Source of the DNA: Halalkalicoccus paucihalophilus | GTDB lineage: Archaea; Halobacteriota; Halobacteria; Halobacteriales; Halalkalicoccaceae | Assembly (NCBI RefSeq): GCF_001593955.1 | Contig: NZ_LTAZ01000012.1 | Coordinates: 124,001 to 188,000 of the forward strand | DNA length: 64,000 bases | Direction of reading: 5' to 3' | Program-made: the position numbers and the translations under genes | Shown: positions 1 to 64,000 of the stretch, piece by piece | Position numbering within the stretch: the stretch's first letter is position 1 | Layout: every line of letters starts with the position of its first letter | Notes under the pieces: model-generated | The model's database searches: none | Told to the model about the DNA's origin: nothing | Seen by the model: only the letters and a program-made list of their open reading frames with translations

Positions 1-1
1 C

Positions 2-1591
2 CACGGCAACGCAGGGTTAGCTACCCTCGTTTCTAGTGATGCACGCTCAGTCTATGATGACCTATTATCGCTTGCTGCGGAGTACGCCGTTACCGATGGG
101 GCTGCCGACAGAATTCGTGTGCTGACGCCGTTGACCGATCCAACGGCAGCTACGGATCGGCTCGACGAAATACTTGCTGCACGCGATACCTGGGAATCAC
201 TCGATCAATCAGCTCGTGAGCAGATCCAAGAGTCGTTCACGACCTATGATGCGGCCAACGGGACAGATCGCGCAGCGGTCGAGACAGCAGTAGCGTTACA
301 GGAGGCAGGACTGGGAGATGCATTCGACGTGCTTGCTGATCTGGACGTCGCTGAGCTTCAGGATGCCGCTGGTGCGCTTGGCTATTTCCGTGAAACCGAT
401 ACCGGGGTCGAAGTTCTTGAGGGAGCGGACACGGAGCTCGATCGTCTCCGCGCCCAACTTGTAGCACTCAGAAATGAGGAGGGATCCGCGCTGGATATCA
501 TCGAATCGATCCGAGCGGCCGGTACACGTGATATCGAGGAGTTTCAAAGCGCCGTTATCGATTACATAGCCAACGAGACCGATATTGACCACGGCACGAT
601 CCGAACTGCGGCCATCAAGGATGCAGTCGACACCGCTGATTTCGTCTCTGGAACGCTCCGGAATCTGGGGGCAAAGCTTGAGGCCGACGTTGAGTCCCGT
701 GAGAAGGCAGTAGCGAGTCAACTCCAATCAACTATCGACACCGCTGAGAACGATGTCACAACCGCTGTTGAGGCGGTTTCGGATATCGCGTTTGCCCTCT
801 CACTGGGTCGATTTGCTGCCGAATACGATCTCCGGCGCCCCGAGCTCGGTGGCGACGGATTGGCCGTGCGAAACGCACGGAATCTATTCTTGTCGGGTGA
901 TGTCCAGCCGATTACATACGCGATTGGAGCTCACGAGATGCCGGCATCAGAGTCGGTCCAGCCACCGACAGACGATCGGGTCGCGGTGTTGACGGGGGCG
1001 AACTCCGGGGGAAAGACAACCCTCTTGGAGACGCTGTGTACGATTGTAATTCTCGCATCGATGGGACTACCAGTACCCGCCGACGACGCCCATGTCGGTT
1101 CGTTCGATCATATCGTCTTTCACCGGCGACATGCATCGTTCAACGCGGGGGTATTGGAGTCAACACTCCAGTCGGTTGTGCCCCCACTGGTCAAAGATGG
1201 GCGGACGCTGATGCTTGTCGATGAGTTCGAAGCGATCACCGAACCCGGTCGTGCTGCCGATCTACTGAACGGCCTTGTTGGCTTGACGGTCGAACGGGAC
1301 GCACTAGGAGTATACGTGACCCACCTCGCAGAGGATCTCGCCCCGTTGCCAGCAGCCACGCGGATCGATGGTATCTTCGCGGAGGGGCTTACACCCGATT
1401 TGGAATTGCAGGTGGATTATCAGCCCCGATTTGGAACACTCGGTCGGTCGACGCCAGAGTTCATCGTCTCTCGGTTGGTAGCTAATGCTGAGAATCGGAC
1501 GGTGCGCCAGGGCTTCGAAGAGCTTGCTTCTGCGGTCGGCCAAGAGGCAGTTCAGCGAACGCTGTCGGACGTTCGGTGGGCGCCGGAGTGA
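2..1591 (+). CDS. MutS-like ATPase, 5' end cut by the window
   Basis: The reading frame is open from the first bases of the window, so the N-terminus lies outside; 529 residues are visible. The C-terminal half is a MutS-type ABC ATPase: Walker A GANSGGKTT near residue 335, a Walker B LMLVDEFEAI and an H-loop VTHLAED. Ahead of it is a long helical region like the clamp/lever of MutS proteins. Such ATPases bind DNA distortions in repair or recombination. The usual MutS mismatch-binding domain is not visible, so this is better called a MutS-like or MutS2-related protein than mismatch repair MutS. No neighbour explains its role. A GTG at 119 could be mistaken for the start, but the frame continues upstream without a stop. 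Confidence 0.85.
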   Translation, partial: HGNAGLATLVSSDARSVYDDLLSLAAEYAVTDGAADRIRVLTPLTDPTAATDRLDEILAARDTWESLDQSAREQIQESFTTYDAANGTDRAAVETAVALQEAGLGDAFDVLADLDVAELQDAAGALGYFRETDTGVEVLEGADTELDRLRAQLVALRNEEGSALDIIESIRAAGTRDIEEFQSAVIDYIANETDIDHGTIRTAAIKDAVDTADFVSGTLRNLGAKLEADVESREKAVASQLQSTIDTAENDVTTAVEAVSDIAFALSLGRFAAEYDLRRPELGGDGLAVRNARNLFLSGDVQPITYAIGAHEMPASESVQPPTDDRVAVLTGANSGGKTTLLETLCTIVILASMGLPVPADDAHVGSFDHIVFHRRHASFNAGVLESTLQSVVPPLVKDGRTLMLVDEFEAITEPGRAADLLNGLVGLTVERDALGVYVTHLAEDLAPLPAATRIDGIFAEGLTPDLELQVDYQPRFGTLGRSTPEFIVSRLVANAENRTVRQGFEELASAVGQEAVQRTLSDVRWAPE

Positions 1592-1608
1592 ATCGGTTTC
1601 GAGATGTC

Positions 1609-1689
1609 TTACAGAAGAGTTCCAAGGTCGTCAATATCGACGAGCAGCCAATCGTCATTGAGCTCGTCATGCCGGTCGTAGAAAGTCAT
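1609..1689 (-). CDS. possible 26-residue ORF, unrecognised
   Basis: A short ATG-to-TAA frame encodes an acidic peptide containing DDWLLVDIDDLGTLL. The composition fits a haloarchaeal protein, but it is very short and could be a 3' remnant of a lost gene between the MutS-like gene and the cox cluster. The rest of the 1592-1802 gap holds nothing I recognise. Confidence 0.2.
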   Translation of the reverse strand: MTFYDRHDELNDDWLLVDIDDLGTLL

Positions 1690-1802
1690 ACTTTACATAA
1701 TGATTACTATAATACTGATTTATCTGTCTGGTCCGAGGGGAGTGATCTCAACGGGATGACGAGACACCGAAGGCGGCTCGAACCACTTAGCCCCGAAGTA
1801 GT

Positions 1803-2675
1803 TCACTGACTGATATCTATGACGTCATACAGCGCACGCTCGGTGTCGATCGTCAACAAGTGCTCGCGGTACTCGGCGCTCGCCTGCACGTCCGAAACGA
1901 ACGCTCCGTCGTCGACTGTTATACCGGCTTTGGCCGATGCCGCGGTGATCGTATCCTCGGTAATCGCTTCCCCCTCGAGCTCGTCCTCGACAGCCGGCAG
2001 TCTCGCGGGAGTCGTCGTCGCACCGGTGACGGCGACTCGAGCCTCCTCGATCGTCTCACCATCGGTTCGAAGCCAGACGCCGACACCGACCAATGCGTAG
2101 CCCGAGAGCGGATCTCGACGTTTGCGGTAGCCGCTTACTGCATCGTCGATGGTCGGTATCCGAATGCCAGTGACGATCTCGTCATCAGCGACCGCCGTCT
2201 CGAACGGCCCCTCGAAAAGGTCGGTCGCGTCGATCGTTCGCTTGTCATCTAACCCGCGAACCTCGAGCGAACCGTCGAGCGCGAGCAAGGCGGCCGGCGG
2301 ATCTGAACGCGCATCGCCGTGGGCGAGATTGCCGCCGATCGTCCCACCGTTTCGAACCTGTGGGTCACCCAACTCGGCCGCAGCGTCGGCGAGTACGCTC
2401 GCACGCTGACGGACAGTCTCGGAGTCGGCAATTTCGGCGTGTGTAGCGAGTGCGCCGATCGAGAGGTCAGTTCCATCGTCATCCTCTTCGATCATATCGA
2501 GCCCACGCAGTTGGCCGATATCGACGAGCGCTGGCGGCGATTCGTCCCCCGTCTTCATTCGCGGTAACAGCCCGTGTGCGCCGGCGACCAGTTCAGCACC
2601 AGCGTGGTCACTGAGCAGTGTGAGTGCGTCGTCGACGCTATCTGCTCGGTAGTACTCGAAGTCGTTCGTGTACAT
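1803..2675 (-). CDS. coxM: FAD-binding medium subunit of a molybdenum hydroxylase (CoxM-like)
   Basis: This 290-residue protein is the flavoprotein subunit of a xanthine dehydrogenase/CO dehydrogenase-family enzyme. It passes electrons from the iron-sulfur subunit through FAD to an acceptor. Two FAD-contact segments are visible: AGAHGLLPRM at residues 31-40, and GGTIGGN near 110-116 followed by HGDARSDPPAAL. Length is normal for the family. Its ATG overlaps the stop of the large-subunit gene (TAATG), so the two are probably translationally coupled; it is the last gene of the minus-strand operon coxS-coxL-coxM. The symbol follows gene order and family; the substrate is unknown. Confidence 0.9.
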   Translation of the reverse strand: MYTNDFEYYRADSVDDALTLLSDHAGAELVAGAHGLLPRMKTGDESPPALVDIGQLRGLDMIEEDDDGTDLSIGALATHAEIADSETVRQRASVLADAAAELGDPQVRNGGTIGGNLAHGDARSDPPAALLALDGSLEVRGLDDKRTIDATDLFEGPFETAVADDEIVTGIRIPTIDDAVSGYRKRRDPLSGYALVGVGVWLRTDGETIEEARVAVTGATTTPARLPAVEDELEGEAITEDTITAASAKAGITVDDGAFVSDVQASAEYREHLLTIDTERALYDVIDISQ

Positions 2676-5083
2676 TACTGATCACCCTCCGTGGCCCGCC
2701 AGACCGACTCCGGTGTGAGAGGCATGTCGAGGTGGTCGACGCCGAACGGCTCGAGCGCGTCCACGACAGCCGACACCATCGTTGGTGTCGCCGCAATGGT
2801 AGCCGACTCGCCGACGCCTTTCACCCCGATCGGGTTGTGCGGACTCGGCGTTACCGTGTTGTCCGTCTTGAATTCCGGTAGTTGCGTCGAGTGGGGGACG
2901 GCGTACTCATCCATTCGACGAGTCTGAAGGTGTCCATTGTCGTCGTAAACCGCTCCCTCATAGAGCGCGGCCCCGATCCCCTGTGCGATTCCGCCGTGGA
3001 CCTGTCCCTCGACGATCATCGGGTTAATGATCTCGCCGCAGTCGTCCACCGCAATGTAGCGTTCGATCTCGATTTCGCCCGTTTCGGGATCGACTTCGAC
3101 GACCGCGACGTGGGTTCCGAAAGGGTAGGTGAAGTTCTCCGGGTCGTAGAAGTTAGTTTCCTCGAGACCGGGATCCATTCCCTCAGGCAGGTCGTGACCG
3201 AGGTATGCCTCGTGTGCAATCGTCTGAATGTGAAGCGATCGATCCGGCGCGCCGGTGACGCGGAACTCACCGTCCTCGAACTCAAGGTCGTCTACGCTCG
3301 TCTCGAGCTGGTGGGCGGCGATCCGACGAGCTTTCTCCCGAACTTCGCGAGCACCGCGAGCGATGGAGCCGCCGCCGACCGAGGCGCTTCGGCTGCCGTA
3401 GGTCCCCATCCCCTGCGGAATCCTATCGGTGTCGCCTTCGACGACGTCGACGTCGTCAACGGAGAGTCCCAGTTCCTCGGCCGCGATCTGGGCGTAGGTC
3501 GTTCGATGTCCCTGTCCCTGGTCGGCGGTTCCAGCGAGGACTGTTACCGATCCCGTCGAATCGAAGCGGACGATCGAACTCTCCCAGCCGCCGGCCTGTG
3601 CGCCGAGATCTCCGGCGAGTCCGGACGGCGAGAGCCCCGCGGATTCGACGAAGTTACCGATCCCGATTCCGATGTACCGATCTTCGTCTCGAAGCTCGCG
3701 TTGGCGTTCGCGTAGTTCGTCGTAGTCGATGTGATCGAGCGCCAGATCCATCGCACGTTCGTACTCGCCGCTGTCGTAGACGAGCGCCGCCGCCGATTCG
3801 TAGGGGAACTCGTCGGGTGGGACGAGATTGCGCCGGCGCAGTTCGGCCGGATCTATCCCAAGTTCCCGTGCACCGACGTCAACGAGTCGCTCGATCACGT
3901 AGATCCCCTCGGCCCGACCCGCACCGCGATAGGCGTCGACGGGTGTCGTGTTCGTAAACGCGCCGATGACACGACAGTGAATCGCCGGGATGGTGTACTG
4001 GCCGGAGAGGACCGTAGTGTAGAGGTACGACGGTGTCGCCGTGCCGAACTGCGAGAGCTGTGCGCCGAGGCCAGCGTGCGTTTCGACTCGAACTCCACGG
4101 ATCGTTCCGTCGTCGTCCAGAGCGATCTCGCCGGTCGTCACGTGATCTCGGCCGTGGCAGTCGGTCAGATAACTCTCCGAACGCGTCGCCTGCCATTTCA
4201 CCGGTCGACCGAGTTGCATCGAACACCAAGCCGTCACGGCCTCATCCGGATAGTGGTAGATCTTGCTTCCGAAGCCGCCGCCGACTTCAGGAGCGATTAC
4301 CTGAATCTTGTTCTCCGGAAGCCCCAGTGTGCCCGCTGAGAGCAGCATTCGGTGGAGATGGGGGTTCTGACTCGTCATCCAGAGACGAAGTTTTCCGGTT
4401 GCATTCTCCCAGTCTGCGAGGGCCGCACGCGGTTCCATCGCGTTCGGAATGATTCGTGGCTGTCGGAGATCAACGCTCGCAACCCGGTCGGCGTCGGCGA
4501 ACGCCTCGTCGGTAGCGTCCACCTCGCCGAGTTCGAAGTCGAAGGCGACGTTGTCTGCTGCCTCGTCGTGAACCGGGGGCACGTCGCGTTCGACGGCCTC
4601 GACCGGATCGGTGACGTGCTCGAGTGGCTCGTACTCGACCGTGATCCGCTCGAGTGCGTCGTGGGCCGCGTGCGGCGTCTCCGCGATGACGGCGGCGATA
4701 CCCGTTCCCTCGTAACGGACTTTGTCCGTGGCGAGCATGCGATACTGTGGTTGGACGAGACCGGGAAGGTCCCACGCGGTCGGAATCGTATTCGGAACGC
4801 CGCTTTCGACGACGTCTTCGCCGGTGTACACCGCGATAACGCCGTCCATAGCCGCTGCGTCGCTGGTATCTATACTCTCGATTCGTGCGTGGGCGTGATC
4901 GGACCGGCAAATAGCCAGATGAGTCATTCCACGAAGGGAGATATCGTCGGTGTACTCCCCGTCACCGGTTAGCAGTGGAACGTCCTCGCCGCGTTTGATG
5001 GCAGAGCCAAAAGTGCCACCGCTGCCGTCCCCGTCGGGTTCGGTAGCTGACTCCGTCGCTTCATTCGTATCCGCGTCGCTCAT
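2675..5083 (-). CDS. coxL: Molybdopterin-binding large subunit, form II CoxL/aldehyde-oxidase type
   Basis: This 802-residue catalytic subunit belongs to the xanthine oxidase family and would carry the Mo-molybdopterin cofactor. Visible motifs include VGGGFGSKIYHYPDE near 267-281, the active-site loop AYRGAGR at 384-390, and GVGES with the conserved catalytic glutamate at about 759. True form I CO dehydrogenase has AYxCSFR in that loop; AYRGAGR marks form II enzymes of mostly unknown substrate. The gene overlaps its neighbours by 4 bp (coxS, ATGA) and 1 bp (coxM, TAATG). A purine, aldehyde or aromatic hydroxylase role is possible. Family is certain, substrate is not. Confidence 0.93.
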   Translation of the reverse strand: MSDADTNEATESATEPDGDGSGGTFGSAIKRGEDVPLLTGDGEYTDDISLRGMTHLAICRSDHAHARIESIDTSDAAAMDGVIAVYTGEDVVESGVPNTIPTAWDLPGLVQPQYRMLATDKVRYEGTGIAAVIAETPHAAHDALERITVEYEPLEHVTDPVEAVERDVPPVHDEAADNVAFDFELGEVDATDEAFADADRVASVDLRQPRIIPNAMEPRAALADWENATGKLRLWMTSQNPHLHRMLLSAGTLGLPENKIQVIAPEVGGGFGSKIYHYPDEAVTAWCSMQLGRPVKWQATRSESYLTDCHGRDHVTTGEIALDDDGTIRGVRVETHAGLGAQLSQFGTATPSYLYTTVLSGQYTIPAIHCRVIGAFTNTTPVDAYRGAGRAEGIYVIERLVDVGARELGIDPAELRRRNLVPPDEFPYESAAALVYDSGEYERAMDLALDHIDYDELRERQRELRDEDRYIGIGIGNFVESAGLSPSGLAGDLGAQAGGWESSIVRFDSTGSVTVLAGTADQGQGHRTTYAQIAAEELGLSVDDVDVVEGDTDRIPQGMGTYGSRSASVGGGSIARGAREVREKARRIAAHQLETSVDDLEFEDGEFRVTGAPDRSLHIQTIAHEAYLGHDLPEGMDPGLEETNFYDPENFTYPFGTHVAVVEVDPETGEIEIERYIAVDDCGEIINPMIVEGQVHGGIAQGIGAALYEGAVYDDNGHLQTRRMDEYAVPHSTQLPEFKTDNTVTPSPHNPIGVKGVGESATIAATPTMVSAVVDALEPFGVDHLDMPLTPESVWRATEGDQ

Positions 5084-5559
5084 CGTTGTCCACCCAACTG
5101 GTCAGCTGTGGCCTCGATGGCATCCACAATGTTCTGGTAGCCGGTACACCGACAGAGGTTCCCCTCGATCGCCTCTCGAATTTCCTCACGGGTTGGATCG
5201 TCGTTCTCACGGAGGAACGTGTCGGCGGTCATGAGCATCCCCGGTGTACAGTAGCCACACTGGAGTCCGTGTTGTTCCTGAAACTGCTCTTGTAGGGTCG
5301 TGAGATCGCCGTTGTCGGCGATCCCCTCGACCGTTTCGATCTCCGATCCGTCGGCCTGGACGGCCAGGCGAGTACAGGACTTGATCGTTTTACTATTCTC
5401 TCTGACGGTACAGGCACCGCATCGTCCCGTTTCACAGCCGACGTTCGCCCCGGTATAGCCGAGTTCATCTCGAAGTGCCGATACGAGCAACGTTCGCGGC
5501 TCGACGGTCAGCTCGTGTTGTTCACCGTTAACTATTATCGATATATTGCATTCTGACAT
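5080..5559 (-). CDS. coxS: [2Fe-2S] small subunit of a molybdenum hydroxylase (CoxS-like)
   Basis: This 159-residue protein carries two [2Fe-2S] clusters. A plant-ferredoxin-like set is at Cys42, Cys47, Cys50 and Cys62, and an all-helical set is at Cys101, Cys104, Cys136 and Cys138. It relays electrons from the Mo site in the large subunit to FAD in the medium subunit. It is the first gene of the minus-strand operon, with a 4-bp overlap onto coxL. The 179-bp gap upstream (5560-5738) is AT-rich and probably holds the promoter, although the upstream mocA-like gene is on the same strand and read-through is possible. Length and cysteine spacing are typical. Confidence 0.93.
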   Translation of the reverse strand: MSECNISIIVNGEQHELTVEPRTLLVSALRDELGYTGANVGCETGRCGACTVRENSKTIKSCTRLAVQADGSEIETVEGIADNGDLTTLQEQFQEQHGLQCGYCTPGMLMTADTFLRENDDPTREEIREAIEGNLCRCTGYQNIVDAIEATADQLGGQR

Positions 5560-5738
5560 TCATAATCCTCGCAGTATGTGTTTTACTCATTCATGTGTAT
5601 TGTTTCCAACGTTCGTGTTAGATGCCTACACTCCACACACACCATATCGAGGTAAATAGATTTGCAACAAAAATATTAGTTTTCAACGGTCAATGTTGCA
5701 AAATATTTCGCACAGCTCTATTTCTCAGTATCTGTTTC

Positions 5739-6416
5739 TCAGGGGAGGTCAGCAGGAGTATCGATGTCACGGACGACACCTGGATCGTCGGTCGCAACGA
5801 GAGCTGATCGGTCCCCTTCGAGCAATACCGCACATCCACCAGTGTCTCCTGAGACGTCGGCAAGTCGTTCGAAGTGGCACCTATCGAACAGCACTGGATT
5901 CCCGCGAGAGCCGTCGTATGCCGCCGCAAGCGCTGTCTCGGGTCCTGTTCGATATGTCGCGACGAGAGTATCGACGGTTTCTGGGCTAACGAACGGCATA
6001 TCTCCGAGTGCAAACACCGCCGCAGCCACGTCAGACGTCTCGAGTGCATTGATTCCGACACAGACTGACGTGGCCTGGCCGCGAGCGTACTCGTCATTTT
6101 GAACGAGTGTGATCGGCTTCTCCGCGAGTGCGTCTGCAACTCGGTCAGCGTCGTGTCCGACGACGACGATTATCGGATCGACCTCGCTCGCAACCATCGT
6201 CTCGACGGCGTGAGCGACGATCGGTTGTCCCTCGAGGTCGGCTAAGAGTTTGTTCGCCGCACCGAACCGTGAACTCGTTCCGGCGGCGAGGACAACGCCA
6301 GCAATCTCGTTGGATCCGTCGCTTGGATCCTGATCGCCGGTTTGATTCGTCCGATGGTTTGTCGCCGGCTGACTACCTGAGAGCGGTGTAATGATTGGAA
6401 TTCCGTTGTTACCCAT
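5739..6416 (-). CDS. mocA: MocA/CoxI-like molybdenum cofactor nucleotidyltransferase
   Basis: This 225-residue NTP-transferase contains VVLAAGTSSRFG followed by NKLLADLEGQPIVAHAV near the N-terminus, the signature of the MobA/MocA family that adds CMP or GMP to molybdopterin. FALGDMPFVSP is the metal-binding segment. About 37 polar residues precede the catalytic core, so the true start may be somewhat downstream of the ATG at 6416. It lies upstream of coxSLM on the same strand and probably makes the cytosine-dinucleotide cofactor for that enzyme. Cytidylyl versus guanylyl specificity cannot be read from the sequence. Confidence 0.85.
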   Translation of the reverse strand: MGNNGIPIITPLSGSQPATNHRTNQTGDQDPSDGSNEIAGVVLAAGTSSRFGAANKLLADLEGQPIVAHAVETMVASEVDPIIVVVGHDADRVADALAEKPITLVQNDEYARGQATSVCVGINALETSDVAAAVFALGDMPFVSPETVDTLVATYRTGPETALAAAYDGSRGNPVLFDRCHFERLADVSGDTGGCAVLLEGDRSALVATDDPGVVRDIDTPADLP

Positions 6417-6463
6417 ACTGGCCTCCCTGCCGGTTTAGTCGGTTGCAGGGGATGCTTCCTCGG

Positions 6464-6803
6464 GTGACATCCTCCCCGCCGTGAACGGCGAGGCTTCCCA
6501 CAGGATCGGTCCTGCTGAGTTGGGAGATTTACGGTTTGCATCCCGTCGTGATATGGGCCGTGCCACGCGGCCGTTACCTCTATCCGGAGAGGACTCGGGG
6601 TTACTTGGTTGTTTATTGACGGTATCCCACTGCGGTCGCCGAGGGGAATACCTTCGACCAACCGAGGGGAACCCCGGTACTGTCTCATTAGGGTGGGCGG
6701 CACGGCCGCCTCGGTTGGTATCACAGACAGACTGTATCCTCGTGAATCTACCGATGCGGCGATTCATCCCCACCCTAAAGGACGGGATTTTCTCGCCTAA
6801 TTC
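6464..6803 (+). mobile_element. PATE-like non-autonomous IS200/IS605 element, copy 1
   Basis: The element begins with GTGACATCCTCCCC and a small palindrome (CCGCCGTGAACGGCG). It ends with CCCACCCTAAAGGACGGGAT and then TTTTCTCGCC. It contains no long ORF. It aligns along its whole length, with gaps, to the reverse complement of 20718-21087, sharing both ends and internal blocks. This is the form of haloarchaeal palindrome-associated elements derived from IS200/IS605 transposons. It separates mocA from the divergent coxD promoter. Between it and coxD (6804-7057) is an AT-rich promoter-like stretch with no ORF I trust. Confidence 0.6.
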
Positions 6804-7057
6804 AGATAACCACCGTCCATATGTTCATGCTATGGCTCCGGTATGACGGGCTGTAATCCATAGCAGTCTGTGTGTGATGCACTACCAAATGTGTCCCGAC
6901 TCGAGTACTTGGCAACTGATTCGGATTATCAACATTTTTCTCCGAGTGAAGGTTTAGCGTCTGGAGCACTTCGGATGAGACAGACTCCGAATGGATGCGA
7001 GAATTATTGACCGTCGTTCGACCATGGCGCGACGATGGCTTCCCATAGCGGTGAGCG

Positions 7058-8032
7058 ATGACTGAGCCGACCACTCTCTCGTTCGCGGCGTTTACCGAGT
7101 CGGATCTCAGAGAGCTCTTCGATCAGCAGGAGTACGTCGCGGCGGACGATATCGTCGTTCCAGTACTGCTTGCACTTCGGCTCGGGAAACCGCTACTCAT
7201 CGAAGGAGAACCCGGAAGCGGGAAGACAGAGTTAGGAAAGGTCCTGGCGGCGGGACTCGAGACCGAACTCATTCGTCTACAATGCTATGAGGGGTTAGCG
7301 GCCGAGAACACTCTCTACGAGTGGAACTACACGAAACAGTTGCTTTCGGTGCAGGCCGGTGAACGCGGCGTCACCGACGATAGCACGGTATTCGACGAAG
7401 AATATTTGCTCGAACGACCGCTGCTCCGGGCGCTGTCGGACGATCACGAGCAACCAGCCGTCCTCCTCATCGACGAAATAGACCGTGCCGATCGGGAGTT
7501 TGAAGCACTGCTACTCGAGTTCCTCTCCGAGTTTCAGGTTACGGTGCCAGAACTGGGAACGGTCGAAGCATCAGTGCCGCCGATCGTCCTCCTCACATCG
7601 AACCGAACACGAGGGCTGGGCGACGCGCTCAAACGGCGTTGCTTGTATCTCCACCTAGATCCACCGTCGTTCGAGAAAGAACATGAAATCGTCCAACGAA
7701 AAGCACCGGGATTGGACGGGCCGACGGCCGCGGAGATCTGCGGTGTCGTCCAGCGGTTGCGCGAGGAACCGCTGTTGAAACAGCCCGGAATCGCGGAGAC
7801 GCTCGACTGGTCCTGTGCACTCCTCAAGCTTCGATTCGGGACCGAGGCCGGCAGTACTGAACCCGATGATGAGAAATCCACCACCGCGCTTTCTCCCCAA
7901 CTGATCGACCGCACGCTATCGTGTCTGCTGAAGGAGATCGAGGACGTATCTCGAATCGACGACGCCCTGCTCGAAACCCTCGTCCGTGCGGGCCGAGATG
8001 CGCGAGAGCGGACGGAGGACGCCGAAGCGTGA
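7058..8032 (+). CDS. coxD: MoxR-type AAA+ ATPase, CoxD-like maturation factor
   Basis: This 324-residue AAA+ protein has Walker A GEPGSGKT at residues 50-57, Walker B LLIDEID at 136-142, and a sensor/arginine-finger region LTSNRTRGLGDALKRRC. In carboxydotroph systems the MoxR-family CoxD helps mature the sulfur/metal active site of the Mo enzyme. It sits head-to-tail with coxE, whose GTG start overlaps this stop (GTGA), and diverges from coxSLM. A GGTGAG sequence just before the ATG may serve as ribosome binding site. The neighbourhood rather than the protein alone supports the CoxD name. Confidence 0.88.
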   Translation: MTEPTTLSFAAFTESDLRELFDQQEYVAADDIVVPVLLALRLGKPLLIEGEPGSGKTELGKVLAAGLETELIRLQCYEGLAAENTLYEWNYTKQLLSVQAGERGVTDDSTVFDEEYLLERPLLRALSDDHEQPAVLLIDEIDRADREFEALLLEFLSEFQVTVPELGTVEASVPPIVLLTSNRTRGLGDALKRRCLYLHLDPPSFEKEHEIVQRKAPGLDGPTAAEICGVVQRLREEPLLKQPGIAETLDWSCALLKLRFGTEAGSTEPDDEKSTTALSPQLIDRTLSCLLKEIEDVSRIDDALLETLVRAGRDARERTEDAEA

Positions 8033-9360
8033 CCGACCCGGTGTTATCCGGCGGACTCGAGACTGTCCGCGACCACGTTATTAGCGAGGTCGTGAGGTTT
8101 GCCGATGCGCTCCGCGACGAGGGTGTGGCCGTTTCATCGACGGCGAGCATAACAGCTGTTCAGGCCATTTCGGAACTCCCCGAACCCGATGAGTCGACCA
8201 TCCGTGTCGCCCTCCGCACTGCTCTCATCTGCCAATACCCGGATATCTCCGTGTTCGAACGGCTCTTTCCACGCTTCTGGGTCAGACTCACAGAAGGCGA
8301 TACCGACATCACATCGCTAGCCGCCAATAACACAACCCAGCCCTTTGCAGTGCCCCAAGCGGGTAAATCAGACTCGGAGGCTGGAGAGAACGACGATGCT
8401 GCGGAGTCGATCGAGCGGACTGAGCACGCGCAGTCACCTGTAGTAGAACCAAACGCACCCGCAGACAGAGATGACGAACGGAACACCGAGCCGGACGTGG
8501 GATACGTCTTTCATGCCCTGTCGACGCGAACAGGACGCTCGGAACCAGTTACCGTCGACGACGTTACGATACCCGAAACGGACGTTCGCGAGCCACTCAA
8601 TCGAATCGGTCGATTACTGGGACAGAAGCGGGGACGACGCTTCGAAGACGCACGGACAGGAGACAGACTGAACGTCCGTCGGACCCTCCGACGAAGTTTC
8701 GGGACCGGTGGAACCGTCCTCGAGTTTGAGCGACGCAGCTACGATCGGACGGCGGCGAACGCCGTCGTTCTCGCCGACGTGAGCCGGTCGGTCCTCGACA
8801 GTATCGACCGCGGATTTTTGCTACGTGTCCTTCGACAGCTGTACGCCGACTGGCGATCCGTTCGAGTATTCTTCTTTGACACCAGCCTCCGGGAGGTGAC
8901 GGCGCAGTTCGACGAACCGTCGTCCGATCGTGCCATTGCAGCCCTCGAGCGCGCCGAAACTGAGTGGGGCGGTGGGACCCGGATCGGAGAGGCGATTTTG
9001 ACCCTTCGGACCGACTATCCGGATGCCGTCGACCGAGAAACTGCCGTGCTCGTGATCAGCGACGGCCTCGAGGTCGGGGAACTCGATCTGCTCGAACGAG
9101 GGATAACGTGGCTTTCGACACGAGCTGATTCCGTTCTCTGGCTCAATCCGCTGGCGATCGATAGCGAATACGAACCGACCTGTCGGGGAATGACGATTGC
9201 CTCTCCGTTCGTCGACGGTCTGTTCGGATTCGCTCGACCATCGGATCTCGAAGAAATCGCGAGACAGCTCTCGCTTCGTGGTGTTCACGGTCGAATCGGC
9301 TACGAGTATACCGGTAGCCAAACGTCGTTTGGAAGTCGATCACAGTCGATCGAACAGTGA
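8029..9360 (+). CDS. coxE: VWA-domain protein, CoxE-like
   Basis: I place the start at GTG 8029, overlapping the coxD stop by 4 bp, which gives 443 residues. The frame stays open upstream within coxD but has no better start. The C-terminal part is a von Willebrand A domain with the MIDAS motif DVSRS at residues 250-254. The first 200 residues include an acidic linker at about 105-160. CoxE proteins pair with the MoxR ATPase CoxD in maturation of the Mo hydroxylase. The coxD-coxE-xdhC order matches known maturation clusters. Confidence 0.87.
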   Translation: MTDPVLSGGLETVRDHVISEVVRFADALRDEGVAVSSTASITAVQAISELPEPDESTIRVALRTALICQYPDISVFERLFPRFWVRLTEGDTDITSLAANNTTQPFAVPQAGKSDSEAGENDDAAESIERTEHAQSPVVEPNAPADRDDERNTEPDVGYVFHALSTRTGRSEPVTVDDVTIPETDVREPLNRIGRLLGQKRGRRFEDARTGDRLNVRRTLRRSFGTGGTVLEFERRSYDRTAANAVVLADVSRSVLDSIDRGFLLRVLRQLYADWRSVRVFFFDTSLREVTAQFDEPSSDRAIAALERAETEWGGGTRIGEAILTLRTDYPDAVDRETAVLVISDGLEVGELDLLERGITWLSTRADSVLWLNPLAIDSEYEPTCRGMTIASPFVDGLFGFARPSDLEEIARQLSLRGVHGRIGYEYTGSQTSFGSRSQSIEQ

Positions 9361-9421
9361 CACGGACCGTGAATTCCCCTCTGACAAGAAGGTATAATTG
9401 TGTAAGTGACCAACACACGGT

Positions 9422-10582
9422 ATGTCCTCTCAAGAGTGGAGTATTCCCGAAACCGACGTTCTCGGGGCAATCCACGACGCTTGCCGATCGGATCGGCAAG
9501 CGGTCCTCGCGACGATCGTCCGGGTGAAGGGAAGTGCGTATCGCCGACCGGGAACGAAGATGCTCATCGATAGCGACGGCAACGGCGTCGGGAGTCTCAC
9601 GGCAGGCTGTCTCGAGAATGAAGTTCGCTCGCTAGCGACGGCCGTCCTCGAATCAGGAGAGTCCCGCGTCGAACGATTCGACCTGAGTGGCGATGATGAT
9701 GTGTGGGGGCTCGGCATCGGCTGTAACGGTGTGATCGATATCCTCCTTGAGCCGCTTACCGACACGTTCGAGCCCGCACTGAGAGCGTTCGAGGACGGCG
9801 AAAACGGGACGGTAATCACGGTTCTCGATAGCGAGACCGAGACGTTCGCCCGCGGTGACCGTACGTACTACCACGATGATACCAGCGAGTTCCACGATCT
9901 AGTTGGGGCGTGGCCCGACGACGTACTGAATCATCTCAAGGACCCGGCATCGACGCTCGCAACAGCCGGAAACGCGGAACCGGTCACCATCGACATTTCG
10001 GGATCAGCGGTTACGCTCTTCTGTAATGGTATCGCCGCGCCGCCGGAGCTCGTGGTCTTCGGGACGGGACACGACGTTACACCCGTCGTCAAACTGGCGA
10101 GGCTGGCCGACTTTCGAGTGACTGTCGTCGGATTTCGGAGCGCCGCCACAACGGGCGATCAGTTTCCGGATGCGAACCGTGTCATCTCGTCGTCTCCTGC
10201 ACAAATCCGCAATGCACTCGAGTTGGATGAGCGGACCTACGCTGTCGTGATGAGCCACAACTTCGTCGACGACCGGCTTGCCCTCGAGGAACTCGTGCAG
10301 TCACCTGTTCCATATATTGGCCTAATGGGGCCGCACAAACGCTTCGAGGAGATGCTCGAGGCGTTCGCCGACGAGGGTCGAACGTTTACCGAGACGGAAT
10401 TATCGAACGTCTACACACCGATTGGGCTGGATATAGGGAGTGGTGCACCGTATCAAATCGCGATGAGTATCGTGTCCGAGGTGCTCGCCGTGCACAATGA
10501 CCGCTCTCCGGATCATCTCAGGAATCGAGATGCAGCACTCCATGACCGAATTGACATTGAACTCGATAAGCAATCACAGTAG
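9422..10582 (+). CDS. coxF: XdhC/CoxF-family Mo-cofactor maturation protein
   Basis: This 386-residue protein has an N-terminal XdhC domain (ATIVRVKGSAYRRPGTKML, then GSLTAGCLENEV and GIGCNGVIDILLEPL). Its C-terminal Rossmann-like half begins VVFGTGHDVTPVVKLARLADF. XdhC proteins bind molybdenum cofactor and deliver it, with the terminal sulfido ligand, to the apo-hydroxylase. It starts 61 bp after coxE and completes the plus-strand maturation operon. Both expected domains are present and the length is normal. Confidence 0.88.
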   Translation: MSSQEWSIPETDVLGAIHDACRSDRQAVLATIVRVKGSAYRRPGTKMLIDSDGNGVGSLTAGCLENEVRSLATAVLESGESRVERFDLSGDDDVWGLGIGCNGVIDILLEPLTDTFEPALRAFEDGENGTVITVLDSETETFARGDRTYYHDDTSEFHDLVGAWPDDVLNHLKDPASTLATAGNAEPVTIDISGSAVTLFCNGIAAPPELVVFGTGHDVTPVVKLARLADFRVTVVGFRSAATTGDQFPDANRVISSSPAQIRNALELDERTYAVVMSHNFVDDRLALEELVQSPVPYIGLMGPHKRFEEMLEAFADEGRTFTETELSNVYTPIGLDIGSGAPYQIAMSIVSEVLAVHNDRSPDHLRNRDAALHDRIDIELDKQSQ

Positions 10583-10677
10583 TAACCACTACACCGCTGA
10601 GAGCGGCGAAACCTACTGTAGTCTCAGCTTCTGTCGTAGCCGCTGGGCGGGTGTGGCTCTCGACTCAGTTCGTCTGT

Positions 10678-10800
10678 GACGATTTCCACAGAGTGCAGAA
10701 CCCGCGGTTAATAACTGACGGCTACTTCGATCTGGTGCTGAAGAAATACGACGAGTCAGTAGATCACCAAATCGATGACGAGCAAGAAGGAGAGCAGTAG
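10678..10800 (+). pseudogene. acidic ORF tail, unrecognised gene remnant
   Basis: A frame open from before 10620 reads DDFHRVQNPRLITDGYFDLV and then an acidic tail to a TAG at 10800, with no credible start codon. It looks like the 3' end of a lost gene. The rest of the 10583-10979 gap shows no further coding signal. Confidence 0.3.
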
Positions 10801-10979
10801 ACGAACCGTCTGTTTCTAATCACACCGTGGTGTGATATACGTCCAAAGTAGAACCAGCAAAACCGTTTCTACTCTCTCTACTACAATATTGGAAGAAGGC
10901 TGCTCGGAGTTGTGACTAGGTGAGGAGGGCTTGCCCGGGGTAGTTGTCGTCGACTATGCTCCTTGTTGTTGTCCCGTTG

Positions 10980-11681
10980 TTAGGACATCACGCTCTCTGT
11001 AGGGGGTTGCTCAATATCCCGATCACAACGATCGTGATAGCGGTCGGCTGCTTCCTCGTCGATAACGACGAGTTTCTTCCCACGTTGTTTCGTCTGCTCA
11101 ACCTCGTCTTTCCCAAGTTTGTCGAGGAAGTCCATGACGCGGGCCACAGTTTGCGTATGTGGCTTCGACCCTTCGGCGGCGGTGATGACCTTCGCGATCG
11201 TCTGGCTATCAAGCACGAGCCCAGCAGGTGCCTTCTCGGCGTAGTCCTGTACGTCCCGAGCAATGAACCGAGCGCGTTGCTGATTCGTCGTAAGCTCCCG
11301 GTCGGCGATATGCTCGGGGAACGTACAGATCCGCTCTAATGGCGTCTCTGTGGTCGTGGTCTGGGAGGCTCCGTTCTCCTCGGCGGCGGTGGTCTCTGTG
11401 GGCGTTTCCTGAAGCGTTGTCTCGAGCTCCTGGGTCTGGTCTTCGACGTCGGTAATCCGCCCGCGAACGTCGGCGAACTCCGAGCCAGCAAAACGCTTGT
11501 ACTCGGTGAGCTTCGCTTCGAGTTCGTCGATCCGGTCGTCCTTGCGTTCGACTTTGGCCTGGAGTTCTGCGACGCGATCGGTGAGCGCTTCGAGTTGTTC
11601 GGAAACGGATTCGAGGGTTGGGTTGTCGGTCGTCGCAGGCTGGTCAGTGGCGGTGCTCTCGGTCGTTGTAGTGTCGCTCAT
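10980..11681 (-). CDS. coiled-coil protein with C-terminal helical domain, unrecognised
   Basis: The 233-residue protein starts with a Thr-rich disordered segment (1-22). A strong coiled coil follows at about 25-90 with heptads such as LEALTDRVAELQAKV, then a second Thr/Glu linker (95-115). The C-terminal globular region (115-225) contains LDSQTIAKVITAAEG and ARVMDFLDKLGKDEVEQT, which looks like a winged-helix or DNA-binding fold. It ends the minus-strand operon behind two zinc-finger genes, with a 173-bp gap. I do not recognise the family; a DNA-binding or plasmid-maintenance role is an inference from layout and composition. Confidence 0.75.
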   Translation of the reverse strand: MSDTTTTESTATDQPATTDNPTLESVSEQLEALTDRVAELQAKVERKDDRIDELEAKLTEYKRFAGSEFADVRGRITDVEDQTQELETTLQETPTETTAAEENGASQTTTTETPLERICTFPEHIADRELTTNQQRARFIARDVQDYAEKAPAGLVLDSQTIAKVITAAEGSKPHTQTVARVMDFLDKLGKDEVEQTKQRGKKLVVIDEEAADRYHDRCDRDIEQPPTESVMS

Positions 11682-11854
11682 TGGAAACAGGATGATGGTG
11701 AGACGATCACAGGGCCCGTCTCGTGGCTGGCAAGCGTTTCGACGGCGTGGCTCGGCGGCGTACCTACACTCGGGATAAAGGGTGCTAGAGGCAGGCCTCT
11801 CGGTAGGCGTGTGTCGCTGGCGCTGTGCGAAAGCCCGCCCATTGCTGGCGCGGG

Positions 11855-12616
11855 TTACTCCTGGTGCTGGTGGAGCGGTGTACGAGCGCCCGTGCGGGTA
11901 GCCGGGCTCGTGGCGCGCTGAGTATCGGTATTGGTGATCGCGGGGTCGCCGTCGGGATCGGTCTCCTCGGCGGCGTCGGTCGGATCACCTGTACAGGCCC
12001 GGACGTGTTGGGGCCACGCGCTCATCCCAACCGGCGCGTTACAGTGCGGGCAGGGCTTGGTGGCCTGTTCGCCTTGGCGGGCGATCTGGCAGTTCTCACA
12101 ACGTCGGGCCGTACTCGCCTCGGCTTCGGCGAGTGGGACCGGCGTGTATTGGGCGTTCGTTTGGCAGTTGCACAGTGGGTGGCCCTCGCCGTTATCGATG
12201 TGATAGACGGCACTGGCGGGGTTCTGAATGTGGGTGTCTCGGAGAAGCGCTGTCGGGGGTTCTTCGCTGTGGGCTTCGGTGCTGCCCTGGCTCGGGGCGC
12301 TTGCGTCGAGCGTCTGGATGGCGCCGAGTGTCTGGAACTCCCGTTGGGTGCGAACGTCCAGCGTTCGGCTGAGTCGACTCCGGAGGAGGTGTTCGCTCAA
12401 GCCCCGCGTCGGGTTGGTGAGTTCCTCGTGGGTGCACTCTCGACAATGCAGGCGTTCGATCGCGAACGAGGGGACGTCTTCTTCGCGGGCGGCGTAGATT
12501 GTGACCTGTTCGCCTTCTCTGAGCGTTCGGTTGCAGGCGGTGCAATCGGGATTGGTTTTCGAGAGTCGCGCGCCGGCGAATAGTTGGGTAACGTTGGTGC
12601 TGATTTCGGTCAGCAT
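11855..12616 (-). CDS. multi-CxxC zinc-finger protein, unrecognised
   Basis: The 253-residue protein has several zinc-binding clusters. CTAC near residue 25 pairs with HCRECTHEEL near 60; CNC and CENC lie around 150-175; CPHC is followed by a WPQHVRAC segment near 190-210. The C-terminus is a disordered Asp/Thr-rich tail. Multiple treble-clef or C2H2-like fingers suggest nucleic-acid or protein binding. Its start overlaps the end of the next upstream zinc-finger gene by 7 bp, so they form one operon. No family name can be given with confidence. Confidence 0.75.
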   Translation of the reverse strand: MLTEISTNVTQLFAGARLSKTNPDCTACNRTLREGEQVTIYAAREEDVPSFAIERLHCRECTHEELTNPTRGLSEHLLRSRLSRTLDVRTQREFQTLGAIQTLDASAPSQGSTEAHSEEPPTALLRDTHIQNPASAVYHIDNGEGHPLCNCQTNAQYTPVPLAEAEASTARRCENCQIARQGEQATKPCPHCNAPVGMSAWPQHVRACTGDPTDAAEETDPDGDPAITNTDTQRATSPATRTGARTPLHQHQE

Positions 12617-12816
12617 CGGTCGGCCACCTCACACTCGTCGGCGTGGAAGGCCTCGCGGTGGAGATCCTGCTCGCGGATGGATTCGCGTTCGCAGGCTTCG
12701 CAGCGCCAGTAGGTGGTGGCGTTGGAGACCGTTGGGGGTTCCCGGTAGGGGCCGGTGATTTGGTTTGGTTGTTCGGAGGCGATACTGTTTTCTGGGGGTG
12801 AGTTGCTAGTGCTCAT
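12610..12816 (-). CDS. small C2H2-like zinc-finger protein
   Basis: This 68-residue protein has a disordered Ser/Pro-rich N-terminus. A C-terminal zinc motif WRCEACERESIREQDLHREA is followed by HADEC, giving two Cys and a His/Cys pair as in C2H2-type haloarchaeal fingers. It is the first gene of the minus-strand operon and overlaps the next gene by 7 bp. It probably binds nucleic acid or a partner protein; nothing more specific can be said. Confidence 0.65.
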   Translation of the reverse strand: MSTSNSPPENSIASEQPNQITGPYREPPTVSNATTYWRCEACERESIREQDLHREAFHADECEVADRC

Positions 12817-13022
12817 TGCTTCTCACGGGTTGAGAAGCGCGGTCCGGTGCTCCACCACCGGGCCAATTCTCCTCATTGGCGATACCGTGCTTCCTACTTA
12901 GACATGAGTAGATAGCTTCTTAACTTTTACTATTGGTCAATGCTATTAGCATGGTCTAATAGTAGAATAAGAATATAGATGCGTTATCACTATGCAGAAG
13001 GTCGTGAATATGGGTAGTATAA
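12817..13022. promoter_or_regulatory. divergent intergenic region with two hairpins
   Basis: This 206-bp region separates the zinc-finger operon (minus) from the winged-helix gene (plus). Next to the zinc-finger start are two hairpins, GGTCCGGTG/CACCGGGCC (12841-12864) and CCAATT/CATTGG just after it; both would lie in the zinc-finger leader. The half near 12900-13020 is AT-rich, with repeated CTATTGGTCAATGCTATTAG-like dyads that could be promoter or operator elements. The winged-helix product is a natural candidate regulator. Confidence 0.5.
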
Positions 13023-13235
13023 ATGAATGCAGAGGATCTTCAACAGAGTGATCGAGAAATTTTAGAAGAGCTTCGTAAAGGCCGTTGCACACCTGCTGCA
13101 CTTACAGATTGGACGAGTATATCAAAACAAACTGTCCATAATCGTCTTAACATCCTTGTTGCCGCGGGTCATGTTGAAAAAATCCACGGGAGTGGCTTGT
13201 ATCAGCTCGTCGATGACCCAGAGAAGTCAAACTGA
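13023..13235 (+). CDS. small winged-helix DNA-binding regulator
   Basis: This 70-residue protein is almost entirely one winged helix-turn-helix. ILEELRKGRCTPAALTD is followed by SISKQTVHNRLNILVAAGHV with the wing at IHGSGLYQLV. It resembles the MarR/ArsR-like repressors of haloarchaeal plasmids and viruses. It diverges from the zinc-finger/coiled-coil operon and probably controls it. The ATG follows AT-rich DNA without a clear ribosome binding site, consistent with a leaderless transcript. Confidence 0.75.
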   Translation: MNAEDLQQSDREILEELRKGRCTPAALTDWTSISKQTVHNRLNILVAAGHVEKIHGSGLYQLVDDPEKSN

Positions 13236-13427
13236 GATTGAGACTACAGAGCGGATCGAACACATATATGAAACCCCAGTGTTTTGTCTGAGTCCATGCT
13301 AGACTAATCCTGTTTGAACGGCAAGCTGTTGTTTCTATAAACATTTGGACTTTATTCGAATGAGATTGATAGCCAAGAATTGATAATGGCCCAAACTCTC
13401 TTCACGGTTCAATTGAATATTTCAGTT

Positions 13428-13550
13428 GGACGCTGCCTGCGTCCCAGGAGGGGGAGGGTGCCTCTGACACATCACCACTTCCCCCTCCTTGCAAGGCATG
13501 AAACCTTGCAGTCACAACTAGGTCAGAACAATTTGTAGGCTTTCCCTTTT
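13428..13550 (+). ncRNA. putative structured RNA element, copy A
   Basis: Three hairpins follow each other. P1 is GGACGC/GCGTCC (13428-13444). P2 is GGAGGGGGAG/CTTCCCCCTCC (13447-13488) and encloses the conserved loop core GTGCCTCTGACAC. P3 is GCAAGG/CCTTGC (13491-13509). The 3' end reads TTTGTAGGCTTTCCC and runs into TTTTT, like a terminator. Copy B at 15120-15246 has the same order of helices and the same tail. P1 differs by a compensatory change (A-T pair to G-C pair). No protein is encoded. Whether it is transcribed is unknown. Confidence 0.45.
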
Positions 13551-13747
13551 TACATGGAGCGCGTATTTCGAGCACTCGGCCGGAATTTGGTATCTGGGGG
13601 ACTATGCACCTACTGTCCGTACATAGACTATAGTATGGCCGTTTTGCCGAGAATCCGAATTCAAAATTCCACAGAAAAATTCTGCACCCAGCTTTTGCCG
13701 CTGTCGAGAAATAAAAAAGAGGTTGGCGACGATTCGTTGATTACTCT

Positions 13748-14725
13748 CTATTCGTCCGGACAGTCGTTCTCAGGCTCCGGCTCAGGTTCTTTCTCAGGAC
13801 AGTCATCCTCCGGCTCGGGTTCTGGTTCCTCTTCCGGGCAGTCGTCATCCACCGACTCGTCTTCTTCGTCATTCGATTGCTCATCCGAATTATCACTTGT
13901 TCCATCATCGGACTCATCAGAGTCATCCGAATCGTTGTCCTCGCTTTCATCCGCATCCGGTGGATACACCGTTAGTGATACGGTTTCGTCTTCACCATCA
14001 ATCTCGACTTCTTCCTCGTCGGATTCCCACGTTTCGTCCGGGACATCATACGTTGCTGAGGCCGTATACGTCCCATTTTCGAGTTCGAAGGTCGCAAGAG
14101 TTTTGCTGTTATCGTCCTTGCCCTGGGGTGATGTTGTCTTCGTTTCACCATCAACTGTTACATCAGCACTGATGATTCCATTGTCTTCGGATTCGATGAC
14201 AGAAGCAGTCAGTGTATACGTCTCTTTCTCCTCATTGTCATCTCCGCCTTCATTATCATCATCGTCCGAGTCCCCGCTCTCATCTGAACGGGCAACTTCT
14301 TCGTCCTCCGGCGAGAGCAGTGCCACCACGTCCGGGTTCTCATTATTCAGCACCTCACCCTCATATGGGTCCTCCAGAGAGACATCACCGCTCTCACCAC
14401 CACCCGCTGCAACTGTCACAGACTCTCCAGCTCCAATAACAACCTCGCCGGACAGCGTTCGAATCTGATTGACCTCGCTATCCGTACCCGCTTCGAAGTT
14501 GATTTGATAACCAGTTAGGTCGACCTCACTCTCCCCATTGTTCGTAATCGTGACTGTCTCTGCCTCAGCATCCACCTCAAGAGACAGGTCCATCTCAGAT
14601 TGAGCTAACCCAATTCCCGACGATGAAATCCCCACAGCAGCTGCTGAGACCGCAAGCCCCGTTTTCAGTACCGTTCGTCGGGTTGGTTTCCTCTCCTCTG
14701 ACTTGTTCCTATTGCGTTGTGTCAT
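13748..14725 (-). CDS. Tat-exported lamin-tail-like acidic surface protein
   Basis: I place the start at ATG 14725 (325 residues); an upstream ATG at 14758 adds 11 residues. The N-terminus carries a twin-arginine signal, PTRRTVLKTGLAVSAAAVG. Residues from about 45 to 140 resemble a lamin-tail beta-sandwich (EVDLTGYQINFEAGTDSEVN, GEVVIGAGESVTVAAGG). A second beta domain with TYTLTASVIES and NGTYTASATYDV follows. A very acidic stalk then ends in three short repeats of the form DDCPEEEPEPEPE, each with one cysteine. It is probably a cell-surface protein. It lies between the two RNA-like elements. Confidence 0.8.
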   Translation of the reverse strand: MTQRNRNKSEERKPTRRTVLKTGLAVSAAAVGISSSGIGLAQSEMDLSLEVDAEAETVTITNNGESEVDLTGYQINFEAGTDSEVNQIRTLSGEVVIGAGESVTVAAGGGESGDVSLEDPYEGEVLNNENPDVVALLSPEDEEVARSDESGDSDDDDNEGGDDNEEKETYTLTASVIESEDNGIISADVTVDGETKTTSPQGKDDNSKTLATFELENGTYTASATYDVPDETWESDEEEVEIDGEDETVSLTVYPPDADESEDNDSDDSDESDDGTSDNSDEQSNDEEDESVDDDCPEEEPEPEPEDDCPEKEPEPEPENDCPDE

Positions 14726-15119
14726 ATGACGTGACTGTTCCCACTCACTAACCACCATTAAAGATAGTGTTATCGGAACTTACCGCAAAAAATTAAACTT
14801 TCTGCTTCATTTTGTTCGGAATTATAAAATAATTTTTCATCAGCTATTCATCATCGCTATTTCTCAGAAACTCCTTAGTGGTACTGTCCCATTGTTTGCC
14901 TTCTCTGGCCTCTCACTGGCACGTCAATGGATACTCGTCCATCTCATGTCCTTTTCTATCATGGCGAACTAATTCTTCTTGTAGGGCCAACTGTTGGCTC
15001 TATGAGGAGGAATATAATTGCCTCCCAGTATCTAAACCCAATGGCTACATCGAACTCGGTAAAAAAGGGGTTGTATTATCAACCCTTCTTCTTTCACACA
15101 TCAATTGATTACTGCCACT
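14726..15119. other. AT-rich intergenic stretch without a recognised gene
   Basis: The part next to 14726 is the promoter region of the lamin-tail-like gene. From about 14870 to 15060 short frames exist on both strands, but none has haloarchaeal composition or a recognisable motif. At 15066-15090 a hairpin AAGGGGTTG/CAACCCTT followed by CTTCTTT could terminate plus-strand transcription just before RNA-like copy B. Confidence 0.4.
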
Positions 15120-15246
15120 GGGCGTTGATAGCGCCCAAAGGGGAGGTGCCTCTGACACACCACAGCCTTCCCTTCCGCTCATGGTCATGCAAGGTTCAGG
15201 GGTTACCTTGCGGTCCTAGCTAGGGAGAAAAGGTTTGTAGTCTTTT
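15120..15246 (+). ncRNA. putative structured RNA element, copy B
   Basis: It has the same architecture as copy A. P1 is GGGCGT/GCGCCC (15120-15136). P2 is AAGGGGAGG/CCTTCCCTT around the identical core GTGCCTCTGACAC (15146-15158). P3 is GCAAGG/CCTTGC (15189-15211), and the 3' tail is TTTGTAGTCTTTTC. Stem sequences differ from copy A while pairing is kept, and loops differ in length. That pattern favours a conserved RNA or DNA structure over a simple duplication. Confidence 0.45.
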
Positions 15247-15395
15247 CTATCGATAGACCCAGGACCATCGATAAAGAAATAATGATCTCTCAAGACCGCA
15301 AACCAATTCCTATCCTTAAGTAGGCTCTATACGGCTTGCTGTGTGGTCCTTTCACTCCATGATTGGGTTTTGTCTCAGAGAACTGCCGCAGCTCC

Positions 15396-15956
15396 TCACA
15401 ACCCAAGCTCTTCCCGAACGTCGGCCTCAGTAAGAACTCCGCTCTCGACAAAGAAATCCTGCAATCCAACACCCTGATACCCACCAGGACCAAGCCGAAA
15501 CTCTGGATCTCGAAGGGAGTTTTCAAGCAGCTCAATAACGGCGTTAGCCTCGCGCAACCGACCTTGCGAATCGGCGTCCGGATCTTCAGCCCACGATTGC
15601 TTCACGAGTCTCATCAATGAACGACCCCGAGATAACGGCGAAATAGTGTTATCGAAGCCTCGCCGTTGAAGCTCACCGATATGCTGATGGATGGAATCCT
15701 CGAATTGCCGTTCAGCTCCCGACCGTAATCGATAGGGCTCAGCACTCGATTTAGCATTGTAGATAACAGCGTAACTGCTGTCGTTCCCCCGGTAGGTGAA
15801 AATCCCATCCGGATTGCGCCCACTTCCTTGCTCAAGGTCCTCGACAGTGTAGCCAAGAATTCGGAAACACACTGCAAGCCGATTCTCGAACAATGACTCA
15901 ACGGTCGTTCCGTTTTGCTCTGCCAGCGTCTTCTTCTGGTCCGTCCGAATCGCCAA
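15396..15956 (-). CDS. FokI-type PD-(D/E)XK cleavage domain, stand-alone or truncated
   Basis: The 186 residues match the C-terminal cleavage domain of FokI in layout: ENRLAVCFRILGY, then GSGRNPDG, then SYAVIYNAKSS. FokI's catalytic D450, D467 and K469 correspond to D50, N67 and K69, with identical spacing. The second acidic residue is therefore Asn, which could weaken or abolish cleavage. The C-terminal part (ANAVIELLENSLRDPE, LTEADVREEL) also fits FokI. No recognition domain precedes it. The only in-frame start is TTG at 15956, and the frame opens just upstream after a stop at 16002-16004, so the gene may be 5'-truncated. Confidence 0.6.
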   Translation of the reverse strand: MAIRTDQKKTLAEQNGTTVESLFENRLAVCFRILGYTVEDLEQGSGRNPDGIFTYRGNDSSYAVIYNAKSSAEPYRLRSGAERQFEDSIHQHIGELQRRGFDNTISPLSRGRSLMRLVKQSWAEDPDADSQGRLREANAVIELLENSLRDPEFRLGPGGYQGVGLQDFFVESGVLTEADVREELGL

Positions 15957-16097
15957 GGCGGGAAGAATCGAGAAGATCGGTAAACCGAGATGGCATACTG
16001 TTCAGAGCAGCACCACACGACCGAATGGCGAAACAATCGAATCCGGTGACGTCGGTGACGATTCGTATGGTCAAGGTCGAGAAACGGGGTAACAGCA

Positions 16098-16178
16098 ATG
16101 ACTGAGAAGAGTGATCAGCAGGAACTTGCCGATACGCAAACTCCTTTGCCATCGTGGGTTTCGGATCGATACCTATGA
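16098..16178 (+). CDS. 26-residue ORF coupled to the dehydratase gene, probable remnant
   Basis: A short ATG frame (MTEKSDQQELADTQ...) ends in TGA overlapping the ATG of the dehydratase gene (ATGA). Another 26-residue frame (about 16024-16105, MAKQSNPVTSV...) overlaps its start in turn. Chains of overlapping small frames like this suggest the ends of former operon genes joined by deletion. I recognise neither peptide. Confidence 0.3.
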   Translation: MTEKSDQQELADTQTPLPSWVSDRYL

Positions 16179-17440
16179 CAGATGACTCAAAGTACCGCCA
16201 GCTCGTGGCGGACATGATTGGTGGTATTGGGTGGCGCGACCTACGCAAGACGGATCAGCGCCGCGCGCCCGAACGCGACGTGGAGATCACGGATATCAAA
16301 ACTGCAGTCGTAGAGGGCAACTTCCCGTGGGTACTCATGAAGGTCGAAACCGACGCCGATGTCTATGGGTTGGGGGAGGCGTTTCCTGGTCCGGCCGGCG
16401 AGTACGTCGAGTTCCTCAAACCTGGCCTCGTCGGACAGAACCCGTTCGATATCGACCGCTTGGTGGAGCACATGACACAACTGCTCTCGGGCTTGGGCGG
16501 ATCGACTGGGTATTCCCAAGCGGCAGTATCAGGAATCGAAATCGCACTCTGGGACATTGCAGGTAAGCTCACCGGACTTCCAGTGTACCAGCTGCTCGGT
16601 GGGAAGTATCGCGACGAGGTCCAGATCTACGCTGACTGCCACGCCGGCGAGAACCTGGCGGAAGCCACATCAGTGGACCCACGCGACGTGTACTCGCCTG
16701 AGTCATACGCTCAGGCAGCGCGCGAGGTCGTCAACGAGGGATTCGATGCACTGAAGTTCGACCTTGATGTGAAAGTCGAGGAAGCCGACACCGCGACGCG
16801 ACGGCTGTCCCGCCCTGCGATTCAACACAAGGTCGACATCGTGCGCGCGGTGCGCGAGGAGATCGGTTACGAGCCCACCCTTGGATTTGACCTCCACTGG
16901 AACTTCTCGGTGGAGACTGCGACCAAGGTTGCTCAAGAGGTCGAGGAGTACGACCTCGACTGGCTTGAGGACCCGGTACCGCCGGAGAGCGCCGAGACCC
17001 ACCACAAGGTGGTCAAGAGCACGTCGACGCCCATCCTAGCAGGCGAGAACCTCACCCGTGTCGAGGACTTTCTTCCCTTTTTCACTCAGCAGGCGCTCGA
17101 TATCGCCGCGCCAGATATCCAAAAGTGCGGCGGGCTGCTTGAGTTCCGGAAGATCGCGGCCGTGGCTGATGCATTCGATGTGCCTATCGCGCCGCACAAC
17201 ATATCGAGCCCCATTGGAACGATGGCGAGCGTCCACGTCTGTGCCACCGTTCCTAACGCATTCGCGCTTGAGTGGCACGCCCGTGAAGTGCCATGGTGGG
17301 ACGACATACATACCGAGGACGAAGACGTTATCCAAGACGGCGTGATCCAAGTGCCTGAGAAGCCTGGTATCGGCGTCACGCTTGATCCCGATACGGTCGG
17401 GGAACATCTCGCGCCTGGCGAGGAGTTGTTCGAACTGTAA
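16175..17440 (+). CDS. Enolase-superfamily sugar-acid dehydratase
   Basis: I place the start at ATG 16175 (421 residues), which overlaps the preceding short frame; seven codons upstream are less likely coding. It belongs to the mandelate racemase/muconate lactonizing group. IALWDIAGKLTGLPVYQLLGG closes the capping domain. Metal ligands lie in GFDLHWNF (Asp), DWLEDP (Glu) and LAGENL (Glu), with a catalytic His in IAPHNISSP. Haloarchaeal gluconate and xylonate dehydratases are of this type and size, feeding Entner-Doudoroff or pentose oxidation pathways. The exact substrate cannot be decided here, and no pathway neighbours remain. Confidence 0.82.
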   Translation: MTDDSKYRQLVADMIGGIGWRDLRKTDQRRAPERDVEITDIKTAVVEGNFPWVLMKVETDADVYGLGEAFPGPAGEYVEFLKPGLVGQNPFDIDRLVEHMTQLLSGLGGSTGYSQAAVSGIEIALWDIAGKLTGLPVYQLLGGKYRDEVQIYADCHAGENLAEATSVDPRDVYSPESYAQAAREVVNEGFDALKFDLDVKVEEADTATRRLSRPAIQHKVDIVRAVREEIGYEPTLGFDLHWNFSVETATKVAQEVEEYDLDWLEDPVPPESAETHHKVVKSTSTPILAGENLTRVEDFLPFFTQQALDIAAPDIQKCGGLLEFRKIAAVADAFDVPIAPHNISSPIGTMASVHVCATVPNAFALEWHAREVPWWDDIHTEDEDVIQDGVIQVPEKPGIGVTLDPDTVGEHLAPGEELFEL

Positions 17441-17553
17441 CCTTGAAGGAAGTTCATCATCGATAACCTGAATAAATGTGTCAATTATTCGGTAATATAT
17501 AATTTTATAAATAATAGTAAAATATTTAATATCCTAGTATGGGTATTGTTCTC

Positions 17554-17937
17554 ATGAGGCGGAGACAGCTTCTGAAATCGATTGGGATCGGAACAGCCGG
17601 AATCGCGAGTAGTGGCGCCGTCGGTGCTGAGCCGAATCGGCTCTATTCAGAAGCAGATGGAGACATCGACTACGACGACACGTTCGCGAAAAAAGAATGG
17701 GGATACGTCCGCCACGATTGGAACCCACCGACTGGTACGGGTCGGCCTGTCGTATACTCGCACGATGGATATGTGGGTGCAAGTTTCGCAGCCAATGGCC
17801 CGACCCACTATATTCGAATGCCAGACGACACACTCATCGCGACGAGCGTTGGCGTCTATAGTGCTATTCCATCGCCGGATCTCGGCGGTGAGTACGTCCA
17901 CGTCCAATCGAGCGTCCGAGCAACAGCACAATCATAG
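17554..17937 (+). CDS. small Tat-exported protein, unrecognised
   Basis: I place the start at ATG 17554 (127 residues); an ATG at 17539 adds five residues. The N-terminus is a twin-arginine signal, MRRRQLLKSIGIGTAGIASS, cleaved near AVGAEPNR. The mature part is about 100 residues with aromatic and glycine-rich strands (KKEWGYVRHDWNPPTG, YSHDGYVGASFAANG), suggesting a small beta-sheet protein outside the cell. No family was recognised. It stands alone downstream of the dehydratase. Confidence 0.65.
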   Translation: MRRRQLLKSIGIGTAGIASSGAVGAEPNRLYSEADGDIDYDDTFAKKEWGYVRHDWNPPTGTGRPVVYSHDGYVGASFAANGPTHYIRMPDDTLIATSVGVYSAIPSPDLGGEYVHVQSSVRATAQS

Positions 17938-18165
17938 CGCCGAAGATCGTCATTACGATCGCTTTCGTGTTCCATGTGAAGATATTTCGATTCTCCATCA
18001 GAGAAGAAGAGGAGCCATGTCTCCTCGGGTTTAACGCCGAGCATGCACCCTACATTTATCTCTGGCTATAATATCACACCCTGTATGATCGCGGCAACAG
18101 TGCTTCATTTTGGACTACAATGCGAGCTGGACCGAATAGTACGACCGAGGACGTGAAGAGTGACG

Positions 18166-18849
18166 ATGATGAGATATATAACCGTCGTCATATCCTTAGA
18201 AGACTACATACGATCAAACAACGATCAACAGATGCAAAGAGGTATCAGTGATCCAAGAGAGGTCTGGATTAATGACACACTCGTAGCGACACAGGAAGCG
18301 ATACAGTATATCAATCTTCTTGATGACGAATCTGTTGTTGGAGTCGCACAGTTTAGAGGCGATGCTGATCAGCTCGCAACGATAGAAGACGAGATTCCGG
18401 AGATCATCTCGTGCACTGTAACAGGTGGTGAGACATGGCTGGCATATATGCACTACGAGCCTACCAACGTCGAAAAGACCCTTCTCAAGCGTATTGATAC
18501 CGAAGCTATCAGCATCGACTGGCCGATGAGAGAGACCACTGACGGACTAGAAGTCACGCTCTTTGGTGAAAACACAGCCCTTCAGCAACTGATCGCTGGT
18601 TTCCCTGATGAGATAGATATCACTCTTGAACGCGCAGGAGAGTATCAGCTGAACATAGGTGACCCAGTAGGGCAACTCACTGATCGGCAAAAAGAAATCC
18701 TCCAGATAGCACTCGCCGCAGGATACTATGATATCCCTCGCCGTGTTACGCAGCGTGATTTAGCTACCGAACTTGGGCTTTCACGAGGGACGATTGGGAA
18801 TCATCTTCGCCGGGCAGAAGCGAAGATCATCCGGTCGATAATTGTGTGA
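18166..18849 (+). CDS. Bat-type HTH-10 transcriptional regulator
   Basis: The protein (227 residues from ATG 18166; GTG 18160 is an alternative) has an N-terminal sensor-like domain. Its C-terminus is an HTH-10 bacterioopsin-activator domain, LTDRQKEILQIALAAGYYDI, followed by VTQRDLATELGLSRGTIGNH and LRRAEAKII. Such regulators are abundant in haloarchaea and usually control adjacent genes. Here the neighbours are an exported protein and gene remnants, so the target is unclear. Confidence 0.82.
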   Translation: MMRYITVVISLEDYIRSNNDQQMQRGISDPREVWINDTLVATQEAIQYINLLDDESVVGVAQFRGDADQLATIEDEIPEIISCTVTGGETWLAYMHYEPTNVEKTLLKRIDTEAISIDWPMRETTDGLEVTLFGENTALQQLIAGFPDEIDITLERAGEYQLNIGDPVGQLTDRQKEILQIALAAGYYDIPRRVTQRDLATELGLSRGTIGNHLRRAEAKIIRSIIV

Positions 18850-19073
18850 AATAGGCATTGTTTGTCAATAGTTGGCAATTTCTAGTAGAAGTGTTAGCGG
18901 CGTACCTACTGTCGGTTGAGATAATGATCGGCTCCTTCCAGGCTGATTCCTCACCCTAAAAAGAGTGTACGTAAGATCCCATCAGAGGGGTCTGTCATCC
19001 GTTGGCTGAATGGGTAGGACGGTACTCCAACCTGCCTAAGAGTTTATATCAGAAGACGGATTCACTAGGGCGT

Positions 19074-19256
19074 ATGCCCGCCGGAGCCCCTGACGAATGG
19101 CTGTTCGAAGATTGGCTACTGATCGTTCGCGCACTCACGAATGCAAAACACGAAGACTGTCGGTGCTACGAGTGTGATACCATTGATGCCTTGCTCGGCG
19201 ACATCGCTCACTACTGGGACCTCGACGACCGCGAATTAACCGAAGCAATGTGCTGA
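19074..19256 (+). CDS. small protein of 60 residues, unrecognised
   Basis: From ATG 19074 the frame reads MPAGAPDEWLFEDWLLIVRA and continues with HEDCRCYECDTIDALLGD. A CxxxC pair near residue 36 might bind metal. An ORF start 24 codons earlier exists, but that extension looks non-coding. Composition suits a haloarchaeal protein. The gene abuts a decayed fragment of another gene (19257-19512), so its 3' end could be a deletion junction. Confidence 0.5.
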   Translation: MPAGAPDEWLFEDWLLIVRALTNAKHEDCRCYECDTIDALLGDIAHYWDLDDRELTEAMC

Positions 19257-19512
19257 AGGCAAATTCACCTCCGGTATTGGGCCTGCGATTGCAACAGTCG
19301 TTCTCGCGTTTCACGATCCGATGAACTACGCAATCGGTGATCAATACATGATTGCAGCTCTCTTTGGTGAGGACCGAGCACTACGACTTTCTGACTAGCC
19401 GCGACTCCTCACTGCACTCTGTGAACGGAATCCAGGTGGGTTCGATCTCCGGACTGTCGAGACGGCGTCCTACCAGCAGTATCGACCAATAGACGATGTC
19501 GGTCGTCGATGA
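19257..19512 (+). pseudogene. decayed 3' part of repeated gene family X, copy 1
   Basis: The frame reads GKFTSGIGPAIATVVLAFHD, then a stretch ending ALFGEDRALRLSD. A TAG replaces the expected Tyr codon, and the frame continues PRLLTALCERNPGGFDLRTV and then ETASYQQYR to a TGA at 19510-19512. The same C-terminus recurs at 25345-25486 and 42141-42221. GIGPAIAT resembles a helix-hairpin-helix turn as in DNA glycosylases, but that is weak. The 5' end is missing. A 44-bp hairpin lies exactly 57 nt downstream in all three copies. Confidence 0.5.
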
Positions 19513-19569
19513 AGAGCGTATCCGTTGAGTAGAGCTAATAGAGAGTGCTCGCTCCTCAAAGACAGTCTC

Positions 19570-19613
19570 CCTTGTGCAACACGACGTCCTTGGATGCGAG
19601 GTGTTGCACAAGG
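19570..19613. repeat. 44-bp hairpin repeat, copy R1
   Basis: Perfect 13-bp arms CCTTGTGCAACAC/GTGTTGCACAAGG enclose an 18-nt loop unrelated to other copies. It lies 57 nt after the stop of family X copy 1. The 140 bp that follow (19614-19760) are conserved next to copies R4 and R5 as well, and start like the flank of R2 (CTGACCnCGTCAAGAGAG and ACAATCAGTACTCT are landmarks). Confidence 0.75.
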
Positions 19614-19790
19614 CTGACCACGTCAAGAGAGGAGAGTCTTTCCACACAGCTGCAGCTGGTACAATCAGTACTCTGTTGCAATTCGCAGATCATGATAGGA
19701 ATAGGGTGCTGCATACAGAGGATGAACTCAGGACAGCGACTCTGCTAGTTTCACGCCGAAGCCGATGAACCAGTTGCTCAGTAGACCGGC

Positions 19791-20213
19791 TTATTCTTTA
19801 ATTTCAAATTGTGGATTCCACACGACTTCCCATACGTGATCATCTGGGTCCAAGAAGTGACCCGAATACCCGCCCCACTCACGGTCACGCGGTGGGTCAG
19901 TGACATCTGCCCCTGCTTCGTCCGCTGTTTTTAGTACGGAATCGACTGCTTCTTTCGACTTAACGTTATGACCCAGGGTAAACTCCGCAGGACTGGGCGC
20001 AGTTTCCTCCACGTTCGCATCTTCCGCGATTTGTCGTTTTGGGTAGAGAGCGAGCTGCAGGCCGTTCGATAACGGGAAGAAGGCAACGGCTCCTCCTTCA
20101 AATTCTGTGCCGATGATTCCTTCCGTCGACCAACCTAAGCCATCGCGGTAAAATTCGAGTGACGTTTCGAGGTCGCTGACCCCTAGCGTAATCACAGTAA
20201 TTCGTGGGTCCAT
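19791..20213 (-). CDS. VOC-superfamily (glyoxalase/dioxygenase-like) protein
   Basis: I place the start at ATG 20213, giving 140 residues: MDPRITVITLGVSDLETSLE followed by FYRDGLGW, a classic VOC opening. The domain ends with YSGHFLDPDDHVWEVVWNP, carrying the C-terminal metal-ligand region. VOC proteins act in glyoxalase, antibiotic-binding or ring-cleavage reactions; this one matches the generic 'glyoxalase family' type and no substrate can be assigned. The longer frame upstream belongs to decayed family Y. Confidence 0.8.
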   Translation of the reverse strand: MDPRITVITLGVSDLETSLEFYRDGLGWSTEGIIGTEFEGGAVAFFPLSNGLQLALYPKRQIAEDANVEETAPSPAEFTLGHNVKSKEAVDSVLKTADEAGADVTDPPRDREWGGYSGHFLDPDDHVWEVVWNPQFEIKE

Positions 20214-20254
20214 GGTGGGGTGAAGGACTGGTAGCAAGATATAGTCGCCCCGGC

Positions 20255-20712
20255 GATGTGGATATCGTCTGTCGTCTCGGCTGTCCGGAACGATTCGAGG
20301 TTCGTCTACCGCAACCCGTATGGAACACACGTTGCCAGCAAAATTAGAGCGGACAGCACAGTGAACGATTCAGGCTCAAACACAATGACACGGTTGTTCT
20401 GATGAAACGTTGCCTGATCGCCCGTATAGGACGCAAGTGAGCGTGACAATGTCGCTTCGCTCGCCGGCACGATCTATTTGACGCGTGCAACGTACGTGAC
20501 GGCCCATTATCACCGGTGATATACAGTCCAGCATACTCTGGATTCTGCCCAACAGCGACGAATTCCCGGCAGTGTTCTCCTCGAGAAAGGGACTGCTATT
20601 CTCTCGGCAGAGAAAGATTGCAACCGTTGGGTTAGCAGCTCCAGCAAACTCGCGTCGAGAAATCCCGACGAACCAGCGTCCGGATCCTCAAGCCACGGAT
20701 CACCACCGATTA
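20255..20712 (-). pseudogene. decayed copy 1 of repeated gene family Y
   Basis: Read on the minus strand with frameshift corrections, it gives segments such as IFLCRENSSPFLEENT, GQNPEYAGLYITGDNGPS and FEPESFTVLSALILLATCVP followed by YGLR and a premature stop. The same protein segments occur at 47435-48008 and 31985-32262. None of the copies is intact. I do not recognise the family. Confidence 0.55.
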
Positions 20713-20717
20713 TAGAG

Positions 20718-21087
20718 ATTGCAGGCGAAAATACCACGCCGTTTACGGCGTGGCTGAATCGCCGTCATCATCCGTTCAAACGCCCGAATGGGGAGGCTTA
20801 GGTGCCCTACGGACGTATATCCATCCGTCGACGAAACGACTTCCCGTTTGGTCTCGACATCCCGAAAATTGGGAGTTGACTCGGTGTTTGCCCCATCAAA
20901 TAAGTAAGCCCTCGGGAACGCAGGCCGACAGAAAACAACCACGTAACTCCGAATCCTGTGCAGGATAGGAGTAACGGCGGTGTGGCACCGCCTCCGGTTC
21001 GTCGGACCGGTAACCGTAAACATCTCAATGAACCGCCCTTTTGGCGGACGTGGGAGGCCCGCGCCTTTAGGGACGGGAGGATGTCAC
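20718..21087 (-). mobile_element. PATE-like non-autonomous IS200/IS605 element, copy 2
   Basis: On the minus strand it starts GTGACATCCTCCCGTCCC and ends near a perfect palindrome CCACGCCG/CGGCGTGG (20734-20753) followed by TATTTTCGCC. It aligns with copy 1 at 6464-6803, including GTGGTTGTTT-type internal blocks. There is no ORF of its own. It separates decayed family Y from the helicase gene. Confidence 0.6.
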
Positions 21088-21193
21088 ACGGTAATAGTGG
21101 CTTCAGGAATTCTGACATGAAGACAGGAGCACAAAAACAATCGGAACTGCTGATACCCTCGGATATCCCCGTCACCAGGCTCCATTCGATAAA

Positions 21194-23593
21194 TTACCCG
21201 AGCTGCTCAAGCACTGTCTCCAAGACATGGACTGTCGCTTCAGTGTGTAAATACTGGTTTTGATTCCTGCATTGAGAATCCATGATACATGCCGGACACC
21301 CGTTCGTCCCGGTACACTCACAGGAAGCGACCCGTTCGCGAGTTCGCTCAGCGATCGTGCCGAACTGGTCGTAAATTCGTTTACTGAACCCGAGACCTCC
21401 CTCAACGGCATCATGAATGAACCAGGTTGGAACGTCGGTCACGGCGTGCCTCGGCGTACTCAATCCACCGAGATCCGATTTGTCCATTCGGAGTTCCAAC
21501 GGAGTGAGTTTGATCATGCCGTGTTCCGCTCCGTGCAACCCACCGCCGAACACCTCCATACGCTCTCCGTCCGACAGCGACGCTGGATCCATGTTGGTAG
21601 CCTCTTCAAGGATGGTCGTCTCGATCGATGGCGGTAATTCGATCCAAACAAGATGCGTATTGAGTTCAAGCGGCGGAAGGCCAGTCGGCTGTAACGAAGT
21701 CGTCGTTTCGCCGGTCCGAATGTCCTTACGCTGATGATGTGTGTAGTGTATTTCGATTATACCCGTCCCCCACGATAACTGATACCCATCACCGAGATCG
21801 CGTGTCGCCTCGGACTCTAAATCACGAATCGTCTTCTCGGAGCTCGTTTCCGTATACTCATTCGTTTGCACTTCTCGAACAGCGATATATGGGTTCGGAC
21901 GGTCCTCTTCGAACTCGATGACTTCGTACTGTGCACCGCTATGGAGGAACAGCGCCCCTTCATGATGATCGCGATACGCTCGCTCTCGATCGACCGGCTC
22001 CATGTCGATCTCGCCGTCGGGACACCGCACATCGAACTGTGTGTTCGACGTGGCATACATCGATATCTCCGATTGCGGGCGTGGCGACCCCATATACCGC
22101 ACACTCCGAGAGAGGTCACCGGTAAGCTTCCCAGCATCCGACCACATCCCGACAGCCCGATCGAGGCGCTCTCCATCGAACCATTCTCGATCAGCATCCT
22201 CTAGCGGCTGCTCGTGTGCAGCACACAGAACGTGTTGTGCGTACACGGGATTGTTCTCTAAACCGATCACAGCCTCCTCGACACCGTCCTTGAGAACGTA
22301 CTCTGGGTGGTCGAGAATGTACTGATCGATAGCATCGGCTCGAGCAATGAACACCGAAAGTGCATCACTATCACCCCGACCCGAACGTCCGACTTGTTGC
22401 CAGAACGACTGACGCGTTCCTGGATACCCCGTGAGAACTGTCGTATCCATCGACCCGATATCGATCCCTAACTCCAGTGCATTCGTCGATGTCAACCCGT
22501 CTAACTGCCCGTTTTTGAACTGATACTCCGTGTTACGACGCGTCTCTTTGCCCAGCCCCGCGTGGTACGGTTTTGCTCGTAGCTGTCCAGACCGGGGGTG
22601 GGTACCTGCAGCATCAGTCGCGTATTTCGCACCCAGCTCCGCGTTCTTCCGGCTTCTGGTGAAAACAAGCGACTGGAGACCATGCAGCCCGAAATGAGCG
22701 AGCAGAGAGCCTGCCTCACGTACAGGGTTCGTCTGTGCGTTCCGGAAATCCTCGAAGGTCGCGTCCGCCTCAAGTACCGCCTCATCAAGCGGTGGTTTCC
22801 AGAATACGATCTCGCGTTTGCCCCGCGGTGACCCGTCTTCGTCGACGACCGTGAACGGTTTTCCGGTGAGCCGTTCGGCGTGTTCAGTGGGATTACCGAT
22901 CGTCGCGGAGGTACAGACCAGTTGTGGATCACTTCCATAATGGGCGAGAATTCTTCGAAGCCGGCGGATCGTCCACGCGACGTGCATCCCGTGGACACCA
23001 GTGTATGTATGGGACTCGTCTATCGCGATGGTAGCACAGCTCGAGAAGAACGATGACCAGCGAGTATGGTGCCCGAGGTAGGCGTTGACGCCGGAGAAGT
23101 TCGTGATAATGACGTCGGCCGTCTCGCGGATATGCCTGCGGCGGTCTTGTGGAGTGTCTCCATCATACACTGCCACGGCGAGATCCAGTCCGAGCACAGC
23201 GAAGAACTCGGTGAGGGCTTGTTCCTGATCGCGTGAGAGTGCTTTCGTCGGATAGAGTAATAATGCCGTCGACCCCGGATCAGAAAGGTAGTTCCGAGCG
23301 ATCTGGAGTGCATAGACGTACGTTTTCCCGGATGCAGTAGCGGTCGTGACACAGACATTGTTCCCGGCCGCGAGCTGGTCAAGAGCCCGTGCCTGGTGTG
23401 TAAACAGGTCCCCGATCGCTTCGCTGAACCGGACAGCGAGGTCACCCCGGAGGACCGTTCGTGAATCGACGTACTTGCCATCTTCCGCTGAGATAATCTC
23501 GGCGTGCTTTAGTTGTCCCTCGTAGCGAGGGACTGTTCGTTCGAGCGCCTGTGCTGTGATCGGTGAATCCGAGGTGTTTGAATCCGAGCTCAT
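21194..23593 (-). CDS. mrfA: MrfA-like DEAD/DEAH helicase with C-terminal zinc-binding domain
   Basis: I place the start at ATG 23593 (799 residues), just after the stop of the upstream exonuclease gene; the frame continues upstream within that gene. Walker A TATASGKT lies near residue 85-91 and the DExH box reads AIDESHTY. Motif III/SAT is CTSATIGNPTEHAERL and motif VI is GYPGTRQSFWQQVGRSGRG. The C-terminus has a four-cysteine cluster (CECTGTNGCPACIMDSQC), as in MrfA/YprA and Hrq1 helicases. Bacillus MrfA works with the exonuclease MrfB in mitomycin-adduct repair. The same pairing here supports that role, but an archaeal function is inferred. Confidence 0.85.
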   Translation of the reverse strand: MSSDSNTSDSPITAQALERTVPRYEGQLKHAEIISAEDGKYVDSRTVLRGDLAVRFSEAIGDLFTHQARALDQLAAGNNVCVTTATASGKTYVYALQIARNYLSDPGSTALLLYPTKALSRDQEQALTEFFAVLGLDLAVAVYDGDTPQDRRRHIRETADVIITNFSGVNAYLGHHTRWSSFFSSCATIAIDESHTYTGVHGMHVAWTIRRLRRILAHYGSDPQLVCTSATIGNPTEHAERLTGKPFTVVDEDGSPRGKREIVFWKPPLDEAVLEADATFEDFRNAQTNPVREAGSLLAHFGLHGLQSLVFTRSRKNAELGAKYATDAAGTHPRSGQLRAKPYHAGLGKETRRNTEYQFKNGQLDGLTSTNALELGIDIGSMDTTVLTGYPGTRQSFWQQVGRSGRGDSDALSVFIARADAIDQYILDHPEYVLKDGVEEAVIGLENNPVYAQHVLCAAHEQPLEDADREWFDGERLDRAVGMWSDAGKLTGDLSRSVRYMGSPRPQSEISMYATSNTQFDVRCPDGEIDMEPVDRERAYRDHHEGALFLHSGAQYEVIEFEEDRPNPYIAVREVQTNEYTETSSEKTIRDLESEATRDLGDGYQLSWGTGIIEIHYTHHQRKDIRTGETTTSLQPTGLPPLELNTHLVWIELPPSIETTILEEATNMDPASLSDGERMEVFGGGLHGAEHGMIKLTPLELRMDKSDLGGLSTPRHAVTDVPTWFIHDAVEGGLGFSKRIYDQFGTIAERTRERVASCECTGTNGCPACIMDSQCRNQNQYLHTEATVHVLETVLEQLG

Positions 23594-23603
23594 ACTAACG
23601 TCG

Positions 23604-25049
23604 TCACCAGTCAGACAGTTGCCCCTGAGTCGTTGAGGCTCCAGTATCGCGTGAGGGTGCGTCAGTAGAAACAATCCGACTACTCGCCTTGAGTGCCTCA
23701 TAAACTGTCGCAAGCCCTCGAACATCGTCCTCACAATAGATTTCGAACGTATTCCATTCGGGTTCAGTGGCCGACGATTGATTCGTCATCCACTGCTGGT
23801 AGATCCGAGCGACCATTTCACCGGTTATCTCTTCGGCCATGGGCTCATATCCAAGCGCGGTCGCCACGTCCTCTAGCTTGTTTGTACGACCGGGAAGGAT
23901 CGCGTTACCGTCCTTGACGGCCCACTGATAAGGGTCAAACCGATAAATGCTGGTCCAATCGGTCTCGTACTGTGGACAGTACTCGATGATGTGATCCTGA
24001 ATGACATCGAAGTCGAACTGCCACCCGTTATACGCAACGAGGGGGCGATGGCTCGCAGTCGTTGTATACCAGTGCATGAATTCCTCGAGTGCACCTGCCG
24101 GTTCATCCGGGTCCGTCTGCAGGAACGAGAGGTACTCTCCGTCGGCAGAGGATCCGTCGAGAACACCGATCAGCCACGTGATTGTGGGCGACAGGCCATC
24201 AGTTTCGATGTCGATATACACGGGCTTGCCACTCGGAAGAGGTTTCTCGGTGGTACGAACGACCTCGTTGTTGGCGATAGCTTGCGCACTCTGCTGGACG
24301 CGTTCTGCAGTCAACCGTCCGAAGCCACGAACCGCTGCAAGCGTGGCGATATCGGTTGTAGCGATCCGCTCTCGTGATGTGAATCCAGCATCGCGAAGTT
24401 GCCGTGCCCGCGTGCGACCGACGCCAGTGAGTGCCTGTAGTCCGAGACTGGTCGGCTGAAGTCGTTCGGTAAGCACCTGCCCATCAGTCCGGCACGAGAG
24501 CGTAACTAGTGGCGATCCTGCATAGCCGGCTTCGACACCGCCGCCGATGATTTCGAGGCCACCCCACTCACGGCGATACCCAGTTGGTAGCTGCGAGGAG
24601 ATATGACAATATGTCCGAGCGACATCATCGTGTGCGAATTGACTACTGTAGGCGTCGTACCCGAGAAGTGTCGTCGAAAGCGTCGTCGTATCGACGTTCA
24701 GCTCCAGCAAATTACTGAGAACGTATGTCGGCGTACTCGGGTCGAGAGTGTTGCTTTCATACATGGAAAGGTCGTCAAGGGAAGTCCATGTCGGCGCTAA
24801 GAGGAACTGAACACCGTTGACTCGACAGGGACCGTTCGAGGGAGCGCGCCCAGCAGGATGAAAGACTACTGTATTCGACCCGGTACAGCGCCGGAGCGTG
24901 CTTGCGGCGCGGGGTGATGATGATGAGCCGGTGAGGAGAATGAGGTGGGGATCGACGTACGAAAGCCAATCGTCGAGCTCGCCCGGAGTCGCTTGCTCAA
25001 CGAACGGTGGTGATGCACACGCGATCCGAGCGGTCGAAGACGATGACAT
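23604..25049 (-). CDS. mrfB: MrfB-like DEDD exonuclease with helix-hairpin-helix
   Basis: The 481-residue protein has an N-terminal region with RecA-like or unknown fold. A helix-hairpin-helix near 205-260 reads LTGVGRTRARQLRDAGF and then VRGFGRLTAERVQQ. The C-terminus is an RNase H-like exonuclease with the DEDDy pattern: YIDIETDG, YNGWQFDFDVI and YCEDDVRGL. That matches YprB/MrfB, the nuclease partner of MrfA. Its stop lies 10 bp before the helicase start, so the two are co-transcribed. The N-terminal 200 residues exceed the bacterial core and may be archaeal-specific. Confidence 0.8.
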   Translation of the reverse strand: MSSSSTARIACASPPFVEQATPGELDDWLSYVDPHLILLTGSSSSPRAASTLRRCTGSNTVVFHPAGRAPSNGPCRVNGVQFLLAPTWTSLDDLSMYESNTLDPSTPTYVLSNLLELNVDTTTLSTTLLGYDAYSSQFAHDDVARTYCHISSQLPTGYRREWGGLEIIGGGVEAGYAGSPLVTLSCRTDGQVLTERLQPTSLGLQALTGVGRTRARQLRDAGFTSRERIATTDIATLAAVRGFGRLTAERVQQSAQAIANNEVVRTTEKPLPSGKPVYIDIETDGLSPTITWLIGVLDGSSADGEYLSFLQTDPDEPAGALEEFMHWYTTTASHRPLVAYNGWQFDFDVIQDHIIEYCPQYETDWTSIYRFDPYQWAVKDGNAILPGRTNKLEDVATALGYEPMAEEITGEMVARIYQQWMTNQSSATEPEWNTFEIYCEDDVRGLATVYEALKASSRIVSTDAPSRDTGASTTQGQLSDW

Positions 25050-25102
25050 GAGCAGAGTGAGTACCGGTTGCGGGTATGGTAGCTACGACCTTGAATGTGC
25101 AG

Positions 25103-25360
25103 TTAGAGGAGGAAATCCCACAGGTTGATCGACGGTGATATTCTTTCACTCCGATTGGCACCGGTATAACTCTCCCCGGAGTGAATAGATACCTGTTCAA
25201 TGGCTCGGTCATCATTTCGACCCACCAGTGAAAAGAGAGACAGCACTGGTGGTACCATGAGATAGACAATAATGTCGTGATCGTGCCTAAAGACAATTCC
25301 ACTGAAGACGGCTACGGACGTTGTAAGTAAATATAGCCCTCCTCGGTAACGACCGAGCAC
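25103..25360 (-). CDS. small membrane protein, start uncertain
   Basis: With the GTG at 25360 the product has 85 residues and two likely membrane segments, GGLYLLTTSVAVFSGIVF and DIIVYLMVPPVLSLFSLVG, then a polar tail. The frame is open as far as 25567, but that upstream part is the antisense of decayed family X and hairpin R2, so I do not count it. It lies 53 bp upstream of mrfB on the same strand. No function is suggested. Confidence 0.4.
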   Translation of the reverse strand: MLGRYRGGLYLLTTSVAVFSGIVFRHDHDIIVYLMVPPVLSLFSLVGRNDDRAIEQVSIHSGESYTGANRSERISPSINLWDFLL

Positions 25361-25486
25361 TGCGACGTTCTGACTAACCCGCGACTCCTCACTGTACTTC
25401 GTGACCGAAATCCAGGTGAGTTCAATCTCCGAACTGTGGAGAAGGCCTGCTACCAGCAGTATCAAGAGAGACACGATATCAGCTGA
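25345..25486 (+). pseudogene. decayed 3' end of family X, copy 2
   Basis: The plus strand reads LLGNDRALRRSD, then a one-base insertion and stop, then PRLLTVLRDRNPGEFNLRTV followed by EKACYQQYQ and TGA at 25484-25486. It matches the other copies (19257-19512, 42141-42221). Only about the last 45 codons survive. Confidence 0.5.
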
Positions 25487-25543
25487 TGGTAAGGGATGTA
25501 TCCGTTGAACAAACAGAGAGTGGTTACTCCTCAAAAAGATCTG

Positions 25544-25588
25544 CCTTGTGCAATATCCTGTATCCAAGAAGCAATTTGTTGCACAAGG
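25544..25588. repeat. hairpin repeat, copy R2
   Basis: Arms CCTTGTGCAA/TTGCACAAGG enclose a 25-nt unique loop. It lies 57 nt after the stop of family X copy 2, the same spacing as R1 and R4. The next bases (CTGACCGCGTCAAGAGAG) are shared with R1 and R4. Confidence 0.7.
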
Positions 25589-25777
25589 CTGACCGCGTCA
25601 AGAGAGAGAGACACGATCACAGAGAGTACTTCGAATCCATAGAACTGGCTTCCATAGACTGTGTAAACCGGTTCAACTGTCTCGAGCATGATTCGAGACG
25701 ATGCGCACTGTTGGAACTCGATGTCTCTCTGCAAAACGTAATTGCAGGTCGGTGCGGATCGATCTGTGGTGGTGGTA

Positions 25778-26131
25778 TTAGCTGATCAATGCCTGAATGT
25801 CCGCAGCGCGCTCCTCATCTGTGACGAGTTTCGAAAACTGCCAGTCTAAGTCGCCCAGGAGAAGTTCATAGCCCTCCTCGGTCAATTCGTATTGGTTCGT
25901 GCGCTTATCGAGCTCACTTTTTTCGAGCAATCCGTCCGTGATGAGGTCGTCGAGATTCGGGTACAATCGCCCGTGATTGATCTCGCTGTTGTAATACTCT
26001 TCGAGTTCGCGTTTGATCGCGAGCCCATACATCGGTTCCTCGCTGAGGATCGTGAGGATGTTCTGCTGGAAGGCGGTCAACTCGTGTGCGGTACGCTGGT
26101 TAATCGCCGGGGCTGCTTGTGCCTCTGACAT
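25778..26131 (-). CDS. PadR-family transcriptional regulator
   Basis: The 117-residue protein has the PadR winged helix: LTAFQQNILTILSEEPMYGL followed by AIKRELEEYY, then GRLYPNLDDLITDGLLEKSE and the wing NQYELTEEGYELL. A short C-terminal helix completes dimerisation. PadR proteins repress stress, transport or division genes; haloarchaea have many of this short type. It stands alone, so its target is unknown. Length and motifs are normal. Confidence 0.85.
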   Translation of the reverse strand: MSEAQAAPAINQRTAHELTAFQQNILTILSEEPMYGLAIKRELEEYYNSEINHGRLYPNLDDLITDGLLEKSELDKRTNQYELTEEGYELLLGDLDWQFSKLVTDEERAADIQALIS

Positions 26132-26400
26132 GGCGGGTTATACTTCACGAAGCATCGTGTTAAGTTTGTGTGTGATTACATCATCTAGAAATTAGACAAA
26201 GGAATGACAATACAAGTGTTGATACATTCTATCGGCTATTCTTGAACTCACGCAATCTGCCCACTAGAGCCCGTCAGCTCATGAATAGATAGTGAGAAGA
26301 GAGTAGCAATTGAATAAGTCGTATATCTATTATCATTATTAATCCTAAAGAATTTGAAAATAGTTGACCGTAGTCTGAAGGGAAAAGAGGTGTTTGTAAA

Positions 26401-26530
26401 CTATTTGTCGAATGATTCTGAGTGCGCAACATGCTCAGCATATTCTTCACGCAGTAGCTGGTAAGGATCACAGACGAGCTGCGCTCGCGAGTCGTAGTCG
26501 AATACGTGAAGGTGTGCTACCTGTGGAATT
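26401..26530 (-). pseudogene. fragment resembling a DUF7344 C-terminus
   Basis: The frame reads IPQVAHLHVFDYDSRAQLVC, then DPYQLLREEYAEHVAHSES, to a TAG at 26401-26403. It has the pattern of the intact gene at 26645-27007 but no start. It is probably a remnant of a paralogue. The remaining 26132-26400 stretch is AT-rich, with no gene visible. Confidence 0.35.
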
Positions 26531-26644
26531 GCTCTTCAAATCAGATTGTTTGTTCTGAGCTATAAGGTGAGTACGTTTGGCGCATCTGGTAGGCTGAACA
26601 AACGACGAACGGACTGAGAGAGTGACGTCTGGTTCTCGACGTGG

Positions 26645-27007
26645 CTACCAGTCGAGTTTGTTTTCTTTAAACGCTGCATGCTCAACCCATTCCTCAAGCG
26701 ACGGGTTTTGCCAGTAATGAACGGCATTCGTTCGCGGATCGTAGTTGATGACGTTTGCGTCAGCGAGTGTTGGAAGACACTGCTCTTGCAGATAGGGTTC
26801 GACAGGCTCGGTAGACGACTGATCGTCTGGCGCTTCTAACTGTGCGACGTGAGAGGCGGGTTCATCGAGATAAATACCGTCATTTTCTGTCTCGTAGAGG
26901 GCGTAGAGTGTGTATCGTCTTCGGCGCTCACTCAGAAGCTCGAAGATCGTCTCAAGCGAGAGCGTTATTGGACTAACAGGGTTCCTCTCCGTCACTGCTG
27001 CCTCCAA
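26645..27007 (-). CDS. DUF7344-like winged-helix protein
   Basis: This 120-residue protein begins with a helix LETIFELLSERRRRYTLYAL and ends with ANVINYDPRTNAVHYWQNPS, the layout of the haloarchaeal DUF7344 winged-helix family. These are presumed transcription regulators related to ArsR-like proteins. It has no operon partner; a decayed paralogue lies just downstream. An in-frame GTG or ATG slightly downstream might be the real start. Confidence 0.7.
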   Translation of the reverse strand: MEAAVTERNPVSPITLSLETIFELLSERRRRYTLYALYETENDGIYLDEPASHVAQLEAPDDQSSTEPVEPYLQEQCLPTLADANVINYDPRTNAVHYWQNPSLEEWVEHAAFKENKLDW

Positions 27008-27174
27008 ATTGGATCCAGTCTTACTGGCGATTCTGCAATCTTATTAGGCATATTTCTTCCTCCGGTGTATATTGAGCGACACGAAAGGATAAAAATGGGT
27101 ACTAGTATCAGCTCGTACCTACATCGATGGACGTCTCTCCTTACGCCTGATCGGGAGTAGGTGGGGGTAAGCGC

Positions 27175-27336
27175 CTAGTGATCCATGAAGGTGGTCTCGT
27201 CAGGAGGCGCTTTCTCAAGGACAGTATGTCCGGTTTCACAGTGATGGCTGATGACTTGGAAATTACGCTCGTCTTGGGTGAGGTCGCTATCACGGTCAGT
27301 GCGTGGTCGCCAGTCGCAATCTGCACAGTAATGCAT
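27175..27336 (-). CDS. 53-residue zinc-finger protein
   Basis: This short gene is easily missed. The frame starts MHYCADCDWRPRTD and continues with ISHHCETGHTVLEKAPP. One CxxC pair plus HHCxxxH gives a plausible single zinc site, as in the many small CxxC proteins of haloarchaea. Several such proteins affect stress or motility phenotypes, but this one cannot be assigned. Confidence 0.6.
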   Translation of the reverse strand: MHYCADCDWRPRTDRDSDLTQDERNFQVISHHCETGHTVLEKAPPDETTFMDH

Positions 27337-27614
27337 ATCGGACTCCTTTACAAGTAGCCTCCATCGTCAGCAAGTGCTTATCTGTTTCTCCCTTTTTGTG
27401 AGCTAGAGAGTCTAATCCGTACAAGACTGGTTTCTGTCCTGAATAAAAGCAGAGGAGAAGGGCACGATGGAGAAGTTTGGTACACTCGAGTATTGGGTCA
27501 GACGGGACGATCGAACACCGTCGAATGGTTGTCTAATGGCGAGAACTCACGAAGAATGAGTTCGTGACAACAATCGCGAACCAAAAGTCTATCTGCGGTT
27601 TCAAAGAAAGAACA

Positions 27615-27653
27615 GGCCGTTCTCCCCGGGTCACTCGACCGGGGAGAACGGCC
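27615..27653. terminator. long perfect hairpin, terminator-like or element end
   Basis: Arms GGCCGTTCTCCCCGG/CCGGGGAGAACGGCC form a 15-bp perfect stem with a 9-nt loop. It is not followed by a strong T-run, so it may instead be the first hairpin of the structured region 27660-27880. Confidence 0.4.
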
Positions 27654-27659
27654 GTCATC

Positions 27660-27880
27660 TGCTGATTAGCCGGCAGATTTTCGTTCGGCGGTCCCTACAA
27701 ATAGACAGGGCTCGGAAGCCAACAGTTGTCTCCGGGTACGGACCTCCGTCAACAGGCCCCAAAAGACGGATCGCCGACCCGTGAACACCCACCATGCGAG
27801 GTGGGCACGCCGCGGTGAGGTCGCGTCTAAGCCATGGGTCACTGACCCGTGGCAGTTGACGAACGTCGTCTGCCGTCTTT
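27660..27880 (+). mobile_element. IS200/IS605 right-end or omega-RNA-like remnant
   Basis: There is no ORF here but several stems: CCCACC/GGTGGG near 27788-27805, and GCCATGGGTCA with GACCCGTGGC near 27830-27853, ending CAGTTGACG. From memory this resembles the 3' non-coding ends of haloarchaeal TnpB genes, where guide-like RNAs arise. No TnpB coding sequence adjoins. I searched it for SRP and RNase P RNA signatures and found none. Confidence 0.35.
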
Positions 27881-27886
27881 CGTCAG

Positions 27887-29080
27887 TCAGTATTCGAAGA
27901 CCTCGTATCGGGGGTTTCCATCTATATTGAGACCATCGACATCAACTGAACCTGCGCCTTCCGTCACCGCGATACCGTCCCGGACTTGATTGCTCAAGTC
28001 CATCGAGACGTTCGAGATCGTCGCCGACTCCACATCCGGCAGTACACGAATCGCCTCCGTAACGGACGCATCCATCTCGATATCGACATTACGAACCTCG
28101 AGGTTCGAGCCTTCATCGAGTCGAATCGGTCGCTGCGAACCGAACCCATCGATCGATTCATCGACAATGAATTGTGCGCCATCAATAGTGCTGCCATCAC
28201 CTTCCAGACGAACGCCCGCAACATTCGCATTCTTGAACGTGCCGCCTTCGACGTTGACCTGTCCTCCGCTACCCGAAACGTACAGACCGTTATCGGGGAA
28301 CGGACCGATCTGTGCGTTGCGGATCGTTACTGTGCCTTGATGATACGTGCTCACGAGGAGTCCCGTCCCACCATTGCCGCCACTCGCATCTACTCCGCCG
28401 TCAGATAGATCGATATTCTCGACGATACCACTCCCAACGTTCGTGTGGAGACCCACGAGCATCGGCCCTTTGCTCGGCGTATCGTGTTGGCCAACAAAAG
28501 CGATATTACGCGCCTCGAGTCGGTCGTTCGCTTGAAGCTCTAAAGCTCGTCCACCAGTATTCGAACCGGAAATATCGAACGTGAGTCCTTCGACATGAAG
28601 ATCGTCGATCGGACTTTGATACGTTCCGAGTTTGAACACATAGGAGTCGGTCGGTGCAACATCAATCGTCGCCTCACTTCCGGTCATTCCGAACTTACTG
28701 TAATCAGTAATCCGTAAGGTCCCGTCGACAAGATACGTTCCTTCTGGGAATTGGATCAGCGTATCATCATCTGCAACGTCATTGAGAACGGATGTAATCG
28801 AGGTGTTACCACTGTTATCAGCGCCGGCCTCAACGATATCGACGACAGTTGAATAGTCCGGGGAACTCTCACTTTCCTCAGTATTTTCGTCTCCTTCAGC
28901 TCCGCTTTCTCCCTCCGTTTTATCTACCTCATCTGATTCCTCGTCTTCGACTGATTTCCTCGGACAATCCACCTCTTCGTCTGCGCTTGCGGTTGCAGCA
29001 AGTACTGGTGTAAGAGCTACGCCAGCAATTGTTCCGAGATATGTTCGTCGGCTCGCATGAGATCTCCTGCGCTCTGGCAT
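27887..29080 (-). CDS. Tat-exported right-handed beta-helix protein
   Basis: I place the start at ATG 29080 (397 residues), directly before a Tat-like signal SRRTYLGTIAGVALTPVLA. An acidic linker (about 35-75) leads to a pectate-lyase-type beta helix. Repeating short strands and turns (ITDYSKFGMTG, IDDLHVEGLTFDISGS, ENIDLSDGGVDASGGNGGTG) run to the C-terminus. Such proteins often bind or cleave polysaccharides; catalytic residues cannot be assigned without a structure. It is probably secreted. Its upstream region (29081-29437) is strongly AT-rich, with no gene. Confidence 0.8.
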   Translation of the reverse strand: MPERRRSHASRRTYLGTIAGVALTPVLAATASADEEVDCPRKSVEDEESDEVDKTEGESGAEGDENTEESESSPDYSTVVDIVEAGADNSGNTSITSVLNDVADDDTLIQFPEGTYLVDGTLRITDYSKFGMTGSEATIDVAPTDSYVFKLGTYQSPIDDLHVEGLTFDISGSNTGGRALELQANDRLEARNIAFVGQHDTPSKGPMLVGLHTNVGSGIVENIDLSDGGVDASGGNGGTGLLVSTYHQGTVTIRNAQIGPFPDNGLYVSGSGGQVNVEGGTFKNANVAGVRLEGDGSTIDGAQFIVDESIDGFGSQRPIRLDEGSNLEVRNVDIEMDASVTEAIRVLPDVESATISNVSMDLSNQVRDGIAVTEGAGSVDVDGLNIDGNPRYEVFEY

Positions 29081-29445
29081 GTGAATCCAGATAAGAGCGC
29101 TAGTTCCACTACCATCTATTTGCTGATATATAACTCGACAGATTGAGAGATATGATTTAATTATGTGATATGTAATGATATAAAACACGAAAAATGAATC
29201 AGATAGAGAAAGTAGTGTACAGCTGTAAAATACTTTCTTGTCGGTGGGTACGTCTCTCTGGAGCCAGAAGATGTATTCTTCGTCATTTAATTTCGTATTC
29301 TTACTATTATTGTGTTTATTACTAATATTCTTCAGATATTTATTTAAATTGTGAGAATCTATTCTGACTACACATATAATAGACAGCTATGACGTTGTGA
29401 GCAATCAGTCTCCCTACAAAAAGTCGGGAAGAGAGCCATGACTTT

Positions 29446-29520
29446 AGCTAAATGCAGGCGCTATACCCCCTTCCTCAACGGCCGAGCGAAGCGAGTGAGT
29501 AGAGAGGGATACAGCGTCCC
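29446..29520 (+). mobile_element. solo IS200/IS605 left end
   Basis: CAGGCGCTATACCCCCTTCC followed by TCAACGG, then GAGCGAAGCGAGTGAGTAG and AGAGGGATACAGCG, matches the left end of the complete element at 58.1 kb and the end beside tnpB at 39.5 kb. No transposase follows. It is the footprint of a lost or internally deleted element. Confidence 0.5.
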
Positions 29521-29704
29521 CAGAAATTGGATATTTCTGATGAATGACCGGGATACAAAGGATCTTGTTACCGCCGTCATCATCTGTCTTTCGTACTATG
29601 TTGTTGGCCCAAGGCCCACGTTATTGGTAGTATTTTAGCGATATCGTGAATGGATTGATGGGTCGCTTGCGGAACGCCTGCGGAGTATCGTCGTCACATC
29701 CTGA

Positions 29705-29788
29705 TTAGAAATCGCCGACCTTGTCGATTAGGTGGCGCCACAGATCGCGCTCCTGGTCGTACATCTCGGATTCAGTATAGTTCCGCAT
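29705..29788 (-). CDS. 27-residue ORF, unrecognised
   Basis: MRNYTESEMYDQERDLWRHL followed by IDKVGDF has haloarchaeal composition and a helical look. It could be a real small protein or the N-terminus of a truncated gene. No other support. Confidence 0.25.
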   Translation of the reverse strand: MRNYTESEMYDQERDLWRHLIDKVGDF

Positions 29789-29835
29789 TGATAATTTATG
29801 ATTCACGAGGTGAACCAATCGTCAAGAAAGGCTAC

Positions 29836-30471
29836 TTACTCGGCGGCTTCGATGGTCTCGGCAGCGACGTCCTCAACGGTATCCTGAGTCGCCTGAACGC
29901 CCTCGATGGTCTGCTGCTCGGCATTAGACTGAGCGTCGAGGAACGCCTCAACGGATTGCTCGACGAGGTCCTTCTGTTGCTCGCTCAGCTCCTCGAAGCT
30001 GGCGGCGAACTCGGACTCGAACTCGTTCCAGGTTTCAGTCTGGAGGTCGTTGAACGCCTCGAACTGGTTCTCGATAGTCGCACGGAACTGTTCGTCATCG
30101 AGCGCGGAGGTGAAAGCGTCGAACTGGGCGTCGAACAGCTGTTGGGTGAGTGCAGTGCCCTGCTCGTACTGAGCATTGAGCAACTTCTGGGTCTGCTCTG
30201 CGTTCTGTTCGAACTGCTGATCAGCTGCCTCTTTGATCTTCTCGGCATCGAGCGTGGACTGGAAGACCTCGAGTTGTGCGTTAAAGAGGTTCTGAGCGAA
30301 TTCAGTGCCCTGTTGCTGGGCCGAGCGCTGGGCGCTGATACCGTTCTGGAGGAACGTTTCGAGCGAATTCTGCTGGAATTCGAGACTTTGTTTGACGAGC
30401 TGTCGGCTCTGTTCAATCGACTGGCGCTGAAACTCGAAGGCTGCTTCGATGGGTGCGGTTGTGTTCGTCAT
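29836..30471 (-). CDS. phasin-like helical protein
   Basis: I place the start at ATG 30471 (211 residues: MTNTTAPIEAAFEFQRQSIE...). The protein is almost wholly amphipathic helix rich in Gln, Glu, Phe and Ala, with repeated segments such as QQLFDAQFDAF and QNLFNAQLEVFQ. This is the composition of phasins that coat polyhydroxyalkanoate granules. No pha synthase gene is in the window, so the link is by resemblance only. Three 10-bp-spaced repeats (ATACCATT type) lie about 130-160 nt upstream and may be an operator. Confidence 0.55.
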   Translation of the reverse strand: MTNTTAPIEAAFEFQRQSIEQSRQLVKQSLEFQQNSLETFLQNGISAQRSAQQQGTEFAQNLFNAQLEVFQSTLDAEKIKEAADQQFEQNAEQTQKLLNAQYEQGTALTQQLFDAQFDAFTSALDDEQFRATIENQFEAFNDLQTETWNEFESEFAASFEELSEQQKDLVEQSVEAFLDAQSNAEQQTIEGVQATQDTVEDVAAETIEAAE

Positions 30472-30598
30472 AGTTGTATTGAGTGGCGTAGTGAGCATCG
30501 AGCGATATCCCACAACGGATATGGGACCGTGCGATGCTTGATTCGCATATAGGGGAACGCCCCCGACAAGGATAAGCTTTGGCACCAAATGGATCTAG

Positions 30599-30626
30599 AT
30601 ACCATTAGATACCATTGAATACCAAA
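30599..30626. promoter_or_regulatory. three ATACCA repeats at 10-bp period
   Basis: ATACCATTAG, ATACCATTGA and ATACCAAAG follow each other with a period of one helical turn, upstream of the phasin-like gene. The regular spacing suggests a protein-binding site. Confidence 0.35.
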
Positions 30627-30809
30627 GTAATCGTAACCAGAATTCACCGATACCGGCTGTAGGGGTTGCTAGCAGCCGAAATTACTGTGTGTGCATTACG
30701 TCACTGTGCCCGTGCCCATCGCCGCCACCCGTCGACGGTCGCCTCCACATCGACGTCAATATGGGCCATATGCAAGCGATGCCGCCGCTCGTCCGTGACG
30801 TCTGACTGA

Positions 30810-31032
30810 CCTACACCGGGAACGCGCTCTCCGCCATCGATCTTGGCGCTTCCCTCAGCAACCCTCCTGCGATCGACGCCGCCCATATCCGTCCATCTCT
30901 GGGCGAACGGCCAGTACGCAGTCGAGGCGATCAACCGAGCGATTGCAGTCGCCCTCGAACGCAGCGATCTTGGCGAACACGAGGGTGGGTACGCCCCTGC
31001 CGAGCCGGATACCTACCGTACGTACCTCTAGA
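30810..31032 (+). pseudogene. gene fragment, unrecognised
   Basis: A plus frame ends HLWANGQYAVEAINRAIAVA, then LERSDLGEHEGGYAPAEP, and a TAG at 31030-31032. This reads like a genuine C-terminus, but upstream the frame soon breaks down. The 30640-30810 stretch also shows a minus frame ending in an acidic tail; neither can be extended into a full gene. Confidence 0.3.
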
Positions 31033-31098
31033 GGCATTCATGGCCCGACAAGAATCCATTCGAAAACAGGAGCAACCGCATTCACGCATAGTCAACTG

Positions 31099-31142
31099 CC
31101 TTGTGCAACAAACCTTTCAGTACCCACCGATGTTGCACAAGG
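31099..31142. repeat. hairpin repeat, copy R3
   Basis: Perfect 12-bp arms CCTTGTGCAACA/TGTTGCACAAGG with a 20-nt unique loop. Unlike R1, R2, R4 and R5 its flanks are not shared, showing that the hairpin itself is the conserved unit. Confidence 0.75.
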
Positions 31143-31296
31143 TGACGACATAGGCAGTTGCCTAGCTCATAGAGACGCTTCCCGACGATAATGAGATTTG
31201 CTCGTGTATTCATTGCAACCGGCTCCATCTCAGTAGCACTATGAAGGCAGAGACTGTAAAGGACTTATCGTGTAATCCGGGTTAATACACGGTTGT

Positions 31297-31875
31297 ATGA
31301 AGCTCACTGATCGAATTCTGGACCGGATGTTCGGCCATCCAGAAGGGCTGTTGGGAGTGCTGGGCGGTCGGATTTTAGCCCGAGGAAAAGAGAATACAAC
31401 TGAGTGGGTGCTCTCGCTGATTGGGCTGGAGCCCGATGACCATGTACTCGAAGTCGGGATCGGTCCGGGCGTCAGTATCCAGCACGCAGCGAGAAGTGTT
31501 CCCGATGGGTTCGTTGTCGGGGTGGATACGTCGGAAGTGATGCTCGCACAAGCGCGTGATCGGAATCAGCAAGCGATCGAAGCCGGGCAGGTTACCCTCG
31601 CTCACGAATCAGCTTCCTCGCTCCCCTATGGGGATGATGCATTCGATGCGGCGTTCACGATCAACTCGATGCAAGTGTGGTCTGACAAGCATGCTGGTGC
31701 TCGTGAACTGTGCCGCGTCGTAAAGGTCGATGGGACGATCGCAATTGCGTTCACAAAGCAGGCCCGAGCAGAGCAGCTCGCGGCTGACCTTCCTGACGTA
31801 CTTGCAGAATTAGGCGTTAGTCGAGTTCGTAGCGAAATCCGAGAGTCGGATACCTGTGTAATTGCCACTGTGTAG
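31297..31875 (+). CDS. class I SAM-dependent methyltransferase
   Basis: The 192-residue protein has the Rossmann methyltransferase motifs. Motif I is VLEVGIGPGVSI, motif II acidic residue VGVDTSEVMLAQA, then SASSLPYGDDAFDAAFTINS and the post-motif VVKVDGTIAIAFTKQ. It resembles UbiE/phospholipid methyltransferase-type enzymes with small-molecule substrates. It is single and preceded by hairpin R3 and an AT-rich promoter-like stretch. The substrate is unknown. Confidence 0.85.
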   Translation: MKLTDRILDRMFGHPEGLLGVLGGRILARGKENTTEWVLSLIGLEPDDHVLEVGIGPGVSIQHAARSVPDGFVVGVDTSEVMLAQARDRNQQAIEAGQVTLAHESASSLPYGDDAFDAAFTINSMQVWSDKHAGARELCRVVKVDGTIAIAFTKQARAEQLAADLPDVLAELGVSRVRSEIRESDTCVIATV

Positions 31876-31984
31876 ACGGAACGGTCTCAACCAGTCAGCA
31901 GCGAACATCAATTATGCAAAATACGTTATGAGTTCTTGGTGACTTGGTATCGTCACAATTCCAAGGAACCAAGATGATACCCGA

Positions 31985-32262
31985 AGTGACCGATACGCGC
32001 TCTGTGTTCAGCACGACTTCTGAAACCTATCACCGCTTGAGGAGTTCCAATAATGCCAAATCGTCGTATGGCCCTGAACAAACCAACTCGCTCAACGAAA
32101 GAATGGCCAGCTCACAGAATATCGTCTGTCGTCTCGGCCATCCGGAATGACTCTAGATCGGTATACCGCAGCCCGTACGGAACACGCGTTGCCAGCGAAA
32201 TTGGATCGGCCAACGCAGACACCGACTCGGACTCAAACACGATCATAGATGTCTTCAGCATC
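31985..32262 (-). pseudogene. decayed copy 2 of family Y with shared 3' flank
   Basis: The minus strand reads FESESVSALADPISLATRVP, then YGLRYTDLESFRMAETTDDI and L-stop. The next about 140 bp of 3' flank match 47435-47570. Only the last 45 or so codons survive. Outside it, 32262-32527 holds no gene I can support. Confidence 0.5.
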
Positions 32263-32527
32263 TATTTCGGCATTGTTGCCGAGGTCAAGAGCAACTTTCT
32301 CGCCAAGCGAGTTGACGAGAAAGTTAAGAAGCTGGTCCTCATGGATTTCACCGTCTGCTTGGTCGTAAACACACCTTCAGCAAGTGGACGTTTCAAATAA
32401 TCGGCTTTGTGATGTATTGAGACTACATTTATCCAGATCTTGTGGTGGCAATACGGAACCAGATTCGGATCCTGATAGCGCGAACGCCGAGTTGATTTAA
32501 GCACGTATCACCAACCCCGCTGCACAA

Positions 32528-33314
32528 ATGGCTTGTGTCGTCTACTATCACCATCCCCAAGCCGAGAACTTCTCGCTGAAGTATAGCTCGGCCTCTCAAT
32601 CTGAGATTCTTTCCCGTCGTAAAGATTCGGACGGCGCGACGAAGCTTATCGGCTATCCGTTTGATACCCCCGTCTACAGATAGGCAAGGCGAGTGTCTCG
32701 GGGCATGACCCCGAGGCGGTTCACGTCCTCTATGCGAGCGACACGGAGATCAAAGATACAAACGAGATTGACTTCGACCAGAAGTGGCTCAGCGACCGAA
32801 TCGCCGAGCTTCCCCGTGAGGGGCAGGTCGTCGCGTTTCGATTAGTGGAATTGCTCGAAGCGGCTGTAGACGTGAGAGAAGAAGAAGAGTTCCGCCTCTA
32901 CAAGGAGTTTGAACCACAGAAGGTTCGGCAGGCACTCGACCACATCTCGTGGAGAGCACCACTTCCACAGGTCGCCGGCGAGATGATGTCGAATCTCATT
33001 CTCCGGCATTCGCTGCCGAATGCGAGCCATCGAACGGGGATTGCGATGCTGCAGTTCTGTATCGAGAGTGTGAATCCAGACTTCGAGATGCCTCGCACTC
33101 ACTTCAATGATGAAACCTGGCAGAGTGGGTTGATCCCTATATCGTCGAGTCGAAGCGCCTCATCACTGTTCGCCGAAACATCATTCGAGTCAAGCAGCTG
33201 CAAGAGCTGGGTGTCGATCGCGTGGAGCGAAAAGATGGGATTCAAATTCAGTTAGACGAATTCGAGCTGGATATGCACTGTCGACGTACGCCACTCGGCA
33301 TACATCATGGCTGA
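32528..33314 (+). pseudogene. frameshifted gene of about 250 codons, unrecognised
   Basis: Three frame segments join: MACVVYYHHPQAENFS..., then GKASVSGHDPEAVHVLY... through FRLYKEFEPQKVRQALDHIS and SLPNASHRTGIAMLQFCIE, and finally EWVDPYIVESKRLITVRRN... to a TGA at 33312-33314. Two frameshifts and one early stop make it a pseudogene. The helical segment LPNASHRTGIAML is reminiscent of Fic/Doc-fold proteins, but the Fic active-site motif is not present, so I give no function. Confidence 0.5.
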
Positions 33315-33486
33315 GTATGCCGCTGATGGTCGATTAGCAGAATATCCTGCGGCGTTACACAAGACAATGCGCCCTGAGTACTTGCTTGCACATATGGTTC
33401 GGGGGGTTCTTGAATCGAACCGACCATACCTGCTTGGCGAGATATTGGCTGCAGTTTCTGGCCTCGATATTGAGGATGTAGACTGA
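33307..33486 (+). CDS. 59-residue protein overlapping the preceding pseudogene
   Basis: The ATG at 33307 overlaps the stop region of the frameshifted gene. The product (MAEYAADGRLAEYPAALHKT...) ends VSGLDIEDVD. It is helical and acidic and looks like a real small protein, possibly a partner of the former upstream gene or its shifted C-terminus. Downstream, 33487-33822 shows only short frames and the promoter of the exporter gene. Confidence 0.4.
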   Translation: MAEYAADGRLAEYPAALHKTMRPEYLLAHMVRGVLESNRPYLLGEILAAVSGLDIEDVD

Positions 33487-33822
33487 GCACCGAAGCACGT
33501 CCTTTTTCGACTACTTTGCCAACCCGTTGTGTTCGCTCGGTTGCTCTCAACTCCGTCGATACTTCCCCGCGTATACGACGCCTACACGAATGACTGGGAA
33601 TATCGTATCCGAAAGTCCAGTTGATCAAGGAACTGTGGATGTTTATAGTTACGGTCTAAACTAGACGTCAATCGTATCATCAAGGACTCGTTGGGCGCTG
33701 CATCCTTTTTTAGGTTCCAAGCCGTATTCTCGCTCATGACGGGACCTCTAGTGTGTCTTCCGTCACTCATCATAGATGCTCCAGACACTGATTTCAGATA
33801 AACTATCAGAGGTTGGAGGCCA

Positions 33823-34797
33823 ATGGTACTCTTAGAATCAGAAGCCTTGTTCTTCATCGGATTCGGATTCCTTGTGGGGATTCTCTTCGGATTCTTTGGG
33901 CTGGGTGGGAGTTTCTTTGTTACACCGGCGCTCCTCGTGCTCGGCCATCCCGCCGAAGCCGCTGTGGGCTCCGGTCTTGTGTTCGTCTTTGGAACATCGC
34001 TTGCTGCAGCCGTAACCCACCAGTCTGCCGGACACATCGATTACAAGCTCGGTGGTTTCCTTGTCCTCGGGATGGCAGCTGGCATCGAGGTCGGCAGGCG
34101 GATACTCTTCTGGCTCGCTGAGAGAGGACTTGCAGACGTCGTTATCAGCATCGCCTACGTCGTATTGCTGGCAGTGGTCGGCGTGATCATTCTCCGTCGA
34201 GTTCACAATGAACGACTCGTTGACTCCGTTGAACGACGTATTCCACCAGTGTTCGAGAAGTATGCTCTCAATCGACTGCCACCACTGATCGAGTTACGGT
34301 CTACCGTGCAGGTCTCCATGTGGCTCGTCCTCGTTGTCGGCATTGCTATCGGAACGCTCTCTGGCTTTCTCGGGGTCGGCGGTGGATTTCTGATGGTTCC
34401 GAGTCTCGTCTATGGAATGGGCATCTCGAAATCGGTAGCGGTTGGTACCGATATCTTTCAAATTGCGGGATCGAGTGCGTTCGGATCTGTTCGCTACTTC
34501 CAGGAAGGAGCCGTCCATCTCTCGGTTGTACTCCCACTGTTGGGAGGAAGCATCTTCGGGTCCTATATCGGGTCACGGCTAACAGATATCGTCGACGAGA
34601 GCACGCTGATGAGCTATTTCGCAGTGATGCTACTTCTCGATAGTGTCGCAGTGGCGAGCAAGACTATTAGTCACACGTACGATATTCAAATCCTCCATGA
34701 TCTTAGTCTCACGCTCCTCTTCGGGACCGCGCTCGGCGTCGCCGCTCTCATCGTCTACCGGGGAGGACGAACTGCCTACCGTGACTCAATCGGATAA
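33823..34797 (+). CDS. TauE/SafE-family permease
   Basis: The 324-residue membrane protein has two repeated halves, each opening with a glycine-rich signature: FFGLGGSFFVTPALLVLG near 25-42 and FLGVGGGFLMVPSLVYG near 190-206. About eight hydrophobic segments are visible. TauE/SafE proteins export sulfite, sulfoacetate or related anions, or act in sulfur uptake. The loop between halves (about 120-155) is charged and cytoplasmic-looking. No sulfur genes adjoin, so the substrate is uncertain. Confidence 0.88.
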   Translation: MVLLESEALFFIGFGFLVGILFGFFGLGGSFFVTPALLVLGHPAEAAVGSGLVFVFGTSLAAAVTHQSAGHIDYKLGGFLVLGMAAGIEVGRRILFWLAERGLADVVISIAYVVLLAVVGVIILRRVHNERLVDSVERRIPPVFEKYALNRLPPLIELRSTVQVSMWLVLVVGIAIGTLSGFLGVGGGFLMVPSLVYGMGISKSVAVGTDIFQIAGSSAFGSVRYFQEGAVHLSVVLPLLGGSIFGSYIGSRLTDIVDESTLMSYFAVMLLLDSVAVASKTISHTYDIQILHDLSLTLLFGTALGVAALIVYRGGRTAYRDSIG

Positions 34798-34867
34798 TCG
34801 TATGTTCGAATACATTCGAATAAGTAGGGAATTGGTCAGATATTCAAGAGTTTGGATGGCAGAATAA

Positions 34868-35098
34868 TCATCGTATCCCCACGTTAGATGTACGTATGAA
34901 CAAAAATAAGAGGATAAGTACGACGACCATTCCAAGTAGCGAGTATGTAGAGTCCACTGAGACAAGAAGTGCGCTTCCGATGAGCGACGCTGCTGCTAGA
35001 ATCGCATACCCGAGTGAATGTGACCCGTGTTGCTGAGTCGGGACCATGGCTTGCATCCGCTTCTCCTCTTGTGCATTCAGCTCTCGTTCGAGCTTCAT
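34868..35098 (-). CDS. small two-helix membrane protein
   Basis: 76 residues: a charged N-terminus (MKLERELNAQEEKRMQA), then two hydrophobic segments, SLGYAILAAASLIGSALLV and YSLLGMVVVLILLFLF. It is convergent with the permease gene. No family recognised. Confidence 0.55.
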   Translation of the reverse strand: MKLERELNAQEEKRMQAMVPTQQHGSHSLGYAILAAASLIGSALLVSVDSTYSLLGMVVVLILLFLFIRTSNVGIR

Positions 35099-35221
35099 GG
35101 GGAGTCGAAGGAGTGCCCAGAGCGAGACGATCTCCTCGAGAAAACGGGACCGACAAAGCAGGAGTTCATCGACTATCTGGAGTCTGGGCTCGTCGAACGG
35201 GATTTCAGAGAACTGTTTTGA
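35099..35221 (+). pseudogene. C-terminal fragment of an unrecognised protein
   Basis: The plus frame PERDDLLEKTGPTKQEFIDY followed by LESGLVERDFRELF-stop looks like a real helical C-terminus. The preceding sequence is the antisense of the small membrane gene, so the 5' part is missing. Confidence 0.35.
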
Positions 35222-35326
35222 TCAGTCGCGGAGCTCTGCGACCGACTGACCGACCTCTCGGACGTGATCACTTCGCTCGAGGTCGAGTTCCTCTGCGAGG
35301 TAATCAACCCTCTCTTTGAGGCTCAT
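35222..35326 (-). CDS. 34-residue ORF, unrecognised
   Basis: MSLKERVDYLAEELDLERSD followed by HVREVGQSVAELRD is a coherent acidic helical peptide, convergent with the fragment before it. It could be a genuine small protein. The remaining 35327-35504 has no gene. Confidence 0.35.
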   Translation of the reverse strand: MSLKERVDYLAEELDLERSDHVREVGQSVAELRD

Positions 35327-35504
35327 ACATGAAGGAAGCGCTCCGAGCGGTATAGACCTAGTGCTGTACCATAACACGGAAGAGGTGACCAGACTGCCTA
35401 AGGTCGTGAATATTGTTCTCGCCTAGTGAGCATCGGCTGCTAATTGCAATCAACTGGATGGAGTTATGGAACTACCGCTGCGAGAATCCGATCGCCAACT
35501 GGGG

Positions 35505-35550
35505 CGTATCCCGCCCTGAAGGGCGAGGCTTTGTGCCTGTTTTCACGTAA
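35505..35550 (-). mobile_element. solo IS200/IS605 end
   Basis: CCCGCCCTGAAGGGCGAGGC is the palindrome-bearing end motif also seen in the PATE-like copies and at tnpB 3' ends. No transposase adjoins. It lies in the upstream region of the alpha-glucosidase gene. Confidence 0.35.
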
Positions 35551-35619
35551 TTTCTCTCCTCTCATTACCGGTAGAACAAGTCCAACGTGCTTTTATCAGC
35601 TGTCGTGGTATGCGAGGTA

Positions 35620-37299
35620 ATGATTACTGACGGCCAATCCGTTGATGGCGCTCAGTGGTGGAAAGAAAGCGTCGTCTACCAAGTGTATCCCAAGAGTTTC
35701 AACGATACAAATGGCGACGGGATCGGTGACCTCCCAGGAATCATTGAGAAGGTCGACTACCTTGCTGATCTCGGGGTGGACGTTATCTGGCTCAACCCTG
35801 TCTATGCATCGCCTATGGCCGACAACGGCTACGATATCGCCGATTATCGGGCGATTCATCCGGCATTTGGAACGATGGACGACTGGGAACGACTGCTTGA
35901 GGAACTTCATGACCGAGATATGCGTTTGATCATGGATCTGGTGGTGAACCACACATCCGACGAACACGAATGGTTCATCCGATCGCGCGAAGGTGATCCT
36001 GAGTATGATGAGTACTACTATTGGCAGGATACTGATGAGCGCCCAAACAACTGGGAGTCGTTTTTTGGAGGCTCTGCGTGGAGCTATGACGAAACGCGGG
36101 ACGAATACTATCTTCACTTATTTGATGAGAAACAGCCTGATCTGAACTGGCGAAACGAGGCCGTTCGTCAGGATGTCTTCGAGATGATGCGGTGGTGGCT
36201 TGAGAAGGGAATTGATGGCTTTCGGATGGATGTCATCAATCTCATTTCGAAGACTGAAGGATTGCCTGACGATACAGTAGATGGTGAGATGACTGGCGCA
36301 GAACACTTCGTTAGCGGGCCGAAGTTCAAGGCGTATCTCACTGAATTGGTGACCGAAACCGTCGGAAACTATGATGTGATGACTGTCGGAGAAATGATCG
36401 GAGTCGATGCCGAGGAAGCACAAGAGTACGTCGGTGAGGATGGTCTCTCGATGCTCATTCATTTTGAGCATATGGGTGTCGATACTGGTGACGATGGGAA
36501 GTGGGATGTCGCGACGCTTGATCTACTCGGACTTAAACGGATCATCACCGACTGGCAAGAGACCCTCGCAGACAGTGGGTGGAACTGCCTCTATCTAAGT
36601 AATCACGATCAGCCACGTGCAGTCTCACGGTTCGGTCACGACGAAGAATTCCGTCGTGAGTCTGCGAAAATGCTCGCTACGTTTCTCTTTACACTGCAGG
36701 GGACACCATTCATTTACCAAGGCCAGGAGATCGGGATGACGAACACCTCGTTTGCAGAGTCGTCACAGATCCGTGATGTTGAAGCGCGGAACTTCGTCGA
36801 GAATGCCTTAGATTCCGATGCGTACGAGTCATATGAAGAAGTTCGTCCGATCGTTGAATCTCGCAGCCGGGACAATACGCGAACGCCGATGCAGTGGTCC
36901 GATACTCGGAACGCAGGATTCAGTGAGGGTGAGCCCTGGATCGGCGTTAACGAAGATTACGAGACTGTTAACGTCGAGGCCGCCCGCGACGATCCTGAGT
37001 CTGTTTGGCATTACTACCGCGATCTGATCGACCTCCGTGAGGCTCTCGATGTGTTTGTCTACGGTGAGTACGACCTCTTGCTTCCTGATCACACAGAGGT
37101 ATTCGCGTATCGACGCACACTCGCTGACGATGAACTCATCGTGGTCTGTAACTTCTTCGACAGTGAACTCTCCATCGACCTTCCCCAATTGACTGGTGAT
37201 GAGACGCCCGAACTGCTGATTGGAAACTACGAGGATACTGATGCTCCTGCGGGGGACATTGATCTGCGGCCCTATGAAGCGCGTATTTACAAACGATAG
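35620..37299 (+). CDS. GH13 alpha-glucosidase / oligo-1,6-glucosidase
   Basis: I place the start at ATG 35620 (559 residues); 11 further codons upstream are less likely. The N-terminus WWKESVVYQVYPKSFNDTNG is typical of GH13 alpha-glucosidases. Conserved regions are MDLVVNHTS, GFRMDVINL with nucleophile Asp204, MTVGEMIG with acid/base Glu258, and LSNHDQPR with Asp330. No signal peptide, so it acts in the cytoplasm on imported maltose-like oligosaccharides. Next to it is a decayed GH97 glucosidase and, 11 kb on, a sugar transporter. Confidence 0.92.
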   Translation: MITDGQSVDGAQWWKESVVYQVYPKSFNDTNGDGIGDLPGIIEKVDYLADLGVDVIWLNPVYASPMADNGYDIADYRAIHPAFGTMDDWERLLEELHDRDMRLIMDLVVNHTSDEHEWFIRSREGDPEYDEYYYWQDTDERPNNWESFFGGSAWSYDETRDEYYLHLFDEKQPDLNWRNEAVRQDVFEMMRWWLEKGIDGFRMDVINLISKTEGLPDDTVDGEMTGAEHFVSGPKFKAYLTELVTETVGNYDVMTVGEMIGVDAEEAQEYVGEDGLSMLIHFEHMGVDTGDDGKWDVATLDLLGLKRIITDWQETLADSGWNCLYLSNHDQPRAVSRFGHDEEFRRESAKMLATFLFTLQGTPFIYQGQEIGMTNTSFAESSQIRDVEARNFVENALDSDAYESYEEVRPIVESRSRDNTRTPMQWSDTRNAGFSEGEPWIGVNEDYETVNVEAARDDPESVWHYYRDLIDLREALDVFVYGEYDLLLPDHTEVFAYRRTLADDELIVVCNFFDSELSIDLPQLTGDETPELLIGNYEDTDAPAGDIDLRPYEARIYKR

Positions 37300-37414
37300 C
37301 CGGATCGACTACGACCCCTCCATTCGTTCATACGTCGCTCGTTCACAGACAGGGCAATACCGACGATCTCCCTACTTCAATCTTATAGGTCGTCTCGGAC
37401 TCCAAGTGCAAGCG

Positions 37415-38082
37415 TCACTTACAGTGAAGGATGAACCCGCCGTTGGCAGGTACATCGATCGAGAGTTCGATAGTCGACTCACAGACCACGGTTTCGCGAA
37501 TTAGTTCCTCGCCAGTCCGTCCTTAACAAGCGTCACATCGAAGTCGTCGTCAAGGAAATCAAGTGGGAGTGTGACCGTGCATGGCGCACCAGCAGTGATA
37601 CAGCCAATAAACCATTCGTCATCGCATCGGCGGGCGAACGTTGCTTCCGAACCGGGGTATCCACGCAGAAGCCGTGTCTCATCCCATGCAGCAGGGACTC
37701 GTTCGAGAAAACGCTCAGCGATAGGCTATTCGGCGTACGAATCGATACTGTCGGCGAAGTGCTGAAGCCCGGACTCACAGATCACCGATAGCGCGAGTTC
37801 GTGGCCGACCGTTGTGTGTCGCGTCTCGGCCGAGAACGTCACGGCGTATAGTCCATCGGTCCAACGACGTTGCGCGTGAACGGGATCGTGACGTTATTTT
37901 CCGGAGTGATCGTTCCGAACTTCAGATGCTCGGCACCGAGGACACCCTCGTAGGTGAGGACGTGGGGCCAGCGCCGACGAAGGCCAGTCGGGACGACGGA
38001 GCCATGGAAGTTGATCAGCAGTTCCCGCTCCGCCGTATCAGCCATCAACATATCATAGAACTGTAATCGACCCTGTTCATGT
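37415..38082 (-). pseudogene. GH97 glycoside hydrolase pseudogene, C-terminal piece
   Basis: The minus strand reads EQGRLQFYDMLMADTAEREL, then INFHGSVVPTGLRRRWPHVL, then NNVTIPFTRNVVGPMDYTP, all GH97 hallmarks. A later segment, FLERVPAAWDETRLLRGYPG, follows an in-frame TAG, and a frameshift precedes the last stretch IRETVVCESTIELSIDVPAN, which ends at a TGA (37415-37417). The N-terminal piece lies across the IS element at 39557-39716. GH97 enzymes are alpha-glucosidases/galactosidases. The gene is dead. Confidence 0.75.
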
Positions 38083-39556
38083 AAACTACCCCACCCTACT
38101 CCCTCGGCGCACACGCGCCTCGGTCCTTGAGGGTGGGGCTTTGATGTGGACTCCCGGCAATCAGTCGCCAGCAATAGGCTGGTGACTCTTGCCGTTCAAC
38201 GTCCCACCATTCACACGCACGTCTACTGGTGCGTCTCCGCTCCCCGACGTGGGCGAGGAACGGAGTCTGTGGTGTCGCTTCCGAGCGTATCGTAGCCCGA
38301 TATTCTTCGCGGCGTTGTAATCCGCGTTGACCTCGTAGCCGCACTTCTGGCAATGAAAGTGCTCACCGTCACGGTTCGCTTCGTGCGTGAACCCACAGTC
38401 CGTCCGAGAACAGCGTTGGGACGTGTGGTTCGGCGCAACCTGCTTCGCCATGACGCCGCGTTCCCGGGCCTTGTACTCGACGTATTCATACAGGCGTCGG
38501 AACGCCCAGATGTGGTGCCACTTCGCCTGCGAAAGCCGCTCGCGGATGTCTGTGAGGTCCTCGAACGCGATTACGTCGCACCCGTTCTCGACGGCTTCCG
38601 TGACGATTTCGTTGGCGACGATATGGATGTACTGCTTTCGCCACGCTTCTTCTCGCTTGCCGAGGCGAAGGAGCGCGTTGTGCGCGGCTTGCGTTCCGCG
38701 CTGTTGCATCTCTCCCCGTCGTTTCTCGAACTCGCGGCACCAATGGTCGTACCCGTCACCCTGCCAGAACGTGCCGGTCGAAGCCACTGTGAGGCTGTTG
38801 ACGCCGAGGTCGATACCGAGGACTGTTTGTTTTTGGTGCTCGGTATCTTCCGAAACCACGGATTCATCAGAATCGTCCTTCCGCGTCGTGATGTGGAAGT
38901 AGAACTCGTCGGTCGCCTTGTCGTATTGCAGTGTACTCGCCCGGAACTCGTAGTCCTCCGAGAGAACGTATCTTTCGTAGGGGGTCGGACTGTCTGCCGG
39001 AAGTTCGAAGTCACACTCGACGCGCCCGTTGACGGTCGAGAGGGACACACGGTCGCGGTAGAAGGTCGCGCTCCGCTTGTCGTAGACCATGCTCCATGAC
39101 GTGAACTCCGGCTGGCTCACCCGTTTACCTTGTTTCCACCGTTCGACGCACCCTTTCGTCGCTTGGACGGCGCGTCGGATGGCTTCTTGAACGAGGTTCG
39201 CGGTGAGGTCCGTTTCCTCTCGTAGTTCCGTGTAGAGCGTGCCCCGTGCTGTCGTGTTCGCCGTAACGCAATTCGTGTAGGAGTCGTCGCCCCAACAGAA
39301 CTCGGCGGCGCGGTTCGCACAGTGAAGGAACTGTCGAGCGGATTCGTGGAGGTCATCGCGGTGCTCATCGGGAACGATTAGTTTGACCGGCGCGGTTCGA
39401 CGCACCTCCAGGTTTCAGATTACCGCCCAACGGCATTTAAAGAAACTGATTGTATAGTGCGGAACAGACGTATGTGCCCAGCTTCGCAACGCGCTCCTCC
39501 CCTCCCTACTCACTCGCTCCGCTCGTTTGTTGAGGAAGGGGACTCCGCGCTTTCTG
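38083..39556 (-). mobile_element. IS1341-type (tnpB-only) element inserted in the GH97 gene
   Basis: Its left end (39475-39556) carries the GGAGTCCCCTTCCTCAAC motif shared with other copies. Its right end (38083-38160) has CCCCACCCTCAAGG and then GAGTAGGGTGGGGTAGTTTA. GH97 coding sequence stops at KVDFMD on one side and resumes at EQGRLQ on the other, fixing the insertion to a few bases. Confidence 0.75.
38161..39405 (-). CDS. tnpB: TnpB RNA-guided nuclease/transposase-associated protein
   Basis: 414 residues from a GTG start that lies just after a GGAGG. The split RuvC nuclease is complete: GIDLGVNSLTVAS (Asp), VIAFEDLTDI (Glu) and [13 protein letters not shown] (Asp). The zinc finger CSRTDCGF...CQKCGYE is present between the last two motifs. 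TnpB proteins cleave DNA guided by an RNA from the element's 3' end. No tnpA is present in this element, so it would depend on a transposase elsewhere. All key residues are intact. Confidence 0.92.
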   Translation of the reverse strand: MRRTAPVKLIVPDEHRDDLHESARQFLHCANRAAEFCWGDDSYTNCVTANTTARGTLYTELREETDLTANLVQEAIRRAVQATKGCVERWKQGKRVSQPEFTSWSMVYDKRSATFYRDRVSLSTVNGRVECDFELPADSPTPYERYVLSEDYEFRASTLQYDKATDEFYFHITTRKDDSDESVVSEDTEHQKQTVLGIDLGVNSLTVASTGTFWQGDGYDHWCREFEKRRGEMQQRGTQAAHNALLRLGKREEAWRKQYIHIVANEIVTEAVENGCDVIAFEDLTDIRERLSQAKWHHIWAFRRLYEYVEYKARERGVMAKQVAPNHTSQRCSRTDCGFTHEANRDGEHFHCQKCGYEVNADYNAAKNIGLRYARKRHHRLRSSPTSGSGDAPVDVRVNGGTLNGKSHQPIAGD

Positions 39557-39716
39557 CTTTAGTCCATGAAGTCGACCTTGATGCCATCAATGTCCCACTC
39601 AGCCCATCGATTCAGTTTCTCGTGGCGTTCATCAGCGGGATGGAGATCACTCCAGTGTGCCCAGAGGAAGACGCCGACATCCCGATCGTGAGCCTACTTG
39701 ACGAGCTCACGCATCA
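39557..39716 (-). pseudogene. GH97 pseudogene, middle piece with catalytic region
   Basis: Reads LMRELVK-stop, then AHDRDVGVFLWAHWSDLHPA and DERHEKLNRWAEWDIDGIKV followed by DFMD, where the IS begins. It matches the GH97 barrel region. The N-terminal half of the gene is gone; the fragment runs directly into the cupin 3' end, a deletion junction near 39710. Confidence 0.7.
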
Positions 39717-40099
39717 GTCGACGGATCGTACTCCTGCGCGTCATCGACCGAGGGTGCACCGATAGCGAGGACACGAACCGGTCCGTCTGCAGATTCGGGA
39801 TTGAATGCCCGCTGTGGACTTCCAGGATCGACAAACAGCGCTTGATCAGCTTCAACGACGTACTCTTCGTCCGGTGTCTCGACGTGCAGCGTCCCATTAA
39901 GCACATAGAACGCTTCGATCTGTTCATCGTGATAGTGATAGCTCAATCCTGATTGCTCACCGGGAGAGAGTTCATAGACGCGAAGACCGAGTTTCGAATC
40001 CTGGTAGTCGTATCCAGCTGCGACGCTCAATGAACGGACGTCTGTCGGGCGGTCGTCCCATTGGTCGAGATCGGCAGCATCGATGAGATGATATCCCAT
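39707..40099 (-). CDS. cupin-2 domain protein
   Basis: The 130-residue single cupin has motif 1 GLSYHYHDEQIEAFYVLNG, with His and Glu metal ligands, and motif 2 DQALFVDPGSPQRAFNPES. It probably binds a metal and a small ligand; function ranges from isomerase to storage. Its last codons overlap the GH97 remnant, so the C-terminus may have been altered by the deletion. The metal-binding core is complete. Confidence 0.8.
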   Translation of the reverse strand: MGYHLIDAADLDQWDDRPTDVRSLSVAAGYDYQDSKLGLRVYELSPGEQSGLSYHYHDEQIEAFYVLNGTLHVETPDEEYVVEADQALFVDPGSPQRAFNPESADGPVRVLAIGAPSVDDAQEYDPSTDA

Positions 40100-40282
40100 A
40101 TACTCCTCAACCGATAGTAGCTACTAAACTACTGGCATGAGGTATTGATGAACAACCAGACACGTATAGTACATATATTGACGGACTTAGCAGCAGTTGA
40201 GAGAAAGCTTGTAAATTTAAAACGCATGACGAACGTTCACTGAAGAAGTGCGCAACTACACAATGCTCTCCGATCGTATTTC

Positions 40283-41911
40283 TCAGTAGCCCTGAGCGTT
40301 CCCATCCTTGCGCGGCTCGGTCGCACCCGAAAGGACGCCTTGCTCGTTGCGGGCGATCTGGGCGCCGCCGAACATACCGGGTGAAAGGATACAGATGTCG
40401 TGCTCTTTCCGTACGAGCTTCGCAACCACGCTGGTGTCGAAATGCGGCTCAACTGCAAGTTGGCCGTCCTCTCGGTAGCGCCACCGGGGCTCGTCTAAGG
40501 CACGTTGTAGGGGCATGCCATAATCAACAATATTGCTGATCAGCTGGACGTGGCCCTGTGGCTGCATGTACCCACCCATCACACCAAAACCGGCCCAATC
40601 GTCTTCTCCGAACTGGACGAGACCGGGAATAAGCGTGTGAAACGGACGCTTACCCGGTTCGAGGCCATTAGGATGGTCCGGATCAAGCGAAAACGACGAC
40701 CCACGGTTCTGTAGTGCGATCCCCGTCTCGCCGGCGACGACTCCCGACCCGAAGCCGGCGAACCGCGAGTTGATGTACGAAACCACGTTGCCCTCCTCGT
40801 CGGCAGCGGTCAGCAGGACTGTATCGGCGTCCTCCACGTTGGCATTCGGAATCCCGACCGAAACGTCGTTGTTTGCGGTCTCACCAACGGACTGAGCGCG
40901 ACGTTTAGCCCAATTTTTCGACCCGAGCGGGGGATGGTCGGCGTACTCGGGATCCGTGATGTAGTGATGCCCGTCGTGGAATGCGAGTTTCATCGCCTCG
41001 ACGAGGGCATGGATACGCTCCGGAGAGTTTCGCTTGTGTTCGCCTGCACCGAGCTCCTCGGCGATGTTGAGCGCTTCCAGTGCGATCAGTCCCTGATTAT
41101 TCGGCGGGAGTTCGAATACTTCCGCCCCGTTGTACGTCGTCGAGACGGGTTCTGGCCACTCGACTTCGAAGGCCGCGAGATCATCAACAGTCAAGAAGCC
41201 ACCTTCTTTTTGGACTTCTGTCGCGATCTCCTCAGCGATTTCGCCGTCATAAACAACGTCGGCACTCTCCTCAGCGATCAACTCCAGTGACGCGCCGAGC
41301 TTCGGGAGCGTAACGTGCTGACCGGTTTCCGGGGCGGAACCGTCGAACAGGAACGCCTCGCGAGCGTGGTCAGTCTCAAATAAGTCCTCTCCGTGTTGCC
41401 ATTGAGCCGAGACAACCTCCGAAACTGGATATCCGTCCGTTGCGTACCGGATTGCGGGCTGGAGCAACCGACCAAGATCGAAGGTCCCGAAGCGATCCGC
41501 AGTGGCCTCCCAACCACGGGCGGTCCCGGGAACAGTCACCGCGTGCGCACCCGTTTCAGGCATCTCGACGCTCGCAGGATCCATAACCTCCGAGGAATCA
41601 TCGTCGGCGACTGCCTCGCGAACGGCCTCGATCGTCGCTCCAGCAGGAGCGCCGCCACAGGCACGCATCGCACCGATATTACCATCGGCAGTTCGGTAGA
41701 GCGCGAACACGTCGCCACCTAATCCAGTCGAGGTTGGTTCGACAACGTTGAGTGCTGCAGCGGTCGCGACCGCTGCGTCAAAGGCATTGCCACCGTCACG
41801 CATGATGGCGATTCCTGCTTCTGCGGCGAGAGGTTGGCTTGTTGAGACGACACCACGCTGTCCGTAGACGGTCGACCGACGGGAGGAAAAACGATCCAGA
41901 TCGGGATCCAT
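40283..41911 (-). CDS. ggt: gamma-glutamyltransferase
   Basis: I place the start at ATG 41911 (542 residues); the frame is open further up but enters unrelated DNA. Features are GIAIMRDGGNAFDAAVATAA, the autoprocessing site DADTVLLTAAD with nucleophile Thr364, and the downstream GFGSGVVAGETGIALQNRG and PGKRPFHTLIPG. Ggt enzymes cleave gamma-glutamyl bonds, for example of gamma-glutamylcysteine, the main haloarchaeal thiol. There is no signal peptide, as in cytoplasmic YwrD-type enzymes. Confidence 0.9.
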   Translation of the reverse strand: MDPDLDRFSSRRSTVYGQRGVVSTSQPLAAEAGIAIMRDGGNAFDAAVATAAALNVVEPTSTGLGGDVFALYRTADGNIGAMRACGGAPAGATIEAVREAVADDDSSEVMDPASVEMPETGAHAVTVPGTARGWEATADRFGTFDLGRLLQPAIRYATDGYPVSEVVSAQWQHGEDLFETDHAREAFLFDGSAPETGQHVTLPKLGASLELIAEESADVVYDGEIAEEIATEVQKEGGFLTVDDLAAFEVEWPEPVSTTYNGAEVFELPPNNQGLIALEALNIAEELGAGEHKRNSPERIHALVEAMKLAFHDGHHYITDPEYADHPPLGSKNWAKRRAQSVGETANNDVSVGIPNANVEDADTVLLTAADEEGNVVSYINSRFAGFGSGVVAGETGIALQNRGSSFSLDPDHPNGLEPGKRPFHTLIPGLVQFGEDDWAGFGVMGGYMQPQGHVQLISNIVDYGMPLQRALDEPRWRYREDGQLAVEPHFDTSVVAKLVRKEHDICILSPGMFGGAQIARNEQGVLSGATEPRKDGNAQGY

Positions 41912-41959
41912 AACCTGCTTTCTCGAACGCTCATAGTAAATCATAGTGATCGAAGCCCT

Positions 41960-42140
41960 TGCCCAGAAAGGGCTGATAGAACTTCTGTCGAACAGTCGCA
42001 ACCGGGTATCAGCGTCATGGGAGTGTTCCTCCGGATGCCCAAATACAAGTGCGAACGCAAAAACGCACTTCGTCGCCGTTGATCCACGAGAAACGACTAC
42101 AGAGTGTTCTGCCTCTGGCATCGAAATCGAGAAGTCACAT
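41960..42140 (+). pseudogene. tnpB remnant with indels
   Basis: Segments NSRNRVSASW, VFLRMPKYKCERK (shifted frame) and THFVAVDPRETTTECSASGI align in order with NSRNTASAAW..., YKCKREGTHCVAVNPRGTTK of the tnpB at 58.7 kb. Two indels shift the middle. It stops abruptly where family X copy 3 begins. Confidence 0.6.
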
Positions 42141-42221
42141 CCCGGTGAGTTCGATCTCCGGACTGTCGAGAAGCCGTACTACCAGCAGTATCGAGAGACA
42201 TACGATGGCGGCCGGTGGTGA
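42141..42221 (+). pseudogene. decayed 3' end of family X, copy 3
   Basis: Reads HPGEFDLRTVEKPYYQQYRE, then TYDGGRW and stop, in the same frame as the tnpB remnant. It is joined to that remnant by a recombination or insertion junction. Hairpin R4 starts 57 nt after the stop. Confidence 0.5.
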
Positions 42222-42278
42222 GGAGCGTATCCGTTGATTAGCACTAACAGAGGGTAGTCGTTCCTCAAAAGGAGTTTG

Positions 42279-42322
42279 CCTTGTGCAACACCTCGCATTC
42301 GGGGTCGTTTCGTTGCACAAGG
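42279..42322. repeat. hairpin repeat, copy R4
   Basis: Arms CCTTGTGCAAC/GTTGCACAAGG, 22-nt unique loop. The downstream about 130 bp (GATGGGACAATCAGTACTCT as landmark) match those after R1 and R5. Confidence 0.75.
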
Positions 42323-42481
42323 TTGACCGCGTCACGAGAGGAGTCCGTACGCACAGTCGCAGATGGGACAATCAGTACTCTATTCCTCAAAACGTGCTAG
42401 AGACGGGATACTGCATACAAGGGTGTATTCAGCGATCCTCTCCCGAAATTTTGCCACCTACTCGGTCTACAGTCGAGACCG

Positions 42482-45040
42482 TTACTCGAATCGGTCGGGC
42501 TTGATGCCGGCCAATCGGAGCGCGTTCGTCGTCACGCCGAGGCTCATCCCCATATCGCCGACGATGATTGCTACCGCGACGTTCACCAGCCCGAACGGCA
42601 CCCCGACCGCGAGTAGCGCCTTCACACCGATGCTGGCCCAGATGTTCTGCCGGATAACCCCGTTCGCCGTCCCCGACAGCGCGTAGAGGTAGGGGAGTTT
42701 CGACAGGTCGTCGGCCATCAGCGCGACATCCGCTGACTCGACCGCCGTGTCGGTACCCGCCGCACCCATCGCGACCCCAACCGTTGCCGTCGCGAGGGCC
42801 GGCGCGTCGTTTACCCCGTCGCCGACCATCAGTACGCCGCCGTACTCTTTATCGAGCGTAGTCACCACCTCGGCCTTGTCCTCGGGCAGTAACTCGGCAC
42901 GTACCTCGTCGACGCCCGCCGCCTCCCCGACCGCTCGGGCGGTCACCTCGTTGTCCCCGGTGAGCATTACGACGCGTTCGACGCCGAGGTCATGGAGTCG
43001 TTCGATCATCCGCTTTGCCTCCGGGCGTATCTCGTCGGCCACTGCCACGGCACCGACGAGTCGCTCCTCGGTGCCGACGAGGACGACTGTCTTCCCCTCG
43101 GACTGGAGTGATTCGACTGTCTCACCACTGACGGTCGAACCGCCACTGCTGTCGGACGGCTCGACGGCGACGCCACCATCTGAGGCAATGTGGCCGTCGA
43201 ACGAGACCCCCAATTCCTCGAACAGTGCGGGTTTCCCGACGAAGTACGCCTCACCTTCTACGTCGGCTCGCACCCCCTTCCCGGTCAGGCTCTCGAATCC
43301 AGAAACGGTACCCGAGTCGATGCCCTCCGCCTCGGCAGTCCCCACGATAGCCTCCCCGATGGGGTGTTCGCTACGAGCCTCCAGACTCGACGCCACGGCC
43401 AGCACCGATTTGCGGGTCTCACCCTCCGCGGGGACGACGTCGGTGACGGTTAATTCGCCGTGTGTGAGTGTCCCCGTCTTATCGAATGCGACTGCACCGA
43501 CCATCCCAACCGATTCGAGGTGCGTCCCGCCCTTGATAAGGACGCCGTTCTTCGCGGCGCTCGTAATGCCGGAGACGACGCTGACGGGCGTGCTGATGAC
43601 CAATGCACACGGACACGAGAGGACGAGCAACGCGAGGCCACGCTTGAACCATGTCGCCCACTCGCCCGTAAATACGACCGACTGGCCGGCGAGGTTCAAT
43701 GAGATGGCGCCGTCGATGATTAACGGTGGCACCACGGTGATGAGGACGGCCAGCGTGACGATCACCGGTGTGTACTGGCCGGCGAACCGATCGACGAACC
43801 GCTCGTGTTCGGTCTTGTCCCGCTGGGCGTCCTCAACGAGTTTGACGATACGGGCCAGCGTACTGTCCTCGGCTGCCGCCGTCACCTCGATTTCGAGGTA
43901 CCCCTCTTCGTTGATAGTGCCGGCGTACACCTCGTCACCATCGGTCTTGTCCACGGGGACACTCTCACCGGTGATGGGTGCCTGATTGACCGCACTCTCG
44001 CCGTCGACGACAGTGCCATCGGCGGGAATGCGATCGCCCGGACGGGCGATAACGGAATCGCCGACACGTAGCTCTTCTACCGGGACGGTTATTTCCTCGC
44101 CGTCGCGTCGCACGGTTGCGGTCGTGGGCGAAAGGTCGACCAATTCGCGGAGAGAAGACCGAGCACGATCCATTGCGTACTCCTCCATCAACTCGGCAAT
44201 GCTGAACAACACGGCAAGCATACCGGCTTCGAGGTAGAGTGCTTCACCGAAGACGACGCTCGCGGTCAGTGCGCCGATGATGCCAAGGCTCATCAACAGG
44301 TCGATGTCAAGCGAGCGGGTACGTGCCGAGTAATAGCCGTTGCGGAGAATCTGCTCGCCGCTGATGACCGCACCGGCGAAGTAGAGTCCCTCGGTGGTAC
44401 CGAACCCGCGCCCGAGGACGGAGACAAGCGTCACGTCAAGGCCCGATAGCAAGAACTGGACGGCGAGGCCAACAAGCAAGAGGCTACCACCGACCCACGT
44501 CTTGAGCGCGCGTGGACTCAGCCATACGTCTCGCGCACGGCTCTCCTCGACGAGGGCGTCCTCCGCTGCGTCCGGTCCAGTTTCTTCGATCTCATATCCT
44601 GCACTTTCGATGGCAGCAACGAGGTTGGCCCGAGAGGTCTGCTCCGGGTCATAGGTCACAATGACGGTGCCGGTCGTCGGGAGCGTCTCACGGTCCTGAA
44701 TCCCGGCGGTGGAATCGAGTGCGTTCTCGATTTTTCCAGCGCAAGATGCGCAGTCCATCGTCGGGACGTCGAATCGTTCGGTCTCCATGTCGTCGCGTGA
44801 CTCGACATCGTAGCCGGCGGTCTGCACGCGTTCGATGACGGCATCGACACCGACCGTCTCAGGGAGGTACTCGACGTGGACGGTGCCGGTCATTACCTGC
44901 GGTTCGACGGTGACAATACCGTCGAGTTTCGAGACACTGTTAACGATCTTCTCCGCGCAAGAGGGACAATCCATCCCCGGCACCTCAAGCCTCACGGTTC
45001 GAGATATAAGATCGTCCGAACCGGGTGCGTTCGTATTCAT
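42482..45040 (-). CDS. P1B-type heavy-metal ATPase, Zn/Cd class
   Basis: I place the start at ATG 45040 (852 residues); GTG 45055 sits inside a GGAGGTG sequence that is probably the ribosome binding site. Two N-terminal HMA domains carry GMDCPSCAEKI (Cys25, Cys28) and TMDCASCAGKI. Then come TGES, the transmembrane CPC motif SCPCALVISTPVSVVSG, DKTGTLT with the phosphorylated Asp, SEHPIG and GDGVNDAPAL. The CPCALVISTP context is that of Zn/Cd/Pb exporters rather than copper ones. A Bat-type regulator precedes it by 58 bp. Confidence 0.9.
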   Translation of the reverse strand: MNTNAPGSDDLISRTVRLEVPGMDCPSCAEKIVNSVSKLDGIVTVEPQVMTGTVHVEYLPETVGVDAVIERVQTAGYDVESRDDMETERFDVPTMDCASCAGKIENALDSTAGIQDRETLPTTGTVIVTYDPEQTSRANLVAAIESAGYEIEETGPDAAEDALVEESRARDVWLSPRALKTWVGGSLLLVGLAVQFLLSGLDVTLVSVLGRGFGTTEGLYFAGAVISGEQILRNGYYSARTRSLDIDLLMSLGIIGALTASVVFGEALYLEAGMLAVLFSIAELMEEYAMDRARSSLRELVDLSPTTATVRRDGEEITVPVEELRVGDSVIARPGDRIPADGTVVDGESAVNQAPITGESVPVDKTDGDEVYAGTINEEGYLEIEVTAAAEDSTLARIVKLVEDAQRDKTEHERFVDRFAGQYTPVIVTLAVLITVVPPLIIDGAISLNLAGQSVVFTGEWATWFKRGLALLVLSCPCALVISTPVSVVSGITSAAKNGVLIKGGTHLESVGMVGAVAFDKTGTLTHGELTVTDVVPAEGETRKSVLAVASSLEARSEHPIGEAIVGTAEAEGIDSGTVSGFESLTGKGVRADVEGEAYFVGKPALFEELGVSFDGHIASDGGVAVEPSDSSGGSTVSGETVESLQSEGKTVVLVGTEERLVGAVAVADEIRPEAKRMIERLHDLGVERVVMLTGDNEVTARAVGEAAGVDEVRAELLPEDKAEVVTTLDKEYGGVLMVGDGVNDAPALATATVGVAMGAAGTDTAVESADVALMADDLSKLPYLYALSGTANGVIRQNIWASIGVKALLAVGVPFGLVNVAVAIIVGDMGMSLGVTTNALRLAGIKPDRFE

Positions 45041-45098
45041 TGTGTATACAGACACCTCCGTAGGACAAGCCCCTTCGTTTGGTGTGTACCAACTCCGA

Positions 45099-45845
45099 TT
45101 AGGTGTCGGGGGAAGAGAGACGTGCAGACGAGGAATGGTCAGTCACGTAGGCTGCGGCCAGTCGCGCTTCGGCACGGCGGAGCCGATAGGAGAACGTCGA
45201 GCCGGGAATACCGAGCTCCTCGGCGAGTTCGTAGGTTTCGATCTTGCGGGGTGTCTGGTAGTAGCCGTGTTCGACGGCCGCTCGCACGGCAGCATCCTGT
45301 TCGGGCGTAAGCGAGGGTTCGCCGTCGTCCGGGGTGGCGTCGTTCGCGTCACCGATCCGAACGAAGGTGACACCGGTGGTATCGTCGATTTCATTCTCGA
45401 TGGCGCTGCGGAAGGAGGTGTAGGTAGTAGTGTCGGGAGCGATGATGCGCCATTCATACCGGCGACCGACCCACGTCGTCTGGAAGATAAGGCCATCGCC
45501 AAAGTGGTCGAGTGCAAGGTGGGGGATAGAGGTACAAGAGGGAGTACGCGACCAATAGGAGTAGAGGACGAGTGCATCGTCGGTGCGGTCAAGAACTTGG
45601 GTTTCCCAGTCTGCTTCGCAGTCGCGGCGTGCCAGACAGTCGGTATAGTACTCGGTGTCGGCGACAGTATCGGCGAGTTCGTTGAGTGTGCTCCGGCCCC
45701 CAGTAACGTGGTCGACGCGCCAGAGATGGTCGGGTGAGACGTGACAGGAGAGCGAATGAATCGTCGTCTCTGGGTTGGCCGCGAGGATATCGGCGACCGC
45801 GTTGGTACTCGGGGCGTATTCGAGGGCAAAGACGAGTTCACGCAT
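45099..45845 (-). CDS. Bat-type HTH-10 regulator, probably of the metal ATPase
   Basis: I place the start at ATG 45845 (248 residues: MRELVFALEYAPSTNAVADI...). The N-terminal half is a sensor-like domain with Cys and His residues (TDCLARRDCEAD, CTSIPHLALDH) that could bind metal. The C-terminus is HTH-10: LTPEQDAAVRAAVEHGYYQT, then YELAEELGIPGSTFSYRLRR. It lies directly upstream of the ATPase on the same strand, fitting a metal-responsive activator. Hairpin R5 is 65 nt upstream of the start. Confidence 0.82.
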   Translation of the reverse strand: MRELVFALEYAPSTNAVADILAANPETTIHSLSCHVSPDHLWRVDHVTGGRSTLNELADTVADTEYYTDCLARRDCEADWETQVLDRTDDALVLYSYWSRTPSCTSIPHLALDHFGDGLIFQTTWVGRRYEWRIIAPDTTTYTSFRSAIENEIDDTTGVTFVRIGDANDATPDDGEPSLTPEQDAAVRAAVEHGYYQTPRKIETYELAEELGIPGSTFSYRLRRAEARLAAAYVTDHSSSARLSSPDT

Positions 45846-45909
45846 ACGCCCGTGTAGCGCGGAGATGAATATGAACTCGTTGCCGACGACCGATGCCAAA
45901 GAGAATTCA

Positions 45910-45953
45910 CCTTGTGCAACATCTCGCACCTAAGGACGTTTTGTTGCACAAGG
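45910..45953. repeat. hairpin repeat, copy R5
   Basis: Arms CCTTGTGCAACA/TGTTGCACAAGG (one mismatch region near the loop). Only the plus-strand downstream flank (45954-46090) is shared with R1 and R4; on the other side is the regulator gene. Confidence 0.75.
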
Positions 45954-46267
45954 CCGACCAAGTCAAGAGAGAGGAGTCCTTGTACACAGCCGCAGATGGG
46001 ACAATCAGTACTCTGGTGAGACACTCAGAACGTGATAGGAATGAGGTGCTGCATACAAAGAATGGATGCAGCAGACGGACTTCGTTAGTTCCACTTGAAC
46101 TGTGCTGAATCAACCGAGTAATAGACCTACATACGTACCGCTACGAACTCTATTGAATGGTGATACTGGCGAGTCAATCCCCTCGATGCTGACACGCTCT
46201 TCACTATCTGATCTGCGAAAATAGCAGATTTCGGCTGCATAAATGAGGTTTAAGTAATGGTATGTCG

Positions 46268-46375
46268 TAGTCAGTACTGCTTCGCTATCTCTCTGCAGGA
46301 GTAAGAGGGGTAGCGAGGGTGTCAGAGGCACCTTATTCTTCCTTTCCCAGCTTCCCCTGCAGAGAGATTGCGGTA
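46268..46375 (-). ncRNA. hairpin with the GTGCCTCTGACAC core, copy C
   Basis: On the minus strand a perfect stem ATCTCTCTGCAGG/CCTGCAGAGAGAT encloses about 70 nt, including the core GGTGCCTCTGACACC (46318-46332), itself able to form a 4-bp stem with loop CCTCTGA. The core is identical to that of copies A and B, but P1, P3 and the TTTGTAG tail are absent. It lies immediately after the end of a minus-strand gene fragment, so it may be a terminator-type structure. Confidence 0.35.
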
Positions 46376-46386
46376 ATACTTCAACG

Positions 46387-46655
46387 TCAAGCACAATCAG
46401 TGTTATGAATGACCACGTTTTCCTGCGAATTCCGCGCTACCGGTAGATAAAACCGTAACTCGTCGGGTTCTATTGAGCGTTCGTTGAGGGCGGTTTCTTC
46501 GAGTTTTGCTCTCGGCTGACTCTCCTCGAAATAGTTTCGCTGTAGAGACCGATTACTCACCTTCACAGATCCCGTCTCAGTTTGGTCTGGAGGTGCGACG
46601 CAGCAGTCTTCGTCTAAGCCCCCGAATGCCCAGAAATTCCTGAATACGCTCTATT
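46387..46655 (-). pseudogene. 3' gene fragment, unrecognised
   Basis: After stops near 46655 the frame reads FRNFWAFGGLDEDCCVAPPD, then an 80-codon acidic stretch ending RFYLPVARNSQENVVIHNTD and C-A-stop. No start codon is in place. It looks like a real protein C-terminus whose 5' end has been lost. Confidence 0.35.
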
Positions 46656-46726
46656 ACAACGTACTTGCCGGCTGATTCGTCGTGCAGAGATACTGCTATT
46701 GTCTGCTCTCACGTTAGTGGGGATGT

Positions 46727-47383
46727 ATGAGCGATAACCACACAGATGAAGTAAGCGGTACGCTCGTCATTGGAACGTTTCTTACCCTTGATGGCGTGAT
46801 GCAGGCACCGGGTGGTCCTAACGAGGACCGCGACGGAGGATTCGAACATGGAGGGTGGTTGGTCAACTACTATGATGAGAGGATGGGCGAGATTCTGGAT
46901 AGCCAGTTCGCCGAAGTCGATGCACTACTGCTCGGCAGGAAGACGTACGAGATCTTCGCCTCATACTGGCCCAACGTCGATACGGAGAACGATTACCTAG
47001 CGACGAAACTGAACAGCATGCCCAAGTACGTCGCATCCAGAACCCTCAACGCGGTGGAGTGGAATAACTCGACACTTCTCTCGGGCGACATTGCAAAGGC
47101 CATCGAGGACCTCAAGAAGGAACGCAGGGACACCATCCTAGTGCAGGGGAGCGCGAACCTGATCCAGACGCTGCTCGCACACGACCTCGTTGACGAGTTC
47201 CGACTTTGGGTCTTCCCGCTGGTCTTGGGTGAGGGGAAGCGCTTGTTCGGGGACGGAACTGTCCCCGCAAACCTCGAACTGACGGCTGCCGAGACGTCGA
47301 GCACCGGGGTCCAGATGCTCCACTACGACCGAGCAGGCGAGATTGAGTATGGTTTGGTCGGGTCGGATGATGAAACGGAGTGA
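46727..47383 (+). CDS. dihydrofolate-reductase-like (RibD C-terminal) protein
   Basis: The 218-residue protein opens GTLVIGTFLTLDGVMQAPGG, then LLLGRKTYEIFASYW, and ends with ILVQGSANLIQTLLAHDLVD plus LWVFPLVLGEGKRLFG. This is the DHFR/RibD-C fold of the YyaP type, NADPH-dependent reductases of unknown substrate. It is not a classical FolA. It is preceded by 70 bp of promoter-like DNA and followed by decayed family Y copy 3. Confidence 0.85.
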   Translation: MSDNHTDEVSGTLVIGTFLTLDGVMQAPGGPNEDRDGGFEHGGWLVNYYDERMGEILDSQFAEVDALLLGRKTYEIFASYWPNVDTENDYLATKLNSMPKYVASRTLNAVEWNNSTLLSGDIAKAIEDLKKERRDTILVQGSANLIQTLLAHDLVDEFRLWVFPLVLGEGKRLFGDGTVPANLELTAAETSSTGVQMLHYDRAGEIEYGLVGSDDETE

Positions 47384-47434
47384 TTAGTGATATTTTCGCG
47401 AGTCTACCTTACGACGAGATCGGGACTGTGTGAC

Positions 47435-48008
47435 CTGCAAGATACGCGCTCTGTATCCAACACGACTTCTGAAACCCATCACCGCTTGAGAGGTCCAACA
47501 CGGCCAAATTATTCTACGACCCGAATCCAACCAACTCGCTCAACGAAAGAACGGCCAGCTCACAGAATATCGTCTGTCGTCTCAGCTGTCCGGAGCGACT
47601 TGAGGTCCGTCTACCGGAGCCCGTACGGAACACGCGTTGCCAGCGGAATGGGATCGGACAACTCATGCAACGACTCGGGTTCAAACACGGAGACACGCCT
47701 GCTCTGATCGACCGGTGCCTGATCACTAGTAGAGGACGCAAGCGGGCGTGACAACGTCGCTTCGCTCGCCGATACGATTTCTTCTATTCGTGCAACATAC
47801 ATGACGGCCCACCAGCACCGATAATATCCAGTCCAGCAGACTCCGGATTCTGCCCGATACGAACGAACTCCCAGATAGTGTTCTCCTCACAAAATGGAAT
47901 GCTGTCTTCTCGAGACGAGAAAATTGCAACCATTGCGTCAACAGCTTCAGCAAGCTCGCACCAAGAGATCTCGCCGGCCACAGCGTTGCGCTTGCGTCTG
48001 GTGTCCAC
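47435..48008 (-). pseudogene. decayed copy 3 of family Y, most complete
   Basis: The minus strand reads ISWCELAEAVDAMVAIFSSR, EDSIPFCEENTIWEFVRIGQ and NPESAGLDIIGAGGPS. A frameshift follows, then YVARIEEIVSASEATLSRPL, VFEPESLHELSDPIPLATRV and PYGLR-stop, then TDLKSLRTAETTDDIL. It is the best template for the family, about 150 codons, with one frameshift and two stops. Downstream flank is shared with copy 2. The gap 48009-48343 otherwise holds the transporter promoter only. Confidence 0.55.
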
Positions 48009-48343
48009 TCGCCTAAGTCTTATTCTTGTCTTGACTAAACCCCCAGCTGTGGCTCACGGGACTCTATTCTGTCTTAAACGCACCAGTGAGTAATCCCATC
48101 TAATTGTATCGAGTGCCAACAGCAGAGTGAGGATATACACGCCCAAACGGTTCTAGATCGGATTTCGACAGTATATCGTTGCCTTTGCAAGGGCCGCTGT
48201 TCATAAGGGACGTGTGAATACCAGCTAAGAGAGACAATGGCATGCAAGTGGAGAAGTACGTATCAAGGTGAAGACTCTCGTGGCCATAACCGCTCACTAC
48301 TACCAATTCTAAGCCAAAAAAGAAGACCCGAGATGAGAGCTAG

Positions 48344-49756
48344 ATGAACGCAATCGACTCTGCTCTCAATGCTGACCGCGAGCATGGGACCTTTGTATAC
48401 GTCGTTGCCTTCATCGCTGCACTCAACGGATTGCTGTTTGGCTTCGACATCGGCGTTATTTCCGGAGCGTTGTTATATATCAACGAGACGTTTACCCTGA
48501 CACCGTTTCTCGAAGGCGTAGTCACCAGCAGTATGCTCATCGGTGCAATGATCGGCGCGGCGATTGGGGGCCGATTATCCGACAGATACGGCCGGCGCCG
48601 AGTGACGCTTGGGGGCGCTGTTGTGTTCTTCGTCGGTTCGTTCGGCATGGCTCTCGCGCCAACGCTCGAGTGGCTTATCGCTTGGCGCGTGATCGAAGGT
48701 GTCGCCGTTGGCGTCGCGTCCATGGTCGGGCCTCTCTTGATCGCTGAGATGGCCCCGCCGGACATTCGAGGCGCACTCGGATTCCTTCAACAACTAATGA
48801 TCACGCTCGGTATTCTACTGGCATATATCACTAATTATCTGTTCGCTCCCGAATTCTTGGGGATCATCGGGTGGCGTTGGATGCTGTTATTCGGAGCTGC
48901 ACCAGCGGCCGTTTTAGCAGCTGGAACATACTTTTTGCCCGAAACACCACGATGGCTTATTGAGAAGGGACGAACTGAGGAGGCTCGTAACGTCTTATCA
49001 CGCATCCGAGCGAAAGCTGACGTCAATGACGAACTCGATGAGATTCGCGAGATCAGCGAGATCGAATCGGAGGGAGGGTTATCCGAACTCTTAGAACCAT
49101 GGGTTCGCCCGGCGCTCATCGTCGGGGTGGGGCTGGCAATCATTCAGCAGTTCGCTGGCATCAACACGATCCTCTATTACGCACCGACGATCCTCACTAA
49201 CGTCGGGTTCGGTGATATTGCGTCACTGGTTGGAACAGTCGGAATCGGCATCGTCAACGTCCTCTTGACGCTCGTCGCTCTCCTCTTAGTGGATCGTGTC
49301 GGACGACGACCTCTGTTGCTTGTCGGAACCGGTGGAATGGCTGTTATGTTGGGTATTCTCGGCCTCGGATTCTTTCTACCCGGTCTCTCGGGGATCGTCG
49401 GCTACGTCACATTGGGAAGTATGTTCCTATACGTTGGGTTCTTCGCGATCAGCCTTGGACCGGTATTCTGGCTCATGATTTCGGAGATTTATCCGCTCCA
49501 TATCCGTGGCACCGCGGAGGGCACTGCTAGTGTCGTCAATTGGGGTGCGAACTTTACCGTCGCACTGACATTCCTCCCATTGGTCGACCGAATCGGCGAA
49601 GGCTATTCGTTCTGGATCCTCGGTGGATTTTGTGTCCTGTCGTTCGTCTTCATCTACACGCGTGTCCCAGAGACGATGGATCGTTCACTTGAGGAGATTG
49701 AAGATGATCTCCGCTCAAGCACCGTCGTTGGCGCTGATACAGATCCTTCTGATTGA
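48344..49756 (+). CDS. MFS sugar porter
   Basis: The 470-residue transporter has 12 hydrophobic segments and sugar-porter signatures: GFDIGVISGALLYI in helix 1, RLSDRYGRRR between helices 2 and 3, PETPRWLIEKGR before the central loop, QQFAGINTILYYAP in helix 7, DRVGRRPLLL, and VPETMDRSLEEIE at the end of helix 12. It resembles XylE/GLUT-type proton or sodium symporters. It could feed the cytoplasmic GH13 glucosidase, although the genes are 11 kb apart. It is single, with its own upstream region. Confidence 0.92.
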   Translation: MNAIDSALNADREHGTFVYVVAFIAALNGLLFGFDIGVISGALLYINETFTLTPFLEGVVTSSMLIGAMIGAAIGGRLSDRYGRRRVTLGGAVVFFVGSFGMALAPTLEWLIAWRVIEGVAVGVASMVGPLLIAEMAPPDIRGALGFLQQLMITLGILLAYITNYLFAPEFLGIIGWRWMLLFGAAPAAVLAAGTYFLPETPRWLIEKGRTEEARNVLSRIRAKADVNDELDEIREISEIESEGGLSELLEPWVRPALIVGVGLAIIQQFAGINTILYYAPTILTNVGFGDIASLVGTVGIGIVNVLLTLVALLLVDRVGRRPLLLVGTGGMAVMLGILGLGFFLPGLSGIVGYVTLGSMFLYVGFFAISLGPVFWLMISEIYPLHIRGTAEGTASVVNWGANFTVALTFLPLVDRIGEGYSFWILGGFCVLSFVFIYTRVPETMDRSLEEIEDDLRSSTVVGADTDPSD

Positions 49757-49972
49757 ACACATTACGTAGTGAAGATGACGGCCAGTGCCTCTATTCCGAA
49801 TTCGGCTCAAAGTAAATACTCTCCCTCCTCTTGGAAGACGTTAATGTAAAATCAGTCAGCCTGAGTCGTTGGTACCACTGTCCAGCGAATAAACGAAGCA
49901 CCCTTTCTGAACAACGATTCTTGCTGTATTCTGCAGTAGCACTACGAACAGAGAGCGTCTTGTTCAAGTGCA

Positions 49973-50233
49973 ATGGGAGAACTCACCAACGACGATAACG
50001 AGCTAGCGGAACCGAAAGAGAGTGCCCAGAAAGCATTCGACCCGATGTCGGAACCGGTAGTGCTTGCGGCGGTCGCATCGGTTGCTTTCTCCTGGTATCA
50101 GTTCTGTCTTAAAGAAGACAAAGTACAGGGCCTCTTCGTTGGCCTCTGGGCATCAACCCTTCTTGGTGCTGCAAGTTATCTCAAGAACCTCAGAATTACC
50201 AAAAAGATCGACAGTGGCCTCTCGTTCGAATAA
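49973..50233 (+). CDS. small membrane protein
   Basis: 86 residues: an acidic N-terminus, then two hydrophobic stretches, PVVLAAVASVAFSWYQFCL and GLFVGLWASTLLGAASYL, and a short basic tail. No family recognised. It is convergent with the next gene. The preceding 216 bp contain no gene. Confidence 0.55.
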   Translation: MGELTNDDNELAEPKESAQKAFDPMSEPVVLAAVASVAFSWYQFCLKEDKVQGLFVGLWASTLLGAASYLKNLRITKKIDSGLSFE

Positions 50234-50262
50234 CAAATCTCGGGCAGCCTAAACAGTGGTTA

Positions 50263-50688
50263 TCAGTCGATGGACTCCACATTAATCGCTGATGCTGTCT
50301 CATCGGCAAGCAGCAGTACGAGCTGATCCATCCGCGCCGAATCGTACGCAGTGAGATCGTATCGATTGTGATTGCTTCGATGGGTATAGATCCGTAGAAT
50401 CTCGAGACCCGCGGCAGTACTCAGGAGCTGGCCGAAGAGCTGTGGTTCGAACGGCGGATCGTCCCATATGGAATACAGCTGTTTTGCCGATGCGTAGTTC
50501 CTTGCTGACTGTTCGAGAGCTTGCCTGAGGTCTTCTGCATAGCGTTCTAGTAGACTATAGCGTTGAGGCGCAGTATCGTGAAGCGCCTGAAGCTGCTCAG
50601 CAAGCGAAGAGTCTGCAGATTGCTCCAACGACATCGTATCGAGTGAAATATCGGAGACACGCAGCAAAGAACATACTTTAGCAGACAT
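50263..50688 (-). CDS. helical protein of unknown function
   Basis: The 141-residue protein (a start at the second Met, residue 19, is possible) is mostly helix: LAEQLQALHDTAPQRYSLLE, then LRQALEQSARNYASAKQLYS, and a C-terminal ARMDQLVLLLADETASAINV. It diverges from the TRAM gene across 58 bp. A TATA-like CATATAACTT about 25 nt before the ATG suggests a leaderless transcript. Family not recognised. Confidence 0.6.
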   Translation of the reverse strand: MSAKVCSLLRVSDISLDTMSLEQSADSSLAEQLQALHDTAPQRYSLLERYAEDLRQALEQSARNYASAKQLYSIWDDPPFEPQLFGQLLSTAAGLEILRIYTHRSNHNRYDLTAYDSARMDQLVLLLADETASAINVESID

Positions 50689-50746
50689 ATTTGCCGAAAA
50701 AAGTTATATGGAGTGACGTACATGCGATTACTCACAATACGTACCA

Positions 50747-51175
50747 ATGGTTTCAATCCCAGATCGTCTCCAAGCGCTCATTACGTCTCGTCTGACAGAG
50801 GAGAAAGGAGGACTGCAGCTCGAGATTCCACGAGAGGTGGTCGAACAAATGACGGTTGATCCAGGAGCAGTCTATCAGGTCGCCGTGCTTCCGACTGAGA
50901 CTGAGGACACAGCAGACAATGGCCATGATACAGCTGATTCTGATGCATCGGCGTCTTCCTCCGCTGCAGAGGGTCCGGAGCCACCGGTCACCGAGGGTGA
51001 GGTCCGAACAGTAACGATCGACACTCGTGGTAATCGGGGAGATGGGATTACTCGTGTTGAACGAGGCTTTGTTGTAATTGTCCCGGATGCCGAACCCGAT
51101 GAGGAGGTAACCGTTGAAATCGAGACCGTCCAGTCGAACGTCGCCTTTGCGAGCGTCCTCGAACGACAAGAGTAA
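50747..51175 (+). CDS. TRAM-domain protein with AbrB-like N-terminus
   Basis: 142 residues. The N-terminal 45 residues (GGLQLEIPREVVEQMTVDPG) look like a small AbrB/SpoVT-type or unclassified beta domain. An acidic linker follows (50-80). The C-terminus is a TRAM domain, GNRGDGITRVERGFVVIVPD followed by EEVTVEIETVQSNVAFASV, which binds RNA. Haloarchaea have several short TRAM proteins that act like cold-shock RNA chaperones. The extra N-terminal domain is less usual. Confidence 0.75.
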   Translation: MVSIPDRLQALITSRLTEEKGGLQLEIPREVVEQMTVDPGAVYQVAVLPTETEDTADNGHDTADSDASASSSAAEGPEPPVTEGEVRTVTIDTRGNRGDGITRVERGFVVIVPDAEPDEEVTVEIETVQSNVAFASVLERQE

Positions 51176-51242
51176 CGAACCATCGAGTGCCTACTTCTCG
51201 GGAAGTATCTCTTCAAAAGTACACAATCGACCAAGAGAGTGC

Positions 51243-51557
51243 TCAGCAACGCTCCCAGTCGACACCAATTGTAACCGCGAGTTCCTCGATCAAGGGTTCG
51301 GTGAGCGTGACTGGATCAGGAGCATCAGTCACAGAATAATCCGGCGAGACATCGAAGACCTCAACAGTAACGAGTCGTGCGTCCGCTAAGCCCCCGTCGT
51401 CGACTTCGAAATCGAAGATGGTGCGACTGTAGATCACGATCGTCCGTTCATTCGAGACTTCCAAGTGTTCGATCCGCGCTTGCTCAAAGGCCGTGAGCAA
51501 ATCAACAGACTCATCAAATCGATAGTGGACTGCTGACTGTGTCTCATCACTCATCAT
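51243..51557 (-). CDS. 104-residue protein, unrecognised
   Basis: Starts at one of two consecutive ATG codons. It has a beta-rich middle (RTIVIYSRTIFDFEVDDGGL) and an acidic character. The size invites comparison with the haloarchaeal output domain HalOD1, but the signature does not match. It stands downstream of and convergent with the TRAM gene. Confidence 0.55.
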   Translation of the reverse strand: MMSDETQSAVHYRFDESVDLLTAFEQARIEHLEVSNERTIVIYSRTIFDFEVDDGGLADARLVTVEVFDVSPDYSVTDAPDPVTLTEPLIEELAVTIGVDWERC

Positions 51558-51619
51558 ACAAGATAATTACTAACTAATGGTATATAATTAGGTGCTCAGA
51601 GAGGAACGCATCGGATCGG

Positions 51620-53422
51620 TCAACTATTGGTTTCGAGTTCATCGCGAACGATCTCACGAATCTCCGATTCCGAATACCCTGTTTCATTTCGGGCTTTGGC
51701 CACCTCCTCACTCAGCGTCCCGACTACCTCTCGGAGGTGCTCAATCTGCTTGCGAACGTCTGTCGAAGATCCCTCGACGCGTTCAGGTGAGAGCACTGGG
51801 GTCGCTACCTCCGCATTTCGTGTCACTGGAATCGGCGTAAGCAATCGTGATCGGGTGACCTGCTCGACGTTTTCGACGTTGCGCGCGAAATGCTCGGCGA
51901 GTTGCGTCTGAGCGTAGTCCGGCCCGTGAATCAGCACGATCGTTTCGGGACCCACGTGGCGGGCATACTCGAGGAGTCGATCTTGGGATGCATGCGCGCT
52001 GAATCCGTGGATCGTCTGTAGCCACTCAGCAGGAATCGTTGCTCGCGTTACGCGATTGGGCCCATCGTCGGTTTCGACCGTCGTCCAGACAACGTTCTCG
52101 GCGGCTGGCCAATCAGTGCCAAATGGACTCGTTTCAGTCGTGTACGTGAGTTCCTCCTCGTTTGCTTTGACTTGATTCTGCAGTGTTCGTCCAATCGTGT
52201 TTTTCGCTTGGTAGCCAGTTAACAGGAGTTTCGCCCGATCGAAGCGAGCCGCGAACTCGGTGAGATAGCGCGGGGAATTCCCGCCGGTAAGCATTCCCGA
52301 TGGAGCGATGACGATCGGAACGGTTCCAGTCGCACCACTCTCCTCAAGAATCGCTCGACGATCCGCATCGGTCGCGGGGAACTCAGCGACTGCCGGTCTG
52401 AATGGCGCCTCATGGCCGCTTTCAATGACGCGGTTAGCCATCGCCTCGTCCATAAACGTGGTATCGCGAACGTACTCGTGGTAGAGTTCGGTCGCCTCTT
52501 GAGCCATCCCATCGACAACGAGTCGAACCTTTTGTCGTAACTCTTCAGGAAGCGTGTGAAGGCGATCAGCGAACAGCAGCTGCAGGATCTGAGCCCGACC
52601 AACAGCGAACGTCGGGATCAATACTGGAGCCCCCTCACGGATAGCCTGTTCGACCGCCTCGAAAAGCGTCGTCTGGGCGTTCTTTACCGATTGATGGCTA
52701 TGGGTCGCACCATAGGTCGATTCACAGAACAAAAGATCCGCTTGTGGCGGCGTCTCAATCGTGGGAAGGTGAGCGGCCCGTCCACCAAGGTCACCCGAGA
52801 AGACGGCCGTATAGCCACTCGTCTGGAGTGAAAGCCACGCTGAGCCAAGTAGGTGGGCCGCATTGCCGAACCGAAAGACGAGCGACTCGTGTTCGGGGAC
52901 GTCAGCCACGCCGGCGACGAGCCCACCGCCGTAGTTGACCGGCTCGAACCGTTCGAAGATCGCTTGGACGTCGCGCCCGGTGAACTGTTGATCACGACTC
53001 GTTGTTTCGAGCTGGTGGATCTTCAGTGAATCCTCAAGCAAGAGCTTCGCGAGGTCGATCGTTGGGGGTGTCGCGACAATCGAGGCATCATCATCTAAGA
53101 GTCCGCGCGCTTCCAAGACCGGGAGGCCGCCGCAATGGTCGATATGTGCATGCGTGAGGAAGACTGCATCAATGTCCTCGGGTCCGAGACCACGCAGATC
53201 AGGAAACTGCTCACCACTTCCTTGATTGAGGCCACAATCAACGAGGTAGGTTGCATGGGCAGTATCGACTTGGTAGCAGCTTCGCCCGACCTGTTGTGCG
53301 CCACCACGAGGAGTTACGACAAGGGGAGTATCGGCGTCAGGTATGACATCGGCATGCTCAAGCGGGTCAAACGTTTCATCGATGGCGGCTGGTAACCATG
53401 GCTGCTCGGTGTTAATCGGCAT
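51620..53422 (-). CDS. metallo-beta-lactamase / beta-CASP nuclease-like protein
   Basis: I place the start at ATG 53422 (600 residues). Motifs are THAHIDHCGG near 120 (zinc ligands), FSGDLGG and CESTYGATHS, then beta-CASP elements PTFAVGRAQ, IAPSGMLTGG and GFSAHASQDRL, and the late IHGPDYAQ. This is the arrangement of archaeal RNase J/CPSF-like RNA nucleases, but N-terminal KH domains are absent and a coiled-coil tail (HLREVVGTLSEEVAKARNET) is added. It overlaps the DUF6788-like gene by 11 bp. Confidence 0.88.
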   Translation of the reverse strand: MPINTEQPWLPAAIDETFDPLEHADVIPDADTPLVVTPRGGAQQVGRSCYQVDTAHATYLVDCGLNQGSGEQFPDLRGLGPEDIDAVFLTHAHIDHCGGLPVLEARGLLDDDASIVATPPTIDLAKLLLEDSLKIHQLETTSRDQQFTGRDVQAIFERFEPVNYGGGLVAGVADVPEHESLVFRFGNAAHLLGSAWLSLQTSGYTAVFSGDLGGRAAHLPTIETPPQADLLFCESTYGATHSHQSVKNAQTTLFEAVEQAIREGAPVLIPTFAVGRAQILQLLFADRLHTLPEELRQKVRLVVDGMAQEATELYHEYVRDTTFMDEAMANRVIESGHEAPFRPAVAEFPATDADRRAILEESGATGTVPIVIAPSGMLTGGNSPRYLTEFAARFDRAKLLLTGYQAKNTIGRTLQNQVKANEEELTYTTETSPFGTDWPAAENVVWTTVETDDGPNRVTRATIPAEWLQTIHGFSAHASQDRLLEYARHVGPETIVLIHGPDYAQTQLAEHFARNVENVEQVTRSRLLTPIPVTRNAEVATPVLSPERVEGSSTDVRKQIEHLREVVGTLSEEVAKARNETGYSESEIREIVRDELETNS

Positions 53423-53774
53423 CGGTATCAGTAGCAGTCTCAGTTGCTTTCCCAAGATACTCGCGTCGAACGGTATCGTCGTCGCGATAGGCCCGATACT
53501 TGTATGGGCCGTGTTTTGCACCGCCGCTCATACATGAGCAGCTCTCATCACCGCAGGTCCGATATTCGAGATAGACGGTGTCACTTGAGTCGTTTCCAAG
53601 AACCTTAGCATCCTCCGGTAGTTCATCTTCGGTAACTGGCTCGCTTCGACGCTGTTCGCGAGCTGCAAGCAGCTCGTCGATATACTTACGTGCATCCCTA
53701 AGGGCCTCGTCGTCTTGTTTGGGGAGCCCGTCAGTGAGGTAGTCCGGAAGCGAGGAAGGTGCAGTCGGTGGCAT
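53412..53774 (-). CDS. DUF6788-like Cys-rich protein
   Basis: 120 residues from ATG 53774. A helical N-terminal part (DEALRDARKYIDELLAAREQ) leads to a conserved block CGDESCSCMSGGAKHGPYKY and then RREYLGKATE, as in DUF6788-type proteins found near plasmid and phage genes. The cysteines may bind metal. Its 3' end overlaps the beta-CASP nuclease start by 11 bp. Hairpin R6 ends only 3 nt before its ATG, so initiation may be affected by that structure. Confidence 0.7.
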   Translation of the reverse strand: MPPTAPSSLPDYLTDGLPKQDDEALRDARKYIDELLAAREQRRSEPVTEDELPEDAKVLGNDSSDTVYLEYRTCGDESCSCMSGGAKHGPYKYRAYRDDDTVRREYLGKATETATDTDAD

Positions 53775-53777
53775 TTT

Positions 53778-53824
53778 CCTTGTGCAACATTCGTTCTCAA
53801 ACCAATTAAGATTGTTGCACAAGG
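53778..53824. repeat. hairpin repeat, copy R6
   Basis: Arms CCTTGTGCAACA/TGTTGCACAAGG with a 23-nt loop. It is the longest copy and the only one abutting a start codon (ATG 3 nt away on the minus strand). Confidence 0.75.
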
Positions 53825-53879
53825 TGAGCTTTGAACAACGAGAGAGACTTGGGACTGGTTGTGAGCGGACCAACAGCCA

Positions 53880-53975
53880 GCGACCGTTAAGCTGTACCCC
53901 CTCCCTACAACCTCGCGCCTTCGGCATTCGTTGAGGAAGGGGCCTTAGCGCCTCAATTAAGCTAAACGGAGCTGA
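53880..53975 (-). mobile_element. solo IS200/IS605 left end
   Basis: On the minus strand TAGCTTAATTGAGGCGCTAA, then CCCCTTCCTCAACGA and GGGAGGGGGTACAGC match the left end of the complete 58-kb element more closely than any other copy. There is no transposase next to it. The rest of 53825-54070 holds nothing else. Confidence 0.55.
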
Positions 53976-54070
53976 GTATCGTGGTAAAATCTATCATCGA
54001 GAAAACCCCTCAGTCGACTCGTGATGGCATCAGTCACGGGCCTTGAGCAACTCGTTGCTCTCAGATCAAA

Positions 54071-55450
54071 TCATCTTTCGACGATTTTAATCAGGCGCTG
54101 GCGGGTACCCGCATCAATCGGAATGTTTGAGCAACGATCGTCTAACCCAATCGATTGAAGAAGGAGCCCTGCCTCATCCAACAACGATACCTCGAGATAC
54201 GTCCCTTCTCTGTAGCCGTCACTAGTTCTCTTCATGTCGATGATTTTTAGTGTCTCGTATTCACGAAGTTGGTCCGTAATTCGCTTTTGACCGAGTACAT
54301 TGACGTTGATCGCTTCTGCAAATTCCCGGTAGACACGGTACATCTCAGTTGCCTTGAAATGGGAATGGCCAGTGAATTCATCCATTGCGGCAAGGGCAGC
54401 AATCGCAATCTTCGCCTGTGTCGGGCAGCCACGAATCAAATCCTGAATCCGGGTGACTTCAGCATCGTCATTCGCAGCACGAACATGCTCTTCATAGACT
54501 TGGTCAGCATCACTATCACGAGCGACTTCCCCAGCGAGTCGAAAGAGATCGATCGCACGGCGTGCATCACCATGCTCCTGGGCGGAAAACGCCGAGCACA
54601 GGGGAATGACGTCATCAGTGAGAACACCCTCGTTGTAAGCATCACGGCGACGTTCAAGGATATCGCCGAGCTGGTTTGCATCGTATGCCGGGAAAACAAT
54701 TTCGTCCGGCGCAAATGAGCTCTCGACACGGGTATCGAGACGGTCGCCATATTTGAGATCATTGCTGATACCAATGACTGTAATGCTGGCGTCGACATCG
54801 TTCTCCTCACCCGCTCGAGAGAGCTGCATGAGGAGTTTACTGTCATCTGCCTCCTCTGGTGGAACGTTTTGAGCGTCATTAGGTGGAGCAAGACGGTCGA
54901 TCTCGTCGAGAACGACGATCACAGCATCATAGAGCTCGTCGATGACCGTCCAGAGTCGATCGTAGTAGGCGCCTGTCGCGATTCCCGAATGCGGAATCGT
55001 AACCCCCGTCTCCTGTGGATCATTCAGGCTTTTCGCGAGGTGTATAACCGTTTGAACCTCTGAGCGGCGCTGAGCACAGTCAATAATTGCCCGTCCGATA
55101 CGACTGTCATTGTTGGCTCCGCGCTGCTCAACTTCACGGCTGACATATCGAGTAACGAGCGTTTTTCCGGATCCGGATTTCCCTAGGAGAAGAGTTCCTT
55201 TTCCCGAGCCACCAGTAATCGTTGGTTTGAGTCGCCGTGCAACGGTCTCAATCTGATCATTGCGGCCGACGATCTTGTCGTGGTTCGGAATATGATCAAT
55301 TCGGAGGAGATCCTCGTTAGCGAAGATCGGATCTTCTTCATCAAGAACAGAGAGAGGGTCATCACGAGATACAGACCGAGAGTGGGCAACAGCCCCCTTA
55401 CTGGCTGCGTACTCCCCAAGTGTTTGAACCACTTCCGTACTCGAAGCCAT
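54071..55450 (-). CDS. orc1: Orc1/Cdc6-family replication initiator
   Basis: 459 residues. AAA+ core: Walker A LLGKSGSGKT near 88-97, Walker B VIVVLDEIDRLAPP near 178-191, sensor 1 TVIGISNDLKYGDRL, and the sensor 2 region HGDARRAIDLFRLAGEVA. A winged helix follows (YREFAEAINVNVLGQKRITD). Initiators of this type bind origin recognition boxes and load the MCM helicase. Four such boxes begin immediately upstream of its ATG and two inverted ones follow, marking it as the initiator of the adjacent origin. Confidence 0.92.
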   Translation of the reverse strand: MASSTEVVQTLGEYAASKGAVAHSRSVSRDDPLSVLDEEDPIFANEDLLRIDHIPNHDKIVGRNDQIETVARRLKPTITGGSGKGTLLLGKSGSGKTLVTRYVSREVEQRGANNDSRIGRAIIDCAQRRSEVQTVIHLAKSLNDPQETGVTIPHSGIATGAYYDRLWTVIDELYDAVIVVLDEIDRLAPPNDAQNVPPEEADDSKLLMQLSRAGEENDVDASITVIGISNDLKYGDRLDTRVESSFAPDEIVFPAYDANQLGDILERRRDAYNEGVLTDDVIPLCSAFSAQEHGDARRAIDLFRLAGEVARDSDADQVYEEHVRAANDDAEVTRIQDLIRGCPTQAKIAIAALAAMDEFTGHSHFKATEMYRVYREFAEAINVNVLGQKRITDQLREYETLKIIDMKRTSDGYREGTYLEVSLLDEAGLLLQSIGLDDRCSNIPIDAGTRQRLIKIVER

Positions 55451-56203
55451 ACACCGGATTTCAAATGAAATCGACTTAGTTCTTTCCCCACTATTTATAC
55501 TCCTCTACCAAAGGTCGAGAAACGGCACTAGAGACCTACAACGAATACTCACTGCTACTATAGCGAAATCAGAACTGTCGGTAGTAGCTACCCGCACTAA
55601 CACCGGATTTCAAATGATCTGACGAGCAGCCAGCTCCGTAGCGATTTCCCCCCACACCGAATTTCAAATGAAATGACGCTGTATGATCACAGTCATCTCG
55701 AATAGATAGACACCCACACCGGATTTCAAATGAATTCCTACGAAGATAGGCGTACTACAAAGTGCCCAAGACTAGTCCGGACGTGTGTGAGATGGTCCAA
55801 ATCATGAGGAAGAGCGGTCGTACAGCCAATATCATTTGAAATTCGGTGTTCCGAGAGATCTACTGTGGCAACTCCGAGAAGATAATAAAACGACCTTACA
55901 AACCACCATCAAAGGCAGCATCGCTTATAATAGCAAGAGAATCGCGGAAGTACACTTCAGCGAAACTGTCTCTAATAGCTCAAAGGGAAGGATTCGTACT
56001 ACTACTACTACTACTAGCTTACCGGTATAGTAATATATATAATAGAAATCAAGGAGAAGCGGTTTCCATCCGAAGTCAAGCCTCAACAAAACACGGAGTA
56101 TGACCCTTCTATCCTTAGGGAAGCAGTTCTATCCCATTCTTATTGCGAAGATGCCTCAAGACCGTCGCCTTCACTTGGAACGGAATTCATTTGAAATCCG
56201 GGG
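55451..56203. other. replication origin with six origin-recognition-box-like repeats
   Basis: CACCGGATTTCAAATGA-type boxes occur at 55451-55471, 55600-55619, 55654-55674 and 55717-55736 on one strand, and inverted at 55831-55849 and 56184-56203. Between the inverted boxes is an AT-rich stretch with a (TAC/ACT)n run near 55997-56016 and TATAGTAATATATATAATAG (56026-56045), a good unwinding element. The arrangement of inverted boxes around AT-rich DNA beside orc1 is the standard haloarchaeal origin. Confidence 0.85.
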
Positions 56204-56252
56204 TGGGGGTGTTGGCGCTATAATAGTGCTTATCATCTTACCACTCTCGCCA

Positions 56253-56296
56253 CCTTGTACAATAGCTTCGTCCCATTCCTATATTGTTGCACAAGG
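56253..56296. repeat. hairpin repeat, copy R7 (imperfect)
   Basis: Arms CCTTGTACAATA and TATTGTTGCACAAGG: one arm has diverged (GTACAA for GTGCAA). It lies between the origin and the parAB operon, 106 nt beyond the ParB-position stop. Confidence 0.65.
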
Positions 56297-56402
56297 TGGT
56301 GGTTAACTTCGCTCTCTTGGAAGCAGAAATCCCCTTTTCTGGACGTCTACGAATACATCTATAGAAGGCCCTGACTTTCTTACCAGCCAAAAGGGTGACC
56401 TG

Positions 56403-56885
56403 CTAGGCCTCGAGATCATATCCCCATTCTCTGAGGACTTCAGCGATAAGATCTGGATTCCGCTGTGCAACGATCATTGCTGCTTCCCTATAATCGGATT
56501 TGTAGACGGTTCCGCCCAGCATTTCCTCCAGAGTATCTTTGAGCTCATCTTCAGCGTTGATGACGTCTTCTCGAAGGAAGAACGGTACCTGTTCACGCCC
56601 TTCGTTTACCTTCTCTCGGCGTAGTTTGTAGGGAATCGAACTCATTGATGGGCGTTGTCTCCCTCGTTCCGAGTTAGAATCCGAACCTGATGCTGTGTCG
56701 GCTGTGGTACTATCTTCTGGTCCCGTAGTCGGTTCTTGATCGTGGCTCCCAGTATCTAACGTTGCTGTACTCGTACTGGTTGACTGCTGTTCGGTCGGTT
56801 GCTTATCGTCGTTTTCTGTCTCGGGGTTGTCTTCCGCTTCGGTTTCGTCAAGCCCCGCGTCACGTGATCCGGATTTAAGTCCCAT
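56403..56885 (-). CDS. partition accessory protein in the ParB position
   Basis: 160 residues: a long disordered, Thr/Ser/Asp-rich N-terminus (1-85), then a compact helical C-terminus (IPYKLRREKVNEGREQVPFF, then LRREDV-like INAEDELKDTLEEMLGG). It shares a base with the ParA stop/start (overlap at 56885), so it is co-translated. No classical ParB motif is visible; small DNA-binding partners of this kind follow parA on many haloarchaeal plasmids. The centromere-binding role is inferred from position. Confidence 0.65.
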   Translation of the reverse strand: MGLKSGSRDAGLDETEAEDNPETENDDKQPTEQQSTSTSTATLDTGSHDQEPTTGPEDSTTADTASGSDSNSERGRQRPSMSSIPYKLRREKVNEGREQVPFFLREDVINAEDELKDTLEEMLGGTVYKSDYREAAMIVAQRNPDLIAEVLREWGYDLEA

Positions 56886-57742
56886 TACGCGGTCACCTCC
56901 GGTATTTTGAGTCCTGCTTCCCGCTCTAGGTGGCGAGCAAGCTCGTCGAACTGCTCGAGTGTATCGATCTCATACTCTCGCTTTCGATTCCGGTGGTCCT
57001 CAACGTAGGTATATGGACTACACTGCTGTTTCCAACAGCCCTCCATCAACGACCCCCGTTCGCCGATGATAACTGGTACTGAGAAGCCACTCTCGCGAAG
57101 CTCACCGAGAATTTCTCGCTGGTCACGTGTATCTTTGTAGCCGATCGGAACAACAGCGAGAACACCGACATCAACTCCAATGCTCTCCTCAAGTCCATCG
57201 ACAAGATCGTCAAGCCCTTCGATCGATTCTTGTCCTTTTGCTGTAGCCTCAAACGGAATCACGACGTTGCGAACGGCAACTAACGCATTATAGAGGATCG
57301 GGCCCGCTTTCCCAGCCGAATCAACAATGATGACGTCATAGTGATCACGGACATTTGCCTCCTGAAGCACACGATGGAGTTGGTGGTACATACTATAGGA
57401 TTCACCCAAATTCTCGGCCTGGTTTTTTTCATTCAAGAGGAATTCATGGATATCCTCTAGCATATTGTGGGATGGGATCAGATCGACGCCGTCTTCGACT
57501 TCATGAGTGAGATCATGGAAATCACCCTTTGGCCGGCCAACCAAATGACGAACTAAATTATCGATTTGAGGATCTCCGCGGTTATACTCGGGCCCAAAAA
57601 AGTACGTCAGACTACCATTCTGTGTATCCATATCGATTGCCAGCACGTTATGTCCTGCTTGAGCATGACTGACGGCAAGTGTTGCTGCAGTCGTCGTTTT
57701 ACCCACTCCACCTGCTTCTGAAACCGGGGTATAGGTCAGCAT
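56885..57742 (-). CDS. parA: ParA-family partition ATPase
   Basis: 285 residues. Walker A SEAGGVGKTTTAATLAVSHA at the N-terminus, ID-MDTQNGSLT for the Walker A' motif, and DVIIVDSAGKAGPILYNALV for Walker B. The deviant-Walker signature lysine (KGGVGKT in ParA/MinD) is replaced by Ala here (AGGVGKT). It sits upstream of the ParB-position gene and downstream of a repeat-rich AT region that may be its operator or centromere. Adjacent orc1 and origin make a replicon core. Confidence 0.87.
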   Translation of the reverse strand: MLTYTPVSEAGGVGKTTTAATLAVSHAQAGHNVLAIDMDTQNGSLTYFFGPEYNRGDPQIDNLVRHLVGRPKGDFHDLTHEVEDGVDLIPSHNMLEDIHEFLLNEKNQAENLGESYSMYHQLHRVLQEANVRDHYDVIIVDSAGKAGPILYNALVAVRNVVIPFEATAKGQESIEGLDDLVDGLEESIGVDVGVLAVVPIGYKDTRDQREILGELRESGFSVPVIIGERGSLMEGCWKQQCSPYTYVEDHRNRKREYEIDTLEQFDELARHLEREAGLKIPEVTA

Positions 57743-57785
57743 ATTCCGAATAGTAATAGGCCATGACTATAAATTTGAGTCAGAC

Positions 57786-57959
57786 GCTATAGTTATGGGG
57801 TATAGCTATACGATATATTTTTAGAGTATAGCTGTACTACAAAACTATACTATACAGCTATATTCTACAGTTCTACTATCGGCTTTCTATTTCAGCTTTA
57901 TCTCACAACTATAGCCTATACCTATACTCTCTAACTATATCTATTAGTTATAGTATAGT
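57786..57959. repeat. TATAG/CTATA iteron cluster, candidate centromere or operator
   Basis: About a dozen TATAG or CTATA units, many as dyads (TATAGCTATA, CTATACTATACAG, ATAGTTATAG), occur in 174 bp directly upstream of parA. Density is far above the rest of the window. Such clusters serve as parS sites or autoregulatory operators in plasmid partition systems. Confidence 0.55.
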
Positions 57960-58008
57960 CGTACTCAGCCGCCGGGACTCTTCTGAACCGATCTCGCTTA
58001 CTCTTCCT

Positions 58009-58100
58009 ATGAATGGACATACTCAAACGATTACACCAGCGCTTATCGCTGCGGTCGCTCGGCGTGAATCGGATGAGGATGTCGATGTCTATTCGAGCAT
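58009..58100 (+). pseudogene. 5' part of a small gene split by the IS element
   Basis: MNGHTQTITPALIAAVARRE, then SDEDVDVYSSI, runs into the IS left end. The 3' part resumes at 60001. Joining the two at the CACGG shared by both ends restores an open frame of about 83 codons. Confidence 0.5.
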
Positions 58101-58282
58101 CACGGTTTAGCTGAATTGAGGCGCTAAGCCCCCTTCCTCAGCGAGCGCCGACCGAAGGGAAGGCGCTAGCAGGGAGGGGATACAGCGACGCACGGTTTTC
58201 ATACACTCTACGGTTACAGGCCCACAGACCCACGCAGTCGTAACGTTTTTTCAGTAGGGTAGCATAGTAATGACCGAACCCA

Positions 58283-58687
58283 ATGGAATACGACCTCGAC
58301 TCGGGAGCGCACTCGACGTTTTCCCTGCACTACCACCTGATACTCACCACAAAGTATCGGCGCGGAGTGCTAACCGAGGAGCGAACCCAATTCATTCGCG
58401 AGGTCATCAGCGGGTTCACTGACAACTACGGTGTCGAACTGACGAACCTCGACGGAAAGGACGACCACGTTCACATCCTGTTCCGAGCAAAACCAACCAC
58501 AGACCTCGTGAAGTTCATCAACACAGTCAAGGGCGCAACCGCCCGCCGTATCCGCAACGAGTACGCGGACGTACTGAAGACCGACCTGTGGGGCGACTCG
58601 TTCTGGAACGACTCGTACTGCCTCATCTCGACGGGGCAGGTGTCGCTGGATGTGCTGCACCAGTACGTCGAGAACCAACGCGAGTAG
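58283..58687 (+). CDS. tnpA: IS200-type TnpA (Y1 HUH transposase)
   Basis: 134 residues, normal length. HUH motif DDHVHILF near 60, conserved N-terminal HSTFSLHYHLILTTKYRRGV, and a C-terminal catalytic Tyr in LHQYVENQ. This protein cuts and joins single-stranded IS ends at hairpins, without target duplication. It is followed after 1 bp by tnpB. Confidence 0.95.
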   Translation: MEYDLDSGAHSTFSLHYHLILTTKYRRGVLTEERTQFIREVISGFTDNYGVELTNLDGKDDHVHILFRAKPTTDLVKFINTVKGATARRIRNEYADVLKTDLWGDSFWNDSYCLISTGQVSLDVLHQYVENQRE

Positions 58688-58688
58688 A

Positions 58689-59987
58689 ATGTACTACGCC
58701 TACAAGTACCGTCTCAAGCCGTCCGACGCCCACCATGAGGAGTTGGACCGCCACCGAGACATTTGTAGGCAACTCTACAACCACACGCTTTACCGCCTCA
58801 ACGAGTACCAAGACGAACACGGCGAACTGCCGTCCATGACCTCCCTGCGGTCGGAACTACCCGACCTCAAGACGTGGTGGGACGGCCTCTCCGACGTGTA
58901 TTCGAAGGTTCTCCAAACAGTCGTGGAACGCCTGTTCGACAATCTCAAAGGACTCTCCAAACTCAAGAAGAATGGCTACGGCGTCGGGATGCTCAAGTGG
59001 AAGCCACCACGAGAGTTCCGCAGTTTCACGTACAGTCAGTCTGGCTTCAAGCTTGACAAGAAGGGCGGTCAGACTGTGCTGTCGCTCTCGAAACTTGCGG
59101 ACGTTCCGATTCGGCTCCACCGTGACATCCCTGACGACGCAAAGCTCAAGCAAGTCACGCTCAAGAAGGAACCGACGGGCGAGTGGTTCGCCACCTTCGG
59201 CGTTCAAATGGACCGAGAACCGCCTGAGCCGCCTGAGAATCCCGAGAAGTGTGTCGGTATCGACGTGGGGATTCTCAAGTACGCCCACGACACCGACGGC
59301 ACGGCGGTCAGGTCGCTTGACCTCTCGAACGAACGTGAACGCTTGGAGCGCGAGCAACGGAAGCTCTCGCGGAAGCAACACGGGTCGAACAACTACGAGA
59401 AGCAACGTCGGCGAGTTGCGGAGTGTTATGCCGACCTCCGTCGGAAGCGCCGCGACTTCTTGCACAAACTCTCGGCGTACTACGCACGGGAGTACGACCT
59501 CGTGGCGGTCGAAGACTTGAACGTGAAGGGGATGCTGGAATCGCCGTCGAACAGTCGCAATACGGCGTCTGCGGCGTGGCGAACGTTCCTCTCGGTGCTC
59601 GAATACAAGTGCAAGCGAGAGGGGACGCACTGCGTGGCGGTCAACCCGAGAGGGACGACCAAAGAGTGCGCGTCCTGCGGCGTCTCAACGGAGAAATCGT
59701 TGTGGGTCCGTGAACACTCCTGTCCTGCCTGCGGGTTCGAGGCGGACAGGGACGCGAACGCGGCGTGGAACATTCTTTCTCGCGGCCTCGAAGATATAGG
59801 AGTGGGATACTCCGAATCAACGTCACCAGAACGCGAAGCGCTCTGGTTGGCGAACGAATCGCTTAGCGATTCGTCAACGCCTGTGGAGACTGCGCTCCCT
59901 GTGGATACACCTGTATCTGCAAAGCGCGTCGTGGAAGCAGGAAGCCCTACCCTCAAGGAGCGAACGGCTGATGCCGTGAGCGAGTAG
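58689..59987 (+). CDS. tnpB: TnpB RNA-guided nuclease
   Basis: 432 residues from ATG 58689, 1 bp after the tnpA stop. RuvC: GIDVGILKYAHD (Asp), VAVEDLNVKGM (Glu), DRDANAAWNIL (Asp). Zinc finger CASCG...CPACG intact. The N-terminal WED/REC-like half begins YAYKYRLKPSDAHHEELDRH. The C-terminal 60 residues are variable. Its 3' end and downstream right end should encode the guide RNA. It is of a different lineage from the 38-kb tnpB. Confidence 0.93.
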   Translation: MYYAYKYRLKPSDAHHEELDRHRDICRQLYNHTLYRLNEYQDEHGELPSMTSLRSELPDLKTWWDGLSDVYSKVLQTVVERLFDNLKGLSKLKKNGYGVGMLKWKPPREFRSFTYSQSGFKLDKKGGQTVLSLSKLADVPIRLHRDIPDDAKLKQVTLKKEPTGEWFATFGVQMDREPPEPPENPEKCVGIDVGILKYAHDTDGTAVRSLDLSNERERLEREQRKLSRKQHGSNNYEKQRRRVAECYADLRRKRRDFLHKLSAYYAREYDLVAVEDLNVKGMLESPSNSRNTASAAWRTFLSVLEYKCKREGTHCVAVNPRGTTKECASCGVSTEKSLWVREHSCPACGFEADRDANAAWNILSRGLEDIGVGYSESTSPEREALWLANESLSDSSTPVETALPVDTPVSAKRVVEAGSPTLKERTADAVSE

Positions 59988-60000
59988 GGTAGTTCACACG

Positions 60001-60155
60001 GCCTTGCTACCTCACTCGAATACGCAGATGAGTACGTCAAGAGGACAGTCAACCATCGAATCGCTGCCAGGCAACTCAACCTTTCGCCGCTTGAGGCTGA
60101 AATCATTCTACAGGCACTTGAGCTGGTCATTGCAGAGTACGCTCTTGAGGAGTAA
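60001..60155 (+). pseudogene. 3' part of the split small gene
   Basis: HGLATSLEYADEYVKRTVNH, then RIAARQLNLSPLEAEIILQA and LELVIAEYALEE-stop at 60153-60155. Helical, acidic C-terminus. Together with 58009-58100 it makes one gene beside parA that the transposon has split. Confidence 0.5.
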
Positions 60156-60345
60156 GCTACCACTCCCTGAAGGACGTGGCATTCCGCGTGGACTCCCGTT
60201 CTAACCTGCTAGAGGGATAGGCGACTACTCACCATTCACGTTCATCATCCTACTGTTCAAGCGCACGCCTACGGGTGCGCCTCTACAACCAGACTTTTGC
60301 TGGTCGCGGAGATACTTCAGGCCGATATTCTTCGCGGCGTTGTAA
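60156..60345 (-). pseudogene. tnpB C-terminal remnant with solo right end
   Basis: The minus strand reads [20 protein letters not shown], then [18 protein letters not shown]-stop, parallel to the end of the 38-kb TnpB ([11 protein letters not shown]..., APVDVRVNGG...). It ends with CCACGTCCTTCAGGGAGTGG at 60160-60180. 60346-60537 is the trkH promoter region, with a TATA-like ACTATAAAGA near 60465. Confidence 0.6.
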
Positions 60346-60537
60346 TTTCTATAGTAGATACTGAACGTTTCTTAGAATACGTTTTGTTCATGCTACGCAA
60401 AAATGAAGAAAGCACTTTACAGGCATGCTTGTCCTCGCCGTATCGACATCGCTTTCCAAAGTCACTATAAAGACTCATAGAACGATGATAAACACCTCTC
60501 CACGACACGAGTGGTCCATGCTCAACCTAGATGACCG

Positions 60538-62070
60538 ATGAAAACACACGTCGATTATCGTGCCAGTTCCAGCCTCGTCGGCACCGTCCTCAAGTACATC
60601 GCCCTCGCGTTGCTGTTCCCCATCGCCGTCGCGATCTTCTATCGCGAGAGCGTTCTGCCGTTCGTCACGACGATCCTCGTGGCGATCGCCGTCGGCACCG
60701 CGCTCGAACGCCTCGACTCTGAACCCGATCTGGGCCATCGTGAAGGATTCCTGTTCATCGGTCTCGTCTGGCTTGCGGTGCCGCTCCTTGGGACCCTTCC
60801 CTACCTCATCGCCGGCGAGGGGACGGTCGCCCACCCGGTGAACGCGCTGTTCGAGTCGATGAGCGGCTTTACGACGACCGGGGCGACCGTCCTGGGCGAT
60901 ATCTCCTTCGAGACGCATTCCCGATCGATGTTGATGTGGCGCCAGCTCACTCAGTGGCTCGGCGGGATGGGGATCGTCGTGCTCATGGTCGCCATCCTGC
61001 CCCAACTCTCGGTGGGTGGAGCACAGCTCGTCAAAAACGAGGCACCGGGCTTCGGAATCGACAAACTCACGCCGCATATCAATCAGACGGCACGCGCGCT
61101 CTGGGGAGTCTATATCGCCTTTACCGCCCTCGCTTGCCTCCTCTACTACGGGCTTCATCTCACGGGAATGGCCCCACAGATGGACTTCTATAACGCGATC
61201 GCTCACGCGCTCACCACGATGCCGACCGGCGGTTTTTCGCCAGAAGCGAGGAGCATCGAGGCGTTCTCGCCGGCCGTCCAATGGATGGTCATGCCCTTCA
61301 TGATTATCGCCGGTACTAATTTCGCCCTCCTCTGGCACGCCCTTCATGGCCGGCCCAACAGGCTGGTCGAGAACGCCGAATTCCGGACCTATCTCGCCGC
61401 AATGGGTGTCCTCGGCGCGCTCGTCGCGACCCTCCTGTTCGTCGGGGTTGGGCTCGCAGAGATCCCCGTCGAGATCCCTCCCCTTTCGGGTAACGTCGAA
61501 CACTCGGCACGACAGGCGCTGTTCCAGATACTCTCTATCGTCACTACCACGGGTTATGCCAGCATGGACTTCAACACGTGGAGCCCGGTCACACAGTCGA
61601 TCCTCCTGTTCGCCATGTTTCTCGGGGGGTCGGCAGGATCGGCTGCCGGTTCAATTAAGATCATCCGGTGGTACGTGATCGGCCGCTCGGCCGGTCGGGA
61701 GCTGTTTACGACCGTCCATCCTGAGGCGATACGACCGATTCGATTCGGTGATAAGTCGCTTGACGAAAATACGATTCGTGGCATCTACGTGCTCGCGCTT
61801 TCGTTCTTCGCGGCCTTCGCCCTATCGACACTCGTGATATTCCTCGATGCAATTCGAACCGGAATTCCGCTCTCGAGCCTCGAGGCGATGAGCGTTGCGA
61901 TGGCCACGCTCGGGAACATCGGACCGGGATTCGGGGTTGTCGGTCCGATGGACAGCTATCTCCCGTTTTCTGCAGCGGCGAAGGTCTATATGGTGTTTCT
62001 CATGTGGATCGGCCGACTGGAGATCCTCTCGGTGCTAGTATTGCTGACGCCGTCGTACTGGCGGAGCTGA
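60538..62070 (+). CDS. trkH: TrkH potassium transporter subunit
   Basis: 510 residues, four pore repeats. Filter-like segments are GFTTTGATVL, TMPTGGFSP, TTTGYASMDF and TLGNIGPGFG, each with the conserved glycine. About eight to ten further membrane segments are visible. TrkH imports K+ with regulation by TrkA-type cytoplasmic subunits. Here a Lrp/RCK_C regulator gene and UspA lie just downstream on the other strand. Ordinary length; no missing residues noted. Confidence 0.93.
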   Translation: MKTHVDYRASSSLVGTVLKYIALALLFPIAVAIFYRESVLPFVTTILVAIAVGTALERLDSEPDLGHREGFLFIGLVWLAVPLLGTLPYLIAGEGTVAHPVNALFESMSGFTTTGATVLGDISFETHSRSMLMWRQLTQWLGGMGIVVLMVAILPQLSVGGAQLVKNEAPGFGIDKLTPHINQTARALWGVYIAFTALACLLYYGLHLTGMAPQMDFYNAIAHALTTMPTGGFSPEARSIEAFSPAVQWMVMPFMIIAGTNFALLWHALHGRPNRLVENAEFRTYLAAMGVLGALVATLLFVGVGLAEIPVEIPPLSGNVEHSARQALFQILSIVTTTGYASMDFNTWSPVTQSILLFAMFLGGSAGSAAGSIKIIRWYVIGRSAGRELFTTVHPEAIRPIRFGDKSLDENTIRGIYVLALSFFAAFALSTLVIFLDAIRTGIPLSSLEAMSVAMATLGNIGPGFGVVGPMDSYLPFSAAAKVYMVFLMWIGRLEILSVLVLLTPSYWRS

Positions 62071-62164
62071 CGGCGAATCTAGTTACTGGGTCTAGTCGAT
62101 CTTCTCGTATCGTGCTGAGTCGTATCCCATTCAGGAAGGGAAATCTCTTCAGCAGTGTCGCGTT

Positions 62165-62371
62165 TCAGGTTGATTTCTTGAGGACGTGCAACGCTGCCCA
62201 GAGTACCCAGAGAACGACAACGATCCCGATGACAACGAGTTCCTGGCGAACGATCAAGTCACCCGTTATCTGGAGGACGATATACTCTACGAGGAGGTAG
62301 GCAATCAATGCCGCGAGAATATCCCACATCGATATCGGATCTCTAATGCGCGGTCGTCTCATTTTTTTCAT
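62165..62371 (-). CDS. small membrane protein of the potassium cluster
   Basis: 68 residues with two hydrophobic segments, MWDILAALIAYLLVEYIVLQI and ELVVIGIVVVLWVLWAAL, and a basic N-terminus. Start and uspA stop overlap (TAATG). Convergent with trkH. Possibly a small accessory subunit; no family recognised. Confidence 0.6.
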   Translation of the reverse strand: MKKMRRPRIRDPISMWDILAALIAYLLVEYIVLQITGDLIVRQELVVIGIVVVLWVLWAALHVLKKST

Positions 62372-62829
62372 TATTCGATTTGTGTTGCTTCTGTGGGGCG
62401 CGGAAGAACGAGTATTGGATGCTGGGTTTTGTTAATGAGCTTCCACCCGGGATCGCCCGATAGTAACGCGACCAATCGGCCCTTTGGGCGCGGGACGAAT
62501 ACGATACAGTCAACATCGCAGTCCTCTGCAGCTGCGAAAATCGTTGCGATGAGGTCGACTCCTTCCCGTAGTTCTGTTTCGACGGTGACTGTCGACCCAG
62601 CAAATTCCTCTTCGACAATCGCCAGTGTGTTTCGTCCGTGTTCTTCTAGCTGTTCAAGTGACGCTGCTGCTGGGCCTCCTTCTCGCCTCTCAACAACATA
62701 CAGTGCGACTATCTCTGCGTTGTCTTCGCTTAGATGGGGACGTACAGCAGTACACGTCCTCTTGGCATCGTCTTCGTTCGCGACTGGAAGCAGTATTCGG
62801 TCAACGGTTGGGCGGGTTGTCTGGGTCAT
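62371..62829 (-). CDS. UspA-family universal stress protein
   Basis: I place the start at ATG 62829 (152 residues: MTQTTRPTVDRILLPVANED...); the upstream frame overlaps a zinc-ribbon gene. Fold features are VDRILLPVANEDDAKRT, IVALYVVERREG, and CDVDCIVFVPRPKGRLVALL ending LINKTQHPILVLPRP. The usual GxxGxG(S/T) ATP motif is altered to PRPKGRL. It is the middle gene of a minus-strand operon with the regulator upstream and the membrane protein downstream. Confidence 0.85.
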   Translation of the reverse strand: MTQTTRPTVDRILLPVANEDDAKRTCTAVRPHLSEDNAEIVALYVVERREGGPAAASLEQLEEHGRNTLAIVEEEFAGSTVTVETELREGVDLIATIFAAAEDCDVDCIVFVPRPKGRLVALLSGDPGWKLINKTQHPILVLPRPTEATQIE

Positions 62830-62833
62830 GATA

Positions 62834-63010
62834 TCACTGAAAGGTTGAGGGGTGGTAGCTGGCAATCGATGTGCTACCGCACTGTGGACACTCCTCAGGC
62901 TTCGTGGCAAACCATGTACCACAGCGGCGACATTCATAGAGCATCGGATCATCCGCGGCTACAACTCGAATCAGCACGGAGAGCCGCTTTCGCAGTGGAT
63001 CCAGTGTCAT
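62834..63010 (-). CDS. 58-residue zinc-ribbon protein
   Basis: MTLDPLRKRLSVLIRVVAAD, then YECRRCGTWFATKPEECPQC and GSTSIASYH. Two CxxC knuckles, 13 residues apart, make a classic zinc ribbon. It fits exactly between the regulator (stop 63035) and uspA (start 62829), with a 4-bp gap to the latter. Easily missed because of its length. Confidence 0.75.
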   Translation of the reverse strand: MTLDPLRKRLSVLIRVVAADDPMLYECRRCGTWFATKPEECPQCGSTSIASYHPSTFQ

Positions 63011-63034
63011 AATAGGATGGTTGACTATGGTTGG

Positions 63035-63817
63035 CTACGACGTTTCGTCGCCAAGAAACGCGTCGAGTGTTCCATCTTCGATGCCAGCCTGGGCGAAGAC
63101 TGTCACGACGTCATCCGCCCAAATCTCCGTCTCGCCATGGGGCGTAAGGACAGTCCCATCACGCTCGATAGTAATAATGAGGATGTCGTCGTCAAGGAGA
63201 TCCTGTTGACCGGCCTCTTGGAGTGTAAGACCGGCTATCGGTGCGTCAGTGCGGACGGTAACCTCGGTGACTTCGGAATCCCCGGCGAGACTAATGAAGT
63301 CTGTCGGTGGCTTGCGCGGTTGGTCGTCGGGTCCGAATGGCGCGTAGGGAACGTCCGATTCGTTTTGGACGAGTACCTCATCTTCGATCTCGACCCCTAG
63401 CTCCGTGATTGATCGCCCGATCCGATGGAGATCGTCCGTATCCCGTCCGACCGCAAGTATGTGAAGGTTCATCCGCCCTCCCATCAGCTCACGGACATTG
63501 ATGACACCGGGAAGTGTCTGTACTTGCTGGGCGATTATTTCGCGTTTCTCAAATGGTGCATTACACATGAACAAATGCGTGAATCGGCCACCAATGCGTT
63601 CGAAATCGACCTGTGTGTGATAGCCTGTGAGAATATCGTTGTCTTCGAGGCGATGGATTCGATTCCGGATGGTGCCAGCGGAGACGTTGACTTCCTCTGC
63701 AATCATCGGAGCGGACGTATCCCGCGCGTTAGTCATCAACGCATAGATGATCCGCCGGTCAATTTCGTCGACCCGATACGCTGTATCTGTTTGTAATTCG
63801 TGAGCCTGCTTGTTCAT
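63035..63817 (-). CDS. Lrp/AsnC-type regulator fused to a TrkA C-terminal (RCK_C) domain
   Basis: 260 residues. N-terminal winged helix VDEIDRRIIYALMTNARDTS with SAGTIRNRIHRLEDNDILTG. The middle ligand-binding Lrp domain is at 75-145. The C-terminal RCK_C begins EVTEVTVRTDAPIAGLTLQE and ends ADDVVTVFAQAGIEDG. RCK_C senses K+-related nucleotides in channels; here it is coupled to DNA binding. Next to trkH it is a natural K+-responsive regulator. A TATA-like TATTTATT lies about 30 nt before the ATG. Confidence 0.88.
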   Translation of the reverse strand: MNKQAHELQTDTAYRVDEIDRRIIYALMTNARDTSAPMIAEEVNVSAGTIRNRIHRLEDNDILTGYHTQVDFERIGGRFTHLFMCNAPFEKREIIAQQVQTLPGVINVRELMGGRMNLHILAVGRDTDDLHRIGRSITELGVEIEDEVLVQNESDVPYAPFGPDDQPRKPPTDFISLAGDSEVTEVTVRTDAPIAGLTLQEAGQQDLLDDDILIITIERDGTVLTPHGETEIWADDVVTVFAQAGIEDGTLDAFLGDETS

Positions 63818-64000
63818 ACCTCACGGAGGCGATCCAGCAATAAATAGGTACTTGATTCATGAATCACCAACCACATACTAAAATATTGTGTATCCACTAT
63901 TCAAATCGTCGTATTTATGCTTCTGTACTCACTCGACACGATTGTGACGGTCGTTGTCCCGCAGGGGACTACCCGTCTCATTGTATTGGTGTTGATATAA
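63818..64000. other. upstream region of the regulator; possible 27-residue ORF at 63917-64000
   Basis: The AT-rich 63830-63910 region is the promoter of the Lrp/RCK_C gene and perhaps of a plus-strand transcript. A plus frame from ATG 63917 to a TAA ending at 64000 encodes a hydrophobic 27-residue peptide (MLLYSLDTIVTVVVP...), perhaps a tiny membrane protein. Too short to assign. Confidence 0.3.

Follow-up and report, generated by a model that had tools for sequence, protein, structure and literature searches.

Among described archaeal small RNAs (sRNAs), the closest counterparts of the elements reported here are sRNA162 of Methanosarcina mazei and related methanogen sRNAs, trans-acting RNAs that occlude the start of a transcription-factor mRNA (PMC3510493; PMC6560208). 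The methanogen sRNAs that mask start regions act on mRNAs with leaders, and the mRNA targets of sRNA162 have a ribosome binding site (PMC3510493; PMC6560208), whereas the target proposed below is predicted to be leaderless. In haloarchaea a leader is absent from most mRNAs, 72% of the transcripts of Haloferax volcanii being leaderless (PMC6560208). The present RNAs also differ from sRNA162 in carrying a seed of 12 invariant nucleotides on unrelated scaffolds across a whole order. A second likeness is to sRNA132 of H. volcanii, also encoded by a separate gene in a haloarchaeal intergenic region; it has been reported in Haloferax only, whereas the present family is order-wide, and its predicted interactions fall in ORFs or 3'-UTRs, whereas the present family matches a 5' end (PMC6560208). 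In the titles and abstracts searched, we found no post-transcriptional control of a haloarchaeal PadR gene by an sRNA, and a literature search with the sequence itself returned unrelated papers only.

Predicted sRNA genes in the window and their dispersed relatives

The window, a 64,000-nt stretch of the Halalkalicoccus paucihalophilus genome, contains three predicted sRNA genes, designated copies A, B and C (Table 1). A sequence-only reading had described A and B as homologous RNA-like elements, and both are present: they align over 104 nt at 70% identity (blastn E 2.5e-6), which identifies them as true homologues, and copy A is also homologous to locus L037 in a genus mate. The identical core noted in that reading matches exactly as the 13-mer GTGCCTCTGACAC (13458–13470 in A, 15146–15158 in B). 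Stem P1 likewise changes with pairing preserved, from GGACGC/GCGTCC in A (13428–13433/13439–13444) to GGGCGT/GCGCCC in B (15120–15125/15131–15136), with a closing U–G wobble in B. The differing arms of P2 (AGGAGGGGGAGG/CTTCCCCCTCCT in A, AAGGGGAG/CTTCCCTT in B, each with one G–U on the plus strand) still pair; P2 is absent from the minimum-energy fold of copy B alone, so that in B this stem rests on the comparison. The proposed common order of P1, P2, P3 and tail is borne out in its parts, including P3 GCAAGG/CCTTGC and the tail TTTGTAG-CTTT in both copies, but P3 is not collinear, being preceded in B by 13 inserted nucleotides that include a second motif, CGCTCATGGTCA. The gene between the two copies encodes a TAT-signal, lamin-tail-domain protein (Pfam LTD). 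A and B are putative sRNA genes on the basis of homology and fold. The window has one further match of the core 12-mer, on the plus strand at 26119, where it complements a PadR gene start.

Table 1. Positions of the predicted sRNAs and of the proposed target in the window
Feature	Position	Strand	Details and basis
Copy A, predicted sRNA	13427..13552	+	Sequence, fold and homology to B; predicted transcript ends
Copy A parts	P1 13428-13444; seed hairpin P2 13446-13489; P3 13490-13510	+	Tail TTTGTAGGCTTTCCCTTTTT
Copy A seed GTGCCTCTGACA	13458..13469	+	In P2 loop; 13-mer enrichment; exact complement of PadR nt 2-13
Copy B, predicted sRNA	15118..15252	+	Sequence and homology to A; P2 comparative
Copy B parts	P1 15120-15136; seed hairpin P2 15138-15174; P3 15189-15211	+	Tail TTTGTAGTCTTTTC
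Copy B seed GTGCCTCTGACA	15146..15157	+	Basis as in copy A
Copy B second conserved motif CGCTCATGGTCA	15176..15187	+	In several other copies, forms the loop of a hairpin with variable stem
PadR-family regulator gene, 117 aa, proposed target	25778..26131	-	Pfam PadR E 8.3e-17; begins ATGTCAGAGGCAC
Proposed target site TGTCAGAGGCAC	26119..26130	-	PadR ORF nt 2-13; exact seed complement; codons frozen across the order
Copy C, third predicted sRNA	46240..46400	-	Long outer stem with CTCTCTGCAGG/CCTGCAGAGAG; predicted transcript ends
Copy C seed GTGCCTCTGACA	46320..46331	-	

Within the source genome (3.98 Mb), the 13-mer occurs 14 times exactly, against 0 for a reversed control, and 49 times against 7 when up to one mismatch is allowed. 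The exact 12-mer occurs 40 times; four of these are PadR gene starts, which leaves ~36 dispersed copies of GTGCCTCTGACA elsewhere. Nine relatives (six genus mates and three further family members) hold 77 exact 12-mers against 3 for the control, and 41 genomes of other haloarchaeal families ~75 against 9, with enrichment at 1–7 copies in most of these families. Viral contigs yielded 104 matches to a 14-mer, judged not to exceed the random-14-mer expectation for a collection of that size. The Rfam 15 covariance models gave no match above gathering score over the window and tRNAs only on six loci with the order-wide subfamily described below. We conclude with high confidence that A and B are members of an RNA family, small, structured and uncatalogued until now, that occurs across salt-loving archaea.

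In each of two paralogous clusters of the source genome, L062 (G000:C13:108000-127900) and L064 (G000:C16:55000-74934), several seed copies alternate with genes for HTH_10 (Bat-like) and DUF7344 regulators; convergent pairs ~240 bp apart account for some of the copies. Two seed copies lie ~111 bp from contig ends (L060 and L064, at the ends of G000:C12 and G000:C16), and their identical left flanks point to a repeated element as the probable cause of the assembly breaks.

Hairpin structure, strand and second loop motif

The 12-mer lies in a hairpin loop whose stem differs from copy to copy: stem sequence, stem length and loop size all vary, and the distance between seed and stem ranges over 0–23 nt on each side. 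In a partner-swap control, in which flanks were scored against exchanged partners, the flanks of 97 non-PadR copies reached a pairing score of 15.03, compared with 12.64 (sd 0.22) for swapped partners; 19 PadR copies showed no enclosing-stem excess in the same test.

An orthologous two-hairpin subfamily extends across the order, with the layout TGCCGG-(N)-seed-N1-3-CCGGCA followed by a second hairpin with loop TGCCCGG, and is preceded by a TATA box and TGA-N-GTAAAG; the 12-mer mostly lies 75–100 bp downstream of that box. Scanning 84,980 species genomes returned 58 matches, 57 of them haloarchaeal or archaeal and the last, in a bacterial bin, apparently due to chance; the genera represented include Haloferax, Halobellus, Halogeometricum, Haloquadratum, Natrialba and Halorubellus. 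The helix of the second hairpin averages 9.14 bp against 5.00 (sd 0.27) for swapped partners over 44 distinct sequences, a statistic used because RNAalifold aligned this hairpin poorly, its loop offsets differing. Wobbles in the subfamily read as plus-strand G–U in 48 cases versus 14 as minus-strand G–U, which places the RNA on the strand reading GUGCCUCUGACA. Both the structured RNA and its strand are well supported, and covariation, strand-specific wobbles and the TATA box mark the subfamily as a structured non-coding RNA gene with its own promoter. Its locus is near a PRC-barrel gene in the source genus, Natronococcus, Natrialba and Halostella (for example L261, L259, L279 and L069), and beside a gene that looks winged-helix-like by inspection in several genera.

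Homologues in many haloarchaeal families, covarying stems, plus-strand G–U wobbles and the TATA boxes of the subfamily agree with the functional-RNA interpretation offered by the sequence-only reading. A covariance model of the subfamily made strong matches only in the source genome among 32 genomes, so that scaffolds elsewhere differ and the seed alone is shared; scaffolds in different families have just the 12-mer in common. Coding interpretations as VPLT or MPLT, and of ATGG in the second motif, were discarded, the frames differing between copies.

Several source-family copies, B included, contain the second motif, CGCTCATGGTCA, which frequently forms the loop of a further hairpin with a variable stem. 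The motif is complementary to TGACCATGAGCG, found at the TATA-proximal starts of genes in that family. At 12 nt with one mismatch it showed no enrichment over the control; longer exact forms were enriched, with 14 matches against 1 control for TGCGCTCATGGTCA in 59 genomes, restricted to the source family except for one match. This longer form is complementary to gene starts TGACCATGAGCGCA, ~25–35 nt after TATA-like sequences, which include those of DoxX-like membrane proteins (DoxX by inspection). These observations are only suggestive of a second seed directed against other gene starts. HTH_10 gene starts, considered as a target of this motif, gave no match. At L124, L469, L475 and L481, gene starts with [T/C]GACCATGAGCGCAG, DoxX-like ones included, follow soon after a TATA-like box and are complementary to this second motif.

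The PadR gene start as proposed target

Prefixing an A to the complement of the 12-mer gives ATGTCAGAGGCAC, the start of a PadR-family gene (Pfam PF03551; domain score 61.4 bits in the window, against a cutoff of 27). The invariant core is exactly antisense to nt 2–13 of the PadR mRNA, a relationship that the sequence-only reading had missed even with one such gene in the same window. Occurrences of GTGCCTCTGACAT at gene starts, as at window position 26119, had been taken for chance MSEA codons, an account that gave way to the target interpretation.

The PadR gene occurs across the order and starts with ATGTCAGAGGCAC in nine haloarchaeal families (f1, f4, f5, f6, f7, f8, f9, f13 and f17); 44 matching starts comprise 41 with this sequence and three with ATGTCTGAGGCAC. 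Over the rest of the same genes, TCA makes up 3.3% of Ser codons and GCA 20% of Ala codons, and other genes that start with MSEAQ use ATGTCC with variable third bases. Where codon 5 changes from Gln to Arg, as in some families, base 13 is still C. A TATA centre lies 26–27 nt upstream of the ATG in 32 of the 44 genes, a spacing from which the PadR mRNA is predicted to be leaderless. When start codons in the window were ranked by duplex strength, leaving out ORFs antisense to or overlapping longer genes, PadR was the strongest partner of both A and B. Given a seed displayed in loops and an exact 12-nt match to a distant mRNA, PadR is probably the target of these RNAs, with strong support from sequence. 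Two loci from different families (L043 in G015 and L180 in G186) carry a short gene for an 88-aa, seemingly HalOD1-domain-like protein that also begins [A/G]TGTCAGAGGCAC and is a possible second target.

Seed and target are co-conserved, as seen in the synonymous freezing of PadR and in their co-occurrence. Outside family f1, an extra seed copy is present in 22 of 26 genomes with the exact PadR start and in 2 of 15 other genomes (22/4 versus 2/13; Fisher p 1e-5, ignoring phylogenetic relatedness and with a few probable chance seeds, L041 and L042, among the counts). Both states occur inside each of families f4, f6 and f13, and four genomes (G014, G031, G038 and G041) have the exact start without an exact extra seed. 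Among 23 genomes chosen mainly for seed absence, 21 have a PadR orthologue, with diverged starts such as ATGTCAGAGTCAC, ATGGCAGAAGCAC, ATGTCAGAGGCCC and ATGTCAGGGGCAG; the RNAs are nearly always missing where the PadR start has drifted. A search for trans-compensation in genomes with an altered PadR start found no clear case of an RNA with a matching changed seed, so the pattern is one of co-loss rather than compensation; for one match, in G034, the flanks were read. Several diverged starts retain ATGTCA and lose GAGGCAC, and another constraint on the first six bases is therefore possible. A palindrome, TGACAT-N10/11-ATGTCA, overlaps the start codon in 16 of the 44 PadR genes (e.g. L171, L174 and L159) and is a possible autoregulatory operator; ATGTCA by itself may be constrained for such other reasons. 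Bases 7–13 of the PadR start follow the RNA, and the first six may answer to the palindrome.

Proposed mechanism and competing explanations

We propose that copies A, B and C each encode a trans-acting antisense sRNA of ~110–150 nt in which a hairpin loop would expose the 12-nt seed GUGCCUCUGACA unpaired. By pairing with nt 2–13 of the leaderless PadR mRNA (5'-A-UGUCAGAGGCAC), this seed would mask codons 2–4 along with most of the start codon and thereby block leaderless initiation or trigger decay, so that PadR synthesis is repressed. Because the target would be under both coding and base-pairing constraint, scaffolds could turn over around a fixed seed; in the source genus the family is amplified, the second loop of some copies being antisense to other gene starts. 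Pairing with the leaderless PadR 5' end, repression and amplification in the source genus together form an account that we consider likely. Since the loop 12-mer exactly complements the mRNA start, the RNAs probably switch the PadR messenger off, and a block of translation is the outcome towards which we lean slightly. The sequences establish the complementarity, the exposure of the seed in loops, the strand, the order-wide distribution, the conservation of the target and its leaderless promoter geometry; from them we infer that A, B and C are transcribed, that pairing takes place in cells and that regulation is repressive. A wider and rather doubtful extension is a modular antisense system in which hairpin loops are exchangeable cassettes, each complementing a leaderless mRNA 5' end, with scaffolds formed anew, time and again, around a seed that stays the same; its cassettes might be the PadR seed across the order and TGCGCTCATGGTCA, in the source family, against the TGACCATGAGCGCA genes. 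In the same extension, the order-wide RNA has a second loop, UGCCCGG, similar to the 5' arm of its seed hairpin, UGCCGG, and this loop could capture the 3' arm of that hairpin when the target opens it.

An invariant loop in variable stems would also be expected of a riboswitch-like or protein-binding hairpin, whose core would be the site of an RNA-binding protein and would be shared with the PadR start for another reason. We consider this improbable: loop size and position vary widely (over 0–23 nt), unlike a protein-bound fold, the PadR copies lack an enclosing stem, and the antisense identity with PadR spans exactly the 12 invariant bases. Were the 12-mer instead a DNA operator for a transcription factor, perhaps PadR itself acting on the PadR gene and on various dispersed promoters, the palindrome at 16 of 44 PadR promoters would explain the constraint on ATGTCA. 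The constraint reaches GAGGCAC, however, beyond the palindrome, and in the order-wide subfamily the 12-mer is inside the transcript, past the TATA box and between stems with plus-strand wobbles, which makes an operator very unlikely.

Several f1 copies lie 27–57 nt upstream of same-strand DUF7344 genes (MSSNI...FGGTTAH; L059:12067, L064:10596, L074:8940, L129:6807 and L142:5335 are possible leaders), and others adjoin HTH_10 genes, as expected if the elements were cis-acting leaders or attenuators of these neighbouring regulator genes. Yet the majority of copies have no co-oriented gene downstream, A and B are opposite in strand to the lamin-tail gene, and in the source genus the order-wide subfamily is divergent from its neighbour, with its own promoter; a general cis role is accordingly not expected to be the explanation, and we give it little credence. 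The sequence-only reading had also allowed for a transposon end acting as a hairpin, and transposon or MITE ends, or dispersed repeats, would suit the multicopy, dispersed distribution, the clustered and convergent pairs ~240 bp apart and the paralogous clusters on C13 and C16. Such an origin has a negligible probability, given that stem sequence is specific to each locus, neighbouring genes are unrelated, the orthologous subfamily is syntenic across genera and scaffolds of different families share only the 12-mer; no repeated end sequence linked to a single type of element was found. Trans-acting antisense RNAs thus remain the preferred interpretation.

The family bears on how sRNAs could act on leaderless haloarchaeal mRNAs, offering a conserved case of an sRNA seed that fits the 5'-terminal 13 nt of a leaderless mRNA, with a named target. 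The frozen rare codons of PadR provide an independent footprint of the seed match, and the RNA is present in genetically tractable Haloferax species. The family further combines turnover of scaffolds around a constant seed with strong amplification in one genus.
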